64,000 bases of DNA from Parahoeflea halophila (GTDB taxonomy: Bacteria; Pseudomonadota; Alphaproteobacteria; Rhizobiales; Rhizobiaceae). Both the position numbers and the translations under genes were made by a program. The notes beneath the pieces are model-generated. The model ran no database searches and was not told the DNA's origin. It was given only the letters and a program-made list of their open reading frames with translations. The stretch covers positions 186,001 through 250,000 of the forward strand of contig NZ_OCPC01000005.1 of NCBI RefSeq assembly GCF_900220985.1, read 5' to 3'. Shown here piece by piece: positions 1 to 64,000 of the stretch; the stretch's first letter is position 1, and every line of letters begins with the position of its first letter.

Positions 1-1
1 C

Positions 2-703
2 GCCCGTTCTCCGCGATTTCAGTCGGGGTCCTGGGCTTCGGCATTTGCCCTGTTTGCCTATGCGGTGGCGTTTTCCTACGCTTATGTGGCGCTCGAGACC
101 GGGATCGGCGCGCTGATCCTGTTTGCCTGCGTACAGGCAACGATGATCGGCTGGGCGCTGAAGGAAGGCGACCGGCCATCATGGCTCGAATGGCTCGGGC
201 TTGCGACGGCCTTCGGCGCGTTCATCTGGCTGGTCTCCCCCGGGCTGTCGGCACCCGAACCCTGGGCGGCGGCGCTGATGGCGGTATCCGGTGTCGCCTG
301 GGGCGCCTATTCGCTGCGTGGCCGCGGCCTGCCCGACCCACTCAAGGCGACAGCCGACAATTTCGTGCGATCGAGCGTCTTCCTGATTCCGCTCGGAGCA
401 ATTGTGCTGCTCACCGGAGAGGCCGCTCACTCCAGCGGACGCGGTGCGGTTCTCGCCGCAATCTCGGGCGCAGTGACATCCGGCCTCGGCTATGCCCTTT
501 GGTACCGCGTGCTCAGGCAGATCGGCGCCACGCAAGGGGCGATCGTGCAACTGACGGTGCCGGTCATTGCTGCAGTTGGCGGCACGCTGTTTGCGGCCGA
601 AGGCTGGAGCTTGCGGCTGGTGGTGTCATCGCTGCTGATCCTTGGCGGCGTGGCAGTGGCGATCCTGGCCAAGCAGCACCGCACCCGCAGGCGGGCCGGC
701 TAG
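2..703 (+). CDS. EamA/DMT-family transporter, 3' part
   Basis: This is the C-terminal part of a drug/metabolite transporter superfamily permease of the inner membrane. The frame is open to the left window edge, so the start is missing. A GTG at 65 is an internal codon rather than a convincing start. The protein is a run of hydrophobic helices separated by short charged loops and includes the second EamA repeat, with the family-typical pattern around LGYALWYRVLRQIGATQGA followed by a helix of Val/Pro/Ile. A basic tail (HRTRRRAG) ends it. The substrate cannot be read from sequence. Its stop overlaps the stop of the convergent gene at 700. Confidence 0.85.
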   Translation, partial: ARSPRFQSGSWASAFALFAYAVAFSYAYVALETGIGALILFACVQATMIGWALKEGDRPSWLEWLGLATAFGAFIWLVSPGLSAPEPWAAALMAVSGVAWGAYSLRGRGLPDPLKATADNFVRSSVFLIPLGAIVLLTGEAAHSSGRGAVLAAISGAVTSGLGYALWYRVLRQIGATQGAIVQLTVPVIAAVGGTLFAAEGWSLRLVVSSLLILGGVAVAILAKQHRTRRRAG

Positions 704-1045
704 CGTTTCCTGCGCAACTTGTAGGTCAGTGCCAGCGCGATGCAGTGGGCCAGCGCCAGGCGATCGGGCTCCTCCTTTGCGCTAACCACGATGGCACGGT
801 TGCCTTCGTATGTCAGCGCATCGGGATACAGCCCGCGGAATTCCTCGACCAGATTGGTGTGGCAGATGAACATCATCGCCGCATTGCCATCAGGGCGCGG
901 CTGAATCCGGACCGTGCTGCCCGATGTTGCGCTTGGCCGGGGTAAAACTCTGTTCGCCCCATTTGAGGCTCTCCTCCAGCGGCCCGATTTCCGGCCTCTC
1001 CGCTGCGACCTCGTGGATCAGGGCCTTGAGCTCATCCGGCGTCAT
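700..1045 (-). pseudogene. DUF1801-family protein, frameshifted
   Basis: Reading the minus strand from the ATG at 1045 gives MTPDELKALIHEVAAERP and then a LKWGEQSFTP segment typical of DUF1801 (YdhG-like) proteins. The frame then runs into a stop after KRNIG. Removing one base from the CCC run at 920-922 restores continuous homology (STVRIQPRPDGNAAMMF, then a segment ending TYKLRRKR) down to the stop at 700, giving the usual family length of about 115 residues. The ATG overlaps the stop of the upstream tag gene (ATGA), so the two were built as a coupled pair. It is either a recent pseudogene or a single-base sequencing error. Function of the family is unknown. Confidence 0.75.
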
Positions 1046-1677
1046 GTCGGACGCACGAACTCGTTGCGCAATGCCTCGACCTCGGCACGGCAGCAGCAGC
1101 CTTCGAGATGGTCGTTGACCAGCCCCATGGCCTGCATGAAGGCGTAGACCGTCGTCGGGCCGACAAAGCTCCAGCCGCGTTTCTTGAGGTCCTTGGAAAT
1201 GCGGGTCGAAACGGCCGTGGTCGGATTGGCCATCAGGGTTGCATAGTCCACCACCGCCGGCCGCTCATCCGGACCAGGCTCATGGGGCCAGAAATAGGCC
1301 GCGAGCGAGCCGAATTCGTCGACCATTTCAATGGCGCGTTTGGCGTTGTTGATGGTGGAGGCAATCTTGCCGCGATGACGGATGATACCCTTGTCCGCCA
1401 CCAGCCTCTCGATGTCCGCCTCATCGAAGAGCGCCACCTTGCGAAAATCAAATGCGGCAAAGCCGGCACGAAAGTTCTCGCGCTTGCGCAGGATGGTGAG
1501 CCAGGACAGCCCGGCCTGAAACCCCTCAAGACAGATCTTTTCGAACAGCCTTATGTCATCGGTCACCGGGCGGCCCCACTCGGCATCGTGGTAAGCCAGA
1601 TAATCGGGCAGATCGCCCGGCCAGAAGCAGCGAGTGCGGCCATCCTCGCCCGTGATAAGGCCGTTCTCATGCGCCAT
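1042..1677 (-). CDS. tag: DNA-3-methyladenine glycosylase I
   Basis: Base-excision repair glycosylase that removes 3-methyladenine from alkylated DNA. At 211 residues it is close to the family norm when started at the ATG at 1677 (MAHENGLITGEDG). The frame is open further upstream, but that stretch has no family similarity. Visible family features are the N-terminal RCFWPG and YHDAEWGRP motifs, the GLSWLTILRKRENFR segment carrying the catalytic Glu, and the C-terminal NDHLEGCCCR. These supply the Cys/His zinc ligands known in Tag. It overlaps the DUF1801 gene by four bases, suggesting translational coupling. Confidence 0.93.
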   Translation of the reverse strand: MAHENGLITGEDGRTRCFWPGDLPDYLAYHDAEWGRPVTDDIRLFEKICLEGFQAGLSWLTILRKRENFRAGFAAFDFRKVALFDEADIERLVADKGIIRHRGKIASTINNAKRAIEMVDEFGSLAAYFWPHEPGPDERPAVVDYATLMANPTTAVSTRISKDLKKRGWSFVGPTTVYAFMQAMGLVNDHLEGCCCRAEVEALRNEFVRPT

Positions 1678-1917
1678 TTTGCAGCTCGCTCTCGTGGTTA
1701 ATCGGGAATCGGAGGCAATTAAGCGGTCGTTCACCGCGTTTGGCAAGGCGGCGATAACCCTAAGAGGAGGTTTCGGGCGAAACCGGCTTTTGAGAGACCC
1801 GGATTCACCAATTGATTCCACCCCTGCCCCAGCATGGATCGTGGAAGGCAGATCGGTCCGCGCAGATCGCGCGGTGGCAGACTGTCGTGATCAGACGAAA
1901 GGTTTTTGGTGCGTCCG

Positions 1918-2685
1918 ATGAAACAACTTGCTCTCCTTTTGATGACCGGCGCGGCGCTGAGTCTGGCCGCATTCTCCGGCACCGCGAGCGCCGGCGAGCG
2001 TTACGGGCAACGGCCTCCGGTAGTGCTCAGCCCCGACCTGACCGCCCCCTGGGTGATGCAGCTTCGCGGCCAGGCAGCGCCACGCGGCGGCGTGGTCTAC
2101 AGGACCAAGCCCAAGGCTGTGCGGTCGGTTATCCGGCAACCGCGCACGCCACAGGTTCATCGGCGCCAGGTAACCAATGTGTCGCTTGCCGCACCGCGCG
2201 TAAAGCCGAAGCCGGCGGCCCAGATCGATCAACGGTTCCTGCCGCAGACCGTGGCTTATTCCGGCAGCGAGAAGCCTGGCACGATCATCATCAACACCAG
2301 TGAGCGCTATCTCTACCACGTCATGGCCAACGGACAGGCGCGACGCTACGGCGTGGGTGTGGGCAAGGAAGGCCATGCCTGGAGCGGCACCGAAAGGATC
2401 ACCCGCAAGGCGGAATGGCCGGATTGGCGTCCACCAGCAGAGATGATCAAGCGGGTGCGCGAGAAGGAAGGCCGGATCCTGCCGGCGCATATGAAGGGCG
2501 GGCCGGAAAACCCGCTCGGCGCCCGCGCACTCTATCTTGGCTCGACACTGTACCGGATCCACGGCACCAATCAGCCCTGGACCATCGGCAAGGCGGTTTC
2601 GTCCGGCTGCATCCGGATGCGCAACGAGGACGTGACCGAACTCTACGAGAACGCCAGAGTCGGCGCCAAGGTTATCGTGTTGTAA
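1918..2685 (+). CDS. YkuD-type L,D-transpeptidase (copy 1)
   Basis: Periplasmic enzyme expected to make 3-3 cross-links in peptidoglycan or to attach proteins to it. The ATG at 1918 follows a GAAAGG ribosome-binding site and opens a clear signal peptide (MKQLALLLMTGAALSLAAF, cleavage after ASA). A proline- and basic-rich linker of about 80 residues precedes the YkuD domain (residues about 115-255). The catalytic HGTNQPWTIG and SSGCIRM motifs are intact, with Cys as nucleophile. A TTG at 1906 is a less likely alternative start. The next gene is a paralogue with the same domain, and the two may be partly redundant. Confidence 0.92.
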   Translation: MKQLALLLMTGAALSLAAFSGTASAGERYGQRPPVVLSPDLTAPWVMQLRGQAAPRGGVVYRTKPKAVRSVIRQPRTPQVHRRQVTNVSLAAPRVKPKPAAQIDQRFLPQTVAYSGSEKPGTIIINTSERYLYHVMANGQARRYGVGVGKEGHAWSGTERITRKAEWPDWRPPAEMIKRVREKEGRILPAHMKGGPENPLGARALYLGSTLYRIHGTNQPWTIGKAVSSGCIRMRNEDVTELYENARVGAKVIVL

Positions 2686-2716
2686 CCAACGGTTGAACAC
2701 TTCGATACGGAAGCAA

Positions 2717-2750
2717 ACCCGGCCAGGTCCCTCGCCTGCGCCGGGTCTTT
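2717..2750 (+). terminator. Intrinsic terminator after L,D-transpeptidase 1
   Basis: ACCCGGC-CAGG, a seven-base loop, then CCTG-C-GCCGGGT form an 11-bp stem with one bulge, followed by CTTTCG. It lies 32 bases past the stop of the first L,D-transpeptidase. The T tract is short, so efficiency is uncertain. Confidence 0.6.
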
Positions 2751-2967
2751 CGTCTCAGGCAAGCAGATCATGCGAACAATCAGTCCGACGGTGCGAGATA
2801 AGATATTGATATGATTCAGACCAGTTGCGGCGAAAGTCATCCCTTCGCCAAGCGGCAGGCCGTATCAGCAAAACCGGAGGTCCGTTTACACGCCGTGAAA
2901 GGTTGATCACTGCGTTTTCAATGGTACCTTTGTAGCCAAGGGCCAAAACCATCAACGAGGGGACATC

Positions 2968-3681
2968 ATGACACGACGAGGATTTTCCACCCGATTTGCG
3001 GTCATCGCGGCCGGCGCATTGGCGCTGCTGATCGCGCCTGCACTGAAGGACGCATCGGCAATGCCGCGATCGACACTGGCAGCGGCGTCGCAGGGCGTAC
3101 TGCCGATCGTCCAGGTGGCGCAATCGAAGAAGCCGAAACCGGAGTTCATGCGCAAGAAGGTGCGGTTTCTCACCGACGAGAAACCCGGCACCATCATTGT
3201 CGATACGTCCACCAAGTATCTCTATTACGTTGAAGGCAACAACCGAGCGACACGCTATGGCGTCGGGGTCGGGCGCGAAGGCTTCGGCTGGTCTGGTACC
3301 GTGAAAGTCGGCCGCAAGGCTGAATGGCCGGACTGGCGTCCGCCAGCAAGCATGATTGCGCGGGAGCGCCGCAAGGGCCGCAAAATTCCACACTACATGA
3401 AAGGGGGGATCAACAATCCGCTCGGCGCGCGGGCGCTCTATCTCTACCGGGGTGGACGTGACACGATCTTCCGGATCCACGGTACCAACCAGCCCTGGAC
3501 CATTGGCCAGAACATGTCGTCAGGCTGCATCCGGATGATGAACAAGGATGTGAAACATCTCTACAAGCGCGCCGGTATCGGCTCCAAGGTGATTGTCATC
3601 GGACCGAACGGCCGGGGAGCGGACAAGCTCTATACCGACCGGGGAATGGATTTCTTCGGCACGCTGTTCGGGGGCAGCTGA
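2968..3681 (+). CDS. YkuD-type L,D-transpeptidase (copy 2)
   Basis: A second exported L,D-transpeptidase of 237 residues. GAGGGG precedes the ATG at 2968. The N-terminus (MTRRGFSTRFAVIAAGALAL) has two arginines before a hydrophobic core, and cleavage is likely after DASA. The YkuD domain keeps the KPGTIIVDT entry strand, IHGTNQPWTIG and MSSGCIRMMN with the catalytic Cys. Compared with copy 1 it has a shorter linker and a longer C-terminal tail ending in DFFGTLFGGS. Tandem paralogues are common in Hyphomicrobiales, whose polar growth uses many L,D cross-links. The terminator at 2717 suggests separate transcription. Confidence 0.92.
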   Translation: MTRRGFSTRFAVIAAGALALLIAPALKDASAMPRSTLAAASQGVLPIVQVAQSKKPKPEFMRKKVRFLTDEKPGTIIVDTSTKYLYYVEGNNRATRYGVGVGREGFGWSGTVKVGRKAEWPDWRPPASMIARERRKGRKIPHYMKGGINNPLGARALYLYRGGRDTIFRIHGTNQPWTIGQNMSSGCIRMMNKDVKHLYKRAGIGSKVIVIGPNGRGADKLYTDRGMDFFGTLFGGS

Positions 3682-3743
3682 GCAGCGACCTCTACATTTG
3701 AACGCGACATGCACTAGCTCCGGCACCAGCAAGAAACAAACGA

Positions 3744-3771
3744 AAAGGCAGCGGTCTCGGGCGCTGCCTTT
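3744..3771. terminator. Bidirectional intrinsic terminator
   Basis: A perfect 10-bp stem, AAAGGCAGCG / CGCTGCCTTT, with an eight-base loop sits between the convergent L,D-transpeptidase 2 and glcF genes. On the plus strand the stem runs into TTTC; on the minus strand it is followed by TTTTCGTTTG. It can therefore end transcription from both sides. Confidence 0.85.
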
Positions 3772-3810
3772 CTGCTGCCGACGGATCAGCCGCTATTCAG
3801 CAGCTTCCAA

Positions 3811-5127
3811 TCACACGGACTTGGCTGCGGGCAGCCCAGCAGGCTTGTTGCCGCCGTAGACCCAGTCCAGAAGTTCCACCGTGTGGATGATCGGTATGTC
3901 GGTGCCGCCCGCGATCTGGGTCATGCAGCCGATATTGCCGGTGGCGATGAGATCCGGCCTTGTCCGCTCGATGTTCTTCACCTTGCGATCACGCAGCGTA
4001 CGGGCGATCTCGGGCTGCATGATGTTGTAGGTTCCAGCCGAGCCGCAGCACAGGTGTCCTTCCGGCGGATCCTTGACGGTGAAGCCTGCCGCCTTCAAAA
4101 GCGTTTTCGGCTGGGTGGTGATCTTCTGGCCATGCTGCATCGAGCAGGCCGAATGATAGGCCACGACCAGATCGGCGCCATTCACCGGCGCAGGCATTTC
4201 GATGCCGGCGAGATATTCGGTGATGTCCTTGGCCAGCTCCGAAACACGTGTTGCCTTTTGCGCATAGGCCGGGTCCTCGCGCAGCATGTAGCCGTAATCC
4301 TTGATCGTGGTGCCGCAGCCCGAGGCGGTGATGATGATGGCGTCGAGCCCGCCATCGTCGATGGCCCGCGTCCAGGCATCGACATTCTTGCGCGCGGCCT
4401 CGAGCGCGTCATGCTCGCGGCCCATGTGATGCACCAGCGCACCGCAGCACCCCTCGCCCTCGGGCACCACCACCTCGACACCGATCCGATTGAGCAGCCT
4501 CACCGTTGCCTCATTGATGCCGGGCTTGAGCACCGGCTGGGCGCAGCCGGTCAGAATGGCGACACGCCCGCGCTTGTCCCCAGAGCCGGGATGGGAGCCG
4601 GGTTTTGAGACTTTCGAAGGCTCGGGCACGGATGCCGGCGCAAGCTCCAGCATCGCCGCCATCGGCTTCATCCCCGGCAGCGCCCTGAACAACGGTGCGA
4701 AGGGCCGTCCAAGGCGCGCTGCATAGAGAGAGGCGCGGAAGCGTCCGGGATAAGGCAGCACCATGGCCAGCAGGCCGCGGGTGATGCGGTTCATCAAGGG
4801 ACGCTTGTAGGTCTTTTCGATATGGGCGCGGGCGTGGTCGACCAGATGCATGTAATTGACGCCCGACGGACAAGTGGTCATGCAGGACAGGCAGGACAGG
4901 CAGCGGTCGATGTGGGTTACCACCTTCTCATCGGCGGGACGGTTGTTTTCGAGCATGTCCTTGATCAGGTAGATCCGGCCGCGCGGGCTGTCGAGTTCGT
5001 TGCCGAGCGTCACATAGGTCGGACAGGTCGCGGTGCAGAAACCGCAATGCACACATTTCCTGAGGATCTTCTCGGATTCGGCGACACCGGGATCGGCCAG
5101 CTGCTCGGCGGTAAAATTGGTCTGCAT
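3811..5127 (-). CDS. glcF: Glycolate oxidase iron-sulfur subunit
   Basis: Electron-transfer subunit of the membrane-associated GlcDEF complex that oxidises glycolate to glyoxylate. The protein has 438 residues. Two [4Fe-4S] motifs lie near the N-terminus: C25-x2-C28-x2-C31-x3-C35 and C76-x2-C79-x2-C82-x3-C86. Two CCG domains follow (GEGCCGALVHH at about 225, GHLCCGSAGTYN at about 365), as in GlcF. It is the last gene of a minus-strand operon headed by glcD; 83 bases separate it from the small membrane-protein gene upstream. A bidirectional terminator lies just past its stop. Confidence 0.95.
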   Translation of the reverse strand: MQTNFTAEQLADPGVAESEKILRKCVHCGFCTATCPTYVTLGNELDSPRGRIYLIKDMLENNRPADEKVVTHIDRCLSCLSCMTTCPSGVNYMHLVDHARAHIEKTYKRPLMNRITRGLLAMVLPYPGRFRASLYAARLGRPFAPLFRALPGMKPMAAMLELAPASVPEPSKVSKPGSHPGSGDKRGRVAILTGCAQPVLKPGINEATVRLLNRIGVEVVVPEGEGCCGALVHHMGREHDALEAARKNVDAWTRAIDDGGLDAIIITASGCGTTIKDYGYMLREDPAYAQKATRVSELAKDITEYLAGIEMPAPVNGADLVVAYHSACSMQHGQKITTQPKTLLKAAGFTVKDPPEGHLCCGSAGTYNIMQPEIARTLRDRKVKNIERTRPDLIATGNIGCMTQIAGGTDIPIIHTVELLDWVYGGNKPAGLPAAKSV

Positions 5128-5210
5128 GTCGCGATGTCCCTGGAAGTCTCAATTGTTCGGCAGGCCAGGCCGCCCCGGCCCGCAATTAGCGCGGCTTGTG
5201 CCGGCGGCTC

Positions 5211-5588
5211 TCAAAGCAGCCAGCTTTGAGGATTGGTGATGGCTTCGTTGCGGCCCAGTTTCTGCAGCCCGACGATGGTTCGAATGATGACCCAGAGCGC
5301 CACGAGGGGCATCAAAAGCATGCCGATCATGACAATCATCAGCACGCCGCTGGTCAGCGCGCCAAGCAGGCCGAGCCAGAAGGTGCGGATCGCCCAGGTG
5401 TAGTGGCTTTCGATCCAGGCTGCGGATTTGCCGCGGTTGAGATGCGCAAGCACGATCCCGACGATGCCGGTGATGCCGATGACGAAACTCGCCAGATAAA
5501 GCACGTAGATGACCTGCATATTGGTCTTGCCGGGTTCGAGCCAGCGGTCGGTCTGGCGCCTCTCGGGGGTTTGATCGGGGTTGGTCAT
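5211..5588 (-). CDS. Small DUF4870-like membrane protein in glc operon
   Basis: A 125-residue inner-membrane protein. A hydrophilic N-terminus (about 23 residues) is followed by a helix at about 24-48 and two closely spaced helices at about 67-105. An exposed loop between them carries NRGKSAAWIESHYTWAIRTFW. The pattern resembles DUF4870-type proteins of unknown role. It lies between glcE and glcF on the same strand with short gaps, so it is probably co-transcribed with glycolate oxidase. A membrane anchor or quinone-facing partner for the soluble subunits is possible, but nothing in the sequence proves it. Confidence 0.75.
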   Translation of the reverse strand: MTNPDQTPERRQTDRWLEPGKTNMQVIYVLYLASFVIGITGIVGIVLAHLNRGKSAAWIESHYTWAIRTFWLGLLGALTSGVLMIVMIGMLLMPLVALWVIIRTIVGLQKLGRNEAITNPQSWLL

Positions 5589-5642
5589 TGCCTGCTCCTG
5601 TGTGTCGGTACGATCAGCGTGTTGCCAAGGTCCGTGATGCTA

Positions 5643-6860
5643 TCACATGCCTGCCGTCATGCGACCGGGATTGAGCACGCCTGCGGGATCGAACTGGTCT
5701 TTGATGCGCCGTGCCAGGGCTTCCAGCGGCTTGGGCTGCGGTTCGAATACGGGAACCGACGCGCGGGTTGCGGCATCGGCCCTGATGAGGGTGGCATGAC
5801 CGCCGCCAAGCACCTTGATGTATTGCCGGACCAGATCGGCTTCCGGATCGGCTTCCATGCGCAGCCAGACGAGACCGCCCTGCCAGTCGTAGAAGGCATC
5901 AACGCCGGTCTTGAGCCTTAGGGCAGCAACCAGTTGATGTCCCGCGGACGGCGCCACCGAGACCCTCCAGACCGGCTTCATGGTGCCGTCAGCAAACGGG
6001 ATGACGTCACGGATCTCGCGCCACAGGTCCTGGGATGCCTGTGCTTCCAGCACCGAGACCGTACCGCGACGGGCCATTTCGGCGACCAATCGTTCACTGC
6101 GGACATCAACCGACGGCGTCAGCCCTTCGAGACGGAGGACTGTGGCGGGACCGCCCTTGAGGCTGCCGCCTGCGAATTTGTGTATGACGCTTTCAGGCAG
6201 ATGCGCAGCACCGGAGACCTCGACCGACATGGCGAGTGCTGCCGCCATGGCTTCGGCGGCTTCGGCATCGTTGAGCCCGGAGACCACAATGGTCACCGCC
6301 GTCTCCGGTCTCGGCAGCACCTTGAAGGTGACTTCGGACATGACACCGAGCGTGCCCCATGAGCCGGCCATCAGCTTAACCAGGTCGAGGCCGGTCACAT
6401 TCTTCATCACCCGGCCGCCACTCTTGACAATTTCACCTGTGCCGTTGACGAAGCGGACACCGAGCAGATTGTCGCGCGCGGCACCGGCCGAAATGCGGCG
6501 CGGGCCGGAGACGTTGGCTGCAAAAACGCCACCGATGGTCGGCTCGCCGGTGGCACCCAGAAGCGGCCGGTGGTCCATCGGCTCGAAGGTCAGCATCTGG
6601 TTGTTTTCCGCCAGCGCCGACTCGATCTCGGCAAGCGGCGTACCGGCGCGGGCCGCCATCACCAGTTCGGATGGGTCGTAATTGGTGATGCCGGTCAGTT
6701 TTGCGAGTGACAAGGCAGATGCCGATTGCGAAGGCCGGCCAAGACCCAGCCTTGTGCCGCCGCCCCTCACCTCGACCGACAGGTTGGAGGCTTTCGCATC
6801 GGCAACAATACGCGCAACGTCATCTTCGGTTTCGGGATACTGAATATCGACCGCGCTCAT
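5643..6860 (-). CDS. glcE: Glycolate oxidase FAD-binding subunit
   Basis: The second flavoprotein subunit of glycolate oxidase, 405 residues. The N-terminal half is a PCMH-type FAD domain (ETEDDVARIVADAKA, VRGGGTRLGLGRP, PTIGGVFAANVSGPRRIS, VKSGGRVMKNVTGLDL). The C-terminus ends with FDPAGVLNPGRM, the usual ending of this flavoprotein family. GlcE is shorter than GlcD and lacks its C-terminal oxidase domain, as expected. Its ATG overlaps the glcD stop (ATGA at 6857-6860), indicating translational coupling. Confidence 0.94.
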   Translation of the reverse strand: MSAVDIQYPETEDDVARIVADAKASNLSVEVRGGGTRLGLGRPSQSASALSLAKLTGITNYDPSELVMAARAGTPLAEIESALAENNQMLTFEPMDHRPLLGATGEPTIGGVFAANVSGPRRISAGAARDNLLGVRFVNGTGEIVKSGGRVMKNVTGLDLVKLMAGSWGTLGVMSEVTFKVLPRPETAVTIVVSGLNDAEAAEAMAAALAMSVEVSGAAHLPESVIHKFAGGSLKGGPATVLRLEGLTPSVDVRSERLVAEMARRGTVSVLEAQASQDLWREIRDVIPFADGTMKPVWRVSVAPSAGHQLVAALRLKTGVDAFYDWQGGLVWLRMEADPEADLVRQYIKVLGGGHATLIRADAATRASVPVFEPQPKPLEALARRIKDQFDPAGVLNPGRMTAGM

Positions 6861-8341
6861 GCTGCTGTCTTCCCGGTCTCAGGCACAGTCTGGTTGCCCG
6901 GCTGCGAACCGTTCCTGCCATCGAGCGGGAACACCTTGGAGGGATTGAGGATCCATTTCGGATCGAATGCCGCACGCACCCGCATCTGCTGGGCAAGGTC
7001 AACATCGGAATACTGATGGCGCATGAGATCGCGCTTTTCGATACCCACGCCATGTTCTCCGGTCAGGCAACCGCCGGCGTCAACACAAAGCTTGAGAATG
7101 TCGTTGCCGGCCATTTCCGCCTTCAGGCTTTCTTCCGGATCGTTGGCATCGAACAGGATCAGCGGATGCATGTTGCCGTCACCGGCGTGAAACACATTGG
7201 CGACGCGCAATCCGTAGCGATCGATGATCTCGCTGGTTTTTTCAAGCACATGGGACAATTGCCCAAGCGGCACGGTGCCGTCCATGCAGATATAATCCGC
7301 AATCCGGCCGGTGGCGCCAAACGCCGACTTGCGGCCTTTCCAGATCAGCGCCGCTTCGGTGGCGGACTGGCTTTCCTTGATGGTCTTGACGCCGTGCTTG
7401 CGCGCAATCTCGATGATGCGCTCCAACATGGCATCCATCTCGGCCTCGGAACCCTCGACCTCGACGATCAGAAGCGCCTCGACATCCATCGGGTAACCCG
7501 CCTGGGCGAAAGCTTCGCAAATCTCGATGGCCGGCTTGTCCATGAATTCGATGGCGACCGGGATGATGCCCGCGCCGATAATGTCAGTGACGCAGGCGCC
7601 GGCAGCGACTGAACTTTCGAAACCGAACAGTACCGGGCGGGCGCCTTCGGGCTTGGCGATGAGCCTGACAGTCGCTTCGGTGACGATGCCGAGCTGGCCC
7701 TCGGATCCGCAGATCAGGCCAAGCAGGTCGTAGCCAGCCGCATCCAGCGCCTTGCCGCCGATCTCGACGATGGAGCCGTCGAACATGACCATCTTGACTC
7801 CCATCAGATTGTTGGTGGTGACACCGTATTTGAGGCAATGGGCCCCGCCGGAGTTCATGCCGATATTGCCGCCGATGGTGCAGGCGAGCTGCGAACTGGG
7901 ATCGGGTGCATAGAAGAAACCGTCGGCATCCACGGCCTGGCTGATCGAGATGTTGGTCACGCCCGCCTGAACGATTGCGGCACGGTTGGGCAGATCGACC
8001 TCGAGGATCCGGTTCATCTTGGACACGCCAATAACAACGGCATCCTCCTGCGGGATCGCGCCACCGGACAACGAAGTGCCGGCGCCGCGCGGGATGACAG
8101 GGATGGCATTGTCATTGCAATATTTGAGAACGGCAGCGACCTGCGCCGTGGTTTCAGGCAAGACGACGGCCAAGGGCATGCGCCGGTAGGAAACAAATGC
8201 GTCCGTGTCAAACGGCACCAGTTCGCGCTCTTCGGTGATCAGGCAGCCTTCGGGAAGCAGTTCCGCAAGGTCGGCAATGATTGCAGGACGGCGCTCAATG
8301 ACTGCCTGGTCAGGTTGCTGAAACGCGATCAATTCCGACAT
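6857..8341 (-). CDS. glcD: Glycolate oxidase subunit GlcD
   Basis: Catalytic flavoprotein subunit that oxidises glycolate (and often D-lactate), passing electrons to GlcF. I choose the ATG at 8341 because AGGGAGGA precedes it at good spacing; the frame continues 30 bases upstream. The 494 residues carry an FAD-binding type 4 domain (PRGAGTSLSGGAIP, GNIGMNSGGAHCLKYG) and a C-terminal FAD-linked oxidase domain with FHAGDGNMHPLILFD and GEHGVGIEKRDLM. It is the first gene of glcD-glcE-membrane protein-glcF and is divergent from a LysR gene 232 bases away. Confidence 0.95.
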   Translation of the reverse strand: MSELIAFQQPDQAVIERRPAIIADLAELLPEGCLITEERELVPFDTDAFVSYRRMPLAVVLPETTAQVAAVLKYCNDNAIPVIPRGAGTSLSGGAIPQEDAVVIGVSKMNRILEVDLPNRAAIVQAGVTNISISQAVDADGFFYAPDPSSQLACTIGGNIGMNSGGAHCLKYGVTTNNLMGVKMVMFDGSIVEIGGKALDAAGYDLLGLICGSEGQLGIVTEATVRLIAKPEGARPVLFGFESSVAAGACVTDIIGAGIIPVAIEFMDKPAIEICEAFAQAGYPMDVEALLIVEVEGSEAEMDAMLERIIEIARKHGVKTIKESQSATEAALIWKGRKSAFGATGRIADYICMDGTVPLGQLSHVLEKTSEIIDRYGLRVANVFHAGDGNMHPLILFDANDPEESLKAEMAGNDILKLCVDAGGCLTGEHGVGIEKRDLMRHQYSDVDLAQQMRVRAAFDPKWILNPSKVFPLDGRNGSQPGNQTVPETGKTAA

Positions 8342-8396
8342 GACATCCTCCCTTGCCCGTCCCATGCCCAAGATAGAGTGGCAAACGGGCTGAAAC

Positions 8397-8415
8397 TGGT
8401 ATTATTTATTTACCA
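8397..8415. promoter_or_regulatory. AT-rich dyad in glcD-lysR intergenic region
   Basis: TGGTA-N9-TACCA is a perfect 5-bp dyad with an AT-only centre, 56 bases upstream of the glcD start. It sits where a regulator could cover the glc promoter. A similar 19-bp element (TGG-N13-CCA, AT-rich) lies at 9671-9689 before the FadR-type gene. Binding by either nearby regulator is inferred only. Confidence 0.45.
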
Positions 8416-8573
8416 CTTTCTTCATGGAACGGCAATCTTGAATTGGCTAAACCGTGCCAGCAGCCCCTATCTATTGCGGCCACGCCTGCTCGGCTTTTGT
8501 ACAATAATGATCTACATGCGCACCATGCGCGTACTGGTATCAGTGAAGCTCCAATAGAGAGAACCCATTCAGC

Positions 8574-9485
8574 ATGAACAATTTGGGAGACTTGGAGATT
8601 TTTGCCCGGGTCGTGTCCGCTGGCTCGATGTCGGCGGCCGGGCGCGAGCTCGGACTGTCTCCCGCCGTGGTATCCAAGAGACTTCGCAGACTTGAGGACC
8701 GACTCGGCACCCGGCTGATGCAGCGCACCACGCGCCAGATCTCGCTGACCGAAGCCGGACAAGGCTTTTACGAACGCGTGGTTGCTATCCTGGCAGGGAT
8801 AGAGGAGGCCGAAGCTTTCGTGTCGCGGCGTTCGGCACTTGCCCATGGAGTCTTGAAAGTCTCCGCGCCGACATCGTTTGGACGCATGCACATCGCGCCC
8901 CACATCAACACCTTCATGCAGGCAAATCCGGATCTTGGCGTCAATCTGATGCTCAGGGACGAGTTCGTCGACATCGTCGGAGACGGCTATGATCTCGCCA
9001 TTCGCATCGCGGAATTGAGCGATTCAAGCCTCGTCGCGCGCAAACTCGCACCAGTTCGCCGGATTCTTGTGGCGTCTCCGGCCTATCTCGACAAACACGG
9101 AATGCCTGAAACTCTGGGCGATCTTGACAGCCATGTCTGCCTGGCGCCCCACAACAACGACACCTGGAAACTCGAAGGGCCTCAGGGCGAAACAATCCAC
9201 CGCCCTCTCGGACCATTGCAAACCAATTCCAGCGAAGTGGTGCGAGAAGCCGTAATCGGCGGCGTCGGCATTGCCCTGCGCTCGACTTGGGACATCGGCG
9301 CGGAACTGGCCGACCAGCGGCTGGTTCAGGTGCTTCCGGCCTACGAGGGCTCGCGCAACGTGGCGATCCACGCGGTGTATGCAAGCCGCAGGTTCCTGCC
9401 CGCCAAGGTACGGCTGTTTATCGACTACCTCGCAGAACTCTACGGACCGACGCCCTACTGGGACCGGGAACAGGGAGCCCGTTAG
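8574..9485 (+). CDS. LysR-family transcriptional regulator (divergent to glc)
   Basis: A 303-residue LysR-type regulator. The N-terminal winged helix-turn-helix reads FARVVSAGSMSAAGRELGLS then AVVSKRLRRLEDRLG, followed by the LMQRTTRQISLTEAG wing. The remainder is a periplasmic-binding-protein-like effector domain (KVSAPTSFGRMHIAPHI, GYDLAIRIAEL) of the CrgA-like LysR group. Divergent placement next to glcD makes it a candidate regulator of glycolate oxidase, which is inferred from position. The following 249 bases, up to the FadR-type gene, contain no recognisable gene. Confidence 0.9.
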   Translation: MNNLGDLEIFARVVSAGSMSAAGRELGLSPAVVSKRLRRLEDRLGTRLMQRTTRQISLTEAGQGFYERVVAILAGIEEAEAFVSRRSALAHGVLKVSAPTSFGRMHIAPHINTFMQANPDLGVNLMLRDEFVDIVGDGYDLAIRIAELSDSSLVARKLAPVRRILVASPAYLDKHGMPETLGDLDSHVCLAPHNNDTWKLEGPQGETIHRPLGPLQTNSSEVVREAVIGGVGIALRSTWDIGAELADQRLVQVLPAYEGSRNVAIHAVYASRRFLPAKVRLFIDYLAELYGPTPYWDREQGAR

Positions 9486-9670
9486 GCCCGCGCTGCCCGT
9501 CAGCAAACGGGCTGTGAGCTTGGGGCCCGGAACCGCTCGAGCCTCGATCCCGCAAAAGACGCGACGTTAAACGGCCTCGCCTGAGCTGGTTTGAAGCTGC
9601 TCGCAAGGTGCACAACGCGTTTCTCGCCACCCCGTGCCGGCGACCCATCAATGGGAAACACTCCCTGAAC

Positions 9671-9689
9671 TGGATAAAAATATTGACCA
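9671..9689. promoter_or_regulatory. Possible operator upstream of FadR-type gene
   Basis: TGGATAAAAATATTGACCA has TGG/CCA ends and an AT-rich core with the same 19-bp spacing as the glc-promoter dyad at 8397-8415. TTGACC within it (9683-9688) could be a -35 element, so a bound repressor would block transcription and allow autoregulation of the lut operon. The match is short and could be chance. Confidence 0.35.
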
Positions 9690-9734
9690 CCTTTCCGGTG
9701 CCTTGGTACGCTCGAACGGAGCAGCAAACGGATA

Positions 9735-10568
9735 ATGGCAATGGTTGCGGACATTTTTGCACGTATTGAGCACAGCCGGACAGCTGATGAGGTGGTCTAT
9801 CAGATCGAGGTTCTGGTGCTCGAAGGGATCCTGCGCGTTGGCGACCGGCTTCCCGGGGAACGGGAGTTGGCCAAGCAGTTCGACGTCTCGCGACCGATTC
9901 TGCGCGAGGCACTCAAGGTTCTCGAAGGAAGGGGACTGCTCAAGACGCAGCATGGCGGTGGAACCTTTGTTGCCGACGTGATCGGACAGGTGTTTACCCG
10001 GCCGGTCATGGAGCTGATCGCCCGGCACCAGAAGGCAACGCTGGATTATCTCGAGTACCGCCGCGAAATCGAAGGCATCGCTGCAGAATTTGCTGCGCGA
10101 CGGGCAACCGAGGCAGACCGCGCGCTGTTGACCCGGATAATCACCTCGATGAAGGCTGCGCACGAGAAAGACGATTTCGAGGAAGAGGCCGGCATCGATG
10201 TCGAATTCCACAATGCCATTGGCGAATGTGCACACAACATCATACTGCTTCATACGCTGAGGTCCTGCTACCGACTGCTCGCCGAGGGCGTGTTTTACAA
10301 CCGGGCCATGGTCTACAACCTGCCGGGCGCACGCGATCAGCTGCTGGCGCACCACGTTGCGATATATGAAGCGGTCATGGCGGCCAATCCAGAGGCGGCC
10401 AGACGTTCGGCCCAGGCCCATATCGATTTCGTCTCCCGGGCCATGACCGACGCGGAACGCTCGGGCGACTGGGAACGGGTTTCGAAACTCAGGCTGCAGC
10501 AGCGCGCGCCGGATCTTTCGGGTGACACCAAGACCCCCAATCACAATCAAACGGAGGCGGCAGAGTGA
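9735..10568 (+). CDS. GntR/FadR-type regulator of lut operon (LldR/LutR-like)
   Basis: A 277-residue GntR regulator of the FadR/FCD subfamily. Its winged helix-turn-helix (GILRVGDRLPGERELAKQFD, SRPILREALKVLEGRGLL, HGGGTFVAD) precedes an all-helical FCD ligand domain with metal-binding-type histidines (VEFHNAIGE, LAHHVAIYEAVM, AQAHIDFV). Two ATGs (9735, 9741) are possible starts; neither has a strong ribosome-binding site. It overlaps the next gene by four bases (GTGA) and heads a lactate-oxidation operon. By family precedent it represses the operon until lactate or a related 2-hydroxy acid binds. Confidence 0.9.
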   Translation: MAMVADIFARIEHSRTADEVVYQIEVLVLEGILRVGDRLPGERELAKQFDVSRPILREALKVLEGRGLLKTQHGGGTFVADVIGQVFTRPVMELIARHQKATLDYLEYRREIEGIAAEFAARRATEADRALLTRIITSMKAAHEKDDFEEEAGIDVEFHNAIGECAHNIILLHTLRSCYRLLAEGVFYNRAMVYNLPGARDQLLAHHVAIYEAVMAANPEAARRSAQAHIDFVSRAMTDAERSGDWERVSKLRLQQRAPDLSGDTKTPNHNQTEAAE

Positions 10569-11350
10569 CGTCGAGTGAAACGAAGTCCGTCAGGCAACCA
10601 CGTGTCGGGCTTTTCGCGACCTGTCTGGTCGATCTTTTCAGGCCATCGGTCGGATTTGCAAGCGTCAAGCTGTTGCAGGATGCCGGGTGCGAGGTGCATG
10701 TGCCTGTGGCGCAGACCTGTTGCGGCCAGCCGGCCTACAACACCGGCGACCGGGCCGACACGCGCGAAATTGCCGAACAGGTGATCGAAGCCTTCGAGGA
10801 ATTCGATTTTATCGTCGCGCCTTCGGGATCCTGTGCTTCGATGCTGCGGAAACATTATCCCTGCCTGTTCGAAGGCGATACGGCCTGGGAGGAGCGGGCC
10901 AAAGCCTTTTCCGCCAAATGCCACGAGCTGATTTCGTTTCTCACCGACGTGATGATGGTGCGCGACACCGGGGCGGCGCTCAACGCCCGGATCACCTATC
11001 ATGATTCCTGTTCCGGTTTGCGGGAACTCAATATCAGCGAGCAGCCGCGCAAGCTGCTGGGCAATGTCAGCGGGCTTGAAATCAAGGAAATGACCGATTC
11101 ACATGTCTGCTGCGGTTTCGGCGGCACCTTCTGTGTCAAGTACTCCGAAATCTCCAATGCTATCGTCACCAAGAAGGTCGGCAATATCGATGCCTCCGGT
11201 GCCGACATGCTGCTGGCCGGTGATCTCGGCTGCCTTATGAACATGGCCGGAAAGCTCAAGCGCCAGGGATCGGATGTCGAGGTCCGCCACGTCGCCGAGG
11301 TGCTCGCAGGCATGACCAGCCAGGCGCCGATCGCCGGCTCGGGCAAATAG
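10565..11350 (+). CDS. lutA: L-lactate oxidation Fe-S protein LutA/LldE
   Basis: CCG-domain protein, 261 residues, the first subunit of the LutABC (LldEFG) complex that oxidises L-lactate to pyruvate. It starts at GTG 10565 after GGAGGCGG. Two Cys-rich motifs match the family: QTCCGQPAYNTG near residue 55 and SHVCCGFGGTFCVKY near 180. No N-terminal ferredoxin domain is present, which separates it from GlcF. It is co-directional with lutB and lutC, 19 bases before lutB. Confidence 0.93.
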   Translation: MTSSETKSVRQPRVGLFATCLVDLFRPSVGFASVKLLQDAGCEVHVPVAQTCCGQPAYNTGDRADTREIAEQVIEAFEEFDFIVAPSGSCASMLRKHYPCLFEGDTAWEERAKAFSAKCHELISFLTDVMMVRDTGAALNARITYHDSCSGLRELNISEQPRKLLGNVSGLEIKEMTDSHVCCGFGGTFCVKYSEISNAIVTKKVGNIDASGADMLLAGDLGCLMNMAGKLKRQGSDVEVRHVAEVLAGMTSQAPIAGSGK

Positions 11351-11369
11351 GCGGAACAGGAGACACCCG

Positions 11370-12806
11370 ATGGAACTCACCGCCAACAAGTTCAAAGCCA
11401 ATGCTTCCAAGGCACTTGTCGACGCGCAATTGCAAAAGGCGCTCGGCAATGTCGAGAAGGGCTTCATCGGCAAGCGCCAGAAGGCTGCCGACGCGCTGCC
11501 GGAATTTGATGCGCTGCGCGACAATGCGCGTGACATCAAGAACCACACGCTGGCCCACCTAGATCTGTACCTGGAAGAGTACGAGCGCAAGGTGACCGCC
11601 GCTGGGGGTCACGTCCACTGGGCGCAAACAGCCGAAGACGCGCGCCGGATCGTGCTCGATATCTGCAGAAAGGCCAATGCCCGCACCGTGACCAAGGGCA
11701 AATCGATGATCACCGAGGAGATCGCACTCAACGATCATCTCGAGGCCAACGGCATCGAGCCGGTGGAAACCGATCTGGGCGAATACATCATCCAGCTGCG
11801 CGGCGAACACCCGAGCCACATCATCGCGCCGGCGGTGCATCTGAACAAGGAGCAGGTCGAGGGCGACTTCCGCCGGGTGCACACGCATCTGGCCAGCGAG
11901 CGCGATCTGTCAGAGCCGGTGTCGCTGCTCAGCGAAGCCCGCGAAGTGTTGCGCCAGCGGTATTTTGCGGCCGATGTCGGGATCACCGGCGCCAATTTCC
12001 TGATTGCCGAGACCGGCAGTTCGGTGATCGTCACCAACGAGGGCAATGGAGACCTGACCCAAACGCTTGGCAAGGTGCATGTGGTTGTTGCCTCGATCGA
12101 GAAGATCGTGCCGACGCTGGAAGACACTTCGCAGATCCTGCGCGTACTGGCACGCTCCGCCACCGGGCAGGACATGAGCGTCTATACGACGTTTTCCACC
12201 GGCCCCAAGCGCGAGGAAGACCCTGACGGGCCGGATGAGTATCACGTGGTGCTCCTGGACAATGGCCGATCCGCCATGCTCGGTACCGAGTACCAGGACA
12301 TGCTGCGCTGCATCCGCTGCGGTGCCTGCATGAACCATTGCCCGGTCTATCATGCCGTCGGCGGTCACGCCTATGGCTCGGTCTATCCCGGCCCGATGGG
12401 CGCGGTGCTGACACCCTCGCTCAACGGCATTGACGAGACGGGGCAATTGCCCAATGCGTCCACCTTCTGCGGCCGCTGCGAGGCGGTGTGCCCGATGCGG
12501 ATTCCGCTGCCCAAGATGATGCGGCACTGGCGCGAACGCGAATTCGAACGAAATCTGACGCCAGCAGTTGCACGTTACGGCTTGAAGGCCTGGGCCTTTT
12601 TCGCCAAACGGCCAAAACTTTACCGATTTGCTGCCTCGCTGGGCATGCCGCTGCTGTCGCTGTTCGGCGGAACCTCCCGGCGTTTCCATGCGCTGCCCCT
12701 TGCCGGGGGCTGGACCCGCTACCGCGACCTGCCGGCACCCGAGGGGCGGACGTTCCAGCAAGCCTGGGCGCAGCGCGAGGCCCTCAAGCAGGAGGCGGGA
12801 CATTGA
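11370..12806 (+). CDS. lutB: L-lactate oxidation Fe-S protein LutB/LldF
   Basis: A 478-residue central subunit of the LutABC complex. The N-terminal two thirds form a LUD domain (GITGANFLIAETGSSVIV, then a segment ending EGNGDL). This is followed by two [4Fe-4S] motifs: CIRCGACMNHCPVY at about residue 312 and FCGRCEAVCPMRIPLPKMM at about 370. The C-terminal tail is basic and ends in QREALKQEAGH. Its stop overlaps the TTG start of lutC. It presumably transfers electrons from lactate to the quinone pool, as known for the family. Confidence 0.94.
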   Translation: MELTANKFKANASKALVDAQLQKALGNVEKGFIGKRQKAADALPEFDALRDNARDIKNHTLAHLDLYLEEYERKVTAAGGHVHWAQTAEDARRIVLDICRKANARTVTKGKSMITEEIALNDHLEANGIEPVETDLGEYIIQLRGEHPSHIIAPAVHLNKEQVEGDFRRVHTHLASERDLSEPVSLLSEAREVLRQRYFAADVGITGANFLIAETGSSVIVTNEGNGDLTQTLGKVHVVVASIEKIVPTLEDTSQILRVLARSATGQDMSVYTTFSTGPKREEDPDGPDEYHVVLLDNGRSAMLGTEYQDMLRCIRCGACMNHCPVYHAVGGHAYGSVYPGPMGAVLTPSLNGIDETGQLPNASTFCGRCEAVCPMRIPLPKMMRHWREREFERNLTPAVARYGLKAWAFFAKRPKLYRFAASLGMPLLSLFGGTSRRFHALPLAGGWTRYRDLPAPEGRTFQQAWAQREALKQEAGH

Positions 12807-13474
12807 GCGCGCGCGACAGTATTCTGGGCAAGATCAGGGCCTCCATGGGAAGCCCGGCGTCCAATGACGACCGCCGCCGGACAGTTGCAGACCGGTTGGG
12901 AAGCGCGCCCGCCGGAATCATTCCAGAAAGGGCCAAGCTGGCAGAGGCGGAACGGATCGAGTTGTTCTGTGCGATGGCGGAACAGTTTGGCGCCACACTG
13001 GCGCGGGTCGGCAGCTACGGCGAGGTGGCCGGGGAAGTCTCAGGCTATCTCAGGGACCGCAATCTGCCAGCAACGATCCGGATCGGCGCCGACAAGCGTT
13101 TGAAAGCGGCCGGTTGGGAGACCGAAAAGAACCTCGAACTGCGCCACGGTCCGTCGGACGGCAGCGACATGACCGGGGTCAGCCATGCCACTGCGGGGAT
13201 TGCCGAGACCGGTACCGTGGCGATGATGTCGGGCCAGGACAATCCGACCACCATCAATTTTCTGCCGGAACACCACATCGTGGTGATCAAGGCCGGCGAC
13301 ATCAAGGGCGACATGGAAAGCGTCTGGGCGATGGTTCGCGAAAAGCAGGGCAAGGGCGAAATGCCACGTGCGCTCAACCTGATCACCGGGCCATCGCGCT
13401 CGGGCGACATCGAGCAGACTATCCTGCTCGGCGCACACGGCCCGCGGGCGCTGCATGTCATCGTGGTCGATTGA
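12803..13474 (+). CDS. lutC: L-lactate oxidation protein LutC/LldG
   Basis: Third subunit of the LutABC complex, 223 residues. I choose the TTG at 12803 because AGGAGG lies seven bases upstream and the downstream sequence (SARDSILGKIRAS) matches the LutC N-terminus; there is no better ATG. The LUD domain shows GVSHATAGIAETGTVAMMSG and a FLPEHHIVVIKAGDI segment, ending GPRALHVIVVD. It overlaps lutB by four bases. No lactate permease gene follows, so uptake must be encoded elsewhere. Confidence 0.92.
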   Translation: MSARDSILGKIRASMGSPASNDDRRRTVADRLGSAPAGIIPERAKLAEAERIELFCAMAEQFGATLARVGSYGEVAGEVSGYLRDRNLPATIRIGADKRLKAAGWETEKNLELRHGPSDGSDMTGVSHATAGIAETGTVAMMSGQDNPTTINFLPEHHIVVIKAGDIKGDMESVWAMVREKQGKGEMPRALNLITGPSRSGDIEQTILLGAHGPRALHVIVVD

Positions 13475-13608
13475 ACCTGCCGATCAAGGTTGAGACCAGG
13501 ACGCTCACCAAAGGCGGGCCGCGATTGGGCCAGTCTGGACGACCATCGGATTGACCCGCGGCCGATTATCCGGCTTGTTTACTGTGACACCAACCAAGGA
13601 CGCCGGAC

Positions 13609-14250
13609 ATGCCAGTTTCACCCGAACTCTTTGCCGCTTTCGTCCTGGCCAGCGTGCTTCTGCTGGTCATCCCCGGACCTACCATCATCATGGTGATCAC
13701 CCAGGCACTGGCGCATGGGCGCAAGGTCGCGCTGGCAAGCGTGATCGGGGTTGGTCTGGGCGACCTGCTCGCGACATCGCTCTCAATCGCAGGCGCAGGC
13801 GCGCTGCTGGCGACATCGGCCTCGCTGTTCCAGATCCTCAAGTTCGTCGGCGCCGCCTACTTGATCTGGATCGGCTACAAGATGTGGAAGACGCCGGTCA
13901 CGCTGCCGGACATCTCCGAAGCCGAAGCGGCAGAGGCTCCGGCGAACATGGTGGGGATTTTCCGCGATTCCTTTCTCATCACGGCGCTCAACCCGAAGGG
14001 CATCCTGTTTTTTGTGGCCTTCGTGCCGCAATTCATCGATCCCGCCCTGCCCTACGTGCCGCAAGCTGTAACCTATGTGCTGACGTTTACGGCTCTCGGG
14101 ATCATCAATGCGGCCGTATTCGCCTTTGCCGCGGCCGGCGCCCGGCAGACCATCCGGCGGCCAGGAGCGATGAAGATTGCGATGCGCAGCGGCGGATCGC
14201 TGTTGATGATGGCCGGTATTGCCGCCGCCGTCACCCGCCGTGCATCCTGA
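13609..14250 (+). CDS. LysE/RhtB-family translocator
   Basis: A 213-residue inner-membrane exporter of the LysE/RhtB family, which expels amino acids and related compounds. AAGGA precedes the ATG at 13609. About six hydrophobic helices are visible, and the family motif VIPGPTIIMVITQALAHGRK lies at residues about 20-40, with GVGLGDLL and LNPKGILFFVAFVPQF further on. The substrate is not predictable. The following gene starts inside its 3' end. Confidence 0.92.
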   Translation: MPVSPELFAAFVLASVLLLVIPGPTIIMVITQALAHGRKVALASVIGVGLGDLLATSLSIAGAGALLATSASLFQILKFVGAAYLIWIGYKMWKTPVTLPDISEAEAAEAPANMVGIFRDSFLITALNPKGILFFVAFVPQFIDPALPYVPQAVTYVLTFTALGIINAAVFAFAAAGARQTIRRPGAMKIAMRSGGSLLMMAGIAAAVTRRAS

Positions 14251-14890
14251 GACGCCCTATCAGAACAGGATCGACCCGGCAGGCAATATCTGCGTTCATC
14301 CGGCACGCGGGGAGTTCATGGGAAACCGTGGTGGCGTCCTGCATGATGCGGAGCAGCACATCGTGCGGCATCAGAAAAGCCGGGCGTGGCTTATCTGTGT
14401 TACAGCGTTCAAGGGACGACGCCGGAAGCTCATGCAGCCCAACAGCTACACCGAGCTGTTTTTCCTCGATGAAGTCACCGCGCTTGCAGCCGGGCACCGG
14501 CCCTGCTTCGAATGCCGGCGGCAAGATGCGCTCGCATTCGCCGACGCGCTGGGCCAGAGTCGGAACGAAAAACGGCTTTCGGCACCCATGATCGACGCGC
14601 TGCTGGCGCAGGACCGCAAACGCAAACCGGACGCCCCCGAGCGCCGGATTGCGCGGAATGCACTTTCGTCGCTTCCTGATGGGGCGATGATCCGTCAAGC
14701 AGACACACATTACGGCTTGCGGGGCGGCAGGCTGCTGCCCTGGTCGTTTGACGGGTATGGCACGCCCTTGAATACTGATGCGCTTTCGGACGGCTCCATT
14801 TATCTCGTGACCCCGCCCCCGACTGTTGAAGCACTCATGCATGGATACCGGTCGGCGTTTCATTCACACGCTTGGAATCCCGCTACTTGA
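14240..14890 (+). CDS. Conserved hypothetical protein with CxxC motif
   Basis: A soluble protein of about 216 residues that I recognise only as a conserved alphaproteobacterial hypothetical. Visible features are an N-terminal YQNRIDPAGNICVHPARG, MGNRGGVLHDAEQHI, a YTELFFLDEVTALAAGHRP segment, and CFECRR, whose two cysteines could bind a metal. No signal peptide or membrane segment is seen. The start is uncertain: GTG at 14240 overlaps the exporter gene by 11 bases, and TTG at 14219 is possible. The compact, strongly patterned sequence argues for a real gene. Confidence 0.7.
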   Translation: MHPETPYQNRIDPAGNICVHPARGEFMGNRGGVLHDAEQHIVRHQKSRAWLICVTAFKGRRRKLMQPNSYTELFFLDEVTALAAGHRPCFECRRQDALAFADALGQSRNEKRLSAPMIDALLAQDRKRKPDAPERRIARNALSSLPDGAMIRQADTHYGLRGGRLLPWSFDGYGTPLNTDALSDGSIYLVTPPPTVEALMHGYRSAFHSHAWNPAT

Positions 14891-14921
14891 TCTTCGTAAC
14901 GGCTTGAGCAAGAAGGCCTGA

Positions 14922-15656
14922 ATGCGCGCAAATTACAAACTTCAACGGCTTTATCTCGATGTCCCGCTCGCCGAAGGCATGACCGTGCCGCTTGACCGGG
15001 AAAAGGCGCATTACCTGATGACGGTGCTGCGGCTCGGTGATGGGGCCGAGGTGCTGGTGTTCAATGGCCGCGACGGCGAGCATGGCGCAGTATTGAGGCC
15101 CGAGGGCCGCAAGGCGGCAAACCTGGAGATCGGTCCTCAGACACGCGCGCAGACACCGCATCCGCGGCTGGACTTCCTGTTCGCGCCGCTCAAGGTCGGA
15201 CGGCTCGAGTATCTGGTGCAGAAGGCCACAGAGATGGGGGTCGCCAGGATCACCCCGGTTTTCACCGACCATACCCAGTTGCACAAGGTCAACGCCGCAC
15301 GGCTGGAGGCCAATATTCTCGAGGCGGCGGAGCAATGCGGCAATCTCGCCATCCCGGAACTCGGCGAAGCCATGAAACTGGAGGCACTGCTGTCGGATTG
15401 GGATCCGGCGCGAAGGATCATATTCTGCAATGAAAGCCAGGCCGGCAACAATCCAACCGGGATCCTCACGGGCATCACCGAGCGCGACCTGGCGCTGCTC
15501 GTCGGGCCCGAAGGCGGCTTTTCAGAGCGGGAGCGTGAGATGCTTGGCTCCATGTCCTTCGTTACACCGATCCCGCTCGGGCCGCGCATCCTGCGCGCCG
15601 ATACGGCAGCAGTGGCGGCGTTGGCCGCGGTGCAGATGACAATTGGTGACTGGTAG
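14922..15656 (+). CDS. rsmE: 16S rRNA m3U1498 methyltransferase
   Basis: SPOUT-family methyltransferase that methylates N3 of U1498 in 16S rRNA using S-adenosylmethionine. It has 244 residues, the usual length. The N-terminal PUA-like part contains HYLMTVLRLGDGAEVLVFNG. The knotted C-terminal domain shows KATEMGVARITPV, LLVGPEGGFSEREREM and LGPRILRADTAAVAALA, all diagnostic. AAGAAGG precedes the ATG. It lies 139 bases before gshA with a possible terminator or attenuator between them. Confidence 0.95.
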   Translation: MRANYKLQRLYLDVPLAEGMTVPLDREKAHYLMTVLRLGDGAEVLVFNGRDGEHGAVLRPEGRKAANLEIGPQTRAQTPHPRLDFLFAPLKVGRLEYLVQKATEMGVARITPVFTDHTQLHKVNAARLEANILEAAEQCGNLAIPELGEAMKLEALLSDWDPARRIIFCNESQAGNNPTGILTGITERDLALLVGPEGGFSEREREMLGSMSFVTPIPLGPRILRADTAAVAALAAVQMTIGDW

Positions 15657-15674
15657 GGCTTTATACCCATCGCG

Positions 15675-15710
15675 GATCAATCTTGTTTGATCAGAGGATC
15701 AAGGATTTTT
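15675..15710 (+). terminator. Possible weak terminator/attenuator between rsmE and gshA
   Basis: GATCAA (15675-15680), TTGATC (15687-15692) and GATCAA (15697-15702) can form either of two mutually exclusive 6-bp hairpins. The second ends just before GGATTTTT. This arrangement can act as a weak terminator of rsmE or as a switch in the gshA leader. Stem stability is low, so confidence is limited. Confidence 0.4.
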
Positions 15711-15795
15711 GCTTGCATGGGGGACCGGTTCCGGTCCAATCAGCATCATGATGCGTGGTTTGATATCGCGCCTATGAGATCAAAAAGGGCCAGAC

Positions 15796-17169
15796 ATGGC
15801 GCGCGACACCACCGACGATACCCCGATCAGTTCGACTGAAGAGCTCGCGGGCTGGATGGCTGCAGGCTGCAAACCGCGGGACAAGTGGCGGATTGGCACG
15901 GAACACGAGAAATTCGTGTTCTTTACCGATTCGCACGAGCCGGTTCCCTATGAGGGCGAACGCTCAATCAGGGCGCTGCTTGAAGGCATGGCCTCGACGC
16001 TTGGCTGGGAGCCGATCATTGATGCGGGCAAGATCATCGGGCTCGTCGAGCCGACCGGCGCCGGCGCCATCAGTCTCGAGCCGGGCGGGCAGTTCGAGCT
16101 GTCGGGCGCGCCGCTTGAGACCATTCACCAGACCTGCCGCGAATCCAACGCCCATCTGGCGCAGCTGCAGGAAATCGCCGAACCCCTGGGCATCCGGTTC
16201 CTCGGCATGGGCGGCAGCCCTGCCTGGTCGCGGGCCGAGACCCCGAAAATGCCGAAATCGCGCTACGACATCATGACCCGCTACATGCCGAAGGTGGGCA
16301 GCCAAGGTCTCGACATGATGTACCGGACCTGCACGATCCAGGTAAATCTCGATTTCTCCTCTGAAGCCGACATGCGGCGCAAGATGCAGCTCGGGATGAA
16401 GCTGCAGCCGCTGGCAACCGCGCTGTTTGCGGCCTCTCCATTCACGGAAGGCAAACCCAACGGGCTGGTGTCCTGGCGCGGCGACATCTGGCGCGACACC
16501 GACAACCAGCGCTCGGGTCAATTGCCGTTCGTCTATTCCGATGATTTCGGTTTTATGGATTATGTTGAATGGGCGCTCGATGTGCCGATGTATTTCATCC
16601 TGCGCGACGGCAAGTACCACGAAGCCACCCATGTCACGTTCCGGCAATTCATGAACGGCGCCCTGAAGGGCGAATTGGCGCAGCCGATGCCGACCATGGG
16701 TGACTGGACCAACCACCTGGGAACCTTGTTCCCCGATGCGCGTCTGAAGCGCTTTATCGAGATGCGTGGCGCTGACGGCGGGCCCTGGCGGCGAATCTGT
16801 GCGCTGCCTGCGTTCTGGGTCGGCCTGCTTTACGATGAAAGCGCCATTCAGGACGCATTGACACTGACCCGGGACTGGAGCCTGGAAGAGGTCAACTCGC
16901 TTCGCGACACCACCCCGCGCGAAGGGCTGAACGCCAGGATCAATGGCCAGTCACTGCGCGATATCGGCCGCGAGGTGTTGGGCATTTCCCGCAAGGGACT
17001 TGTCAATCGGGCGGCCTGCAATTCCGAGGATTCTGACGAAAGCCATTTCCTGGCGCCACTCGAGGAGAGCATCGCGCGCGGAACCACCCTGGCTGAGGAA
17101 ATGCTGGCGCTCTACAATGGCCGCTGGAACGGCTCCGTCGATCCGGTCTTTGTCGACTACGCCTACTGA
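15796..17169 (+). CDS. gshA: Glutamate-cysteine ligase (GCS2/plant type)
   Basis: First enzyme of glutathione synthesis, joining glutamate and cysteine with ATP. The 457 residues match the alphaproteobacterial/plant-type enzyme, not the gamma-proteobacterial type. Motifs include WRIGTEHEKFVF at about residue 35, GLVEPTGAGAISLEPGGQFE at about 77, MYRTCTIQVNLDFSSEADM at about 175 and PTMGDWTNHLGTLFPDARLK at about 300. It begins at the ATG at 15796 after AAAGGG and seems monocistronic. Confidence 0.95.
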   Translation: MARDTTDDTPISSTEELAGWMAAGCKPRDKWRIGTEHEKFVFFTDSHEPVPYEGERSIRALLEGMASTLGWEPIIDAGKIIGLVEPTGAGAISLEPGGQFELSGAPLETIHQTCRESNAHLAQLQEIAEPLGIRFLGMGGSPAWSRAETPKMPKSRYDIMTRYMPKVGSQGLDMMYRTCTIQVNLDFSSEADMRRKMQLGMKLQPLATALFAASPFTEGKPNGLVSWRGDIWRDTDNQRSGQLPFVYSDDFGFMDYVEWALDVPMYFILRDGKYHEATHVTFRQFMNGALKGELAQPMPTMGDWTNHLGTLFPDARLKRFIEMRGADGGPWRRICALPAFWVGLLYDESAIQDALTLTRDWSLEEVNSLRDTTPREGLNARINGQSLRDIGREVLGISRKGLVNRAACNSEDSDESHFLAPLEESIARGTTLAEEMLALYNGRWNGSVDPVFVDYAY

Positions 17170-17292
17170 TTTAGCGGACAGACCATCGCGTATTTCGTCC
17201 TCGATCACCCCTGGACTGCCCTAGGCACGCAGCTCAGGGCGGTATAGTCTTTTCTCAAGCCCCTTGGGGGGATGGAGGAGAGACACGATCCG

Positions 17293-18177
17293 ATGATGCC
17301 GCTATACGACATGATGATGAGGGCGCAGAACGGCGAAGCCATGCGCGCGATGGCAAAGCAGTTCGGCTTGAACGAGGCACAGATGGATCAGGCGATGGCA
17401 GCCTTGATGCCGGCCTTTTCCACCGCATTGAAGCGGAACGTGTCGAACCCCATGGACATGTCCAACTTTCTCTCGGCACTGGCCGGCGGCAACCACGCAC
17501 AGTATTTCGAGAACATACACAATGCCTTCACTCCGCAAGGCATGCAGGAAGGAAACGGAATTCTGGGCCACCTGTTCGGTTCCAGGGAAGTCAGCCGGGC
17601 CGTTGCTGCCCAGGCCGAAGCTGCGACCGGAATCGGTCGGGAAATCTACAAGCAGATGCTGCCGATGCTCGCGACCGCCATCATGGGCGGGCTGTTCAAG
17701 CAGTCGACGGCACAGGAGACCAGCCATGCTCAGTCCAGCGCCATGGGCGGCGTCAACCCGATTGGCGACCTGATCTCCGAGATGATGCGGCAGGGGATGG
17801 GCGGCGCAAGGGCAAAACCAACGCCCAAGGCTTCACCGATGGACAATCCGCTGGGGCAGGTCCTCGAGGGCATGTTTGGCGGCGCAGTGCAACAACAGGC
17901 CCCGAAGGGCGAAGACAATCCCTTCGCCAACAATCCGCTGGGGCAGATCTTTCAGGACATGCTCAGTGGTGGGATGGGCGGCGGTCAGGCACGGCAAGCC
18001 CCTGAACCGGATGAGCCGTCCGAACCCGACCGTATGCCATCGGGGCGCGAACGCAATCCCTATGATGATCTGTTCGGACAGATGTTCGAATCCGGCAAGG
18101 AAGTCCCAAAAGGCTACCAGAAGAACCTGGAATCGATATTCGACCTCTATCTTAAGGGCATTAAGCAGCAGCGCTAG
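17293..18177 (+). CDS. DUF937-like Met/Gly/Gln-rich protein
   Basis: A cytoplasmic protein of about 294 residues. The first 150 residues are helical (MAKQFGLNEAQMDQAMAALM, LSALAGGNHAQYFENI, NGILGHLFGSREVSRAVAAQ) and resemble DUF937 proteins. The rest is low complexity: repeated blocks of NPLGQ, MFGG and Gly/Met/Gln, apparently disordered, ending in an ordered LESIFDLYLKGIKQQ. GGAGGAG lies before the ATG at 17293; an ATG at 17272 would include that site, so 17293 is preferred. Function is unknown. It stands alone between gshA and a convergent DUF1127 gene. Confidence 0.8.
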   Translation: MMPLYDMMMRAQNGEAMRAMAKQFGLNEAQMDQAMAALMPAFSTALKRNVSNPMDMSNFLSALAGGNHAQYFENIHNAFTPQGMQEGNGILGHLFGSREVSRAVAAQAEAATGIGREIYKQMLPMLATAIMGGLFKQSTAQETSHAQSSAMGGVNPIGDLISEMMRQGMGGARAKPTPKASPMDNPLGQVLEGMFGGAVQQQAPKGEDNPFANNPLGQIFQDMLSGGMGGGQARQAPEPDEPSEPDRMPSGRERNPYDDLFGQMFESGKEVPKGYQKNLESIFDLYLKGIKQQR

Positions 18178-18222
18178 ATTTCAGGTGGCTTCACCAGCTC
18201 ACCAGCCATGGACAGGTGCCAA

Positions 18223-18269
18223 GAAAAACCCGGCCGCGCCTGCTCTTCAAGAACATGCAACGACCGGGT
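18223..18269 (-). terminator. Possible terminator of the DUF1127 gene
   Basis: On the minus strand, ACCCGG and CCGGGT are separated by a 30-base structured loop and followed by TTTTTC, about 50 bases past the DUF1127 stop. The long loop makes it less certain than a compact hairpin. Confidence 0.4.
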
Positions 18270-18317
18270 AAAGGCGGGACACAGGGCAGTATCCCGCAGG
18301 GGACCTCGGAGTACGGA

Positions 18318-18599
18318 TCAGACGTGACTGTTGAGGCGGGCGCGGCGAGCCAGCTCAACGGTCGGATCGGTCGTCAGCGGCATGGAAAACCCATAGCGCA
18401 GATCATCGCGCGTGAGACCGATGTCGGACAACTCGCGATCCGAAAGCTGGTCAAGCCGATGGGCCACGCGCCGGTTGAACAGTGCTTTGGTTACCCCGCG
18501 TGACTTGCCAACAAGGGCGAAGAGGATGTTCTGAAGGGCTGAGCCGAAACTCAACGTGCGGACAGCCGGCCTGGCGGCCGTGAGACTGCGGGAGTTCAT
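18318..18599 (-). CDS. DUF1127-domain small protein
   Basis: A 93-residue basic protein. The DUF1127 (YjiS-like) domain lies at about residues 43-75, with RVAHRLDQLSDRELSDIGLT then RDDLRYGFSMP. Such small arginine-rich proteins are abundant in Hyphomicrobiales and have been linked to RNA turnover and metabolic adjustment. The N-terminal 40 residues are variable. It is divergent from a VtlR/LsrB-like LysR gene, whose Brucella homologue VtlR activates DUF1127 genes, so regulation by that neighbour is plausible. Confidence 0.85.
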   Translation of the reverse strand: MNSRSLTAARPAVRTLSFGSALQNILFALVGKSRGVTKALFNRRVAHRLDQLSDRELSDIGLTRDDLRYGFSMPLTTDPTVELARRARLNSHV

Positions 18600-18680
18600 T
18601 GCGATGTTCCTTGACTGAATCAGCGCCGTTCGCGTGGGCGGCGGCGCAAAACCCTACGTGCAGGATCGGTTTCGCAAATA

Positions 18681-18734
18681 ATGATTGATCATACCAGCGA
18701 ATGTTTCTAATCCTTATCATCAGAACTATTGATA
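18681..18734. promoter_or_regulatory. Dyads in the DUF1127-LysR intergenic region
   Basis: Two inverted repeats lie between the divergent genes: ATGAT-TG-ATCAT at 18681-18692 and TATCA-N10-TGATA at 18715-18734, the latter 11 bases from the LysR start. They are positioned for autoregulation and for activation of the DUF1127 gene by the LysR protein. This is inferred from position and symmetry. Confidence 0.4.
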
Positions 18735-18744
18735 GGACTCTCAA

Positions 18745-19698
18745 ATGCCCGCGCCACTCGATATCGACCAGCTGCAGACTTTCGTCGCCATCGTCGACAC
18801 CGGCAGCTTTACCCGCGCCGCAGACAAGGTGTTCAAGACCCAGAGCGCGGTGTCGATGCAGATGCGCAGGCTCGAGGAACGGGTCGGAAAGACACTGTTC
18901 ATTCGTGATGGGAGACTTAACCGGCTGAGCGAAGACGGCGAACGCATGCTCGGCTACGCGCGACGCATCATCCGGCTCAATAACGAAACCATCGCCGCGT
19001 TTGATGATCAGCAACTCGAGGGGTCAATCCGGATCGGCACGCCGGATGACTATGCCGACCGCTACATGCCGGCGATCATTGCTCGCTTTGCCAAGACCAA
19101 TCCGAATGTCGAGCTCTACATCGAATGCGAACCATCGGGTGAACTGGCCGCCCGCTTGGCCCGTGGCGAGCTCGATGTTGCCCTGGTCACCCACAATCCT
19201 CGCGCCCGGTCCTCTGAAGTGGTCCGGACCGAACCGCTGTACTGGGTGACGTCGACGAACCACACGGTTCATGAAAACCCGGTGGTTCCGCTTGCCGTTG
19301 GCCGCCGTTCCTGTCTGTGGCGAAACCTCGCCTGCTCGGCGCTGGATTCGGCGGGTCGCGATTATCAGGTGCTGTTTACCAGTTGGTCTGCAACCGTGGT
19401 CGCCTCGGCAGTGCTCTCGGGACTTGCAGTCTCCCCGCTGCCGGAATGCGCGGTTCGCCCGGGGATGCGCATCCTCTCCCCGGCTGACGGTTTTCCGGCG
19501 CTTCAGCCAGCACAGATTGGACTGATGAAGAGACCGGGCGCGCCATCTGCCCTGGTCAATGCGATTTGCGGCCACATCGCTGCCAGCCTCGACAATATCA
19601 CACCCGTCGGAGCAGAAGAGAGATTATCTGCGTCAGGGTCCTCCTCGCGCCGGGACATGCGCGTGCGACCTGAACTTGCGGTGACGCCAGCCTGGTAA
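18745..19698 (+). CDS. LysR-family regulator, VtlR/LsrB-like
   Basis: A 317-residue LysR protein. The DNA-binding region LDIDQLQTFVAIVDTGSFTR, then AADKVFKTQSAVSMQMRRLE, closely resembles the VtlR (Brucella) and LsrB (Sinorhizobium, Agrobacterium) group. RIIRLNNETIAAFDDQQLEG then IRIGTPDDYADRYMP leads into the effector domain. LsrB-type proteins respond to redox stress and control envelope and sRNA genes. A DUF1127 gene is divergent, as expected for a VtlR regulon. The last 30 residues (SGSSSRRDMRVRPELAVTPA) are a low-complexity tail. Confidence 0.88.
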   Translation: MPAPLDIDQLQTFVAIVDTGSFTRAADKVFKTQSAVSMQMRRLEERVGKTLFIRDGRLNRLSEDGERMLGYARRIIRLNNETIAAFDDQQLEGSIRIGTPDDYADRYMPAIIARFAKTNPNVELYIECEPSGELAARLARGELDVALVTHNPRARSSEVVRTEPLYWVTSTNHTVHENPVVPLAVGRRSCLWRNLACSALDSAGRDYQVLFTSWSATVVASAVLSGLAVSPLPECAVRPGMRILSPADGFPALQPAQIGLMKRPGAPSALVNAICGHIAASLDNITPVGAEERLSASGSSSRRDMRVRPELAVTPAW

Positions 19699-19768
19699 CC
19701 TGCTGTTCACCCGCATCAGCAGCGGCCTTGCGTCGGGCATCGGCCGGCAGGGCGCGGTTGCAGCAAAC

Positions 19769-19796
19769 TTACATAACAAGCGAACTTGGCTATACT
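19769..19796 (+). promoter_or_regulatory. Candidate sigma-70 promoter before EEP gene
   Basis: TTACAT, 16 bases, then TATACT lie 28 bases upstream of the chosen start of the endonuclease/exonuclease/phosphatase-family gene. The -10 element is strong and the -35 is a fair match. The position explains why the ATG at 19824 is preferred over upstream starts. Confidence 0.5.
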
Positions 19797-19823
19797 CTGC
19801 CGGCTAAAGCGCCGGAAGAGGAA

Positions 19824-20936
19824 ATGGCCATGACGTTCATTTCATCCATTCGCTACATCAAGCCAGATGAACACAGGGCCTTCGTGGCCGAGCGACTGAA
19901 GGCGCTCAAGGCACAGCTCAATGCGGACATCCACGCTCGCACAGACGGCGGATCGCTGCGGCTGGCAACCTGGAACATCATGCATTTTTCCGACGGTGGA
20001 GCTTATGACCGGTCCACGGAATCGCTGCTTTACATCGCCGAGATCATCGATCATTTCGATCTGGTTGCGATCCAGGAAGTCAATCACGACCTGCGCAAGT
20101 TCGAGCTGCTGATGCAACGCTATCTCGGTGGCGACTGGGATTACATCCTCACTGACGCCAGCGGCAACCGCGAGCGCCTGGCCTTCGTCTATCGCAGGGC
20201 AAAGGTCCGCTTTCTGCGCGAAGCAGGCGAAATCGTGCTGCCCGAAGGCCAGGAGATCGTTGCGCCGGATCAGCAGAATGCAACCCGCAAGCTGCAGTTC
20301 GCCCGCACACCCTTTGCTGTCACGTTCCAGTCCGGATGGTTCCGGTTCAAGCTCTGTACGGTTCACATCTATTATGGCAAATCGGCGGACAGCTCGCCGG
20401 AGATGGAGCTGCGCCGGGCTGAAATCGAGAAAATCGCCAAATTTCTCGCCGATATGCAGAAGGCGGAAAAGCGCAGCGCCGGATCAGATGCCAACATGAT
20501 CCTTCTGGGTGATTTCAATATTATCAGTCCCGAGCACCGGACCATGAAGGCGCTGCTCGATGCGGGCTTTGTCACCACCGAAGGCATCCGTGACGCCGCC
20601 ACCAGTCTGTCCGGCAAGCACCACTACGACCAGATTGTCTTCAAGCTTGCCGAGAGGCGCGTGAAACTGGGGGCTTCCGGCGTTCTCGACATCTTCGACA
20701 GTGTCTATCGCAGCGAGGATGCGCAGCATTATGCGACGAGTTCGGCGATCAAGAAAATAAGCCATGGCAGGGATGGAACGCCCCGCGGCGAAGACAAGGC
20801 GATAAACTATTTCCGCCGCTATTACCGCAAGCATCAGCTGTCAGACCACAATCTGCTGTGGTGCGAGATCAGGACCGATTTCTCGGATCACTATCTGGAT
20901 GCCGTCGCCGCGGGCGAAGATCCGCGCGCGATGTAG
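19824..20936 (+). CDS. Endonuclease/exonuclease/phosphatase-family protein
   Basis: A 370-residue member of the EEP (DNase I-like) superfamily. The metal-dependent phosphodiesterase motifs are present in order: LRLATWNIMHFSDGG at about residue 50, VAIQEVNHD at about 80, ILLGDFNIISPEH at about 230 and LSDHNLLWCEI near 345. GGAAGAGG precedes ATG 19824; ATG 19830 is an alternative. There is no signal peptide, so it probably acts in the cytoplasm on nucleic acid or a phosphoester. The exact substrate is not predictable. Confidence 0.85.
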   Translation: MAMTFISSIRYIKPDEHRAFVAERLKALKAQLNADIHARTDGGSLRLATWNIMHFSDGGAYDRSTESLLYIAEIIDHFDLVAIQEVNHDLRKFELLMQRYLGGDWDYILTDASGNRERLAFVYRRAKVRFLREAGEIVLPEGQEIVAPDQQNATRKLQFARTPFAVTFQSGWFRFKLCTVHIYYGKSADSSPEMELRRAEIEKIAKFLADMQKAEKRSAGSDANMILLGDFNIISPEHRTMKALLDAGFVTTEGIRDAATSLSGKHHYDQIVFKLAERRVKLGASGVLDIFDSVYRSEDAQHYATSSAIKKISHGRDGTPRGEDKAINYFRRYYRKHQLSDHNLLWCEIRTDFSDHYLDAVAAGEDPRAM

Positions 20937-20948
20937 AGGGGCCGCGGC

Positions 20949-21362
20949 TCAGGCGATGTGGATGGCCAGAAGCAGCCATTGCACCAGATTGACGGCCAGG
21001 CTGACAATGAACAGCCGGCGGCGGAGCAGCACCCTGTTGCTCGTCAGGTGAACATAGGCGTGAACGACCCTGACCAGCACGAAGGCCCAGGCCGCGACGA
21101 CGGCTGATGTTCCTGCAGCACCAGTGACATAAAGCGACAGGCAGGCCGCAAAAAACAGCACCGGCAACTCGAATTGGTTGGACAGGTTGCGAACGGCGGT
21201 CGCACTGGCTTCAGGCTCGATTGCAGGAACCTTGAAATCCGAAGGCTTGGCCGTTCCGGCCTTGATTGCACCAATGCGGCGCGCGGAGACCGTGACATAA
21301 ATCGTGTAGATCAAGAGTACCTGGGCCAGTACCGGCCAGAAGATCGCGGTGGATGAAGTCAT
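20949..21362 (-). CDS. MAPEG-family membrane protein
   Basis: A 137-residue protein with about four transmembrane helices. The central ATAVRNLSNQFELPVLFFAA is the diagnostic motif of MAPEG proteins (membrane-associated proteins in eicosanoid and glutathione metabolism). VHAYVHLTSNRVLLRRRLF follows. Bacterial members are poorly characterised; some are glutathione-dependent. I place the start at the ATG at 21362, because a longer frame adds only hydrophilic residues. It lies 48 bases after an unrelated membrane-protein gene in the guaB direction and may be co-transcribed with it. Confidence 0.85.
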   Translation of the reverse strand: MTSSTAIFWPVLAQVLLIYTIYVTVSARRIGAIKAGTAKPSDFKVPAIEPEASATAVRNLSNQFELPVLFFAACLSLYVTGAAGTSAVVAAWAFVLVRVVHAYVHLTSNRVLLRRRLFIVSLAVNLVQWLLLAIHIA

Positions 21363-21410
21363 GGTATCAAAAGCCCCGGCTTGCTGATTTGCACCTTCCC
21401 TAGACTGCAT

Positions 21411-22039
21411 TCAGGTCAACGGCAAGGCAGGCTTAGCTTTCTGAGCCCTGTCCGATTTCTCGTGGGCTGTCTCTCCACCGCCAAACCAGAGAGCGGCGAT
21501 CAGCGCAATAGCGAGGGCAAGGCTGGCGAACTTGATGCCGGTCAGGACCTGCAGCCCCAAGGCCAGGTCCTTGTTGAAAGCCTGCTTTAGTGCGTCAGGT
21601 CCAAAGATCGTATCCGCGATGTGATTTTCGATGAGGTCGCTGATGAGATATGTCAGCGCCAGAGCCATCGCCAGACCAAATCCCACGCTTGCGATATGCT
21701 GAACCCGGCCGGCTCGCACAGGCTTTTTCCATGCAACAAAGGCCCAGAAGACGAGGCTGGCAGCCAGAAGCGGCGGAAGCGTGGGGTCGCAACCTGCATG
21801 CAATTTCAGGTAAGCCTGTGAGGCGCTTGCCCTGCCCTGCAAGTCGGCAGCCGTCTGATCAGCCATAAAGGCTGCGAACAATGCTCGGGCACCTTCCTGA
21901 TCATACCCAAACAGCATCTGATCAGGCAGCTTCATACCGCCAATCAAAGCTGTGACAGGCGGTATCTCGACAAAGCAGACCAAGGCAAACAACCCGGCTG
22001 TCAGCGTAAAAAGCTGCCAGCCGGGCCGTCGCCATTTCA

Positions 22040-22040
<1 letters not shown>
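21411..22040 (-). CDS. Conserved hypothetical membrane protein
   Basis: A 209-residue inner-membrane protein that I do not recognise. Predicted helices are at about 9-29, 88-105, 118-138 and 165-190. A large loop between the first two (about residues 35-85) contains DQMLFGYDQEGARALFAAF and a HAGCDP motif. The C-terminus is polar. Its ATG overlaps the guaB stop by one base (TAATG), so it is translationally linked to guaB, though no functional link to purine synthesis is visible. Confidence 0.75.
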
Positions 22041-23665
<1,625 letters not shown>

Positions 23666-23746
23666 TCACCATATTTCGCTGCTCTGCACCCCTTCCTGCA
23701 CCACGCATGGTTTTGCACTGGGTAAAGACAAAATGATGGACAAACA

Positions 23747-23770
23747 AAAACCCGGGCATCGCTGCCCGGG
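23747..23770 (-). terminator. Strong intrinsic terminator of the candidate RNA
   Basis: CCCGGGCA-GCGA-TGCCCGGG is a perfect 8-bp GC-rich stem with a four-base loop, immediately followed on the minus strand by TTTTTGTTTG. It lies about 208 bases upstream of guaB and ends no visible protein gene, supporting an RNA gene or attenuator. Confidence 0.85.
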
Positions 23771-23915
23771 CCCTGGCTCTCACACCGGGATTTCGTGCCG
23801 GTTCGAAGCTCGAACCGGTCTGCATCGCGTATCAAACGGGGGCCCTCCGCAGAGGAGGTTTATCCGCCCGAGGGCAGCTCATGATTGGAGTTACCGGTCT
23901 CCACTCCCCGTTCGA
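23747..23915 (-). ncRNA. Candidate structured RNA upstream of guaB
   Basis: The minus strand here has strong nested structure and no convincing reading frame. A 10-bp stem (one G-U pair) joins 23906-23915 to 23832-23841. Inside it are hairpins at 23886-23903 (TGGAG/CTCCA) and 23844-23858 (CCTCC/GGAGG, containing an anti-Shine-Dalgarno-like CCTCCT), and a short one at 23866-23875. Next comes a perfect 9-bp stem with a three-base loop (23798-23818), then a terminator. It may be a free small RNA or the leader of guaB with an attenuator. I cannot assign it to a known family. The flanks (23540-23746 and 23916-24146) hold no recognisable gene. Confidence 0.6.
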
Positions 23916-24146
23916 ATTGTGATTCTTCGACAATGAACCTGCGTCAGACAGATGGTGCAACAGGATTACCGGACAAGCGTGCTGTTCTCGCGACAATGTT
24001 GACGCATCGTCTGCAAAAAGTGAACAACAGTTCTGGAAACTATAAATTCTCACCCGAATGAAACGATATTTAAACGACTCAACACACATTTACGGTTGCA
24101 AAAATTCGATCATTCGCGGCATGAGGCCGCCATAAGGGAACCTGAC

Positions 24147-25166
24147 GTGAAGAAGCTGTTTGCCGTGATACTAGCACCCGTGGCGTCTTCGCTGGTCCTG
24201 TATGCTTTGGTAAGCTTGGACCAACCGGCAAAGCATTCCGGGTTGAGATCTGCGCAGTTGTCACCGCTTGTTCCGCTGCACGATCTGTTTCCTCTCGCAG
24301 ACACGGGCCCAGACCTTGCGGCACCATCTGGGGTGAGCACCGGGGTGACCAAACGGACTCCCGAAAGCCGCTTCAGCGGGGTCCAATCGCGGTTGACGCT
24401 TCCCCAGGCAAATCCGGCCCCGGTGCCGTTGCCGACGGTGGTTCTGCTTACCAGTGATGATGCTGGCATCGCCGGCCCGAACACTGCCGAGACGGTTCTG
24501 TTTCTCGCCAATCGCGGATATGCAGTGCTGGAAATCAATTGCCGCGCGAGAACCGATGGCGGCAGAACTGCAGTGAAGCTCGTCCCTGGCGTTGTCGGGG
24601 TCTGCAGCGTGGCAACCATTGCAGATGAAACAGAGAAACTCATCAAGCAAGGAATAGCTGATCCATCGGCCCTGGCGCTGTTCGGATCGGGCTATGGCGG
24701 CACCCTCGCCCTGCTTGCGGTATCCATCGTGCCTGATCTGTTCAAGGCGGCGGTGGTCCATTCCCCGGCCCAGTACCAGACCGGTAACCTCGCTAAAGGA
24801 CCCGTGCGAGAGCGAATGATCCGCACCACGTTCGAAGCAGATTTCCATCCCAAGGCCCTTCAAAAGCCTTCCGGCAGAAGCCGGAGCGGTTCGCTTGCCG
24901 AGCTGATAGGCGCATCGCGAGCTGCGCTTCTGATAACCCATGGAAATGATGAAGTGGCCACTCCTTTCGACCGGGCCCATGCCCGTGAATTGATGGCATC
25001 GAGAGGAAACATTGCGATCCACGATCTCGGTGCCAAAGGCCAGAACTATTCGCGCTGGCAAACCCGTGTTGAGGTTGCCCGGCTGACGGAAACCTTTCTG
25101 GCCCGCCATCTCGGCGGCCGCAATGGCGGTTATGACTATATCGAGCTGCTTGCAAAATTGTTCTGA
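24147..25166 (+). CDS. S9/prolyl-oligopeptidase-like protein lacking catalytic residues
   Basis: A 339-residue alpha/beta-hydrolase-fold protein started at GTG 24147, seven bases after AAGGGA. The N-terminus (MKKLFAVILAPVASSLVLYA) is a membrane anchor or signal. The fold is recognisable: LANRGYAVLEINCRA, DPSALALFGSGYGGTLALLA, VPDLFKAAVVHSP and LITHGNDEVATPFDRAHAREL. The nucleophile motif GxSxGG reads GSGYGG, with Gly in place of Ser, and the usual DEGHGF histidine motif reads GAKGQNY. The acidic residue remains. It is therefore probably a non-catalytic, envelope-associated relative rather than a working peptidase. Confidence 0.7.
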   Translation: MKKLFAVILAPVASSLVLYALVSLDQPAKHSGLRSAQLSPLVPLHDLFPLADTGPDLAAPSGVSTGVTKRTPESRFSGVQSRLTLPQANPAPVPLPTVVLLTSDDAGIAGPNTAETVLFLANRGYAVLEINCRARTDGGRTAVKLVPGVVGVCSVATIADETEKLIKQGIADPSALALFGSGYGGTLALLAVSIVPDLFKAAVVHSPAQYQTGNLAKGPVRERMIRTTFEADFHPKALQKPSGRSRSGSLAELIGASRAALLITHGNDEVATPFDRAHARELMASRGNIAIHDLGAKGQNYSRWQTRVEVARLTETFLARHLGGRNGGYDYIELLAKLF

Positions 25167-25455
25167 GCTCCATTACTGCGGCACTTCAGAGGATGCCCGT
25201 CGGCTCTGGTTGAGGCGGTGTTTGGACACTTGCCGCTCGATGTCCAGAGCACTGGAGACTGCCTCAGCACCTGACGGTTCTGCGCGATGCATCTGTCAAC
25301 GCGACGAACCACGCGTCAATGGCCGGCGGACACCCAACGCGCGGCATTTGGCGTGACAGCGGCCTTTCAGCGACTATGTTTTGCTGTAGAAACGGGTTTC
25401 CGATTCGGGAGCGGACGTCGCTCCATGGCCTTAGCCGTCCCAACGGGTACCCTTT

Positions 25456-26871
25456 GTGAACCGCTCCATTCCGCTCGTCCTGGCTGTTGCCCTGTTCATG
25501 GAACAGATGGACTCGACCGTCATTGCCACCGCGCTGCCCGCCATTGCCGCCGATATCGGCACGAGCCCGATTTCGCTCAAGCTGGCGCTGACAGCCTATC
25601 TGGTCTCGCTTGCAGTTTTCATTCCGATTTCCGGCTGGATGGCGGACCGGTTCGGCGCGCGGCGGATCTTTGCCATTGCAATCGGGGTGTTCATGGCTGG
25701 GTCGCTTGCCTGCGCGGTGTCGGGCAGTCTGGCTGAATTCGTGATCTCGCGGTTTCTACAAGGCATGGGCGGGGCGATGATGACACCGGTTGGCCGCCTG
25801 GTCCTGTTGCGATCAGTCGAAAAATCACAACTGGTGAGCGCCATGGCGTGGCTGACGATCCCGGCGCTTGTCGGCCCGATGGTCGGGCCGCCAGTCGGCG
25901 GTTTCCTGACCACATTCCTGAGCTGGCACTGGATATTCCTGATCAATATTCCGATCGGGCTGGCCGGCATTTTCTTTGCGGTCAAGATCCTGCCCGATGA
26001 CGGCATCCGTGTCCGCGAAAAAGCCGACTGGCTCGGCTTCGTGTTCTCGGGCGGTGCGGCTTCGGGAATCGTGTTCGGCCTGTCGGTGATCAGCCTGCCG
26101 GTGCTGCCGCCTCTCTGGGGCATTGCCGCCACCTTCGGCGGGGTTCTGTGCCTGATCGCCTATCTGCGGCACGCCCGTTCCCACCCCAGGCCGTTGCTTG
26201 ATCCAAAACTGTTCCGGAACCGGACCTTCGCCTTGTCACTGCTGGGTGCGAACCTGTTTCGCGTCGGCGCCGGGGCCGTGCCTTTTCTGCTGCCGCTGAT
26301 GCTGCAACTCGGTTTCGGCATGAGCCCGTTCCAGTCCGGGATGATCACCTTCATTTCCGCAGCTGGCGCCATCATGATGAAATTCATCATCAAGCGCATT
26401 CTCGGCCTGATCGGCTTTCGAACCACGCTGCTGATATCGGCCGGATGTGCTGCCCTGTCGATTGCGGTCAACGGGCTGTTTACTCCGGCAACGCCGATCG
26501 CGCTGATCCTGTTGATCCTGTTTCTCGGTGGGCTGGTCCGATCGATGTTTTTCACCTCTGTAAATGCACTGACCTTCTCCGAGATCGCACCGGACACCGC
26601 AGCTCAGGCGAGCTCCTTCACCTCCGCCTTCCAGCAGGTCTCGATCGCCGTCGGTGTGGCGGTTGCAGGCGGCATTGTCGAAGTGGTCAGCCTGATCAAC
26701 GGCGGGGTGCTGGATCTCAGCGCATTTCACACCGCATTCTTTGTGGTGGCTGCCATCACGGCGTTTGCGATCATCCCGTTTCTGGCGCTGCCGCCGAGTG
26801 CCGGCCACGCGGTGTCCGGACACTCGCTCACGCGGGCAGGTTCACGCGCGGCTTCACCCGTGCGCAGCTGA
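25456..26871 (+). CDS. MFS multidrug transporter, DHA2 (EmrB/QacA) type
   Basis: A 471-residue major facilitator with about 13-14 helices. Family motifs include [20 protein letters not shown] in helix 1, [20 protein letters not shown] (motif A), [16 protein letters not shown] and [14 protein letters not shown] (motif C of antiporters). These suggest proton-driven drug or metabolite export. The start is GTG 25456; the 289 bases upstream carry no recognisable gene. No membrane-fusion partner or regulator is adjacent. Its 3' end overlaps the convergent rlmE gene by 18 bases. Confidence 0.92.
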
Positions 26872-27570
26872 ATCCGGAGTGCTGCGCCCCTTGAAGCCCT
26901 TGGCGAGAACGAACATCTCGACCGATTCCGCACGCGACGAGGGCGGTTTGATGTGGATGACGGATTTGAAATTCTGCTTGAGCAGGGTCAGCAGATCGTT
27001 CTCGGTCCCACCCTGAAAGGTCTTGGCGAGAAAATGCCCACCCGGGGTAAGAACCTCGATGGCAAAATGCGCCGCCACCTCGCACAGATGCATGGTTCTG
27101 AGATGATCGGTGCGCTGATGCCCGGTGGTGGGGGCCGCCATGTCCGACAGGACCACGTCCGGCGCACCGCCAAGCGCATCCTTGAGGGCCTGCGGCGCGG
27201 CGTCGTCGAGAAAGTCCATCTGCAGAAACTTGACGCCGGCCAGACCATCCATCTCGAGAAAATCGATCGCCACCACCTTCGGATCCTCGTCTGTGGAATC
27301 GGTGACCTGCGCTGAAATCTGCGACCAGCCGCCAGGGGCCGCGCCAAGGTCGATGATGCGCCTGGCCTTGTCGAGGATCTTGTGCTTCTCGTCGATCTCC
27401 AAAAGCTTGTAGACGGCGCGCGAGCGGTATCCTTCCTGCTTGGCCTGCTGGACATAGGGATCGTTGAGATGCCGCTCGATCCAGCGCCGGGAAGACGCCT
27501 TGAGCTTGCTCTTGCGTTTCACCTTCTGTCCAAGCTTGCGCCCGGTGGGTCCTGACGGAGGACGGGTCAT
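26854..27570 (-). CDS. rlmE: 23S rRNA 2'-O-methyltransferase (Um2552)
   Basis: FtsJ/RrmJ enzyme that methylates the 2'-OH of U2552 in the 50S A loop. It has 238 residues from the ATG at 27570, preceded by AAGGGGAAA. The N-terminus is rich in Lys/Arg ([20 protein letters not shown]). The SAM motif [12 protein letters not shown], the catalytic Asp in VLSDMAAP and Lys in [12 protein letters not shown] are all present (K-D-K-E tetrad family). Its start overlaps the stop of the ppx/gppA gene (ATGA), a conserved alphaproteobacterial pairing. Confidence 0.95.
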
Positions 27571-29114
27571 GTCTTTTCCCCTTGAGCCGAGCGCTGGTGA
27601 CGGGAGCGGTAATTCCTGCCACTTCGTCGCCAGGCGCCATCGGACGCCATCATCTCGTTGAGCAGCCCCTCGCGCAGTCCGCGGTCGGCGACCCGCATGC
27701 GCGGCGATGGCCAGCGCTTGCGGATCGACTGCAGGATGGCGCAACCGGCGAGAACCAGGTCCGCACGGTCCGCACCGATGCAGGGATTGGCCGCCCGGGC
27801 CTCGAAGTCCCAGGACAGAAGCCTGTCGAGCATCAGATCGACATCCTCGTTCGACAGCCAGAGCCCGTCCACCTTGCGGCGGTCGTAGCGCGGCAGATCC
27901 AGGTGCAGTCCGGCCAGCGTGGTCACCGTTCCCGAGGTGCCGAGCAGATGAACGCGGGGCTCGCCGAGCCCCGAAAAGGCGGGCAGCACCGGCGGCACGA
28001 AATCCGCCAGCATGACGTCGACTTCCGCGACCATCGCCTCGAACACTGCCGGTGTGACCAGACAGCCGCCATGGCGTTCGGACAGGGTGACGACACCAAC
28101 CGGCAGCGAGGTCCAGGCCTTGATGTGATTGGCCAGCCGGTTCGAGCGGTTCTCGGTCAGATCGATCATGGCGATTTCGGAGGAACCGCCTCCGATATCG
28201 AACAACACCAAGCCGTCCGTCTCCCGACCGACAAGCGACGAGCAGCCGGCAACGGCCAGCCGTGCCTCGGTCTCGCGGCTGACGATCTCGAGCTCCAGCC
28301 CGGTTTCCTCACGCACACGGGCAAGAAACGCCTCGCCGTTGCGCGCCGAGCGGCAGGCTTCGGTGGCAATCAGGCGATGGCGCCGCACAGGACGGTTCTT
28401 CAGCTTGCCGGCGCAGACCTTCAGGGCCTCAACGGCCCGATCCATGGCATCGGCCGACAATTCGCCAGTGGCATCGAGTCCTTCCCCCAGCCTGACAATG
28501 CGCGAAAACGCATCGACCACCCGGAACTGGCCAGGCCGTGTTGGCTGCGCGATCAGCAGGCGGCAATTGTTGGTGCCAAGGTCAAGCGCGGCATAGAGGT
28601 CGTCCGCATGTCTGCGCGCCACCGGCCCCGAAGCCCCCGCGGCATGCGCGGCGTGGGTGGAAGGCTGGCCGGGACCAGAGGAAGCTGGGTGGAGTTTTGG
28701 CTGTGCCTGGCCCGGCGCCTTCTGCGGCGTCAGCGGGCGCCCCTGGATCTCGCGCCCGGATTTGCGGCGCCGGCGGCGGCCTTTCTTCTGGCCGGGCACC
28801 GGTGCGGCAGTCGCCGGTTGCGAGGGCACATTGGCGGACATATCGGATACGCCCTTGGCCGCGGCCTTGCGCGCGGATTTTCTCCGCCGCCGCCTACGCC
28901 GTCCGATCGGCTCGGAGCTGCCCTTTTCTCTGGTGGAATCACTGGCTGAAGCGCGCACCTGTGGCGTTTCATCAGAAGACGAGCCGGGGGCCACGGATTT
29001 TCCGTTCCCCTGCTTCAGGCCATCCGTCGCTGCCTCGGAGGCGCGTTCGGACGGCTTGTCACCTGCCAGTGATGCACCCGCGCTTGGCCTGTTGCCATCC
29101 CGAAGGTCTTTCAC
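27567..29114 (-). CDS. Ppx/GppA-family phosphatase with basic N-terminal extension
   Basis: Exopolyphosphatase / pppGpp phosphohydrolase family. The catalytic region starts at about residue 175: [62 protein letters not shown] and [14 protein letters not shown]. The first 170 residues are disordered and basic, with two arginine clusters (RRRRRRRRK and [12 protein letters not shown]) suggesting binding to RNA, ribosomes or polyphosphate. I prefer GTG 29114 (AGGA six bases upstream, 515 residues); a TTG at 29210 overlaps a likely promoter. It is coupled to rlmE. Confidence 0.9.
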
Positions 29115-29375
29115 GGTCTGTCCTGTCGTGCGCGGCGAGCCGGTGAGCCGGCGCCGCGCGTCACGGTTTGTCGTTGAAAAAAGAGTAGCAAAGCGGTGGA
29201 CCAAACGCAAAACTCTTTTTCAGCTGTTATCCGGCACCTGGCGCTACCGGCTGCGACAATGCTGCATTCGGGCATATGCAGACATAGGAAAAAACTGTAT
29301 CATCAGGGTTTGCATACGCCTCGGTTTTTGGTTATAAGCCGCCTCGCTGGCCCGATTTTTCGGCCCGGCCCCTGC

Positions 29376-29449
29376 TGGGGAATAGGTTAACGGTAGACCC
29401 ACGGACTCTGACTCCGTTAGTCCTGGTTCGAATCCAGGTTCCCCAGCCA
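29376..29449 (+). tRNA. tRNA-Gln (anticodon CUG)
   Basis: A 74-nt cloverleaf. The acceptor stem TGGGGAA pairs with TTCCCCA, the D-arm is GGTTAACGGTAGACC, the anticodon arm ACGGA-CTCTGAC-TCCGT carries CTG, and the T-arm is CCTGG-TTCGAAT-CCAGG. Discriminator G and an encoded CCA close it. It would read CAG glutamine codons. Confidence 0.96.
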
Positions 29450-29951
29450 ATCACCCTCTTCAAGCTCTGAACAAGATTGATTTTCCAGCGTTTTGTCGAT
29501 AGCTGGGGATAGATTTTGCCGTCTGGTGGACAGAAATGTCTGACACGGGTGTCCCCCACACATGTCTTTGCCGCGGAGCAGCTCGAAATGTCGGAAGACA
29601 TGATCAGTTCCACGCCGAGGCAAAACAGACGGAGGCAAGACTCAACGGCGCTTATGCGGGCTCAAAGTCTTGTATCCGTCGGTCCGGCCTGGTTCTCTGC
29701 CTTCTGACAGGCCAAGTTCTCGATGCGGTTCCAAAAATCTCGCCGCACCGAACCGAGTTCAGCACATCTGAATTCAAGCGACAGTGGGCTGGCTTGGCCA
29801 GTATTCTCCCGAACTACCGGCGAAGCTCGGTTGCAGGATCGGTTGGCATGAGAATTTCCGCACTCCGCGGCTCCTGCAGGACGGTGGAATGGCCGGACGC
29901 GACACCGCGCGGGTGCGCTGGCTATTTCCGCAGCCTTTCCCACTCGAGATC
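29450..29951. other. Gene-free interval between tRNA-Gln and inositol locus
   Basis: About 500 bases without a gene I can support. The reading frames here lack a ribosome-binding site and any recognisable similarity, and extend into the antisense of the neighbouring TIM-barrel gene. I found no repeat of the tRNA 3' end that would mark an integrated element. It may hold the decayed remains of a gene. Confidence 0.5.
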
Positions 29952-30731
29952 CTACAGCGTAAACGCCGCCCGGAAAGCTTCCAGCGCTGCGACCTCGTCG
30001 CCTTGCGCAAAGGCTTCCATGCCAACGGGGCCGGAATAGCCGAGTTTCGACAGGGCGCGGGCGACGCCCTGGTAGTTGATCTCGCCGGTTCCGGGCTCGC
30101 ACCGGCCCGGATTGTCGGCGACCTGCACTTCACCGACAAAGGGCAGGCATTTCTCGCACCAGCGGATCAGGTCGCCCTCGCCGATCTGCGTGTGATACAG
30201 ATCGAGATTGATCCTCAGTTGCGGCCGGTCAATCGAGGATACGAGCGCCAGCACGTCGCCAGTGGAACCGAACGGGCAGCCCGGGTGGTCGATGAAGTTG
30301 AGGTTCTCGAGCGTGAAGACGACGCATTCTTGTTCCGCAAGGTCACAGATCCGGTTGAGCGTGTCGCGGGCCTTCAGCCACATCGCACCAGTCGTCACGT
30401 CGTGCTGCCAGATCGGAATGCCGCCATCGCCCAGGCCGGTGCCGTGAAGGTTCAGCCGGTCGACACCGAGCCGCTTGCCGATCTGCACAGTTTCGCGGGC
30501 GGATTTGAGCAGTGTTTCGGCGCCCTCGTCGTCGGCCAGACGCCCCTCAAGGTAGCCGTTCATGATGGTGAAATTGGCGCCGGTTTTCTCGAGCGCGCCA
30601 AGATCCCATCCGGGCCAGTTCCAGAGCCCGACGCCGAAGCCCATCTCGTGCAGCTTCGCAGCGCGCCAGGCAATCGGCTTGTCCTGCCAGAGCATTTCAG
30701 CACAGGCCGCAAGTTGAAAAGTTCCGGTCAC
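29952..30731 (-). CDS. Hydroxypyruvate isomerase-like TIM-barrel protein
   Basis: A 259-residue xylose-isomerase-like TIM barrel. The C-terminal GEVQVADNPGRCEPGTGEIN is the signature of hydroxypyruvate isomerase (Hyi)-like proteins. ENLNFIDHPG and LDLYHTQIGEGDL supply metal-binding residues. The GTG start lies one base past the iolB stop, making it the last gene of iolC-D-E-B. In an inositol operon it could act as an inosose isomerase (IolI-like) or handle a side product. Position supports a role in inositol use, but the substrate is not determined. Confidence 0.82.
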   Translation of the reverse strand: MTGTFQLAACAEMLWQDKPIAWRAAKLHEMGFGVGLWNWPGWDLGALEKTGANFTIMNGYLEGRLADDEGAETLLKSARETVQIGKRLGVDRLNLHGTGLGDGGIPIWQHDVTTGAMWLKARDTLNRICDLAEQECVVFTLENLNFIDHPGCPFGSTGDVLALVSSIDRPQLRINLDLYHTQIGEGDLIRWCEKCLPFVGEVQVADNPGRCEPGTGEINYQGVARALSKLGYSGPVGMEAFAQGDEVAALEAFRAAFTL

Positions 30732-30732
30732 A

Positions 30733-31539
30733 TCAGGCGTCCCGCTCCATGATCCACGCGACCTCCGCTGCCGCGACGAACCGCCATTTGCGCAAGGGGC
30801 CGGCCATCACGTTGAGGTAATACATCTCGAACCCGTAGGGCGCGCCGCAGGGATGGTGGCCACGTGGCACCAGAACAACCTCGCCGTCGCTGACCGCCAT
30901 TGTTTCGTCGAGCTGCCCGTCATCGGTATAGACCCGCTGAATGCCAAAACCACCGGCGGGGTTGAGGCGGTGGTAGTAGGTTTCCTCGAGATAGGTGATG
31001 CGCGGATAGTCATCTTCGTCGTGGCGATGGCTGGGGTAGGACGACCAATGGCCTGCCGGGGTGAAGACCTCCGTGACCAGTAGCGAATCGCAGTAGTCCT
31101 CGTTTTCCATGGCGATGTTGTTGATATAGCGGGTGTTGGTGCCCTTGCCGCGTTCGGTGAGCGTGATGCCATCGGGGCCGATCCGCCGCGCCTCGTGCCC
31201 GCCCTTGCCGGGCGCGGAACAGATGGCCAGAACGCAATCGGTTTCGGCCCTGGCATCCCATGTGCTGCCATTGGGCAGATACAGGCAATGGGGCGGGGTC
31301 TTCTCGAACACATTCATGCGCTCGCCGAGCACACCCCAATTCTGCCCGGCACCGGTGATCCGGGCCTTGCCCTCGACCATGACCAGGATCACCTCGCGAT
31401 CGCCCGTCACCTCAGATGCGGTGTCGCCGGCCTTCAGCCGGTACAGCGAGAAACCGACATAACGCCAGCCGGCGCTTTCCGGCGTGATCTGGTGGACCTT
31501 GCCGCGGGTGCCAAAGGGTTTTCTCAGTAGATCAGGCAT
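30733..31539 (-). CDS. iolB: 5-deoxy-glucuronate isomerase
   Basis: Converts 5-deoxy-D-glucuronate to 2-deoxy-5-keto-D-gluconate in myo-inositol breakdown. The protein has 268 residues from the ATG at 31539. It is a bicupin with SYPSHRHDEDDYPRITYLEE (metal-binding His/Glu), ETYYHRLNPAGGFGIQRVYT and VPRGHHPCGAPYGFEMYYLN, all typical of IolB. Four bases separate it from iolE. The order iolC-iolD-iolE-iolB on one strand gives strong context. Confidence 0.95.
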   Translation of the reverse strand: MPDLLRKPFGTRGKVHQITPESAGWRYVGFSLYRLKAGDTASEVTGDREVILVMVEGKARITGAGQNWGVLGERMNVFEKTPPHCLYLPNGSTWDARAETDCVLAICSAPGKGGHEARRIGPDGITLTERGKGTNTRYINNIAMENEDYCDSLLVTEVFTPAGHWSSYPSHRHDEDDYPRITYLEETYYHRLNPAGGFGIQRVYTDDGQLDETMAVSDGEVVLVPRGHHPCGAPYGFEMYYLNVMAGPLRKWRFVAAAEVAWIMERDA

Positions 31540-31543
31540 GGTG

Positions 31544-32449
31544 TCAGCTTTCGATTGCAAGACCGGAGCGGTCGCAGATTTGGGTGATATGGTCGAAACC
31601 GAGTTTCGAATATTCGAACGGCTGTGCCTTGGCCGGGTCCTGTTCCGCCTCCACCACGATCCAGCCATCATAGTTCATGGCCTTGAGCTTGTCGGTGATG
31701 GCCTGGAAGTCGATGCATCCCTCCGGATCTCCGGGGACCGAGAAAACCCCGGCGGCGACACCGTCCAGAAAGCTCCTGTCCTCGCTCCTGATCCAGTCGA
31801 GCACAGGCTGCCGCACGTCCTTGAAGTGAACATGGTGGATCCGGTGGCCCCACTTGTCGAGGACAGCCATCGGGTCAGCCCCGGCAAAATGCAGATGTCC
31901 GGTGTCATAGAGAAGCGTCAGTTCGCCGGTCGACCCCTCCATGAGCCAGTTGATGTCCTCGGCATCCTGGATCATCGCACCCATATGGTGGTGATAGGCC
32001 AGGTCCACACCCTCGTCGCGGGCCCATTTGGCGAGTTCTGAGAGCTTGGCCGCGTAGGCCATTACCTCGTCGCGGGTCAGTTTCGGGCGCCGCGAGACCG
32101 GTGTGTCGCGTGCCCCCTGAATGGTGTTGGAGCATTCGGCATAGACAATGCACGGGGCGCCCAGGGCGGCAAACTGTTTGACCTGCGGCCGGATGGCGTT
32201 GCGTTCTTCTTCGACGGACGCCGCCATCAGGTTGCCCGAACACCAGCCGCCGCACAGAGACACGCCGTAGCGGTCGAGATAGGCGCGCAGGCCATCGGTA
32301 TCGGCAGGCATCCGGCGGCCGCGCTCGACACCCGAATAGCCGATCTTCGCCGCATCCTCCATCGCGCCTTCGGTAGTGAAGTCCCTGGTCAGATCCGGCA
32401 GATCGTCGTTCTGCCAGGCGATCAGGGAAATACCGATCTTCACAGCCAT
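31544..32449 (-). CDS. iolE: Myo-inosose-2 dehydratase
   Basis: Dehydrates scyllo-inosose to 3D-trihydroxycyclohexane-1,2-dione, the second step of inositol catabolism. It is a 301-residue TIM-barrel protein of the AP-endonuclease-2 group. Family motifs are IGISLIAWQNDDLPDLT at the N-terminus, LAYHHHMGAMIQ, LLYDTGHLHFAGADP and HVHFKDVR, which carry the metal-binding His, Asp and Glu. The ATG overlaps the iolD stop (ATGA at 32446-32449 read on the minus strand). Confidence 0.95.
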   Translation of the reverse strand: MAVKIGISLIAWQNDDLPDLTRDFTTEGAMEDAAKIGYSGVERGRRMPADTDGLRAYLDRYGVSLCGGWCSGNLMAASVEEERNAIRPQVKQFAALGAPCIVYAECSNTIQGARDTPVSRRPKLTRDEVMAYAAKLSELAKWARDEGVDLAYHHHMGAMIQDAEDINWLMEGSTGELTLLYDTGHLHFAGADPMAVLDKWGHRIHHVHFKDVRQPVLDWIRSEDRSFLDGVAAGVFSVPGDPEGCIDFQAITDKLKAMNYDGWIVVEAEQDPAKAQPFEYSKLGFDHITQICDRSGLAIES

Positions 32450-34278
32450 CAGTCAGCCCTTTGCCGTTTCTTGTTGGCATCATAACCGGCACGTGCAGCG
32501 TTTACCTCGGCGCGCTCACTGACTTCCGGCACGCTCACATCCCACCAGGTGCCCCCGGGCTCCGTGCTGGGATAGGGATCGGTGTCGATGACAATCACGT
32601 AGGGGCCTCTCGCCTCTGTCCGCTTGGCGAGCGCCTGTTCCAGCTCGGCGATCGAGTCCACCTTGATGCTTGTCGCCCCCATGGCCTCGGCATGCTTGGC
32701 AAAGTCGATGCTCGAATTCTCACCACCGATCGCATGATCCAGAAGGTTGTTGAACTCGGCGCCGCCACAGCCCATCTGCAGCCGGTTGATGCAGCCGAAA
32801 CCGCGGTTGTCGGTGACCACGACCGTAAAGGCAACGCCCATCATCGCGGCTGTCGCCATCTCCGAATTGGCCATCATGTAGGTGCCGTCGCCTGTGAAAC
32901 AGATAACGTCACGGTCCGGCTGGGCCATCTTGATGCCCATGGCACCAGCGATCTCGTAGCCCATGCAGGAAAAGCCGTATTCCATGTGGTAGGATCCGGG
33001 CCTGCCGGCCTTCCACAGCTTGTGCAGTTCGCCCGGCATGGTGCCTGCGGCACACATGACTACCGTATTCTCGCGCGCTGCGCGCTGCACCGCCCCGATC
33101 ACCTGCATGTCTGTGGGCAGGCTGTTGCCTGACGGAGCGTCCGTCAGCGGATCGACCTTCGCAAACCAGTTGGGCTTCAAGCCATCGATTGTGCCGGAAG
33201 CCTTGAAGCTGCCAAGGCGTTCGCCAAGCTCCTGCAATCCGACCAGAGCATCCGATTGCAAAGGAACAGCGCCATGCTTCATGGCGTCGTAGGCCGCAAC
33301 ATTGAGTGAGATCAGCCTGCGCTCCGGATTGGCAAACAGCCCCCAGGAGCCGGTGGTGAAGTCCTGGAACCGGGTCCCGATGCCAATCACCACATCTGCT
33401 TCGGCACAGACCGAGTTGGCCGCCTCGCCGCCGGTCACACCGATGGGACCGAGGTTGAGTGGATGGTCCCAAGGCAAGGCCGACTTGCCCGCCTGGGTTT
33501 CGGTGACGGGGATATTGTGCGCCTCGGCGAAAGCCACCAGCGCTTGGGACGCACCGGCGTAATGGACACCGCCGCCGGCCACGATGACCGGCCGTTTCGC
33601 AGCGCAAATAAGACCGGCAACTTCGGCCAGCTCGCCTTCGTCCGGGCGGATGCGCCTCTGCCGCCAGACCTTCGGCTCGAAAAAGCTCAGGGGATAGTCG
33701 TAGGCTTCCGTCTGAACATCCTGACAGAAGGAGAGGCAAACCGGGCCGCAGTCAGCCGGGTCGGTCATGGTGCGGAACGCGCGTGGCAGGGCCGTCAGCA
33801 CTTGTTCGGGCCGCATGATGCGGTCGAAGTACCGCGTTACCGGCTTAAAGGTGTCGTTGACGGTCACAGTACCGTCGCCCCAGTCTTCCACCTGTTGCAG
33901 AACCGGGTCCGGACCGCGGCTCGCAAAAACATCGCCCGGTATCAGCAAGACCGGCAGGCGGTTGACATGAGCCAAGGCCGCAGCCGTCACCATGTTTGCG
34001 GCACCGGGACCTATGGAAGAGGTGACGGCCATCGCCTTGCGCCGCCCCGACTGTTTTGCGTAGGCGATCGCGGCATGCGCCATCGTCTGCTCGTTGTGAC
34101 CCCGGTAGGTCGGGATAGCCTCGCGATTGGCATACAGCGCCTCGCCAAGTCCGGCGACATTGCCGTGACCAAAAATCGCCCAGCAGGCTTCGATGAAGCG
34201 CTCGCCATCCTCGTTCCTCTGCGCAGCGATGTAACGCACCATGGCCTGCGCGGCCGTCAGTCGGATTGTCTTGCTCAT
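32449..34278 (-). CDS. iolD: 3D-(3,5/4)-trihydroxycyclohexane-1,2-dione hydrolase
   Basis: Thiamine-diphosphate enzyme that opens the cyclic dione to 5-deoxy-glucuronate. It has 609 residues from the ATG at 34278, which overlaps the iolC stop. The N-terminal ThDP Pyr domain shows CWAIFGHGNVAGLGEAL and RGHNEQTMAHAAIAYAKQ. The PP domain has CFTGDGTYMMANSEMATA with the GDG-N cofactor motif, and MEYGFSCMGYEIAGAMG before it. It is clearly related to acetolactate synthases, but this sequence pattern and context are specific to IolD. Confidence 0.96.
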   Translation of the reverse strand: MSKTIRLTAAQAMVRYIAAQRNEDGERFIEACWAIFGHGNVAGLGEALYANREAIPTYRGHNEQTMAHAAIAYAKQSGRRKAMAVTSSIGPGAANMVTAAALAHVNRLPVLLIPGDVFASRGPDPVLQQVEDWGDGTVTVNDTFKPVTRYFDRIMRPEQVLTALPRAFRTMTDPADCGPVCLSFCQDVQTEAYDYPLSFFEPKVWRQRRIRPDEGELAEVAGLICAAKRPVIVAGGGVHYAGASQALVAFAEAHNIPVTETQAGKSALPWDHPLNLGPIGVTGGEAANSVCAEADVVIGIGTRFQDFTTGSWGLFANPERRLISLNVAAYDAMKHGAVPLQSDALVGLQELGERLGSFKASGTIDGLKPNWFAKVDPLTDAPSGNSLPTDMQVIGAVQRAARENTVVMCAAGTMPGELHKLWKAGRPGSYHMEYGFSCMGYEIAGAMGIKMAQPDRDVICFTGDGTYMMANSEMATAAMMGVAFTVVVTDNRGFGCINRLQMGCGGAEFNNLLDHAIGGENSSIDFAKHAEAMGATSIKVDSIAELEQALAKRTEARGPYVIVIDTDPYPSTEPGGTWWDVSVPEVSERAEVNAARAGYDANKKRQRAD

Positions 34279-36185
34279 GCGACCTTCTCCAAAGCACCCT
34301 CGCGGGCGCGGTTCCAGATTGTGCACAGCTGGCTGTAGCGCTCGGCCATCTGCGTGACGGCCTCTGCGTCATTGATCTCGCCCTTCAGCCACGCCCGCGC
34401 AGCATCCCCGAAAATCGTCCGCCCCACGGCAAAGCCCTTGACCAGCGGCTGCTTCGCGGCCAGGGCAAAGCTTTCTGCAAGTTCCTCTTGGGGGGCGTCG
34501 AGACCCAGCACCACGATCCCGCGCGTGCGCGGATCATTCCGCTCGATGGCTTGGACGGCATTCTTCCACGCCGCCTCGGTCCTGAACGGCTCCAACTTCC
34601 ACCAGTCGGGGAAAATCTGGGCGTCATAGAACCACTGGATAAGGGTTGCCGAGGTGTGGTCATCCACCGGCCCGACCTTGTTGGGGATGATCTCGAGCAG
34701 GAACTCCAGCCCGTTGCGCCTGGCGGCGGTGAAAAGCCGCTTGACGCGGGCGAGCTGCATCTTTGCGGTCTTCTCGTCGTCATCCGGGTGACAGAAGACC
34801 AGGAGCTTGACCACGTTCTCGCGGGCCCATTCACGCAGCCCGCCTAGGTCTTCGCCCAGTTCAGGCTCGAATTCGACGGGACGGGAGCCCGGAAGCTCGG
34901 TCGGCCGGCCGATCCAAAGGCCGCTGCCGGTTGCCTTGTGCAGCGCCGACCGTCCGATCCGGCTGTCGCACAGGATCCCGTAACCCGGCTTTCCGTTCTG
35001 CACCTCGAGCGCCGCGTCGAGGCAAAGCTCCTTGAAGCGCGCGCCCTTCTCCGGGGTGTAGCCGTCCATCTCTTCCAGTTGCAGCCGGTGGTCAAACGCG
35101 AATGCCTTCAACGACGACCAGTCACCGTGCCGGTTCGTGGCCCAGTGCACCTGCTCGAGTTCGATGTCGTTCCTGAGGTCGGGCCGCTTGATGCCGCGAT
35201 CGAAGAAGAACTGCAGCTCTTCCCAGCTTGGATAGGCCGGCGTGCAGCCATGGCGGCTGACCGCGAAGGCGCCGCAGGCATTGGCGTATTTCAGCGCTGT
35301 CGGCCAATCCTCGCCATCAAGCCATCCCTTCAAGAGACCGGACATGAAGCCGTCGCCGGCCCCAAGCACGTTGAATACCTCGACCGGAAAGCCCGGCCCC
35401 GCTTCGCCGTCGTCAAGGCTGTCCGGCACATCGCCGGTGAAGGCCACCGCGCCCGAGGCTCCGCGCTTGCACACCAGCGTGGCCTTGGAGACCGCGCGGA
35501 CCGCCCGCAGCGCCTTGATGGTATCGGTCGAACCGCCGGCGATGTGGAACTCTTCCTCGGTTCCGACGATGAGATCGAAAAGATGCAGTGTCGACTGCAG
35601 CTTGGCCGTAATCGCCTGGCTTTCGACAAAGCGGCGTTCGCCGTCGCCGTGACCTGCGACACCCCAGAGGTTCGGACGATAGTCGATGTCGAGCGCGGTC
35701 TGCATCCCTGCCGCGCGCGCGATCTTGAGCGCCTTGAGCGTTGCCGCCTCGACCCGCGGGTGAGACAGATGTGTACCGGTCGCCACCACGGCCCGTGCGC
35801 GGCGGATAAAGTTTTCGTCGATGTCATCGACGGTCAAGCCCATATCCGCGCAGTTCTCGCGGTAGAAAATGAGCGGAAACTGCTCCTGATCGCGAATGCC
35901 CAATAGAACCAGTGCGGTAAGCCGGTCGGGATCGGTCTTAACCCCGTCGGTGTTGACGCCCTCGCGCTCCAGCTGTTCGCGAATGAACCGGCCCATGTGC
36001 TCGTCGCCGACGCCGGTGATCACAGCTGATTTCAGCCCCAACCGCGCCGTGCCGCAGGCGATATTGGTGGGGGAGCCGCCAATGTACTTGTCGAAGGAAC
36101 CCATATCCTCCAGCCGCCCGCCGATCTGGGAGCCATAGAGATCCACAGAAGACCGGCCAATCGTGATGAGATCGAGTTTCGCCAT
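34275..36185 (-). CDS. iolC: 5-dehydro-2-deoxygluconokinase fused to DUF2090 aldolase-like domain
   Basis: A bifunctional 636-residue protein. Residues 1 to about 325 form a PfkB-type sugar kinase (DLITIGRSSVDLYG, YIGGSPTNIACGTARLGL, NVLGAGDGFMSGLLKGWLDG) that phosphorylates 2-deoxy-5-keto-gluconate. Residues about 330-636 are a DUF2090 domain (AFDHRLQLEEMDG, YGILCDSRIGRSALHKATG, EIIPNKVGPVDDHTSATLI) considered the aldolase that splits the phosphorylated product. The fusion is known in proteobacteria. It heads the iolC-D-E-B transcript, with its own 114-bp upstream region. Confidence 0.95.
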   Translation of the reverse strand: MAKLDLITIGRSSVDLYGSQIGGRLEDMGSFDKYIGGSPTNIACGTARLGLKSAVITGVGDEHMGRFIREQLEREGVNTDGVKTDPDRLTALVLLGIRDQEQFPLIFYRENCADMGLTVDDIDENFIRRARAVVATGTHLSHPRVEAATLKALKIARAAGMQTALDIDYRPNLWGVAGHGDGERRFVESQAITAKLQSTLHLFDLIVGTEEEFHIAGGSTDTIKALRAVRAVSKATLVCKRGASGAVAFTGDVPDSLDDGEAGPGFPVEVFNVLGAGDGFMSGLLKGWLDGEDWPTALKYANACGAFAVSRHGCTPAYPSWEELQFFFDRGIKRPDLRNDIELEQVHWATNRHGDWSSLKAFAFDHRLQLEEMDGYTPEKGARFKELCLDAALEVQNGKPGYGILCDSRIGRSALHKATGSGLWIGRPTELPGSRPVEFEPELGEDLGGLREWARENVVKLLVFCHPDDDEKTAKMQLARVKRLFTAARRNGLEFLLEIIPNKVGPVDDHTSATLIQWFYDAQIFPDWWKLEPFRTEAAWKNAVQAIERNDPRTRGIVVLGLDAPQEELAESFALAAKQPLVKGFAVGRTIFGDAARAWLKGEINDAEAVTQMAERYSQLCTIWNRAREGALEKVA

Positions 36186-36227
36186 AGCTGCGCCTAGCAG
36201 TTGAGTTGTTCAATTTGAGGAGACTGG

Positions 36228-36241
36228 CTGAAGCGCTTCAG
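36228..36241. promoter_or_regulatory. LacI-type palindrome upstream of iolC
   Basis: CTGAAGCGCTTCAG is a perfect 14-bp palindrome centred on GCGC, the usual shape of LacI-family operators. It lies 43 bases upstream of the iolC start in the only sizeable gap of the cluster. It differs from the operator-like repeats at 40387-40433, so it may be read by a different LacI-family protein. Confidence 0.55.
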
Positions 36242-36299
36242 TCAGCCCTGATACCAGTTATTTTTCACCGTAGGCCGTCGGGAACTTTCTGGTTCCGTG

Positions 36300-37121
36300 T
36301 CAGACAGTGCCTCCGAGCGAGCCTTCCAGCTGGGCCAGTTCCTGTCCGCCGGCCATCAGGTCCTGCAGCTCTTCCGGAGTGATTTCGCCCCGCTTCGCCG
36401 TCCCCAGCGTCTTGCCGCGATTGAGCACGGTGAACCGGTCGCCGACGGCCAATGCATGGCGGACATTGTGGCTGATGAAAACCACGCCCACCCCTTGCGA
36501 GCGAACCTTGTCGATGGTCGCAAGGACGTTCGAGGTTTGCCGCACGCCGAGCGCCGATGTCGGCTCGTCGAGAATGAGGACCTTGGCCCCGAAATAGACC
36601 GCGCGGGCAATCGCAACGGTCTGACGCTCGCCACCGGACAAGGTGCCAACCGCCTGATCCGGTGCACGCAGGTTGATGCCCATTTTCCGCATTTCGGCCA
36701 TGGTGATTTCATTGGCCCGGTCGACATCAAAGCGCTTGGCCAGGCCGCGGCCCTTTGTCGGCTCGCGTCCCATGAAGAAATTGCGCGCCACGGACATCAG
36801 CGGGATCATCGCCAGGTCCTGAAACACGGTTGCGATCCCCGCCTCCATCGAATCGCGGGGGGTGGCAAAGCTCATCGGCTTGCCTTCGAAGAGGATTTCC
36901 CCGTGCGTAGGCTGGTGCACTCCTGACATCGTCTTGATAAAAGTCGACTTGCCAGCACCGTTGTCACCGAGAAGGCAGTGGCATTCACCAGGGCGAATGT
37001 CGAAGCTGACGCCGGCAAGAGCAATGATGTTGCCAAAGTGCTTTTCGATATCCTTCATCTGAACGATCGGTGCGACGCTGTCATCTACGTCGCCGTGATG
37101 GAACTTGCTGTTGTCGGTCAT
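36300..37121 (-). CDS. Sugar/inositol ABC transporter ATP-binding protein
   Basis: A 273-residue ATPase of a CUT2-like importer. It has a single nucleotide-binding domain, as in fructose (FrcA) and inositol systems, instead of the tandem domain of RbsA. Walker A is [10 protein letters not shown]-loop [11 protein letters not shown], signature [14 protein letters not shown], Walker [13 protein letters not shown] and H-loop [10 protein letters not shown]. It lies one base from the permease stop in the order binding protein-permease-ATPase and probably powers myo-inositol uptake. Confidence 0.93.
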
Positions 37122-37122
37122 G

Positions 37123-38232
37123 TCAACGCTCCCCCGTAACGCGCTTGCGAATGGCGTTGTTGAAGAGAACGGCGATCAGAAGCATGCCACCCAGGAACAC
37201 CTGGAACCAATCCTGATCGAAATTGGTGTAGGTGAGGCCGATGACCACCATGCCGAAAATGATCGAGCCGAAAAAGGCTCCGATCGCCGAACCGTAGCCG
37301 CCGGTCAACAGGCACCCGCCGATTACCGCGGCGATGATCGCCTCGAATTCCTTCTGGAAGCCGCGGCGGGCATCGGTCGAGCCCGCATCAATCACCGTGA
37401 TGATGGCAACAAGAGCGGCGCAGCACGCCGTGACCATGAACAGGGAAACCTTGACCCGCTTGACCGGCACGCCGGAGTTCGAGGCGGCATCGGCGTCGCC
37501 GCCGGCTGCGAAGATCCAGTTGCCGGCGGGCGTCCGCAACAGGATGTAGGTCGCAACCAGCGCAAGCAGAACAAACCAGATGATCTCGACAGGGATGCCT
37601 GTCACCTTGGGAGTCCCGTTCTTGAAGGTCTCGACCAGGTCGTGCTCTGCCAGCCATGCGAAAAGGGCCGGGAAGGCGTCACCGGAGAAGATCGGCGCAA
37701 GCCAGTCGTTTTCGGTCGCGTCGCGCACGCCGCGAAGCTGGGTCGACCCGCCCGAGGCCCATTTCAGGCCGACCAAGGACAAGCCGCGAAGGATAAACAG
37801 AAACGCCAGCGTGACGATGAACGATGGCAATCCGGAGCGGATCACGATGGTGCCGTTAATCGCGCCGACAAAGGCGGAAAACAGGAATGTCATCGGGATG
37901 GCGATGATCAGCGGCAAGCCCCACACCATGACACAGATCCCGAAGAACAGGCCGGCAAAGGCGACCATCGATCCGATGGAGAGGTCGAATTCGCCGCCGA
38001 TCATCAGCATTGAGGCGCCGATTGCGAGGATGCCAAGCTGGGCTGCCGGGGTCAGGAAGTTGATGATGCCGGAGGTCGTGAACATCGCCGAATCTGCGGT
38101 GATCAGAAAAAAGATCGCAACCAGCACGACGCCAGCGATCGCACCCAGTTCGGGCCTTTTCATCAATCTCGAAAAAAGCGGCTCGGCCTTGATCCGCTCA
38201 TCCGCGGTCGTATGCGGTGTTGTGTCGCTCAT
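37123..38232 (-). CDS. Sugar/inositol ABC transporter permease
   Basis: A 369-residue BPD_transp_2 (RbsC/FrcC-like) permease with about 8-10 helices. Typical segments are [52 protein letters not shown] and [20 protein letters not shown]. The N-terminal 35 residues are cytoplasmic and polar. The pairing with a periplasmic binding protein and iol genes supports myo-inositol as substrate (IatP-like). It sits between the two other transporter genes. Confidence 0.93.
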
Positions 38233-38300
38233 TGCCCTCTCCCCATGGCTCCTGAGTGGCGCCGTTCTGGCGCCACCCGTTCTCCTAGCCCGGTGTGGGC

Positions 38301-39221
38301 TTAGCGGATGCCCTGTGCGGACAGGTCGATCACCTGAGCCGCCTTTTCGGCCGTGATCAGGTTCGGTCCCGAGGCAACATCACCACCCGGCATCAGGCCA
38401 TACTTGGCCTGCAGAGCCATGATGGAGACGGCGAGATAGCCTTGCAGGTACTGCTGCTGATCGAGCGCGAAGGCCGCGTCGCCGTCAACAACGGATTGCA
38501 GGAAGCCGGCTGAAAGGTCGAATGTCGCAACATTCACGTCGCGGCCAGAGGCCTTGGCAGCCGCCACTGAAGGTTCACCAGCGGTGGATGCACCCAGTGC
38601 CATCACCGTGTCGACGCTTTCATCGGACGCCAACGCAGCGGCAACCTTGGACTCGATCTCGGCTGGATCATTGGTGGTCGGCAGGATGGTCACGGTTCCG
38701 CCAAAGCCTTCCTCGAAACCGGCGCAACGCTGGTCAAGAGAGATGTTGCCGACTTCCTGGTTGACGCAGAGCGCGTTCTTGCCGCCCATTTCCGCCAGCG
38801 CCTTGCCTGCTGCGACCCCTGCATCATACTCGTCCTGACCGACATGCATCGCTGCTCCCAGTTCTTTTCCCTGAGCGCCGCCGGCATTGATGGTTACGAC
38901 TGGAATACCAGCAGCGATGGCGCGTTCAACCGACGGCCCGAGCGCATCCGGGTCAGGGAAAGAGATGATCAGCCCATCGGGCTCTTCGTTGACGGCAGCG
39001 TCAATCATCTGCGACATCAGAACCATGTCAAACGTCTCGGGCGAGTTGTACGAGACGTTCGCGCCGGTATCGGCAGCCGCCTGATCAACGCCAGCCTTGA
39101 CGACGGACCAGAACGCATCGTTCGCCTGACCGTGAACAACAACTGAAATATCCTGAGCCATGGCGGGCATCGCGATGGCCATAGCGGCAGCGGCGATAGC
39201 ACCTTTCAAAAATGTCTTCAT
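38301..39221 (-). CDS. Sugar/inositol ABC transporter substrate-binding protein
   Basis: A 306-residue periplasmic binding protein of the RbsB-like Peripla_BP_4 family. The ATG at 39221 follows GGGAGGAAA and opens a signal peptide (MKTFLKGAIAAAAMAIAMPA, cleavage after AMA). The mature part shows VVVHGQANDAFWSVVKAGVD, DGLIISFPDPDALGPSVERA and IPVVTINAGG, the hinge and ligand-facing segments of this family. It probably captures myo-inositol (IbpA/IatA-type system). It lies 104 bases after iolG; a small GCCGG-N5-CCGGC hairpin sits in the gap. Confidence 0.92.
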   Translation of the reverse strand: MKTFLKGAIAAAAMAIAMPAMAQDISVVVHGQANDAFWSVVKAGVDQAAADTGANVSYNSPETFDMVLMSQMIDAAVNEEPDGLIISFPDPDALGPSVERAIAAGIPVVTINAGGAQGKELGAAMHVGQDEYDAGVAAGKALAEMGGKNALCVNQEVGNISLDQRCAGFEEGFGGTVTILPTTNDPAEIESKVAAALASDESVDTVMALGASTAGEPSVAAAKASGRDVNVATFDLSAGFLQSVVDGDAAFALDQQQYLQGYLAVSIMALQAKYGLMPGGDVASGPNLITAEKAAQVIDLSAQGIR

Positions 39222-39325
39222 TCGGGTTTCCTCCCTTGGTTTGTCTCCATGCCGGGTAATCCGGCAGCTCTCCCACGCGACTCCCTCGCGCATCTCACAC
39301 CGGCCGGTCGGGCCGATGCATGACG

Positions 39326-40348
39326 TCAGACCGCCTCCCGGCGCTCCGATTCCTCCAGAACATCCACCATTTTCACCGGCTGGCCGGAATGCGCTGACCG
39401 TGTCGCGGCCTCTGCCATCGCCAGCGCAGCAACTCCGTCATACAGGTTGACCGGCATCTTCGACTTGCCCTGAACGGCCTCCACGAATGCTGTCCATTCG
39501 GCTTTGTAGGCAGGCATGTAACGTTCAAGGAAAAAGTAGGTCGGCTTGGCGCTGCAGACGCCTTCAGCAGTGGACTTGACCACCGTGTTCTCAAGCATGT
39601 TCTGCGCTTGAAGCAGCCCGCCGGAGCCAAGCACCTCGACCCGCTGGTCATAGCCGTATACCGCCCGGCGCGAATTCTTGATTACGGCAATACGGCCGTC
39701 CGCATAGCTCAGCGTGACAACGGCGGTATCGAAGTCGCCCGCAGCACCAATCGCAGGATCAACCACGGACGAGCCTGTGGCAGACACGGAAACGGGCGCC
39801 TGTCCCATAATGAAGTTCGCCATGTCGAAGTCGTGGATCATCATGTCGCGGAAAAGCCCGCCGGACACCTTGATGTACTCAACCGGCGGCGGCGCCGGGT
39901 CAAACGACGTGATCGACAGCAATTCGGTCTTGCCGATTTCGCCCGCATCGATGGCCGTCTTGAGCGCGCCGAAGCTCGGGTCGAATCGGCGATTGAACCC
40001 GATCATGATGCTTGCAGCTTTCTCGCCAACATTTGCGAGACACGCATGCGCGCGCTCGAGACTGAGATCAACCGGCTTCTCGCACAGCACCGCCTTGCCG
40101 GATCGAGCAGCTGCCTCGATCAGGTCTGAATGCGTGTCAGTGGGTGTGGCGATAAGGACAGCGTCTATGGAGCTGTCGGCGATGATTTCGTCCGAAGAAC
40201 GAACCTGGCAGCCATAGCCTTCCGCCAGCGCCTGCGCATTCTTCTCGAAAGCGTCGGACACGGCGACAAGGGCGCTCTCCGGGTGCGAGGAGATCGCTTG
40301 CGCATGAACTTTTCCAATGCGCCCTGCACCAAGCAATCCAACCCGCAT
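39326..40348 (-). CDS. iolG: Myo-inositol 2-dehydrogenase
   Basis: Gfo/Idh/MocA-family NAD-dependent oxidoreductase that oxidises myo-inositol to scyllo-inosose, the first catabolic step. It has 340 residues from the ATG at 40348, after GGGAGA. Motifs include VGLLGAGRIGKVHAQAI (Rossmann), AVLCEKPVDLSLE with the catalytic Lys-Pro, IMIGFNRRFDPSFGALK and GGLFRDMMIHDFDMANFIMG with active-site Asp/His. Upstream it is divergent from a LacI regulator, with a large inverted repeat between them. Confidence 0.94.
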   Translation of the reverse strand: MRVGLLGAGRIGKVHAQAISSHPESALVAVSDAFEKNAQALAEGYGCQVRSSDEIIADSSIDAVLIATPTDTHSDLIEAAARSGKAVLCEKPVDLSLERAHACLANVGEKAASIMIGFNRRFDPSFGALKTAIDAGEIGKTELLSITSFDPAPPPVEYIKVSGGLFRDMMIHDFDMANFIMGQAPVSVSATGSSVVDPAIGAAGDFDTAVVTLSYADGRIAVIKNSRRAVYGYDQRVEVLGSGGLLQAQNMLENTVVKSTAEGVCSAKPTYFFLERYMPAYKAEWTAFVEAVQGKSKMPVNLYDGVAALAMAEAATRSAHSGQPVKMVDVLEESERREAV

Positions 40349-40386
40349 TCCGAAGTCTCCCTGTTCCCGTGGCGAAGACAATGACG

Positions 40387-40433
40387 ATTCTTGCCCCCGC
40401 GTGCAAGAAGATTTTGCACGCGGGGGCAAGAAT
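40387..40433. promoter_or_regulatory. Perfect 20-bp-arm inverted repeat between iolG and LacI gene
   Basis: Arm ATTCTTGCCCCCGCGTGCAA (40387-40406), spacer GAAGATT, then the exact reverse complement (40414-40433). Each arm contains an imperfect 18-bp palindrome of LacI-operator shape (CTTGC-N8-GCAAG at 40390-40407; TTTGC-N8-GCAAG at 40413-40430), their centres 23 bp apart. It lies 39 bases from iolG and 75 bases from the regulator start, where it would cover both promoters. It is most likely a double operator for the LacI protein. Confidence 0.75.
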
Positions 40434-40508
40434 GAATTATGTGCGTGACGATACGGTCTCGGATTGCTAGTGACTCCAGGATCATCGTGCAAAACGACAG
40501 GTGGAGAA

Positions 40509-41516
40509 ATGAAAGACCAGCACGGAACAATCACGGCAGATGATGTCGCCGCGCTGGCCGGCGTCTCCCGTTGGACGGTGAACCGTGCCTTCAGGAAGGA
40601 CGCCTCGATCTCCGCCAAGTCGCGCGAAAAGGTCATGAAAGCCGCGGAAGAGCTCTCTTATGTTCCCGATCTCCTGGCGACAAGCCTCGCCACCGATCGC
40701 ACCAATCTGGTGGCTCTTCTCGTCGACGATTTCGCCAACCCGCACAAGCTGGTCATGATGGAACGCCTGACGCGCATATTGCGCAAAGGCGGCTACGACA
40801 CCCTGCTGGTGAATACCAGCAATGAAGAGGACACCTCGGCAGCACTCCTCAATGCCAGCCAGAGGCGCGTCGATGCAGCTGTTCTGATCGGCATCAGTTT
40901 CAATGACCAGAGTCTTGAAACCGCTCTGGGGGCCAAGAGGGTGAAGAAGCTCATCGTGTTCGCCCGGATGTCGGAGAATGACAACACGATCTCGATCTGC
41001 TGCGACGACCGGGCGGCGATGGCCACCCTGACACAGCACGTGTTTTCAGCCGGTTATCGCAATCCATTGTTCATTGCAGGGCCGCAAACCCAATCCGCGC
41101 ATCTTCAACGCAAGGAAACCTTCCTTTCGCTATGGCGGCACACTGCAGGCAGACGCCCGGAATTCGCGACCGTGGAGCGGTATGACCCGAAGATGGCCTA
41201 TGACCTCGTGACCGAGCGCTTCCGCGACGTGCCAAAGTCTAAACTGCCGGATGTGCTGGTCTGCGAAAACGATGCACTGGCCATGGGAGCGATCGACGCG
41301 ATCCGGTATGAGCATGGCTTGCGGGTGCCGGAAGACATTGCGGTCACCGGTTTCGACGACGTACCACAAGCCTCAAGCCCGCATTACAAACTGACCAGCT
41401 ATCGCCAGCCTCTGACGGACATGGCAAATGCGCTGGTGGATATCCTTGAAGGCAAGATACGCAGCAAGAAACTGAACGCGTTTGTGGGGAACCTGGTCAT
41501 CCGCGCGAGTGCCTAG
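40509..41516 (+). CDS. LacI-family regulator of the inositol locus
   Basis: A 335-residue LacI/GalR repressor. The ATG at 40509 follows GGTGGAG. The helix-turn-helix and hinge read ADDVAALAGVSRWTVNRAFR and VMKAAEELSYVPDLLATSL. The effector domain is Peripla_BP_3-like (NLVALLVDDFANPHKLVMME, LVCENDALAMGAIDAIRYEH, EDIAVTGFDDVPQAS). It is divergent from iolG and flanks the inverted repeat at 40387. Regulation of iol genes in response to inositol or an intermediate is inferred from context. Sinorhizobium instead uses an RpiR-type IolR. Confidence 0.9.
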   Translation: MKDQHGTITADDVAALAGVSRWTVNRAFRKDASISAKSREKVMKAAEELSYVPDLLATSLATDRTNLVALLVDDFANPHKLVMMERLTRILRKGGYDTLLVNTSNEEDTSAALLNASQRRVDAAVLIGISFNDQSLETALGAKRVKKLIVFARMSENDNTISICCDDRAAMATLTQHVFSAGYRNPLFIAGPQTQSAHLQRKETFLSLWRHTAGRRPEFATVERYDPKMAYDLVTERFRDVPKSKLPDVLVCENDALAMGAIDAIRYEHGLRVPEDIAVTGFDDVPQASSPHYKLTSYRQPLTDMANALVDILEGKIRSKKLNAFVGNLVIRASA

Positions 41517-41634
41517 CCGCGATATGTTGCACCCAACCTGAAGCCACCAAGTGTCAGTGAAGGCGCGGCGGTTCCACTTGAACACACCGCGGTCTCCGGT
41601 TCAGCTCGTAGAAGAGCGGCCGTTCTCCGCTCCG

Positions 41635-42618
41635 CTATTGCCGGTCCATGACGTTGACCGTCTGGCAGATGTCACCGAACAGGTTGTCACCGGCTTCGGT
41701 CTCGGTTCGCATAAGGACGCGGTCTCCGTGCTGCATGAATGCGGTTCTTGCCTCGCCGTGCTTGATGGTCTCGATGGCACGACGTTCGGCGATACAGCTT
41801 GATCCGGCGCTTTCGTAGTTGCTGTTCGAGACCGTCCCCGAACCAAGGATGGTTCCGGCGGGAAGGTTGCGCGAATAGGCGGCATGGGCGATCAGCTCAT
41901 CAAATCCGAACTTCATCTCATCACCGTTGGTCCGGCCGAATTCCTCATCGTTGAGGCGCACTTGCAGCGGCAGACAGACGCGTGTGTTCTTCCATGCAGC
42001 GCCGAGTTCGTCAGGCGTCACCGCGAGCGGCGCGATGCCGCAGGCGGGCTTGCACTGCAGCCAGCCAAAGCCAGTCGCCATCTCGATAGGGCCGAGAGCG
42101 CGCAGGCTCCAGTCATTGATCAGCACAACGAGACGAATGTATCTGGCGGCATCCTCCGCCTTGGTACCCATCGGGACGGCATCGAGGATGACACCATATT
42201 CACCCTCGAAGTCGATGCCGTCGCTGGCCGACGGAAACATTGCTGTAGCACCTGGCGCCAGAAAACGGTCCGACAGGCCCTGATACATCAAGGGGCGATC
42301 GTTGAGGCCAACCTCCGGCTGCCCCCAGGCCTTCTGCAACAACAGCGCGTGGGTTTCGAATGCCGAACCATCGAGCCATTGCCATGCACGCGGCAGGGGA
42401 GCGAGAACATTGTCGGAAGACAGAGCTTGTGCACCGGCCGCTTCGCCCGCGTTCAGCATTTCATATTGTTCTTGCCAGACCGAAGCGTTGTCCGCCCAGG
42501 TTTCGAGCGCCTGTTGCAGGGTCACGGCGTTTTGTGCAGGCACCGCGAGTTCTCCGTCGCGCGAAGCGATATGAAGGCGTCCGTCCGGTGTGCCATTGGC
42601 AAGTGTGACGAATTTCAT
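41635..42618 (-). CDS. Fumarylacetoacetate hydrolase-family protein
   Basis: A 327-residue FAH-fold protein from the ATG at 42618, with AAGGA upstream. The N-terminal domain reads MKFVTLANGTPDGRLHIASR; the catalytic domain has GIDFEGEYGVILDAVPMGTK, LINDWSLRALGPIEMATGFG, QCKPACGIAPLAVTPDELG and ILGSGTVSNSNYESAGSSCI, giving the metal-binding Glu/Asp set. Family members hydrolyse or decarboxylate acylpyruvate-type compounds. Clustered with OsmC, cyclase and TRAP genes, it probably cleaves a ring-derived or diketo intermediate, but the substrate is unknown. Confidence 0.88.
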   Translation of the reverse strand: MKFVTLANGTPDGRLHIASRDGELAVPAQNAVTLQQALETWADNASVWQEQYEMLNAGEAAGAQALSSDNVLAPLPRAWQWLDGSAFETHALLLQKAWGQPEVGLNDRPLMYQGLSDRFLAPGATAMFPSASDGIDFEGEYGVILDAVPMGTKAEDAARYIRLVVLINDWSLRALGPIEMATGFGWLQCKPACGIAPLAVTPDELGAAWKNTRVCLPLQVRLNDEEFGRTNGDEMKFGFDELIAHAAYSRNLPAGTILGSGTVSNSNYESAGSSCIAERRAIETIKHGEARTAFMQHGDRVLMRTETEAGDNLFGDICQTVNVMDRQ

Positions 42619-42703
42619 TGCTTTGGTCCTTCTCTGATCCGTGGTCCTGTCTTGCTCAGAACCAGGAGCTCGATGTTGATCTGTCGTGATGTGCCGAGGA
42701 ATG

Positions 42704-43276
42704 TCAGACTGCGATCCCGTCGGTTGAGCCGTTGACGAAAACCCTTGTCGTGGTCGGGACGGCATTTGCGATCGTGGCAATCGCCATGCAGGCATCGCGA
42801 CAGACAGCGACGAGCGCCTGGATCTTCTCGTCCGGCTCGTCGCTCTCAATGAGCACGTGGCAACTATAGGCATCACAGCGGCCGACGCCCTGCCCCCCGT
42901 TTTGCGGATCAGGCTGCAAGGTCGCGTATTCGGCACGGATCTCGACCTTGATGCTGGAGATCTGCATCGGCGCCTTATGCAGATAGCCCTTGATGTGGGT
43001 CAGAAGGCAGAAGGCGACGCCCATGATCAGGTAGCCAAGCGGCGAAGGCGCCTCGTCGCCGCCGCCCATGCCGGTGCCTTCGTCGCAGCGTACTTCCCAG
43101 CTGCTGTAATCGGGCCGCGGGCTGAGGATCACGCCGCGCTTGCTCTGTCCCTCGCCCGGTTCGGCGATGACGTGATAGGGGAAACAAACCGGATCACCCG
43201 GCTTGATCCTGGCCCGCTCATAGGGCTCGAAAGACTGCAGTTCCGGTGGGTTTTCAGCTCGGGTGACAATTGACAA
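42704..43276 (-). CDS. OsmC-family protein
   Basis: A 190-residue OsmC/Ohr-fold protein. GMGGGDEAPSPLGYLIMGVA, then FCLLTHIKGYLHK, forms the central helix with one conserved Cys, and VAVCRDACMAIATIANAVPT carries the second Cys region. Most characterised members are thiol peroxidases, but the spacing here is of the less-studied clade often found in catabolic clusters. The gene is on the same strand as the FAH and cyclase genes, 85 bases from the former. Its role in the cluster is unknown. Confidence 0.85.
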   Translation of the reverse strand: MSIVTRAENPPELQSFEPYERARIKPGDPVCFPYHVIAEPGEGQSKRGVILSPRPDYSSWEVRCDEGTGMGGGDEAPSPLGYLIMGVAFCLLTHIKGYLHKAPMQISSIKVEIRAEYATLQPDPQNGGQGVGRCDAYSCHVLIESDEPDEKIQALVAVCRDACMAIATIANAVPTTTRVFVNGSTDGIAV

Positions 43277-43329
43277 ACTGGTGGCTCCTCAAACTACGAT
43301 CTGGCTTTGACAGCTGAGACCAGACGAAA

Positions 43330-44100
43330 TCAGTCTCGGAACATAGCCACCGGCCTGCACCAGCCCGCGCTGGCATCCTTGACCTTGACCGGGAAGCAGA
43401 CCACCTCGAAGCCGGTGGCGGGCAGCGTCTCCAGCGCGGCCATCTTTTCCATGTGGCAATAGCCGCGCACCATGCCAGCCCGGTGGCCTTCCCAGATCAG
43501 CGAGGCATCGCCGGTTTCCGCGACTTTCCGGGCGGTATGGATAAAGGGAGCGTCCCAGCTCCAGGCATCGGTTCCTGTCACCCGCACACCGCGTTCGGTG
43601 AGGTAGAGTGTCGCTTCACGTCCCATGCCACAGCCGGTGCCAACATAGGCTGGCGTGCCATAGGCCTCTGCGGCCGCCGTGTTGACCAGCACGATATCGC
43701 CTTCGCGCAAGGTGTGGCCAATACGCGCCAACTCGTCTTCCACATCCTTGGCGGTGGCAACATAGCCATCGCCAAAATGCCGGAAGTCGAGCTTGACGCC
43801 CTGCCCCCAGCACCACTCCAGCGGCACCTCGTCGATGGTGATGGCGCGCTTGCCGCCATCCATCGTCGAATGGAAATGGTAGGGTGCGTCGAGATGGGTG
43901 CCGTTGTGCGTGCTCAGCGCAACCGTTTCCACTGCCCAGCCCTCACCACCGGGCAGCTGGTCGCGGGTCACTCCCGGAAAAAAGCCAAGCACCTGCTCTG
44001 CCGAATCGTCGTGACCCGTATAGGCAATTTTCGGACCAAGGCCCGGCGGATCGGCGTACTCTGTGTTTTCCAGCGGCCGGGATAGATCGACAAGTCTCAT
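43330..44100 (-). CDS. Cyclase-family hydrolase (kynurenine formamidase/isatin hydrolase-like)
   Basis: A 256-residue protein of the cyclase family starting at ATG 44100 (MRLVDLSRPLENTEYADPPG). The metal-binding HxGTHxDxPxH-type motif appears as STHNGTHLDAPYHF at about residue 86. GTDAWSWDAPF and IWEGHRAGMVRGYCHMEKM follow, with ALETLPATGFEVVCFPVKV near the end. Known members hydrolyse N-formylkynurenine, isatin or cyclic amides. Together with FAH and a TRAP importer it suggests hydrolytic opening of a cyclic substrate. Confidence 0.88.
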   Translation of the reverse strand: MRLVDLSRPLENTEYADPPGLGPKIAYTGHDDSAEQVLGFFPGVTRDQLPGGEGWAVETVALSTHNGTHLDAPYHFHSTMDGGKRAITIDEVPLEWCWGQGVKLDFRHFGDGYVATAKDVEDELARIGHTLREGDIVLVNTAAAEAYGTPAYVGTGCGMGREATLYLTERGVRVTGTDAWSWDAPFIHTARKVAETGDASLIWEGHRAGMVRGYCHMEKMAALETLPATGFEVVCFPVKVKDASAGWCRPVAMFRD

Positions 44101-44122
44101 GATTTTCTCCGTTTGGAAGGGG

Positions 44123-45433
44123 TCAACGCCCCAGAAGTCCGGTGGCGATAACCGGAAATGCGATGACAAGACCGAGACAGATCACCATCATCAGGGCGAA
44201 GGGAGCGGCTCCGACAAAGATGTCCTTCAGGCTGATATCCGGGTCATTGAGGGTGGATTTGATCACGTAGACCGAGATGCCGAACGGCGGCGTCAGAAGG
44301 CCGATTTCAACAGCGATGACCGTGATGACACCGAACCAGACCAGATCGACCTGCAGATCGGTCATTACCGGCAACATCAACGGCACTAGGATCAGCATGA
44401 TCGAGCTGCTGTCGAGGATCATGCCGAACAGGACGACGACCACAACATAAAGCAGGATGATGGACAGCATGCCCATGTCTGCGCCTGCAACCATGGAGCC
44501 GAATTCGGCCGGAACACCGGAAAAGGACAACATCCGGGAATACATCTGTGCGGCGATGATCAGGAACGATATGGCGGCCGTGATCAGGCCGGTCTCGACC
44601 AGCACCCGCCACAAAGCTGCCAGCGACAGGCGGCGCTTGGCGACGCCGATGATCAATGCGCCGGCCACACCCACCGCACCAGCCTCGACCGGGGTGAAGA
44701 AGCCCATGTAAAGTCCGCCCAGCACGAGGCCGATCAGCAGAGCGATCGGCAGGCCCTTGGAGGCGGCCTCGGAAATGGGCATCGTGTCGCCGCCGGAGCT
44801 CAATGATCGACCGATGAAACCGGGTGTCAGATAGGCCATCAGAATGGTGCCGACGGCAAACAGCAGCGCCAGAAGCAGCCCCGGAACGACGCCGGCCAGA
44901 AACAGGTCGCCAATCGACTGCTCGGCCAGCAAGCCATAAAGGATCATCAAAAGGCTTGGCGGAATCAGCATGCCCAGAACGGAACTGCCTGCCACCACGC
45001 CCACCGAATAGCGCGGGGAATAACCATGGCGGCGCAATTCCGGCACGGCAAGCTTGGTAAAAACCGCGGCTGACGCGATCGAGATTCCGGTGATCGCGGC
45101 AAAGATGGCATTGGCGGCAATGGTGCCGACCCCGAGCCCCCCCTTGATGCGCTTGAAGGTGGCATTGGCGACATCGAAGGCATCGCGTCCCATACCGCTT
45201 TCGGAGACCAGGAACCCCATCAACACGAAGACCGGGACCACGCCGAAGAAATAGCTGGAGATCGCGTCATTGGCCGCAAGCCCCAGCATCTTGGCTGCCA
45301 GTAGCGGAGTACCCTTGATCGCCCAGACACCAACGAAAGAGCACAGAATCAGGGCGATGGGCACATACAACCCGCCGAGCACAAGCGTGCCCATGGCAAG
45401 CAGGCTCACCATGCCGATGGCAAAGTCAGTCAC
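44123..45433 (-). CDS. TRAP transporter large permease (DctM)
   Basis: A 436-residue DctM subunit, a multi-helix membrane protein that carries the solute using an ion gradient. The start is GTG 45433, overlapping the DctQ stop (GTGA). Motifs are FFGVVPVFVLMGFLVSESGM, GTIAANAIFAAITGISIASA, LGMLIPPSLLMILYGLLAEQ and GLLTPPFGISVYVIKSTLND. It is followed by the cyclase gene 22 bases later, so transporter and enzymes appear to form one transcript. Confidence 0.94.
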   Translation of the reverse strand: MTDFAIGMVSLLAMGTLVLGGLYVPIALILCSFVGVWAIKGTPLLAAKMLGLAANDAISSYFFGVVPVFVLMGFLVSESGMGRDAFDVANATFKRIKGGLGVGTIAANAIFAAITGISIASAAVFTKLAVPELRRHGYSPRYSVGVVAGSSVLGMLIPPSLLMILYGLLAEQSIGDLFLAGVVPGLLLALLFAVGTILMAYLTPGFIGRSLSSGGDTMPISEAASKGLPIALLIGLVLGGLYMGFFTPVEAGAVGVAGALIIGVAKRRLSLAALWRVLVETGLITAAISFLIIAAQMYSRMLSFSGVPAEFGSMVAGADMGMLSIILLYVVVVVLFGMILDSSSIMLILVPLMLPVMTDLQVDLVWFGVITVIAVEIGLLTPPFGISVYVIKSTLNDPDISLKDIFVGAAPFALMMVICLGLVIAFPVIATGLLGR

Positions 45434-45945
45434 TCGGGAGCCCCCTTGCTCAGTCGCAAAGCGATCCGGGCGATAAACTGCAAGGCCAGCAGCACTGCGC
45501 CGATGAGAATCATCAGCTTGGCCGGCCATGTCGGCATGGTGAAATTGCCGACCGCACCGACGAATTCAGAACGTGTGATGGATTTCATCAGGATCGGCCA
45601 GTGGGCATAAATGATTGTTGCGATGACCAGAAAACCGAGGACCTCGAAGGCGGCCTCGAGCAGATTGGCCGACCGGGGCGAGCGCGCCCGCAGCGTCGTA
45701 ATGACCGCATCAGACTGGGTCAGGCGTCCGGCCTTGAGCGCCTGCGGCACCTGCAGAAAGACGATCGCCACGATCGACAGCGACACCATTTCCGGCACGC
45801 CTGGCAGCGGCGTGCCGAACAGGTTGCGCCCCAGCACATCGGTACAGATCATGATGACCAGGCCGACGATCAGCATGGTGCCTGCGATGTTCGCCCCCTG
45901 CGTGGCAAGATTGAGCACACGCAGGGGGTATGGGGTGGCTGGCAT
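45430..45945 (-). CDS. TRAP transporter small permease (DctQ)
   Basis: A 171-residue DctQ subunit with four helices. The VIMICTDVLGRNLFGTPLPG motif in the first helix-loop region is typical, and VPEMVSLSIVAIVFLQVPQA follows. It lies directly after the binding-protein stop and overlaps dctM by four bases. Its role is to assist the DctM permease and binding protein. Confidence 0.92.
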   Translation of the reverse strand: MPATPYPLRVLNLATQGANIAGTMLIVGLVIMICTDVLGRNLFGTPLPGVPEMVSLSIVAIVFLQVPQALKAGRLTQSDAVITTLRARSPRSANLLEAAFEVLGFLVIATIIYAHWPILMKSITRSEFVGAVGNFTMPTWPAKLMILIGAVLLALQFIARIALRLSKGAPE

Positions 45946-47001
45946 CTATTCCTTGTCCCAGTCGCGAAGCGGCTCGGCGCCGCCGGCGCGCATGCGGTCC
46001 ATGTACTCGGTCAGCACGCCGGAGCCATCCTTGCCGGCCGCGTCCAGGCCCTCGGCCCAGGTCTTGGCGGCATTGTCCATTCCGGTGGCCCATTGCTCGC
46101 GCAACGCGTCGCTGGCGTCGGTAATTGTCGCACCGGCTTCGGCCATCTTGCTGAAGGCTATGCCGACAAAGGCTTCAAGGTCGCCGATATACCATTCGGC
46201 GGCCGCTTCGGAGCCGGCCATGAACGCCATCTGCACATCTTCGGGCAGGCCATCCCACCAGTCCTTGTTGGCACAGAGCGAGCCGGCATATTGGGCACCG
46301 AGTCCAGCCTTGGTGATGTAGGGTGCAACCTCGTAGAGCTTGCCGGGGAAAGCGGCCGAGGCGAACACGATGACGCCGTCATAGACCCCGGTCTGCAACT
46401 CGTTGTAATAGGTCGTCAGATTGCCCTGGACGCCAACAGCGCCAGTGCCTGACAGCCAGTTGATGGCGGCCCCGGGTGCTGCAATCTTGCGGCCCTCCAG
46501 ATCAGCCATCGAGTTGACCGGGAAATTTGTCATCAACGTGTAGTCGTCGATCGATGTCGGCGCGCCGAGATACACAACATTGTTGTCGGTGTAGGCCTGC
46601 TGCATGCGCGGGTCCTCGACATGAAGGTCATGCATGGTGTCGGCGACAAGGCGGGCGTCAGCGCTGACGAAAGGCGTGTAGTAGGTCACGTTCTGAACCG
46701 CCATCTTGCCGGGATCGAACAGGCTGGAACAGACGCCGATTTCGGCCAAGCCCGCCTCGACCGTTTCGAGCTCTTCGCCAACACCGGCAATTGCGCCGCC
46801 ATATTGTTCAGAAAACGAAATCGTGTGGCCCAGTTCGCTCATCTTCTCGGTCACCGCCGGAATAAACGCTTCCGGTAACATCTTGACCCAGCGGAAGACC
46901 GGCGGATGGCCTGCCACCAGGGTGACATTGTAATTTTCGGCAAGAACGGATGTCGACGACATGAGAACGAGCGCAGCCGCGCCCAATCCGGCAATTTTCA
47001 T
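45946..47001 (-). CDS. TRAP transporter solute-binding protein (DctP)
   Basis: A 351-residue periplasmic binding protein. The signal peptide MKIAGLGAAALVLMSSTSVL is cleaved after LA. The mature protein begins with YNVTLVAGHPPVFRWVKM and carries the TRAP features GLAEIGVCSSLFDPG, the ligand-contact segment DLEGRKIAAPGAAINWL and GVYDGVIVFASAAFPGKLY. The ligand is likely an organic acid, but no residue identifies it. It is the first gene of the minus-strand cluster and divergent from a LysR gene. Confidence 0.92.
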   Translation of the reverse strand: MKIAGLGAAALVLMSSTSVLAENYNVTLVAGHPPVFRWVKMLPEAFIPAVTEKMSELGHTISFSEQYGGAIAGVGEELETVEAGLAEIGVCSSLFDPGKMAVQNVTYYTPFVSADARLVADTMHDLHVEDPRMQQAYTDNNVVYLGAPTSIDDYTLMTNFPVNSMADLEGRKIAAPGAAINWLSGTGAVGVQGNLTTYYNELQTGVYDGVIVFASAAFPGKLYEVAPYITKAGLGAQYAGSLCANKDWWDGLPEDVQMAFMAGSEAAAEWYIGDLEAFVGIAFSKMAEAGATITDASDALREQWATGMDNAAKTWAEGLDAAGKDGSGVLTEYMDRMRAGGAEPLRDWDKE

Positions 47002-47102
47002 AAAACCCTCCCATAGAGGTCACGCGCGGCCGGGCTCCTCCCCGTCTGCCGTGACTTTCGACAGAGCTTAGCGCGATTTTTCCCAAGTAAGGAAATTGAT
47101 AT

Positions 47103-47117
47103 TGACGGTACCGGTCA
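47103..47117. promoter_or_regulatory. Dyad in the dctP-lysR intergenic region
   Basis: TGAC-N7-GTCA around a GGTACC core, 20 bases upstream of the LysR start and about 100 bases upstream of dctP. A LysR protein bound here could repress its own gene and activate the divergent TRAP cluster. Symmetry is short, so this is a weak call. Confidence 0.35.
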
Positions 47118-47136
47118 GTAATGCTGTTGATACCTC

Positions 47137-48042
47137 ATGCACCTCGAAAAACTCGATCTGAACCTGCTTGTTGTGATCGACGCGCTGTTGCGGACAAGCA
47201 GCGTGACGGTTGCCGCGACTGAGCTCAACCTTACCCAGTCGGCGGTGAGCAGTGCGCTCAAGCGTGCGCGTGCGCACTTCGAAGACGAGATCCTGTTCTA
47301 CGACGGCCAGAAAATGAGCCCGACACCGTTCGGGCAGTCGATCGCAGGCATTGTTCCCGAAATGGTGATCCGGCTCCGGGCCCTGTCGCGGATGCGGGCA
47401 ACAACGGATCTGGTTTCCCTCAATCGCCAGTTCACCGTGATTGCCTCGGACTACGTGGCTGCCGTCTTTCTTTCATCGGTGGTGCAGCGGCTTTCCAAGG
47501 CTGCCCCGGGCGTTTCACTGGCGGTGGTGCCGTTCAGCGAAGATTCGATGGACCGGTTCAACCGCGGCAAGATCGATTTCATGATCGGGCCATCGTTCTG
47601 GTCGGTGCCGGATCAAAATCGCGCCGCGCTTTTCGAGGACGGATTCAAATGCGTCCTGTGCAAGACCAACCCATTGTGCGAGACGGGCCTGACACTCGAT
47701 GCATTCCTTAATTCTCCACATGTGCTGACCAATTTCTTTGTCGGGCATGGCAAGAGCCATTTCGAGAACTGGCTGGAAGAACAGAATTTCTTAATCAAGG
47801 TCGCGGCGTCGCTGCCAAGTTTCGTGGTGCTTCCGCATTACATCTCCGGAACAGCGAACATTTCCACCATCCACAAGCGGCTTCTGAGCCACGTCGTCCA
47901 TCTGGAGGACCTGGTAAGTTTCGAGCCACCATGCGACATCCCTCCGCTGACGGAGCACCTGAGCTGGAAAAACCATCAGGAGTTTGATGTCGAAGCGAAG
48001 CTGATGCGCGAATTCATGCTGGAAATCGCCAAGAACATGTAA
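47137..48042 (+). CDS. LysR-family regulator, NodD-like
   Basis: A 301-residue LysR regulator of the NodD-like subgroup. The N-terminus MHLEKLDLNLLVVIDALLRT and the helix-turn-helix VAATELNLTQSAVSSALKRA are characteristic. The effector domain includes QFTVIASDYVAAVFLSSVVQ and FVVLPHYISGTANISTIHKR. It is divergent from the TRAP/FAH/OsmC/cyclase genes and is their likely regulator. The following interval (48043-48325) shows no gene. Confidence 0.88.
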   Translation: MHLEKLDLNLLVVIDALLRTSSVTVAATELNLTQSAVSSALKRARAHFEDEILFYDGQKMSPTPFGQSIAGIVPEMVIRLRALSRMRATTDLVSLNRQFTVIASDYVAAVFLSSVVQRLSKAAPGVSLAVVPFSEDSMDRFNRGKIDFMIGPSFWSVPDQNRAALFEDGFKCVLCKTNPLCETGLTLDAFLNSPHVLTNFFVGHGKSHFENWLEEQNFLIKVAASLPSFVVLPHYISGTANISTIHKRLLSHVVHLEDLVSFEPPCDIPPLTEHLSWKNHQEFDVEAKLMREFMLEIAKNM

Positions 48043-48325
48043 TTTTCCGGGCTTGCACTCCGCCCTCTTTCCCAGAGCGCTTTCATCCAGGAAGTCGGCA
48101 AAGATCGAGGCTGCTAACAGCTACAGGCGAGCGGCGCAACCTGCTACGTGACGACGTCGGCGGCCCCCCGGACGCGCGGTTTTGTTCATTACAGTCCTCC
48201 GATTTCCGCGCCCCTTCAAAGGCACGCCGCTCATGTCCAGAAGCTGAAGCAGCCCACTTGCAGAAAACATATGACTTGTCACGCATTTCCATTCGGTGTC
48301 TACTCGCCGACTGAGAGAGATCGCA

Positions 48326-48835
48326 ATGAAACAAGCATCAGAGCGTCAGGCGGAGCGGATAAAGCAGCGACGTGAGCGCCAGGAACAGAACCTGTTTTCG
48401 CGCCTCCCGGCAGCCTATGCGGCGTCGCGGCTGCAGGCGCAGCGCCTGCTGCAACGGGCCGGCGGACTTTCGGTCCTGGAATGGCGGGTATTGTGGGATC
48501 TTTGTGAAGCCGGCCCGATGACAATCCGGGACCTGGCGGAGATACAGCGGACCGATCATTCGCAGTTGAGCCGGGCCCTGCCCGCCATGCAAAGGAAGCA
48601 GTTTGTCACAATGACCCGGGACAGTTCCGACGGCCGGCAGATCGTGGTCGAAATCACTGATACGGGGCGGCGTGCCTATGAAACAACAGCGCCGACAATG
48701 AAACTTCGGCGCGACGCGCTCAGGGCGGAATTCTCGCCTGAGGAAATCGCAACCTTCATCAGCCTGCTGGACCGGCTCGAGGATTTCCTGCGCCGTCCGA
48801 TCGACACATTTCTGGAAAGAGAACCTCCCGAATGA
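48326..48835 (+). CDS. MarR-family regulator
   Basis: A 169-residue winged-helix regulator. The start is ATG 48326 with GAGAGA upstream. The central region reads LSVLEWRVLWDLCEAGPMTI, then DLAEIQRTDHSQLSRALPAM and a wing with TRDSSDGRQIVVEITDTGRR, typical of MarR. The N-terminal 30 residues are highly charged. Its stop overlaps the ATG of the next gene (ATGA), so it is translationally coupled to the sulfatase-like gene and probably controls it. Confidence 0.88.
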   Translation: MKQASERQAERIKQRRERQEQNLFSRLPAAYAASRLQAQRLLQRAGGLSVLEWRVLWDLCEAGPMTIRDLAEIQRTDHSQLSRALPAMQRKQFVTMTRDSSDGRQIVVEITDTGRRAYETTAPTMKLRRDALRAEFSPEEIATFISLLDRLEDFLRRPIDTFLEREPPE

Positions 48836-50499
48836 CCAATGCGCCGAATGTTTTGTGGATCATGGCCGACCAGTTGCGGTTCGACTACCTGAGTTGCTAC
48901 GGCCACCCGCATCTCGACACCCCGCATATCGACGCTCTGGCAGGGCGCGGGGTGCGGTTCAACAAGGCCTATGTACAGTCTCCCGTCTGCGGCCCGTCGC
49001 GCATGTCGGCTTACACCGGCCGCTACGTTCGCAGCCATGGCTCCACTTGGAACGGCATGCCGCTGCGCGTGGGGGAACCGACCCTTGGCGACCATCTGCG
49101 CGAAGCCGGCGCCCGGGCGGTGCTGGTGGGCAAGACCCACATGATCGCCGACCGCGAGGGCATGGCCTGGCTTGGCATTGATCCGGCCAGCGAGATCGGC
49201 GTGCGCGTGTCTGAATGTGGCTTCGAACCTTTCGAGCGCGACGACGGGCTGCACCCCGACAGTCCTCGCCAGCACTGGTCGGCCTATGACGATTATCTCG
49301 TCAGTCTCGGATACAAATCCGACAATCCCTGGGAGGATTTCGCCAATTCCGGTCTCGACCCGGACGGCGAACTGATGTCGGCCTGGCTTTTGAAGAATTC
49401 GCGCCTGCCAGCCAATGTGCCCGAAGAACACTCGGAAACAGCTTACATGACCAACCGGGCCATGGATTTCATGGCCGAAGCTTCGCAGGGCGACAAACCG
49501 TGGTTGTGTCACCTGAGCTATATCAAGCCGCACTGGCCCTATATCGTGCCTGCGCCCTACCACGACATGTTCGGCCCCGAGCATATTGTCGAACCGATCC
49601 GGTCGCAGGCCGAGCGGGACACCGACCACCCGTTGCTCAACGCCTATCAGCAATCACGGGTCTGCCGCAGTTTTTCTCGCGACCATGTGCGCGAGCACGT
49701 GATTCCGGCCTATATGGGACTGATCAAGCAGCTCGACGACAATCTGGGGCGATTGTTTGCCTGGATGGACGAGAAAGGGCTGAGCGAGAACACGATCATC
49801 GCGTTCACCTCCGACCATGGTGACTACATGGGCGACCACTGGATGGGCGACAAGGATTTCTATCACGAGGTCGCTGTAAAGGTGCCCTTGATCATCGCCG
49901 ATCCCCGGCCCGAAGCGGACAAGACCCGCGGCTCCACAAGTGACGCGCTCGTCGAGATGATCGACCTTGCGCCCACCTTCATGGCGGCGATGGGCTGCGC
50001 GCCGAAACCCCACGTGATCGAGGGCCGCGACCTGACGCCGCTGCTGCACGGCACTGACGGCTTCTTTCGGCGCTACGCCATCAGCGAACATGACTATTCC
50101 AGTTTCGAAATGGCGAGCGCCCTTGAGGTGGCGCAGGAGGACGCGCGGACCGTCATGATCTTCGACGGGCGCTGGAAGTACATCCGCTGCGAAGGCTTCC
50201 GCCCTGTCCTGTTTGACCTTGAGACCGACCCCGGCGAATTTATAGATCTGGGTGCTTCCGAAGCAGCGGAGCACATACGAATCCGGGCCGAGATGGAACA
50301 GGCGCTGCTCGCATGGGCAATGCAACACCACTCCCGGATCACCGCGACGCCGGAAGTGTTAGCCAAACAGAAGTTAGCCGCAGAAATCGGCATTCTGATC
50401 GGCTTCTGGGACGAGATCGAATACGAGCAAACCACCGGCAAACCGTTCAGCAGTCTTGTGCCGGTCGGGGCACCGGCATCCAAATCAAACGCGGGATAG
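48832..50499 (+). CDS. Sulfatase / phosphonate monoesterase-like enzyme
   Basis: A 555-residue alkaline-phosphatase-superfamily hydrolase. The formylglycine motif is C53-G-P-S-R within VQSPVCGPSRMSAYTGR, so Cys53 needs conversion by a formylglycine-generating enzyme that is not in this window. Metal ligands are in LWIMADQLRFDYL and FTSDHGDYMGDHWMGDKDFY. The order of segments (PAPYHDMFGPEHIVEPIR, YMGLIKQLDDNLGRLFAWMD) resembles rhizobial phosphonate monoester hydrolase more than choline sulfatase. There is no signal peptide, so it is cytoplasmic. The substrate is undetermined. Confidence 0.85.
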   Translation: MTNAPNVLWIMADQLRFDYLSCYGHPHLDTPHIDALAGRGVRFNKAYVQSPVCGPSRMSAYTGRYVRSHGSTWNGMPLRVGEPTLGDHLREAGARAVLVGKTHMIADREGMAWLGIDPASEIGVRVSECGFEPFERDDGLHPDSPRQHWSAYDDYLVSLGYKSDNPWEDFANSGLDPDGELMSAWLLKNSRLPANVPEEHSETAYMTNRAMDFMAEASQGDKPWLCHLSYIKPHWPYIVPAPYHDMFGPEHIVEPIRSQAERDTDHPLLNAYQQSRVCRSFSRDHVREHVIPAYMGLIKQLDDNLGRLFAWMDEKGLSENTIIAFTSDHGDYMGDHWMGDKDFYHEVAVKVPLIIADPRPEADKTRGSTSDALVEMIDLAPTFMAAMGCAPKPHVIEGRDLTPLLHGTDGFFRRYAISEHDYSSFEMASALEVAQEDARTVMIFDGRWKYIRCEGFRPVLFDLETDPGEFIDLGASEAAEHIRIRAEMEQALLAWAMQHHSRITATPEVLAKQKLAAEIGILIGFWDEIEYEQTTGKPFSSLVPVGAPASKSNAG

Positions 50500-50659
50500 G
50501 GATGATCCGCCGGAACGGCTTGTTCAAGGACCGTCCGGTCCTCTCTGGCGAATGCACCGCAGCAGGCCATTCAGGCGTTGTGACCCGGCCCCGATTGCTG
50601 CCGTGTGCCGTCGTGTGAAAGTGCGATCGAGCTGTAGACAAGATCGCTCGCAATAAATA

Positions 50660-50674
50660 TGACTATTTCTGTCA
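50660..50674. promoter_or_regulatory. IRO-type (RirA) box upstream of hemP
   Basis: TGA-N9-TCA (TGACTATTTCTGTCA) within an AT-rich stretch, 66 bases upstream of hemP. This matches the iron-responsive operator described for the rhizobial repressor RirA and fits a haem-uptake gene. It predicts repression in iron-replete cells. Confidence 0.6.
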
Positions 50675-50740
50675 TGTATTTTTGTTACCCCCTATCGCCG
50701 CTTCGGCTGACAGGGGTGCAGCACCGATCCGAGTAGCCTC

Positions 50741-50953
50741 ATGCGTAACAGCGAAAGTCAAGCAACAGCGTCCCAAGGGTCCAACACCGTCTGCCTCGCT
50801 GAGCCGAAACCTTCTGGAGAGGTGCATCTGCCGGCCGGGGCCATTCCTTCGGGCAGCCTGTTTCAAAACCGCCGCGAGGTCACAATTTCCCACCAGGGCT
50901 CGCTTTACCGGTTGCGCATTACCCGGCAAGGCAAACTCATCCTGCACAAATGA
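50741..50953 (+). CDS. hemP: Hemin uptake protein HemP
   Basis: A 70-residue HemP (PF10636-type) protein. The N-terminal half is variable, while the C-terminal SGSLFQNRREVTISHQGSLY, followed by RLRITRQGKLILHK, is the conserved domain. HemP/HmuP proteins of rhizobia are needed for expression of haem uptake genes. An IRO-type box precedes it. It stands alone here, with no haem receptor or transporter next to it; the fdhD gene follows on the same strand. Confidence 0.88.
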   Translation: MRNSESQATASQGSNTVCLAEPKPSGEVHLPAGAIPSGSLFQNRREVTISHQGSLYRLRITRQGKLILHK

Positions 50954-51064
50954 GCCCGGCTTCGCACCAGCCAGGCAATCCGGAACCAGCATCGTCGCCG
51001 ACCCGGACCCCGTGCAGCATGGTGAAATCTGTTCGCGCTGGCAAATGTTCCAGACCGGCACGAG

Positions 51065-52030
51065 TTGTCTTTGGCCAAAATCGCTGTAGCATTCCGGGCC
51101 AATCCACTCGAAGCGAGAGTTGCCCCTTTGACGATTGCCAAACCGCCGTTCGATGACGGCTTTCTGCTCAGATCGGACCCTTCCGACCCCCGTCTGTCTG
51201 CCAAGGTTGTCGGTATTGATCACCTTGGCGTGGAAGTTACCACGCGGGTGGTCACCGAAAAGCCACTGACGCTCTATCTCAACCGGCAGGAAATCGTCAC
51301 CATGATGACGATCGGGGATCATCCGGGCTTGATGGCGGTCGGCTACCTGCTCAACCAGAACATGCTGCATGCCGACGACGAGATCACGGCAATCGACTAT
51401 GACGAGGATCTCGAAGTGGTGGTGGTCCGGACCGAACGCGAGACCAACTACGAGACCAAGCTGCAGAAGAAGGTGCGCACTTCGGGCTGCGCCCAGGGCA
51501 CGGTGTTTGGCGATGTGATGGACAATTTTTCCGACATCGCGCTTTCGCCGGATGCGCGGTTGAAGACCTCCTGGCTCTACAGCCTGACCCACAAGATCAA
51601 CACCGCGCCGAGCCTTTACCTGGAAGCCGGTGCGATTCATGGCTGCGTGCTGTGCCAGGGCGATGCGCCACTGGTCTATATGGAGGACGTCGGACGGCAC
51701 AATGCGGTCGACAAGATCGCCGGCTGGATGTTCCTGAACAAGGTCAAGCCGGACGACAAGATCTTCTACACCACCGGGCGGCTGACCTCGGAAATGGTAA
51801 TCAAGACCGTGATGATGGGCATTCCCATACTGGTCTCGCGATCCGGCTTCACCGCCTGGGGCGTGGAGCTGGCGCGGGAAGCGGGATTGACGCTGATCGG
51901 GCGGGCCCGCGGCAAGCGCTTCGTGGCTCTGTCCGGGCTCGACCGCATCGAGTTTGACGGTGACCCGACCGAGGCAGGCGGAGAATCACCACGGCATCGC
52001 CGCAAGAGCGCGTCTGAGGACAATTCATGA
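51065..52030 (+). CDS. fdhD: Formate dehydrogenase accessory sulfurtransferase FdhD
   Basis: Transfers sulfur from a cysteine desulfurase to the molybdenum cofactor of formate dehydrogenase, which is essential for activity. The conserved region starts near LGVEVTTRVVTEKPLTLYLN. The catalytic CxxC is GCVLCQGDAP at about residue 193, followed by MEDVGRHNAVDKIAGWMFLN and GRLTSEMVIKTVMMGIPILV. The start is unclear: TTG 51065 (321 residues) and TTG 51128 (300 residues) both lack a good ribosome-binding site. It overlaps mobA by four bases (ATGA). Confidence 0.93.
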   Translation: MSLAKIAVAFRANPLEARVAPLTIAKPPFDDGFLLRSDPSDPRLSAKVVGIDHLGVEVTTRVVTEKPLTLYLNRQEIVTMMTIGDHPGLMAVGYLLNQNMLHADDEITAIDYDEDLEVVVVRTERETNYETKLQKKVRTSGCAQGTVFGDVMDNFSDIALSPDARLKTSWLYSLTHKINTAPSLYLEAGAIHGCVLCQGDAPLVYMEDVGRHNAVDKIAGWMFLNKVKPDDKIFYTTGRLTSEMVIKTVMMGIPILVSRSGFTAWGVELAREAGLTLIGRARGKRFVALSGLDRIEFDGDPTEAGGESPRHRRKSASEDNS

Positions 52031-52647
52031 GCGGCCCGATCGCAGGGCTGGTGCTGGCTGGCGGCCTGTCGCGGCGGATGGGGGGCGGCGAGAAAGGCCT
52101 GCAGATGCTCGCCGGACGGTCTATGATCTCCCGGGTGATCGACCGGATCGCGCCGCAGGTGGATCATCTGGCCATCAACGCAAATTCCGATCCCGCCCCC
52201 TATCTCGCTTTCGACCTGCCGGTTCTTCCCGATACGATCAAGGGCCATGTCGGCCCGCTTGCGGGTGTTCTCACCGGTCTCGAATGGGCGGCGGCGCTGC
52301 CTGGTGTTACCCAAGTGGTCACGGCCGCGACCGATACGCCGTTCCTGCCTCTGGATCTGGTCGCGCGTTTCACGGCCCTGTCAGGACCTGAGCGCATTGT
52401 CATCGCCCGCTCGAATGGAAACCGGCACCCGGTTTTCGGGCTTTGGCCGGTGGCTTTGCGCCAGGATCTCGCCGAATGGCTCGCCACCAGCGACACCATG
52501 AAGGTTCTGGCCTGGGTTCACCGGCATGATTACGCGTTTTGCGATTTTGAAGCCGCGAGCGATGGTGTGCCTGACCCGTTTTTCAACGCCAACACGCCCG
52601 GGGAACTGGCCGATGCGGAGACTTACGTCAACGGAGCGTCTGCATGA
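52027..52647 (+). CDS. mobA: Molybdenum cofactor guanylyltransferase
   Basis: Adds GMP to molybdopterin to form the bis-MGD cofactor of formate dehydrogenase-type enzymes. It has 206 residues. The nucleotide-binding motif GLVLAGGLSRRMGGGEKGLQ is at the N-terminus, followed by LPDTIKGHVGPLAGVLTGLE, AATDTPFLPLDLV and SNGNRHPVFGLWPV. It lies between fdhD and mobB with ATGA overlaps on both sides, so the four genes fdhD-mobA-mobB-moeA form a tightly coupled operon. Confidence 0.95.
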   Translation: MSGPIAGLVLAGGLSRRMGGGEKGLQMLAGRSMISRVIDRIAPQVDHLAINANSDPAPYLAFDLPVLPDTIKGHVGPLAGVLTGLEWAAALPGVTQVVTAATDTPFLPLDLVARFTALSGPERIVIARSNGNRHPVFGLWPVALRQDLAEWLATSDTMKVLAWVHRHDYAFCDFEAASDGVPDPFFNANTPGELADAETYVNGASA

Positions 52648-53162
52648 CCTTACGTGTCTTCGGTATTACCGGGTGGAAGAATTCCGGCAAGACCACGCTG
52701 ACCTGCAAGCTGGTGGAGGAATTCACCCGGCGCGGCTTTCGGGTCTCCACGCTCAAACACGCGCATCATGCGTTTGATGTCGACCACGAAGGCACCGACA
52801 GTTACCGCCATCGCCAGGCAGGCGCCGGTGAAGTGGCCATCGTCTCAGGACGACGCTGGGCCGTCATGCATGAACTCAAGGACAGGCCGGAACCATCGAT
52901 GCAGGAAATGCTTGCGCAGCTGTCGCCCTGTGACCTGGTTCTGATCGAAGGTTTCAAGCGTGCAAACCATCCGAAGATCGAGCTGCGACGGGAGGCAGCG
53001 CTTGACCGGACACCGGTTCCCGACGAAGGCGGCAGCATTCGCGCAATCGCCGCCGATCATGCCGTCGATGATGCAAAGGTCCCGGTCTTCTCGCTCGAAG
53101 ACATCGCTGCCATCGCTGATATGATCGCGCTGGAAACCGGACTGGGAGAGCCTGCTGCATGA
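52644..53162 (+). CDS. mobB: Molybdopterin-guanine dinucleotide biosynthesis protein B
   Basis: A 172-residue P-loop GTP-binding protein that assists MobA. The Walker A motif GITGWKNSGKTTLTCKLVEE is near the N-terminus. KHAHHAFDVDHEGTDSYRHR and DLVLIEGFKRANHPKIELRR are diagnostic. It has ATGA overlaps with mobA and moeA. Confidence 0.95.
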   Translation: MTLRVFGITGWKNSGKTTLTCKLVEEFTRRGFRVSTLKHAHHAFDVDHEGTDSYRHRQAGAGEVAIVSGRRWAVMHELKDRPEPSMQEMLAQLSPCDLVLIEGFKRANHPKIELRREAALDRTPVPDEGGSIRAIAADHAVDDAKVPVFSLEDIAAIADMIALETGLGEPAA

Positions 53163-54415
53163 CCTCGCGCAAACTGCTCAATGATTGCTTCCTCACAGAC
53201 CACGACCGGCTCAGCCATGCGGAATGCCTGGAGATCCTGACCGGGCGGCTGTCAGCGGTGGCGGGCGTGGAAGTGCTGCCGCTGGCCGAGATCTCCGGGC
53301 GCTGGCTTGCCTCTGATATCATCGCGCCGCGCAACGTGCCGCTGCATGACAATTCCGCCGTCGACGGCTACGCCTTTGCGGCCCCGGCCACCGGGCCGAT
53401 GCCGGTGGCCGTCCGCATCGCCGCAGGGGATTTGAGCAGCTACCGCATTGAACCGGGCCAGGCAGCACGGATTTTCACCGGTGCCCCGATGCCCGAAGGC
53501 GCTGACACGGTGGCGATGCAGGAAGATTGCACGGTCGAGGGCGACGAGGTTTCCGTTCCACTGGATCTCCAGCGCGGCGCCAATGCCCGTCTGGCCGGCG
53601 AGGACGTGGCCGCCAATACGCCGGTGCTCGACGCCAGCGCACGGCTCAGGCCGCAAGACATGGCGGCGCTGGCCTCGTTCGGCCTTCCGGAAATCGCGGT
53701 GCGCAAACGCTTACGTGTCGCGATCCTGTCGAATGGCGACGAATTGCTCGAACCGGGCACAGCGATCGCCCAGGGCCAGGTCTATGATTCAAACCGCCCG
53801 ATGCTGCATGCGTTGCTGGGCACCCTGCCCTGCGAGATCACCGACCTCGGCATCCTTCCCGACAACGCGGAGCTGATTGAGTCCACACTGTCAGAAGTTT
53901 CCGCAAGCCATGACGTGATCCTGACCAGTGGTGGCGCGTCCCGCGGCGACGAGGATCACATCATCAATGCCATCGACGCGCTGGGAACGCGTCACCTCTG
54001 GCAGATCGCGGTCAAACCCGGCAGACCGATGAGCTTCGGCCAGATTGGCGACTGCATCTTTCTCGGCCTGCCTGGCAACCCGGTCGCTGCCTTTGTCTGC
54101 TTTCTGCTCTATGTGCGCCCGGCGCTCACCGTGCTCGGCGGCGGCCGATACCAGGAGCCGGTCCGGTTCCCGGTGGCTGCCGGTTTCGAGGTGCCGCGCA
54201 AGAAGCCCGGCCGACGCGAATTCTGGCGCGGATGGTTGGAGCCCGGTCCGGACGGCCGACCCATCGCGCACAAATTTGCCCGTGACGGGTCCGGGCTGAT
54301 TTCCGGTTTGCGGCAGGCAACGGGCCTGATCGAAATCACCGAGGACGTGACATCGGTGGAGAAAGGCGAACTGGTATCGTTCCTGCCCTTCACCGGCTTC
54401 GGGATCGACAGCTGA
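53159..54415 (+). CDS. moeA: Molybdopterin molybdotransferase MoeA
   Basis: Inserts molybdate (or tungstate) into adenylated molybdopterin. The 418-residue protein shows PLHDNSAVDGYAFAAPATGP, a FTGAPMPEGADTVAMQED segment, LTSGGASRGDEDHIINAIDA, VKPGRPMSFGQIG and FLGLPGNPVAAFVCFLLYVR, all typical of MoeA. It ends the fdhD-mobA-mobB-moeA operon. Its TGA stop directly abuts the TGA of the convergent tupA gene (TGATCA). Confidence 0.95.
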   Translation: MTSRKLLNDCFLTDHDRLSHAECLEILTGRLSAVAGVEVLPLAEISGRWLASDIIAPRNVPLHDNSAVDGYAFAAPATGPMPVAVRIAAGDLSSYRIEPGQAARIFTGAPMPEGADTVAMQEDCTVEGDEVSVPLDLQRGANARLAGEDVAANTPVLDASARLRPQDMAALASFGLPEIAVRKRLRVAILSNGDELLEPGTAIAQGQVYDSNRPMLHALLGTLPCEITDLGILPDNAELIESTLSEVSASHDVILTSGGASRGDEDHIINAIDALGTRHLWQIAVKPGRPMSFGQIGDCIFLGLPGNPVAAFVCFLLYVRPALTVLGGGRYQEPVRFPVAAGFEVPRKKPGRREFWRGWLEPGPDGRPIAHKFARDGSGLISGLRQATGLIEITEDVTSVEKGELVSFLPFTGFGIDS

Positions 54416-55234
54416 TCACCTGTTCGCGTTGGCGAAGAACAGCTGCTTGCCGTCGAGTTTGAAATCATCGATCAGCTCTTGCCCCTGCGGGGAGGTGAGC
54501 CAGTCGATGAAGTGCTGGCCGAGATCGGCTTTCACGCTCGGGCACTTCTCGGGATTGACCAGAATGATGCCATACTGGTTGAACAGCACCGGATCGCCCT
54601 CCACAGTGATCCTGTAATCGCCCTTGTTGCCGAAGCTGATCCATGTGGCACGGTCCGAGATCGTGTAGGCGCCCATGCCGACGCTGGCATTGAGTGTCGC
54701 GCCCATGCCGGATCCGGTGGCACGGTACCAGCCGCCGGAGGCGGACTTGGTGTCGACGCCCGCCTCGTCCCAAAGTCTGAGTTCAGCCTTGTTGGTGCCG
54801 GAATCATCACCGCGCGATGCAAACAATGCCTTCTTCTCGGCAATGGTCCTCAACGCTGCGACGGCATCACTGCCGCCGTCAATTCCGGCAGGGTCAGCAG
54901 CCGGGCCGACGATGACGAAATCATTGTACATCAGGTTCGAGCGCGCCACGCCGAAGCCGCCGTCGACGAATTTCTCTTCCGCCGCCCTGGCGTGGACCAG
55001 GAGAACATCCGCATCACAGTTCTGGGCGTTCTTGATCGCCTGCCCGGTGCCCACGGCGACCACGTTCACCGTCACACCGGTCTCGGACTTGTAGATAGGC
55101 AGAATGTAGTCATAAAAGCCGGAATTCTGTGTCGATGTGGTCGACTGGACCAGGATCGAAGGGGCTTCTGCCGACGCGGCAGCTGCAAGGCTGGAGAGTA
55201 GTGCAGCTCCGAGAACGGCAGGTTTCATTGTCAT
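54416..55234 (-). CDS. tupA: Tungstate ABC transporter substrate-binding protein
   Basis: A 272-residue periplasmic binding protein. The signal peptide runs from MTMKPAVLGAALLSSLAAAA to ASA. The N-terminal STTSTQNSGFYDYILPIY motif and TISDRATWISFGNKGDY segment are characteristic of TupA, which prefers tungstate over molybdate. The ATG at 55234 follows GGAGAAAG; the frame is open a little further upstream. It is the last gene of mrp-tupB-tupC-tupA. It could supply W or Mo for the cofactor genes alongside. Confidence 0.92.
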   Translation of the reverse strand: MTMKPAVLGAALLSSLAAAASAEAPSILVQSTTSTQNSGFYDYILPIYKSETGVTVNVVAVGTGQAIKNAQNCDADVLLVHARAAEEKFVDGGFGVARSNLMYNDFVIVGPAADPAGIDGGSDAVAALRTIAEKKALFASRGDDSGTNKAELRLWDEAGVDTKSASGGWYRATGSGMGATLNASVGMGAYTISDRATWISFGNKGDYRITVEGDPVLFNQYGIILVNPEKCPSVKADLGQHFIDWLTSPQGQELIDDFKLDGKQLFFANANR

Positions 55235-55270
55235 GTCTGTCTTTCTCCGCAACAAGGTTTCGGCTTAAGC

Positions 55271-56056
55271 TTAGAGCACAATGCGGCCCGCCAGATATGC
55301 ATCGACAGCTTCGGATGCCGGGCTGGTGAAGAAAATGGCTGCCGGCCGATGTTCGATCAGCCGACCGTGATGCAGGAATGCCACGTCATCGGCGAGCCGC
55401 CGGGCCTGGCCCACATCATGGGTGACGAAAATCACCTTGGTATCCTCCGCGCTGGCTGCCAGCACGATCTGCTCGATCATCTGCACCGACGCGGGATCGA
55501 GGCTGGCGGTCGGTTCATCCAGCAGCAACACCTTAGGGAGGGTGGCAAGCGCCCGCGCCAGCGCCAGCCGCTGCTGCTCGCCACCCGACAGCAACCGTGC
55601 GGGCTGCTCGGCCTGGCCGGCAAGCCCGACCCGGGCCAGCAATTCGTCACGCCGGGCCCGGCGCTCGGCCCTGGATCCGGCACGGCGACGCAGCACAAAA
55701 TCGAGATTGGCCGCCACCGACCGGCGCAGCAGCACCGGTTTCTGGAAAACCATTGCCTGGGTCGAGCGGGTCGCCTCACCGCAGGCAACCTCGCCCCAGC
55801 TGACCCAGCCGCTGGACGGCGGGATCAGGCCGTGAACGAGGCGAAGGAACAGGCTCTTGCCGGCGCCATTGGGGCCCATGACCACTGTAACAGAGCGCGG
55901 TTCCAGCTCCAGTTTTTCGATGTCGACCAGGGTTTTCCCGGCAACCTGCAGCGTAAGCCGGTCGAGCCGCAGCGCGCCTGGCAACAAGCGATCGCGCGGC
56001 GTCGGCGGTCCCTTGTCAGGTTTATCCGGCGGGGCGAACGGTACGGTGTCAGGCAT
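55271..56056 (-). CDS. tupC: Tungstate ABC transporter ATP-binding protein
   Basis: A 261-residue ATPase. After a Pro/Asp-rich N-terminus it shows Walker A MGPNGAGKSLFLRLVHGLIP, Q-loop MVFQKPVLLRRSVAANLDFV, signature LLSGGEQQRLALARALATLP, Walker B VLLLDEPTASLDPASV and H-loop VIFVTHDVGQARRLADD. It overlaps tupB by eight bases. The gene order tupB-tupC-tupA and the neighbours support tungstate import. Confidence 0.92.
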   Translation of the reverse strand: MPDTVPFAPPDKPDKGPPTPRDRLLPGALRLDRLTLQVAGKTLVDIEKLELEPRSVTVVMGPNGAGKSLFLRLVHGLIPPSSGWVSWGEVACGEATRSTQAMVFQKPVLLRRSVAANLDFVLRRRAGSRAERRARRDELLARVGLAGQAEQPARLLSGGEQQRLALARALATLPKVLLLDEPTASLDPASVQMIEQIVLAASAEDTKVIFVTHDVGQARRLADDVAFLHHGRLIEHRPAAIFFTSPASEAVDAYLAGRIVL

Positions 56057-56756
56057 AGGCCTGCCTTTCGGCGATGGCGCGCAGCGCGCTTGCGCCGAGA
56101 TTGACCGACACCGCGATGCTCATCAGGATGATCCCGAGCGCCAGCGCCATGCCGAGGTCCCCCTTCGAGGTTTCGAGTGCAATCGCCGTGGTCATGACCC
56201 GGGTCAGATGTTCGATATTGCCGCCAACAATAATCACCGCTCCGACCTCCGCCACGGCGCGGCCAAAGCCTGCCAGCGCGACGGTGACGAGGCCGTAGCG
56301 ACCGTCAACGATCAGCGCCAGCATGGCCGAGCCACGCGAAACCCCGAGCGAGCGGAACTGCTCGTCATACTCGGCCTGCAGGGCTTCGAGCACCTGGCGC
56401 GACAGGGCGGCGACAATCGGCGCGATCAACAGGGTCTGGGCGATGATCATCGCCGCCGGGCTGTAGAGCAGACCGAGCCACCCCAAGGGGCCGGCGCGCG
56501 ACAGCGCCAGATAGACCAGCAGCCCGATTACCACCGGTGGAAAGCCCATCATCGAATTGACCAGGGCAATGACGATGCCACGGCCGAAGAACTTGCGGAC
56601 CACCAGCAACGCGCCGATGGGGAAGCCGATGAGACACGACAGCAGCAGCGCGGTGAGGCTGACGCGCATGGACAGGCCGACAATCTCGAACAGATCCGCA
56701 TCGCCCGAAGCGATCAAACCGAATGCAAGCCCGAATGCAGCCGAAAAATCCTGCAT
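56049..56756 (-). CDS. tupB: Tungstate ABC transporter permease
   Basis: A 235-residue permease with about five helices. The signature segments are MRVSLTALLLSCLIGFPIGA, LVNSMMGFPPVVIGLLVYLA, EYDEQFRSLGVSRGSAMLAL (EAA loop) and AVAEVGAVIIVGGNIEHLTR, which match TupB. The stop overlaps tupC, and the start lies two bases after the mrp stop, so mrp and tup genes are co-transcribed. Confidence 0.93.
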   Translation of the reverse strand: MQDFSAAFGLAFGLIASGDADLFEIVGLSMRVSLTALLLSCLIGFPIGALLVVRKFFGRGIVIALVNSMMGFPPVVIGLLVYLALSRAGPLGWLGLLYSPAAMIIAQTLLIAPIVAALSRQVLEALQAEYDEQFRSLGVSRGSAMLALIVDGRYGLVTVALAGFGRAVAEVGAVIIVGGNIEHLTRVMTTAIALETSKGDLGMALALGIILMSIAVSVNLGASALRAIAERQAYA

Positions 56757-56758
56757 GG

Positions 56759-57919
56759 CTAACCGTCGCCTCCCGCCAGCAACCGCTCTTCCCCCAGGCG
56801 CTCCCAGATCAGCCCGGCGATGTCACGGTAGATTTGCGCCTGGACGCTCTGCGGATCGGACACGACGATGGGGGCGCCGCTGTCTGATGTCTCACGGATC
56901 TGCATCACCAGCGGCACTTCGCCCAGAAACGGCGCACCGATGCGCTCGGCTTCGGCGCGGGCGCCGCCATGGCCGAAAATCGCGTGCCGGCCATCACAAT
57001 CGGGACAGGTGAAATAGCTCATGTTCTCGATCAGCCCGAGAATGGGCACATCCACCTTGCGGAACATGTTCAGCCCCTTGCGGGCGTCGATGAGAGCGAG
57101 ATCCTGCGGTGTCGAGACGATCACGACACCAGCCAATGGCACGTTTTGCGCCATGGTCAGTTGCGCGTCACCGGTGCCCGGCGGCATGTCGACGATCAGC
57201 ACATCGAGCTCACCCCAGGCGACTTCGCGCAGCATCTGGGTCAGGGCCTGCATGATCATCGGGCCACGCCAGACTGTGGCAGTGTCCTCGGCGACCATGA
57301 ACCCCATCGACATGACTCTCAGCCCATGGCGTTCCAGTGGCAACAGGACGCGGTCGCCACCGCTCTGCGGCCGGCCCGAGATATTGAGCAGCCGTGGCAA
57401 TGACGGGCCGTAGATGTCGGCATCAAGAACGCCGACCTTGAGTCCGCGGGCGTGCAACCCGAGCGCAATGTTGACCGCGGTGGTGGATTTGCCGACACCA
57501 CCCTTCCCGGAGGCAACGGCGATGATCGCCCCGACACCGGGAACGGAAGCCTTGGCGGCCGGCGCTTGGGGCGGCTGTGGTGCCCGTTTCTGCATCGGCG
57601 GAGGAACCGCATCAGCCTGCTTGATGGAGGGTGCCGAGCGCACCGGCGCGAGCTGTGCCTTGCTGTCCGCGGTCAGCGTGACCAGCGCCCTGGCAACACC
57701 CGGAGCAGCCAGGGCCGCTTTTTCCGCTGCGGCGCGCAACGGCTCCAGTTGCGCCGCGCGATCGGCAGGCACCGTGATCGAAAACGCAACCTGATCGCCG
57801 CTCGCCGCGATATCCGAAACAAGCGCAAGATCGACAATGTTGCCGTTCAAGTCGGGCCCCTTGACCCGTTTGAGCTGTTCCAGAACCTGGTCGATGGCGA
57901 TTGTCACTGCGTACCCCAT
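56759..57919 (-). CDS. mrp: Mrp/NBP35-family Fe-S carrier ATPase
   Basis: A 386-residue P-loop ATPase (ApbC/Mrp). An N-terminal MIP18/DUF59 domain (VLEQLKRVKGPDLNGNIVDL) is followed by a Pro/Ala linker. The deviant Walker A VASGKGGVGKSTTAVNIALG comes next, then DADIYGPSLPRLL, DMPPGTGDAQLTMAQNVPL and the cluster-binding CxxC in YFTCPDCDGRHAIFGHGG. It likely delivers [4Fe-4S] clusters. Its place at the head of the tup operon hints at a role in maturing W/Mo Fe-S enzymes such as formate dehydrogenase. Confidence 0.93.
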   Translation of the reverse strand: MGYAVTIAIDQVLEQLKRVKGPDLNGNIVDLALVSDIAASGDQVAFSITVPADRAAQLEPLRAAAEKAALAAPGVARALVTLTADSKAQLAPVRSAPSIKQADAVPPPMQKRAPQPPQAPAAKASVPGVGAIIAVASGKGGVGKSTTAVNIALGLHARGLKVGVLDADIYGPSLPRLLNISGRPQSGGDRVLLPLERHGLRVMSMGFMVAEDTATVWRGPMIMQALTQMLREVAWGELDVLIVDMPPGTGDAQLTMAQNVPLAGVVIVSTPQDLALIDARKGLNMFRKVDVPILGLIENMSYFTCPDCDGRHAIFGHGGARAEAERIGAPFLGEVPLVMQIRETSDSGAPIVVSDPQSVQAQIYRDIAGLIWERLGEERLLAGGDG

Positions 57920-58020
57920 GGCCGATAGTAAACCGCAGTTGTCGCAGCTCTCATTCCAACTTCGGACTCCGGTGCTGGTGTGGCGCTTCGACAGTAATTA
58001 TTTGATGGAGAATGCCCGCG

Positions 58021-58266
58021 ATGGACAGCACCGCAACGGAAAAATTCGTCAGGCTTGCCGACCGGTTTGTCCGCACCGCCAACAAGGCCAACGCCAAGAT
58101 CCCCGCCACCGAGGTCCACATGGCATTCCTGTATGGCGCTGCGCGCTACAATGCGTTTGTCGCCAAGAACGTCATCGACGTCGCTGATCACGAAGCCTTT
58201 GTTACCGAAATGGCCGCCACCTACAGCGAAATGCTGCGCAATCATCTGGCGGATCCCAACGTCTGA
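58021..58266 (+). CDS. DUF3144-like small protein
   Basis: An 81-residue helical protein. TEVHMAFLYGAARYNAFVAK is its most conserved part and resembles DUF3144 proteins. I use ATG 58021, ten bases after GGAG; ATG 58012 is too close to that site. Its role is unknown. It is divergent from mrp and convergent with the DUF3306 gene. Confidence 0.75.
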   Translation: MDSTATEKFVRLADRFVRTANKANAKIPATEVHMAFLYGAARYNAFVAKNVIDVADHEAFVTEMAATYSEMLRNHLADPNV

Positions 58267-58274
58267 CACGCCCA

Positions 58275-58949
58275 TCATCCGTTCAGCCGCTGCCTGATCG
58301 AAACACGCTTTTGTTGCGGCTGTTCGGCTTCCCCGGTTTGCGAATCCTGCGGCGCATCGACCGGCTGGACCTCGCCGGTTTGTCCGCCGTTACTATCGGC
58401 AGCCGCGTGTTCTTCATCGCCTGTTTGTTCCTCAGCAGCAATTTCCGCCGCGTCGGTTTCCGGTTCCCCGGGCAGGTCTACCTCATCCGCCTCAGCCTGT
58501 GGTCGCTCCTGCGTGAGACGGCCTGTTGCCTGTTGCAGCGCCCTTTCAGCCTCCGTCAGGAAACCCCGGCCGACGTCCCAGGACGACTTGTAGACCATAT
58601 GCAGCGGGTTGTTGTAATCCTCGTCGTAATCATTCAGGCCATCGAGATTGGCCAGCACCGGATTGGAGTTGAAGAATTTCTTCAATGCCTTCTTGCGCAG
58701 GGCATCCGGTACGCCGCGCTTCATGAAAAGCGAAAAATCGAAACCATACTCGACCTTGTCCAGATCGACTGCCTCGGCCGCCAGCCGGTTGGCTTCCGCT
58801 TCACTGCGCTCGGCTTCCAGCTGCTCTTCATCGATGACCACCGGTGCGGCCGCAGGCGCCTCATCGTCGGGATCGACGCCGGGATTGGCCCGTTGCGCCT
58901 GCTTGCGTTTCGACCAGCGTGAGAGAAACCCTTCCTTGTCTTCAACCAT
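58275..58949 (-). CDS. DUF3306 protein, formate dehydrogenase accessory set
   Basis: A 224-residue soluble protein. The N-terminal half carries the DUF3306 domain: EGFLSRWSKRKQAQ, VDLDKVEYGFDFSLFMKRGV, PDALRKKALKKFFNSNPVLA and DGLNDYDEDYNNP. The C-terminal half is acidic, Gln/Glu-rich and disordered, ending in QKRVSIRQRLNG. Members are found beside formate dehydrogenase genes, but the biochemical role is not established. It overlaps DUF3305 by eight bases. Confidence 0.88.
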   Translation of the reverse strand: MVEDKEGFLSRWSKRKQAQRANPGVDPDDEAPAAAPVVIDEEQLEAERSEAEANRLAAEAVDLDKVEYGFDFSLFMKRGVPDALRKKALKKFFNSNPVLANLDGLNDYDEDYNNPLHMVYKSSWDVGRGFLTEAERALQQATGRLTQERPQAEADEVDLPGEPETDAAEIAAEEQTGDEEHAAADSNGGQTGEVQPVDAPQDSQTGEAEQPQQKRVSIRQRLNG

Positions 58950-59487
58950 CGAGATCCCCCCGGTCTGAGCGCTTGCGGCCCAGAAAGATCGGCTGCTTGC
59001 CGAATTTCTGTTCCTCTACATCCAGCTTGTCGCGCCGCCGTTTCAGAAACGGCGTCTCGACATGGTAGGCGTCGAGAAACTCGAGAATCGCCTGTGCAAT
59101 CTCAGGCGGCATCGGCAGGCGTTCGATGATGTCTTCGCTGCCGACCTCGTAATCCTGAGCAGCATGTGGAGAGGCGGTGACGCTCTGGACAAACCAGTCG
59201 AGCGGATGATCGTTCTCGCTGTCGCGCCGCAACACCACATAGAGTGCAGGATTTCCGCTGTCGAAGTTTTCGACATAGGCATCGGTGTCGGCGGCATAAC
59301 AGGTGAGATCGACGCGCCCCATGTAGTAGCGGGTCATGCGGTCGCCGCTGACGAGGATATCGCCGGCATTGAGATCTGCGGGTGCCAGCATCACGCCGAC
59401 GGGTATCCAGTAGTCTTTTGCCCAGCGGGAAACGGATTGCCGCTTCTCGGCAATCACTCCCAGCATGATCGTCAGTTCCCGCGACAC
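58942..59487 (-). CDS. DUF3305 protein, formate dehydrogenase accessory set
   Basis: A 181-residue soluble protein from GTG 59487. Its DUF3305 region shows RQSVSRWAKDYWIPVGVMLA, VSGDRMTRYYMGRVDLTCYA, PALYVVLRRDSE and EDIIERLPMPPEIAQAILEF. It probably works with DUF3306, since the two genes overlap and always travel together. It is divergent from the multi-cluster Fe-S gene. Confidence 0.88.
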   Translation of the reverse strand: MSRELTIMLGVIAEKRQSVSRWAKDYWIPVGVMLAPADLNAGDILVSGDRMTRYYMGRVDLTCYAADTDAYVENFDSGNPALYVVLRRDSENDHPLDWFVQSVTASPHAAQDYEVGSEDIIERLPMPPEIAQAILEFLDAYHVETPFLKRRRDKLDVEEQKFGKQPIFLGRKRSDRGDLDG

Positions 59488-59580
59488 GCCTGCCAGTTCC
59501 TCCCCGGTCTCGAGGCAATCACGGTTGTCTCTTCCCGTTGAAAGTATAAGCTGTTTGCAAGCGACAACAAGGGCACCCCG

Positions 59581-61611
59581 ATGGTTTTGGACGCAACCAG
59601 ATTATTCGTATGCAACTGCGAAAAGACCATGTCCGTCGATCCGGCGAAACTGGGGTCGGCCTATGGCGAAGTCTCGGGTCACACCCAGCTTTGCCGCAGT
59701 GAATTGGGAGCGGTCGAGACCGCGCTCGCTAAAGAATCGCCGATCTGTATTGCCTGCACGCAGGAACGTCCGCTGTTTGAGGAAATTGCCGCGGAAAAAG
59801 GTCACAACGCGCTGTCATTCGTCAATATCCGCGAGATGGCGGGCTGGAGCGCCGACAGTGCCGCGAAGACGCCCAAGATCGCGGCGCTGCTGACAGCAGC
59901 CGCCCTGCCAATAGCCCCCGCGCGGCTCAGGGCCATCGAGAGCGACGGGCTGTGCCTGGTGGTCGGGGCCGGACAGGCTGCGTTCGATGCCGCGCAACGG
60001 CTGAACCGGTCCTTGTCGGTGACACTGCTGCTCAGCGCAGTGGAGGATCTCGTGCTGCCGTCCGAGCTCGAGTTTCCGATCTTCGCCGGCCACGTGAGCA
60101 CTGCGACCGGTTCGCTTGGCGCCTTTGAGCTGGTCGTGGACGGCTATGCCGCGATGCTGCCGTCGTCGCGCGCCAAGCCGGAGTTCGCCATGCCGCGTGA
60201 CGGGGCGAAAACCAGTTGCAGCGTGATCTTCGACATCTCGGGCGAGACCGCGCTGTTTACCCGTGCTCATGGGCGCGACGGCTACTTCCGGGCCGACCCC
60301 GGCAATCCGGTGGCGATCCTGGAAGCAGTGATAGAGGCGTCGGATTACGTCGGAAGCTTCGAGAAGCCGCTTTACGTCACCTATGACGCCTCGATCTGCG
60401 CCCATGAACGGTCGCGGAAGACCGGCTGCAACAAGTGCATCGACCAGTGCCCCGCCGGCGCGATCACCGGTCAGGGCGACATCATCACCGTCGATCCTGG
60501 CATCTGCGGCGGCTGCGGCAACTGTGCCGCCCATTGTCCGACCGGAGCGGTGGCCTATGCCTATCCGACGCGCAGCGACCAGATCCTGAAGATCCAGACA
60601 TTGGCCCGGACCTACCTTGCCGCGAAAGGCAAGGCCCCAGTTCTGCTCTTGCACGATGCAAGCCACGGAACGCCACTGATCGGGGCGATGGCGCGGTTGG
60701 GCCGCGGTCTGCCTGCAAGGGTTATTCCGCTGGAGATGCATGCGACCAGCGGTGTCGGCCACGATGTGATGGCAGCAGCGCTGGCTGCAGGGTTCCGGCA
60801 GATCGTGGTGCTCGGCGATCCGCGCAAGGCGGAAGAATTCAGTGCGGTTGCGGAAGAAAGCCAGTTGATGGAAACCCTGTTGTCGGGCTTTGGCCATACC
60901 GGCGGGCGGATCGTGACCATGCTGGAAACCGATCCGGATAAAGTGGAATCCACGCTTTACGCGCTGCCGGACCTGCCGGAACTCACACGCTCCGCACCAG
61001 CGCCGTTCGGCGGAAAGCGGGACGTGGCGCGCGCGGCACTCGGTGTGCTGGCCGATGCCGGCGAGCCTGTCTCCCCCATCATGGCTCTACCGGACAGCGC
61101 GCCCTACGGGAACGTGCTGGTCGACGCGGAAGCCTGCACGCTGTGCATGGCCTGCACCTCCTCCTGCCCGGCCGATGCGTTGCGCGACACGCCGGGCACT
61201 CCGCAATTGCGCTTTGTCGAAGCGGCCTGCGTTCAGTGCGGCATCTGTGAAACCACCTGCCCGGAATCGGCGATCCGGCTGGAGCCGCGCTACAACCTGT
61301 CGCCAGCCGTCATGCAGCCAGTCACATTGCACGAGGACGAGCCGGCCTGTTGCACCTCCTGCGGCAAGGCCTTTGCTGCCGGTGGCATGCTTCGCGCAGT
61401 GGAAAAGCGGCTTGAGGGCAACCGGATGTTTGACAGCGACGAGCGCCGGGCCCTGATCCACATGTGCGAGGATTGCCGGCTCGAAGCGCTGTCGCGCGAC
61501 GGGGCGGATCCCTTCGCCATTGCACGCCCGCGCCGCACCAGAACCACAGACGATTATCTGGAAGCCGGCCGCCGGGGGCTCAGGGTGGAAGATTTTCTCA
61601 ACGAGAAATAG
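59581..61611 (+). CDS. Multi-cluster 4Fe-4S protein (HdrA/FlpD-like architecture)
   Basis: A 676-residue cytoplasmic Fe-S protein. An N-terminal domain holds five cysteines (C11, C13, C38, C56, C59). A degenerate nucleotide-binding segment LCLVVGAGQAAFDAAQRL follows at about 123. Two ferredoxin motifs lie at about 280-330 (GCNKCIDQCP, CGGCGNCAAHCP). Then comes a FlpD/MvhD-like region (PLEMHATSGVGHDVMAAALA) without its usual Cys, two more ferredoxin motifs at about 515-560 (CTLCMACTSSCP, CVQCGICETTCP), and a CCTSC...CEDC site. Such proteins occur in alphaproteobacterial formate dehydrogenase clusters, probably in electron transfer or maturation. Confidence 0.85.
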   Translation: MVLDATRLFVCNCEKTMSVDPAKLGSAYGEVSGHTQLCRSELGAVETALAKESPICIACTQERPLFEEIAAEKGHNALSFVNIREMAGWSADSAAKTPKIAALLTAAALPIAPARLRAIESDGLCLVVGAGQAAFDAAQRLNRSLSVTLLLSAVEDLVLPSELEFPIFAGHVSTATGSLGAFELVVDGYAAMLPSSRAKPEFAMPRDGAKTSCSVIFDISGETALFTRAHGRDGYFRADPGNPVAILEAVIEASDYVGSFEKPLYVTYDASICAHERSRKTGCNKCIDQCPAGAITGQGDIITVDPGICGGCGNCAAHCPTGAVAYAYPTRSDQILKIQTLARTYLAAKGKAPVLLLHDASHGTPLIGAMARLGRGLPARVIPLEMHATSGVGHDVMAAALAAGFRQIVVLGDPRKAEEFSAVAEESQLMETLLSGFGHTGGRIVTMLETDPDKVESTLYALPDLPELTRSAPAPFGGKRDVARAALGVLADAGEPVSPIMALPDSAPYGNVLVDAEACTLCMACTSSCPADALRDTPGTPQLRFVEAACVQCGICETTCPESAIRLEPRYNLSPAVMQPVTLHEDEPACCTSCGKAFAAGGMLRAVEKRLEGNRMFDSDERRALIHMCEDCRLEALSRDGADPFAIARPRRTRTTDDYLEAGRRGLRVEDFLNEK

Positions 61612-61708
61612 AGCCAGCCCGGAGTTGGGTTGAAGGGCTTCCAACCCCTCTTGCGGGAGTGAGCGGACAGGCGCATATCTTGTTTCACCACGTCGTACGG
61701 AGGAAGTC

Positions 61709-61972
61709 ATGCGCCTGTTATCTGCAATCACACTTCTCGGTTCCATTCTTGCAACACCGGCTCTGGCCGACACGACTGGAGGCGTCGTCGTCGCCTATGA
61801 CCGGGTCGATCGTGTGCTGGTGCTGGACGACAAGACCGTCTGGGATCTCACGCCCGCCGGTGATCTGGTCCCGGACGGGCTGAGCGCTGGTGACAAGGTT
61901 ACCATCGAGTATGAGTCTGCTGGCGACAGCGGCGTTGGAAAGATCACGGCAATTTCGGTCAGCGCCGAGTAG
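61709..61972 (+). CDS. Small exported DUF1344-like protein
   Basis: An 87-residue protein with a signal peptide (MRLLSAITLLGSILATPALA). The mature part of about 67 residues is beta-rich, with GVVVAYDRVDRVLVLDDKTV then LSAGDKVTIEYES and a terminal GKITAISVSAE. It resembles DUF1344-type periplasmic proteins of unknown function. GGAGGAAG precedes the ATG. It follows the Fe-S gene by 97 bases. Confidence 0.72.
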   Translation: MRLLSAITLLGSILATPALADTTGGVVVAYDRVDRVLVLDDKTVWDLTPAGDLVPDGLSAGDKVTIEYESAGDSGVGKITAISVSAE

Positions 61973-62075
61973 TCATGTATGCCTTTGTCGGGCGACACCT
62001 GCGGGCGCGACAGGTACGCGGCCGCGCAAAGTCACGCCTGCACGCTTCTGATCGGACAGCAGTGATTCCCGAGCG

Positions 62076-63095
62076 CTACTGAAGCAACGGATTGAGCGGC
62101 AAGTTGATCAGCAGATTCTGTGGCTTCATGCGAATGCGATCATGGGCGTCGACAGCCAGACCAAGAAAGGCTGGCTTTCGGCGCATCCTGTCGATCACCC
62201 GGTCGAAGTCGAGAAACTCCATCCGGAACAAGGCAACGATGCTGCCCTGGCCCTGCTCCGGAAGATATTCGCCCTCGTAGAGCGCGTTGAGGATACGGGT
62301 TGCCTCCGCGTCAAGGCCGACGTGCCAGGACCAGCGCTGTTCCTTGACCGACTGCAGCGGCTGCACCCGGACCCGCATGTCGAGGAAATGCCTGATCCAG
62401 CGTTCGACCAGCCGGGCAAAGGCATCTTGCCCCGGCTCGGCAAACCGGAAGTCGAGCGCCAGGTCGAAGCGGTCGGCACGAGCCCAGTAATCCCCGGCGC
62501 CCTCGGCATTGAGAATTTCAAGATCGACTTCGGTGCGGCGGGGATCGCTTAGAGCCAGAAGCGCGGTTTGCCGGGCGCGGGTTTCCACCACCTCGGCATC
62601 GGCCAGCATCATCCGCTCATTGGAGGTGGTCGCGGTCTGCTCGCGGAAGAACAGCTCGGCCGCGCGCGCCACCATCGCATCGGTTTCGCCCAAAAGGATA
62701 TTGCCCATGATCAGATGCGCCATCTGGCTGATGAAGACCGGCGGGACCAGCGGCGCCCCGGGCGTGAACAGCGAGGCATAGCCAGCCTCGATCGACCCCT
62801 TGGCGACCAGGTGATCGCGAAACCGCAGCACCACGGTGTAGTTTTCCGCCGCATCCGGATCGGCGATCTTGGCAAGTTCCCCGGCGCTGACCGGCGCGAA
62901 AGGGTCGGCCATCAGCCGCTCAAACAGCGCATGTTCGACGGCACAGCTTTCCTCGACCGGATGGATCTCGGGCCGCGTGTAATAGGCGCGAAGAAAGTCC
63001 CCGCTCACCGCAAGCCAGCCGTTGTCGAGCCTGTGGGTCAGGTGCTGTCCGGCGGATTTCCAGATCACGCGCCCCGTCTTGTCATTCACCGCTGT
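62076..63095 (-). CDS. DUF6352-like protein, formate dehydrogenase accessory set
   Basis: A 339-residue soluble protein. I start it at GTG 63095 (preceded by GGGGA), overlapping the upstream gene by 14 bases. Visible segments are SGDFLRAYYTRPEIHPVEES, VPPVFISQMAHLIMGNILLG, SNERMMLADAEVVETRARQT, HFLDMRVRVQPLQSVKEQRW, then SWHVGLDAEATRILNALYEG. I recall this as DUF6352, which travels with formate dehydrogenase accessory genes. No catalytic motif is obvious and function is unknown. Confidence 0.75.
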   Translation of the reverse strand, partial: TAVNDKTGRVIWKSAGQHLTHRLDNGWLAVSGDFLRAYYTRPEIHPVEESCAVEHALFERLMADPFAPVSAGELAKIADPDAAENYTVVLRFRDHLVAKGSIEAGYASLFTPGAPLVPPVFISQMAHLIMGNILLGETDAMVARAAELFFREQTATTSNERMMLADAEVVETRARQTALLALSDPRRTEVDLEILNAEGAGDYWARADRFDLALDFRFAEPGQDAFARLVERWIRHFLDMRVRVQPLQSVKEQRWSWHVGLDAEATRILNALYEGEYLPEQGQGSIVALFRMEFLDFDRVIDRMRRKPAFLGLAVDAHDRIRMKPQNLLINLPLNPLLQ

Positions 63096-63828
63096 CACCG
63101 GCCATCCCCAGTCCTTGCGCAAGCGACAGGCCGCGGGCACCGCCGGTGCCATTGAGCAGCAAGCCGCCGTCTTCATCTATGCCGATCATCCGGCCTTCAT
63201 GTCTCACCGGTCCGACCTGAACGGCAACGGTGTCCGAGGGTTGCATGCGTCCGAGGAAGTCTGCGTGGGCGGCGGCAAATCCATCATGCTCCCAGGCGTC
63301 AACCCAGGACAGGAAATGCCGCGCCACTGCCTCGATCACCTGGGTCCGGTCAAGATCGCCGCAGCCCTCCTCAAACAGCGCGGTGGCGTGGCTTGCAAGC
63401 CCCGGCGCGTCGGTGATCTCGGGCGGCAGGCTCAGTGCGATCGAAAATCCCAGAACCATAAATCCGGGCGTGTCTTCAGGTCCGGCACTTCCAGGCGTCC
63501 TCAGAAACACCTCGCCGACTTCGCCGCCATTGGCAAGCAGCGTTGACGGCCACCGGTACATCAAAGCAAGATTTGGCGGTCCGATGGCGCCCAGCGCATC
63601 GCCGATCGCAACCATCAGCAGCGGCGCCATCTGCAGTGCCTTGTCCAAGGGGCAATCGGGCTCGAGAATGATCGCGGCGCGGGCGTGGGTTTCCGCCCTC
63701 GACCAGAACAGATCTCCGGCTTGAAGCTTGCCTTCGCTCATGCCCTCGAGCGCCACGGCCAACGGGTCTTGCGACGCAGGCACCGCGTGGCCTATCAAAA
63801 GCGGCGGAAATTCCGGATCTGGCAGCAT
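63082..63828 (-). CDS. Degenerate biotin/lipoate-protein-ligase-like protein
   Basis: A 248-residue protein with a BPL/LplA-like fold (LFWSRAETHARAAIILEPD, ALMYRWPSTLLANGGEVGEV) and a C-terminal SH3-like/DUF4444-type domain (VRHEGRMIGIDEDGGLLLNG). The biotin-ligase GRGR motif is absent and the KWPND motif reads RWPST, without its lysine and asparagine-aspartate. It is therefore unlikely to make biotinyl-AMP. It overlaps the DUF6352 gene and lies eight bases from the DUF6494 gene. A substrate-binding or cofactor-handling role in formate dehydrogenase maturation is possible. Confidence 0.8.
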   Translation of the reverse strand: MLPDPEFPPLLIGHAVPASQDPLAVALEGMSEGKLQAGDLFWSRAETHARAAIILEPDCPLDKALQMAPLLMVAIGDALGAIGPPNLALMYRWPSTLLANGGEVGEVFLRTPGSAGPEDTPGFMVLGFSIALSLPPEITDAPGLASHATALFEEGCGDLDRTQVIEAVARHFLSWVDAWEHDGFAAAHADFLGRMQPSDTVAVQVGPVRHEGRMIGIDEDGGLLLNGTGGARGLSLAQGLGMAGDSGE

Positions 63829-63836
63829 GCTGTGGG

Positions 63837-64000
63837 TCAGGGCAACTCGACTTCGCCGGCGACGACATGATGCATGTCAGTGCCTTCGGCCGTCAGCACC
63901 ATCTTGAGTTTCAACGGTCCGTTGCCCGCTGCACCCGATCGCACCAGCTCTTCGATCTTCTGCTGGGATGTCACACCGACCTGCTTGAGAAATTTCCGCA
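63837..64000 (-). CDS. DUF6494-like protein, 3' part
   Basis: The last 54 codons of a small protein, open at the right window edge. RKFLKQVGVTSQQKIEELVR, followed by LKLKMVLTAEGTDMHHVVAG then EVELP and a stop at 63837, resembles DUF6494. Family members are about 65-75 residues, so only a short N-terminus is missing. It precedes the biotin-ligase-like gene on the same strand and belongs to the formate dehydrogenase accessory set. Confidence 0.7.
   Translation of the reverse strand, partial: RKFLKQVGVTSQQKIEELVRSGAAGNGPLKLKMVLTAEGTDMHHVVAGEVELP

Follow-up and report, generated by a model that had tools for sequence, protein, structure and literature searches.

A conserved terminator module at the former site of an MBL-fold hydrolase gene upstream of guaB: candidate small RNA or insulating terminator

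Genome comparison identifies positions 23747-23915 of a 64,000-nucleotide stretch of the Parahoeflea halophila genome (the window; genome G000, 4.19 Mb, a Hoeflea) as the former site of an MBL-fold hydrolase gene, lost from this genome and its sister. The segment, which lies upstream of guaB, had been singled out by a sequence-only reading as one structured RNA with its own terminator. That observation is real but composite, and the segment consists of two things with different histories. The 3' end, on the minus strand, carries a 35-nt module made of a 13-nt box (GTGTGAGAGCCAG) and a terminator hairpin, a candidate 3'-UTR-type small RNA or insulating terminator shared with other Hoeflea genomes. 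The remainder is about 130 nt that lack relatives and happen, in this species, to fold. It is the plain-looking 3' end that has support, and the striking fold that has none. Features and coordinates are collected in Table 1.

Table 1. Features of the guaB upstream region, in positions of the window
Feature	Position	Strand	Basis or remark
guaB, IMP dehydrogenase	22040..23539	-	ATG at 23539; Pfam IMPDH E 3e-156
guaB promoter-like block	23622..23648	-	CTTTC (23648-23644), 16 nt, TGGTAC (23627-23622)
T-run of intrinsic terminator	23741..23750	-	sequence; terminator scan
35-nt module: box GTGTGAGAGCCAG + terminator hairpin	23751..23785	-	present in 10/18 Hoeflea genomes
Terminator hairpin stem	23771-23763/23758-23750	-	last base just beyond the 35-nt module
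Box GTGTGAGAGCCAG, 13 nt	23785-23773	-	sequence conservation
5' structured part	23792..23916	-	folds; found in the window genome only
Promoter-like remnant of lost MBL gene	23949..23977	-	CTTGTC (23977-23972), 17 nt, CATCTG (23954-23949); alignment with pre-MBL region of L064, L065 and sister L066
Divergent hydrolase gene	24147..25166	+	Pfam PF00326 Peptidase_S9 E 1e-11; GTG start chosen by eye

The 5' structured part has no convincing relatives

The elements of secondary structure described earlier are all present on the minus strand. Fold prediction for 23915-23747 gives a 10-bp closing stem (23915-23906 paired with 23841-23832) that encloses three hairpins, then a perfect 9-bp hairpin at 23818-23798, and finally the terminator hairpin with its 9-bp stem and T-run. 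The G+C-rich hairpin and T-run of an intrinsic terminator occupy 23771-23741, and a terminator scan of 23400-24300 returned the hairpin at 23771-23750 as the stronger of two (shuffles average 1.1). The anti-Shine-Dalgarno motif CCTCCT had been described as exposed, which the prediction contradicts: CCUCC (23858-23854), its first five bases, pairs with GGAGG (23848-23844) in one of the three enclosed hairpins, each base being about 79% paired.

The folding z-score was -3.28 for 23915-23747 with the terminator included and -3.26 for the 125-nt 5' part without it (200 shuffles); a 146-nt stretch gave -3.01, with 0 of 200 shuffles as good. Of 1272 stretches of equal size from the 64-kb window, 16 reached the level of -3.26; this background excluded stretches overlapping the element and used 30 shuffles each, against 200 for the element. 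The fold of the 5' part is unusual, yet within what choosing from 64 kb gives. The strongest-folding 125-nt stretch in a scan of the window, at 43701-43825 (z about -7, computed with T letters; -4.4 for a 220-nt stretch at the same locus), lies opposite a putative cyclase gene (Pfam), indicating that strong folds here need not mean RNA genes.

When 23730-23990 was searched against the DNA of 61 genomes, 14 had a match, ten of them Hoeflea genomes. In the nine Hoeflea genomes besides G000 the match was limited to the 3' end, at about query positions 199-253. The other four, L012-L015, belong to other families; their matches (E 8e-4 to 6e-3) were short, proved unrelated on reading and were dropped. 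The 5' part itself found no relative by DNA search among the 17 other Hoeflea genomes (best E 0.086) and no match at E 1e-4 in 296 other draws from the order, which overlap the family draws. The 393 other family draws yielded eight rows from seven genomes, of 21-27 nt and E 0.001-0.009. These were rejected as chance, the 160 nt around seven of them showing by eye nothing like the rest of the element; three resemble, again by eye, one recurring protein motif. In the sister species, the counterpart between presumed start and box is no more stably folded than shuffled sequences (z +0.68), and a longer stretch of it gave z +2.24.

Other origins for the element were also considered. A repeated or mobile element was rejected on its single copy in its own genome and the lack of plasmid or phage matches; the five other matches in G000 at E up to 10 are all 19 nt or shorter, and one exact 24-mer of the element was absent from viral contigs. 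A known RNA family was rejected, as Rfam gave no match to the element at gathering score and only a tRNA elsewhere in the window. At a permissive threshold four Rfam matches appeared (E 0.71-4.9), all far under the cut-offs of their own families. Pfam searches of 8 reading frames across the segment returned nothing at E < 0.05 and a single match at E 0.092. No relic of the MBL gene was found in the 5' part by tblastn with the MBL protein, which gave only matches of 19-20 residues elsewhere in the window (E 5-9).

A 35-nt module is conserved at the 3' end

The module occurs as a single copy, always upstream of guaB, in each of the ten Hoeflea genomes that have it, and it is absent from the other 8 of 18 with up to 3 mismatches allowed. 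In 394 family draws, with up to 2 mismatches, it was found in four, all of them Hoeflea, out of eight Hoeflea drawn. As only half of these carry it, and as three Hoeflea genomes with an intact MBL gene are without the box, the module is young and local.

Mean pairwise identity among the ten box genomes is 97% for the box and 97% for the hairpin, compared with 42% for the stretch before the box and 34% for the spacer after the terminator; guaB four-fold sites give 64% in the same genomes. Conservation of a 3' UTR beyond its terminator, as looked for in a 3'-UTR-derived small RNA, is found in 10 of 18 genomes (box 97% vs flanks 34-42%). The modules of G000 and its sister G002 differ at 1 of 35 positions, and that of G011 has one mismatch in the terminator stem.

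When 40 kb was compared with the nine other box genomes, the module ranked first of 2078 non-coding 35-nt segments (0.946; next 0.87). In this ranking unaligned bases were scored as different; positions close to guaB are favoured, as some genomes contribute shorter stretches (10.5 kb for G008, one side for G005); and the promoter block of guaB is unranked because it falls inside a stop-to-stop ORF. The second most conserved segment, 18689-18723 (0.87), lies just upstream of a LysR-type gene (Pfam) and is probably its promoter or operator region. The third, 15705-15739 (0.81), holds a palindrome, GGACCGGTTCCGGTCC, after an A/T-rich stretch.

The terminator closes an MBL-fold hydrolase gene in relatives

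Ten of the 18 Hoeflea genomes encode, upstream of guaB, an intact orthologue (E 2e-167 or better) of a protein with the MBL fold (Pfam Lactamase_B, E 4e-16). The gene is codirectional with guaB, and the relatives' copy of the same terminator lies shortly 3' of its stop codon. Seven of the ten module genomes have the intact gene, one has a truncated gene (G011) and two have none (G000, G002); three others with an intact gene (G001, G007, G015) have terminators without the box. The earlier statement that no protein gene ends here holds in the window genome and fails in the relatives, where the MBL gene does. In H. alexandrii (G011; L064 3353-3688, minus strand) the gene is cut to its two ends, with about 200 middle residues gone, and the remnant forms one 138-residue open frame. 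The G000 window contains no significant MBL match, and genome-wide only a 31% paralogue was found elsewhere.

G000 and G002 (Hoeflea sp. NORP7) group as sisters (support 100/99), so a single loss of the MBL gene before their split is the simplest account; elsewhere the tree has little resolution, with 5 of 15 inner branches starred.

The upstream edge of the old locus is marked by the divergent hydrolase gene, relatives of which stand beside guaB in H. alexandrii (L064), an alphaproteobacterial MAG (L065) and Hoeflea sp. NORP7 (L066). The region between this gene and the old MBL start aligns in four genomes (the window, L064, L065 and L066) and includes the promoter-like remnant of Table 1. 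This remnant is putatively the old MBL promoter, promoter-like in sequence only; a sigma-70 scan of 23400-24300 with an E. coli-type model found no promoter.

guaB has a promoter-like block of its own

All 18 Hoeflea genomes have guaB. The gap separating the terminator from this gene contains the block CTTTC-N16-TGGTAC, found at an identical 21-nt offset in all 18 genomes, also in those with other genes upstream, and we infer that it is the guaB promoter. Because this invariant block separates the terminator from guaB, 23747-23915 is probably no guaB leader. The description "upstream of guaB" is right as to position and misses the conserved block in between. A guaB leader would be the 5' UTR of guaB, downstream of its promoter; here the putative promoter block is downstream of the terminator. 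A riboswitch would have its structure conserved in relatives; the 5' part was not found in the 17 other Hoeflea genomes. The comparison of related genomes upstream of guaB, proposed as a check, found the 5' structure without convincing relatives and little covariation in the guaB leader. In that leader proper (23537-23632), 36 of 96 positions are invariant in the 18 Hoeflea genomes and a small GC hairpin can be drawn; two-sided changes occur in 3 of 16 pairs and the covariation term is -0.12. A literature search on guaB, small RNA and Sinorhizobium terminators gave nothing but work on E. coli 6S RNA.

The rpsJ leader is a candidate target of the box

In G000 the gap between an EF-Tu gene and rpsJ, which encodes ribosomal protein S10, contains a perfect 11-nt complement of the box, 28-18 nt ahead of the rpsJ start codon (families by NCBIfam). 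The ten box genomes contain 15 perfect 11-nt complements, of which nine are the module itself and six lie elsewhere. These six have no neighbourhood in common; one is the rpsJ site, which is also one of the two found outside the module in G000. The rpsJ gene itself turned up in all Hoeflea genomes except the 75%-complete G008 (17 of 18). The eight other box genomes with rpsJ have the same site with one G-U wobble, and with a further mismatch in G006. Predicted duplex energies range from -17.1 to -23.4 kcal/mol, G006 with its mismatched box having the weakest. Against the rpsJ leader of G002, 0 of 1000 shuffled boxes paired as well as the real one.

Pairing between the box and the rpsJ leader is predicted in all nine box genomes with rpsJ, and also for 4 of 8 box-less genomes, which carry the same wobble site, suggesting that the site exists for reasons of its own. 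Moreover, one further, unrelated place in the 64-kb window pairs as strongly as the wobble duplex, which by our arithmetic means dozens genome-wide and one or two before start codons by chance. rpsJ may be a target of the box, as a post hoc candidate that chance could give. The Hoeflea tuf-rpsJ gap (L113 in G000; L088 1458-1528) has features of its own: a hairpin with variable loop and flanks, then GG(T/C)TCTCACAC, then the ribosome binding site. The GG(T/C)TCTCACAC form is kept in 13 of 17 genomes, and the whole is possibly an S10 operon leader element in its own right.

Proposed model and rival explanations

The account we favour, with moderate confidence, is that the relic of the MBL transcription unit yields a short non-coding RNA, in which the box may be a small RNA seed. 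What the locus retains is a pre-gene region that can still be recognised, some 130 nt lacking relatives and the near-unchanged 35-nt 3' module. Transcription from the old MBL promoter would produce a non-coding RNA of about 200 nt with its 3' end at the terminator, and guaB would be transcribed apart, from its own promoter. More weakly, the box, having survived gene loss, could be what does the work: it would act as the seed of a 3'-end small RNA, the terminator forming the 3' tail of that RNA, and by pairing with the rpsJ leader would block access to the ribosome binding site. The persistence of this 13-nt sequence, which lies outside the hairpin, beyond the loss of the coding gene points to a role of its own. 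The fuller claim, that the module is a 3'-UTR-derived small RNA that outlived its parent, turned by the MBL loss in the G000/G002 lineage into a stand-alone small RNA gene whose seed may act on the rpsJ leader and so on ribosomal protein synthesis, with successive stages (intact gene, truncated gene, no gene) visible across living Hoeflea species, we put forward only tentatively and hold to be rather doubtful.

The module could instead be kept only as an insulating terminator against upstream read-through into guaB, the box aiding termination or processing of the transcript end, with no trans-acting RNA. We regard this as a serious possibility, though short of probable: both hairpin and T-run vary hardly at all and precede the guaB promoter-like block, and insulation alone would suffice to explain retention of the module after MBL loss, but the box lies outside the hairpin and is just as conserved, and the terminators of three intact-MBL genomes do without it. 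A species-specific small RNA that works through its 5' multi-hairpin domain, CCUCCU motif included, seems unlikely. The z-scores of the 5' part without the terminator and of the 146-nt stretch argue for it; against it stand the lack of convincing relatives of the 5' part, the poor folding of both sister stretches, the mostly paired CCUCC and the 16 background stretches that fold as well. Of the free small RNA proposed earlier, the idea itself is possible and gains support from the 13-nt box, while the hairpins and anti-Shine-Dalgarno motif stressed in that proposal were not found even in the sister. The other proposal was a guaB leader, either riboswitch or attenuator, in which premature termination is regulated; the shared strand and a terminator upstream of guaB speak for it. 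It was rejected, and we consider it very improbable, since the terminator ends another gene in 8 of 10 genomes (7 intact, 1 truncated), guaB has its separate invariant block downstream, Rfam gave no match and the structured part is not conserved.

If the box is a small RNA seed, Hoeflea would offer a natural series for the origin of stand-alone small RNA genes from mRNA 3' ends as the coding gene decays, and ribosomal protein synthesis would supply a target open to test. Should the module be a terminator only, a false guaB-riboswitch candidate is removed and an orphan terminator explained.

Comparison with known systems

Papers found for Hoeflea and small RNA dealt, judging by title and the start of the abstract, with other subjects, and a literature search for 3' UTR-derived small RNAs in Rhizobiales found none. 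In passages of one review, conservation beyond the terminator, downstream of the stop codon, is said to be a possible mark of the seed of a 3'-derived small RNA (PMC9438474). CpxQ and SdhX, 3'-UTR-derived small RNAs treated in those passages, resemble the module in joining a short conserved stretch past a stop codon to an intrinsic terminator, and in that this stretch is more conserved than its surroundings (PMC9438474). Unlike them, as far as they are described there, the module is known here from sequence alone and its parent coding gene is gone in two genomes.

The rhizobial anti-Shine-Dalgarno small RNAs alpha-r14/NfeR1, AbcR1/2 and MmgR have, in the portion of the source consulted, conserved motifs in unpaired regions or loops (PMC7143759). 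The element shares with them a hairpin-rich RNA, a CU-rich anti-Shine-Dalgarno motif and an origin in related bacteria (PMC7143759). It differs from these RNAs, as portrayed in that portion, in that its CCUCC is mostly paired and found in this genome only, and in that it matches no Rfam family; an unpaired, conserved CU-rich motif is not what we found, the CCUCC being about 79% paired and not conserved.

The module can also be compared with the ordinary intrinsic terminator of an upstream gene, which is what it is in the seven relatives with an intact MBL gene and the same module. Unlike an ordinary terminator, it carries a 13-nt box outside the hairpin that is equally conserved, and it persists after the gene is lost.
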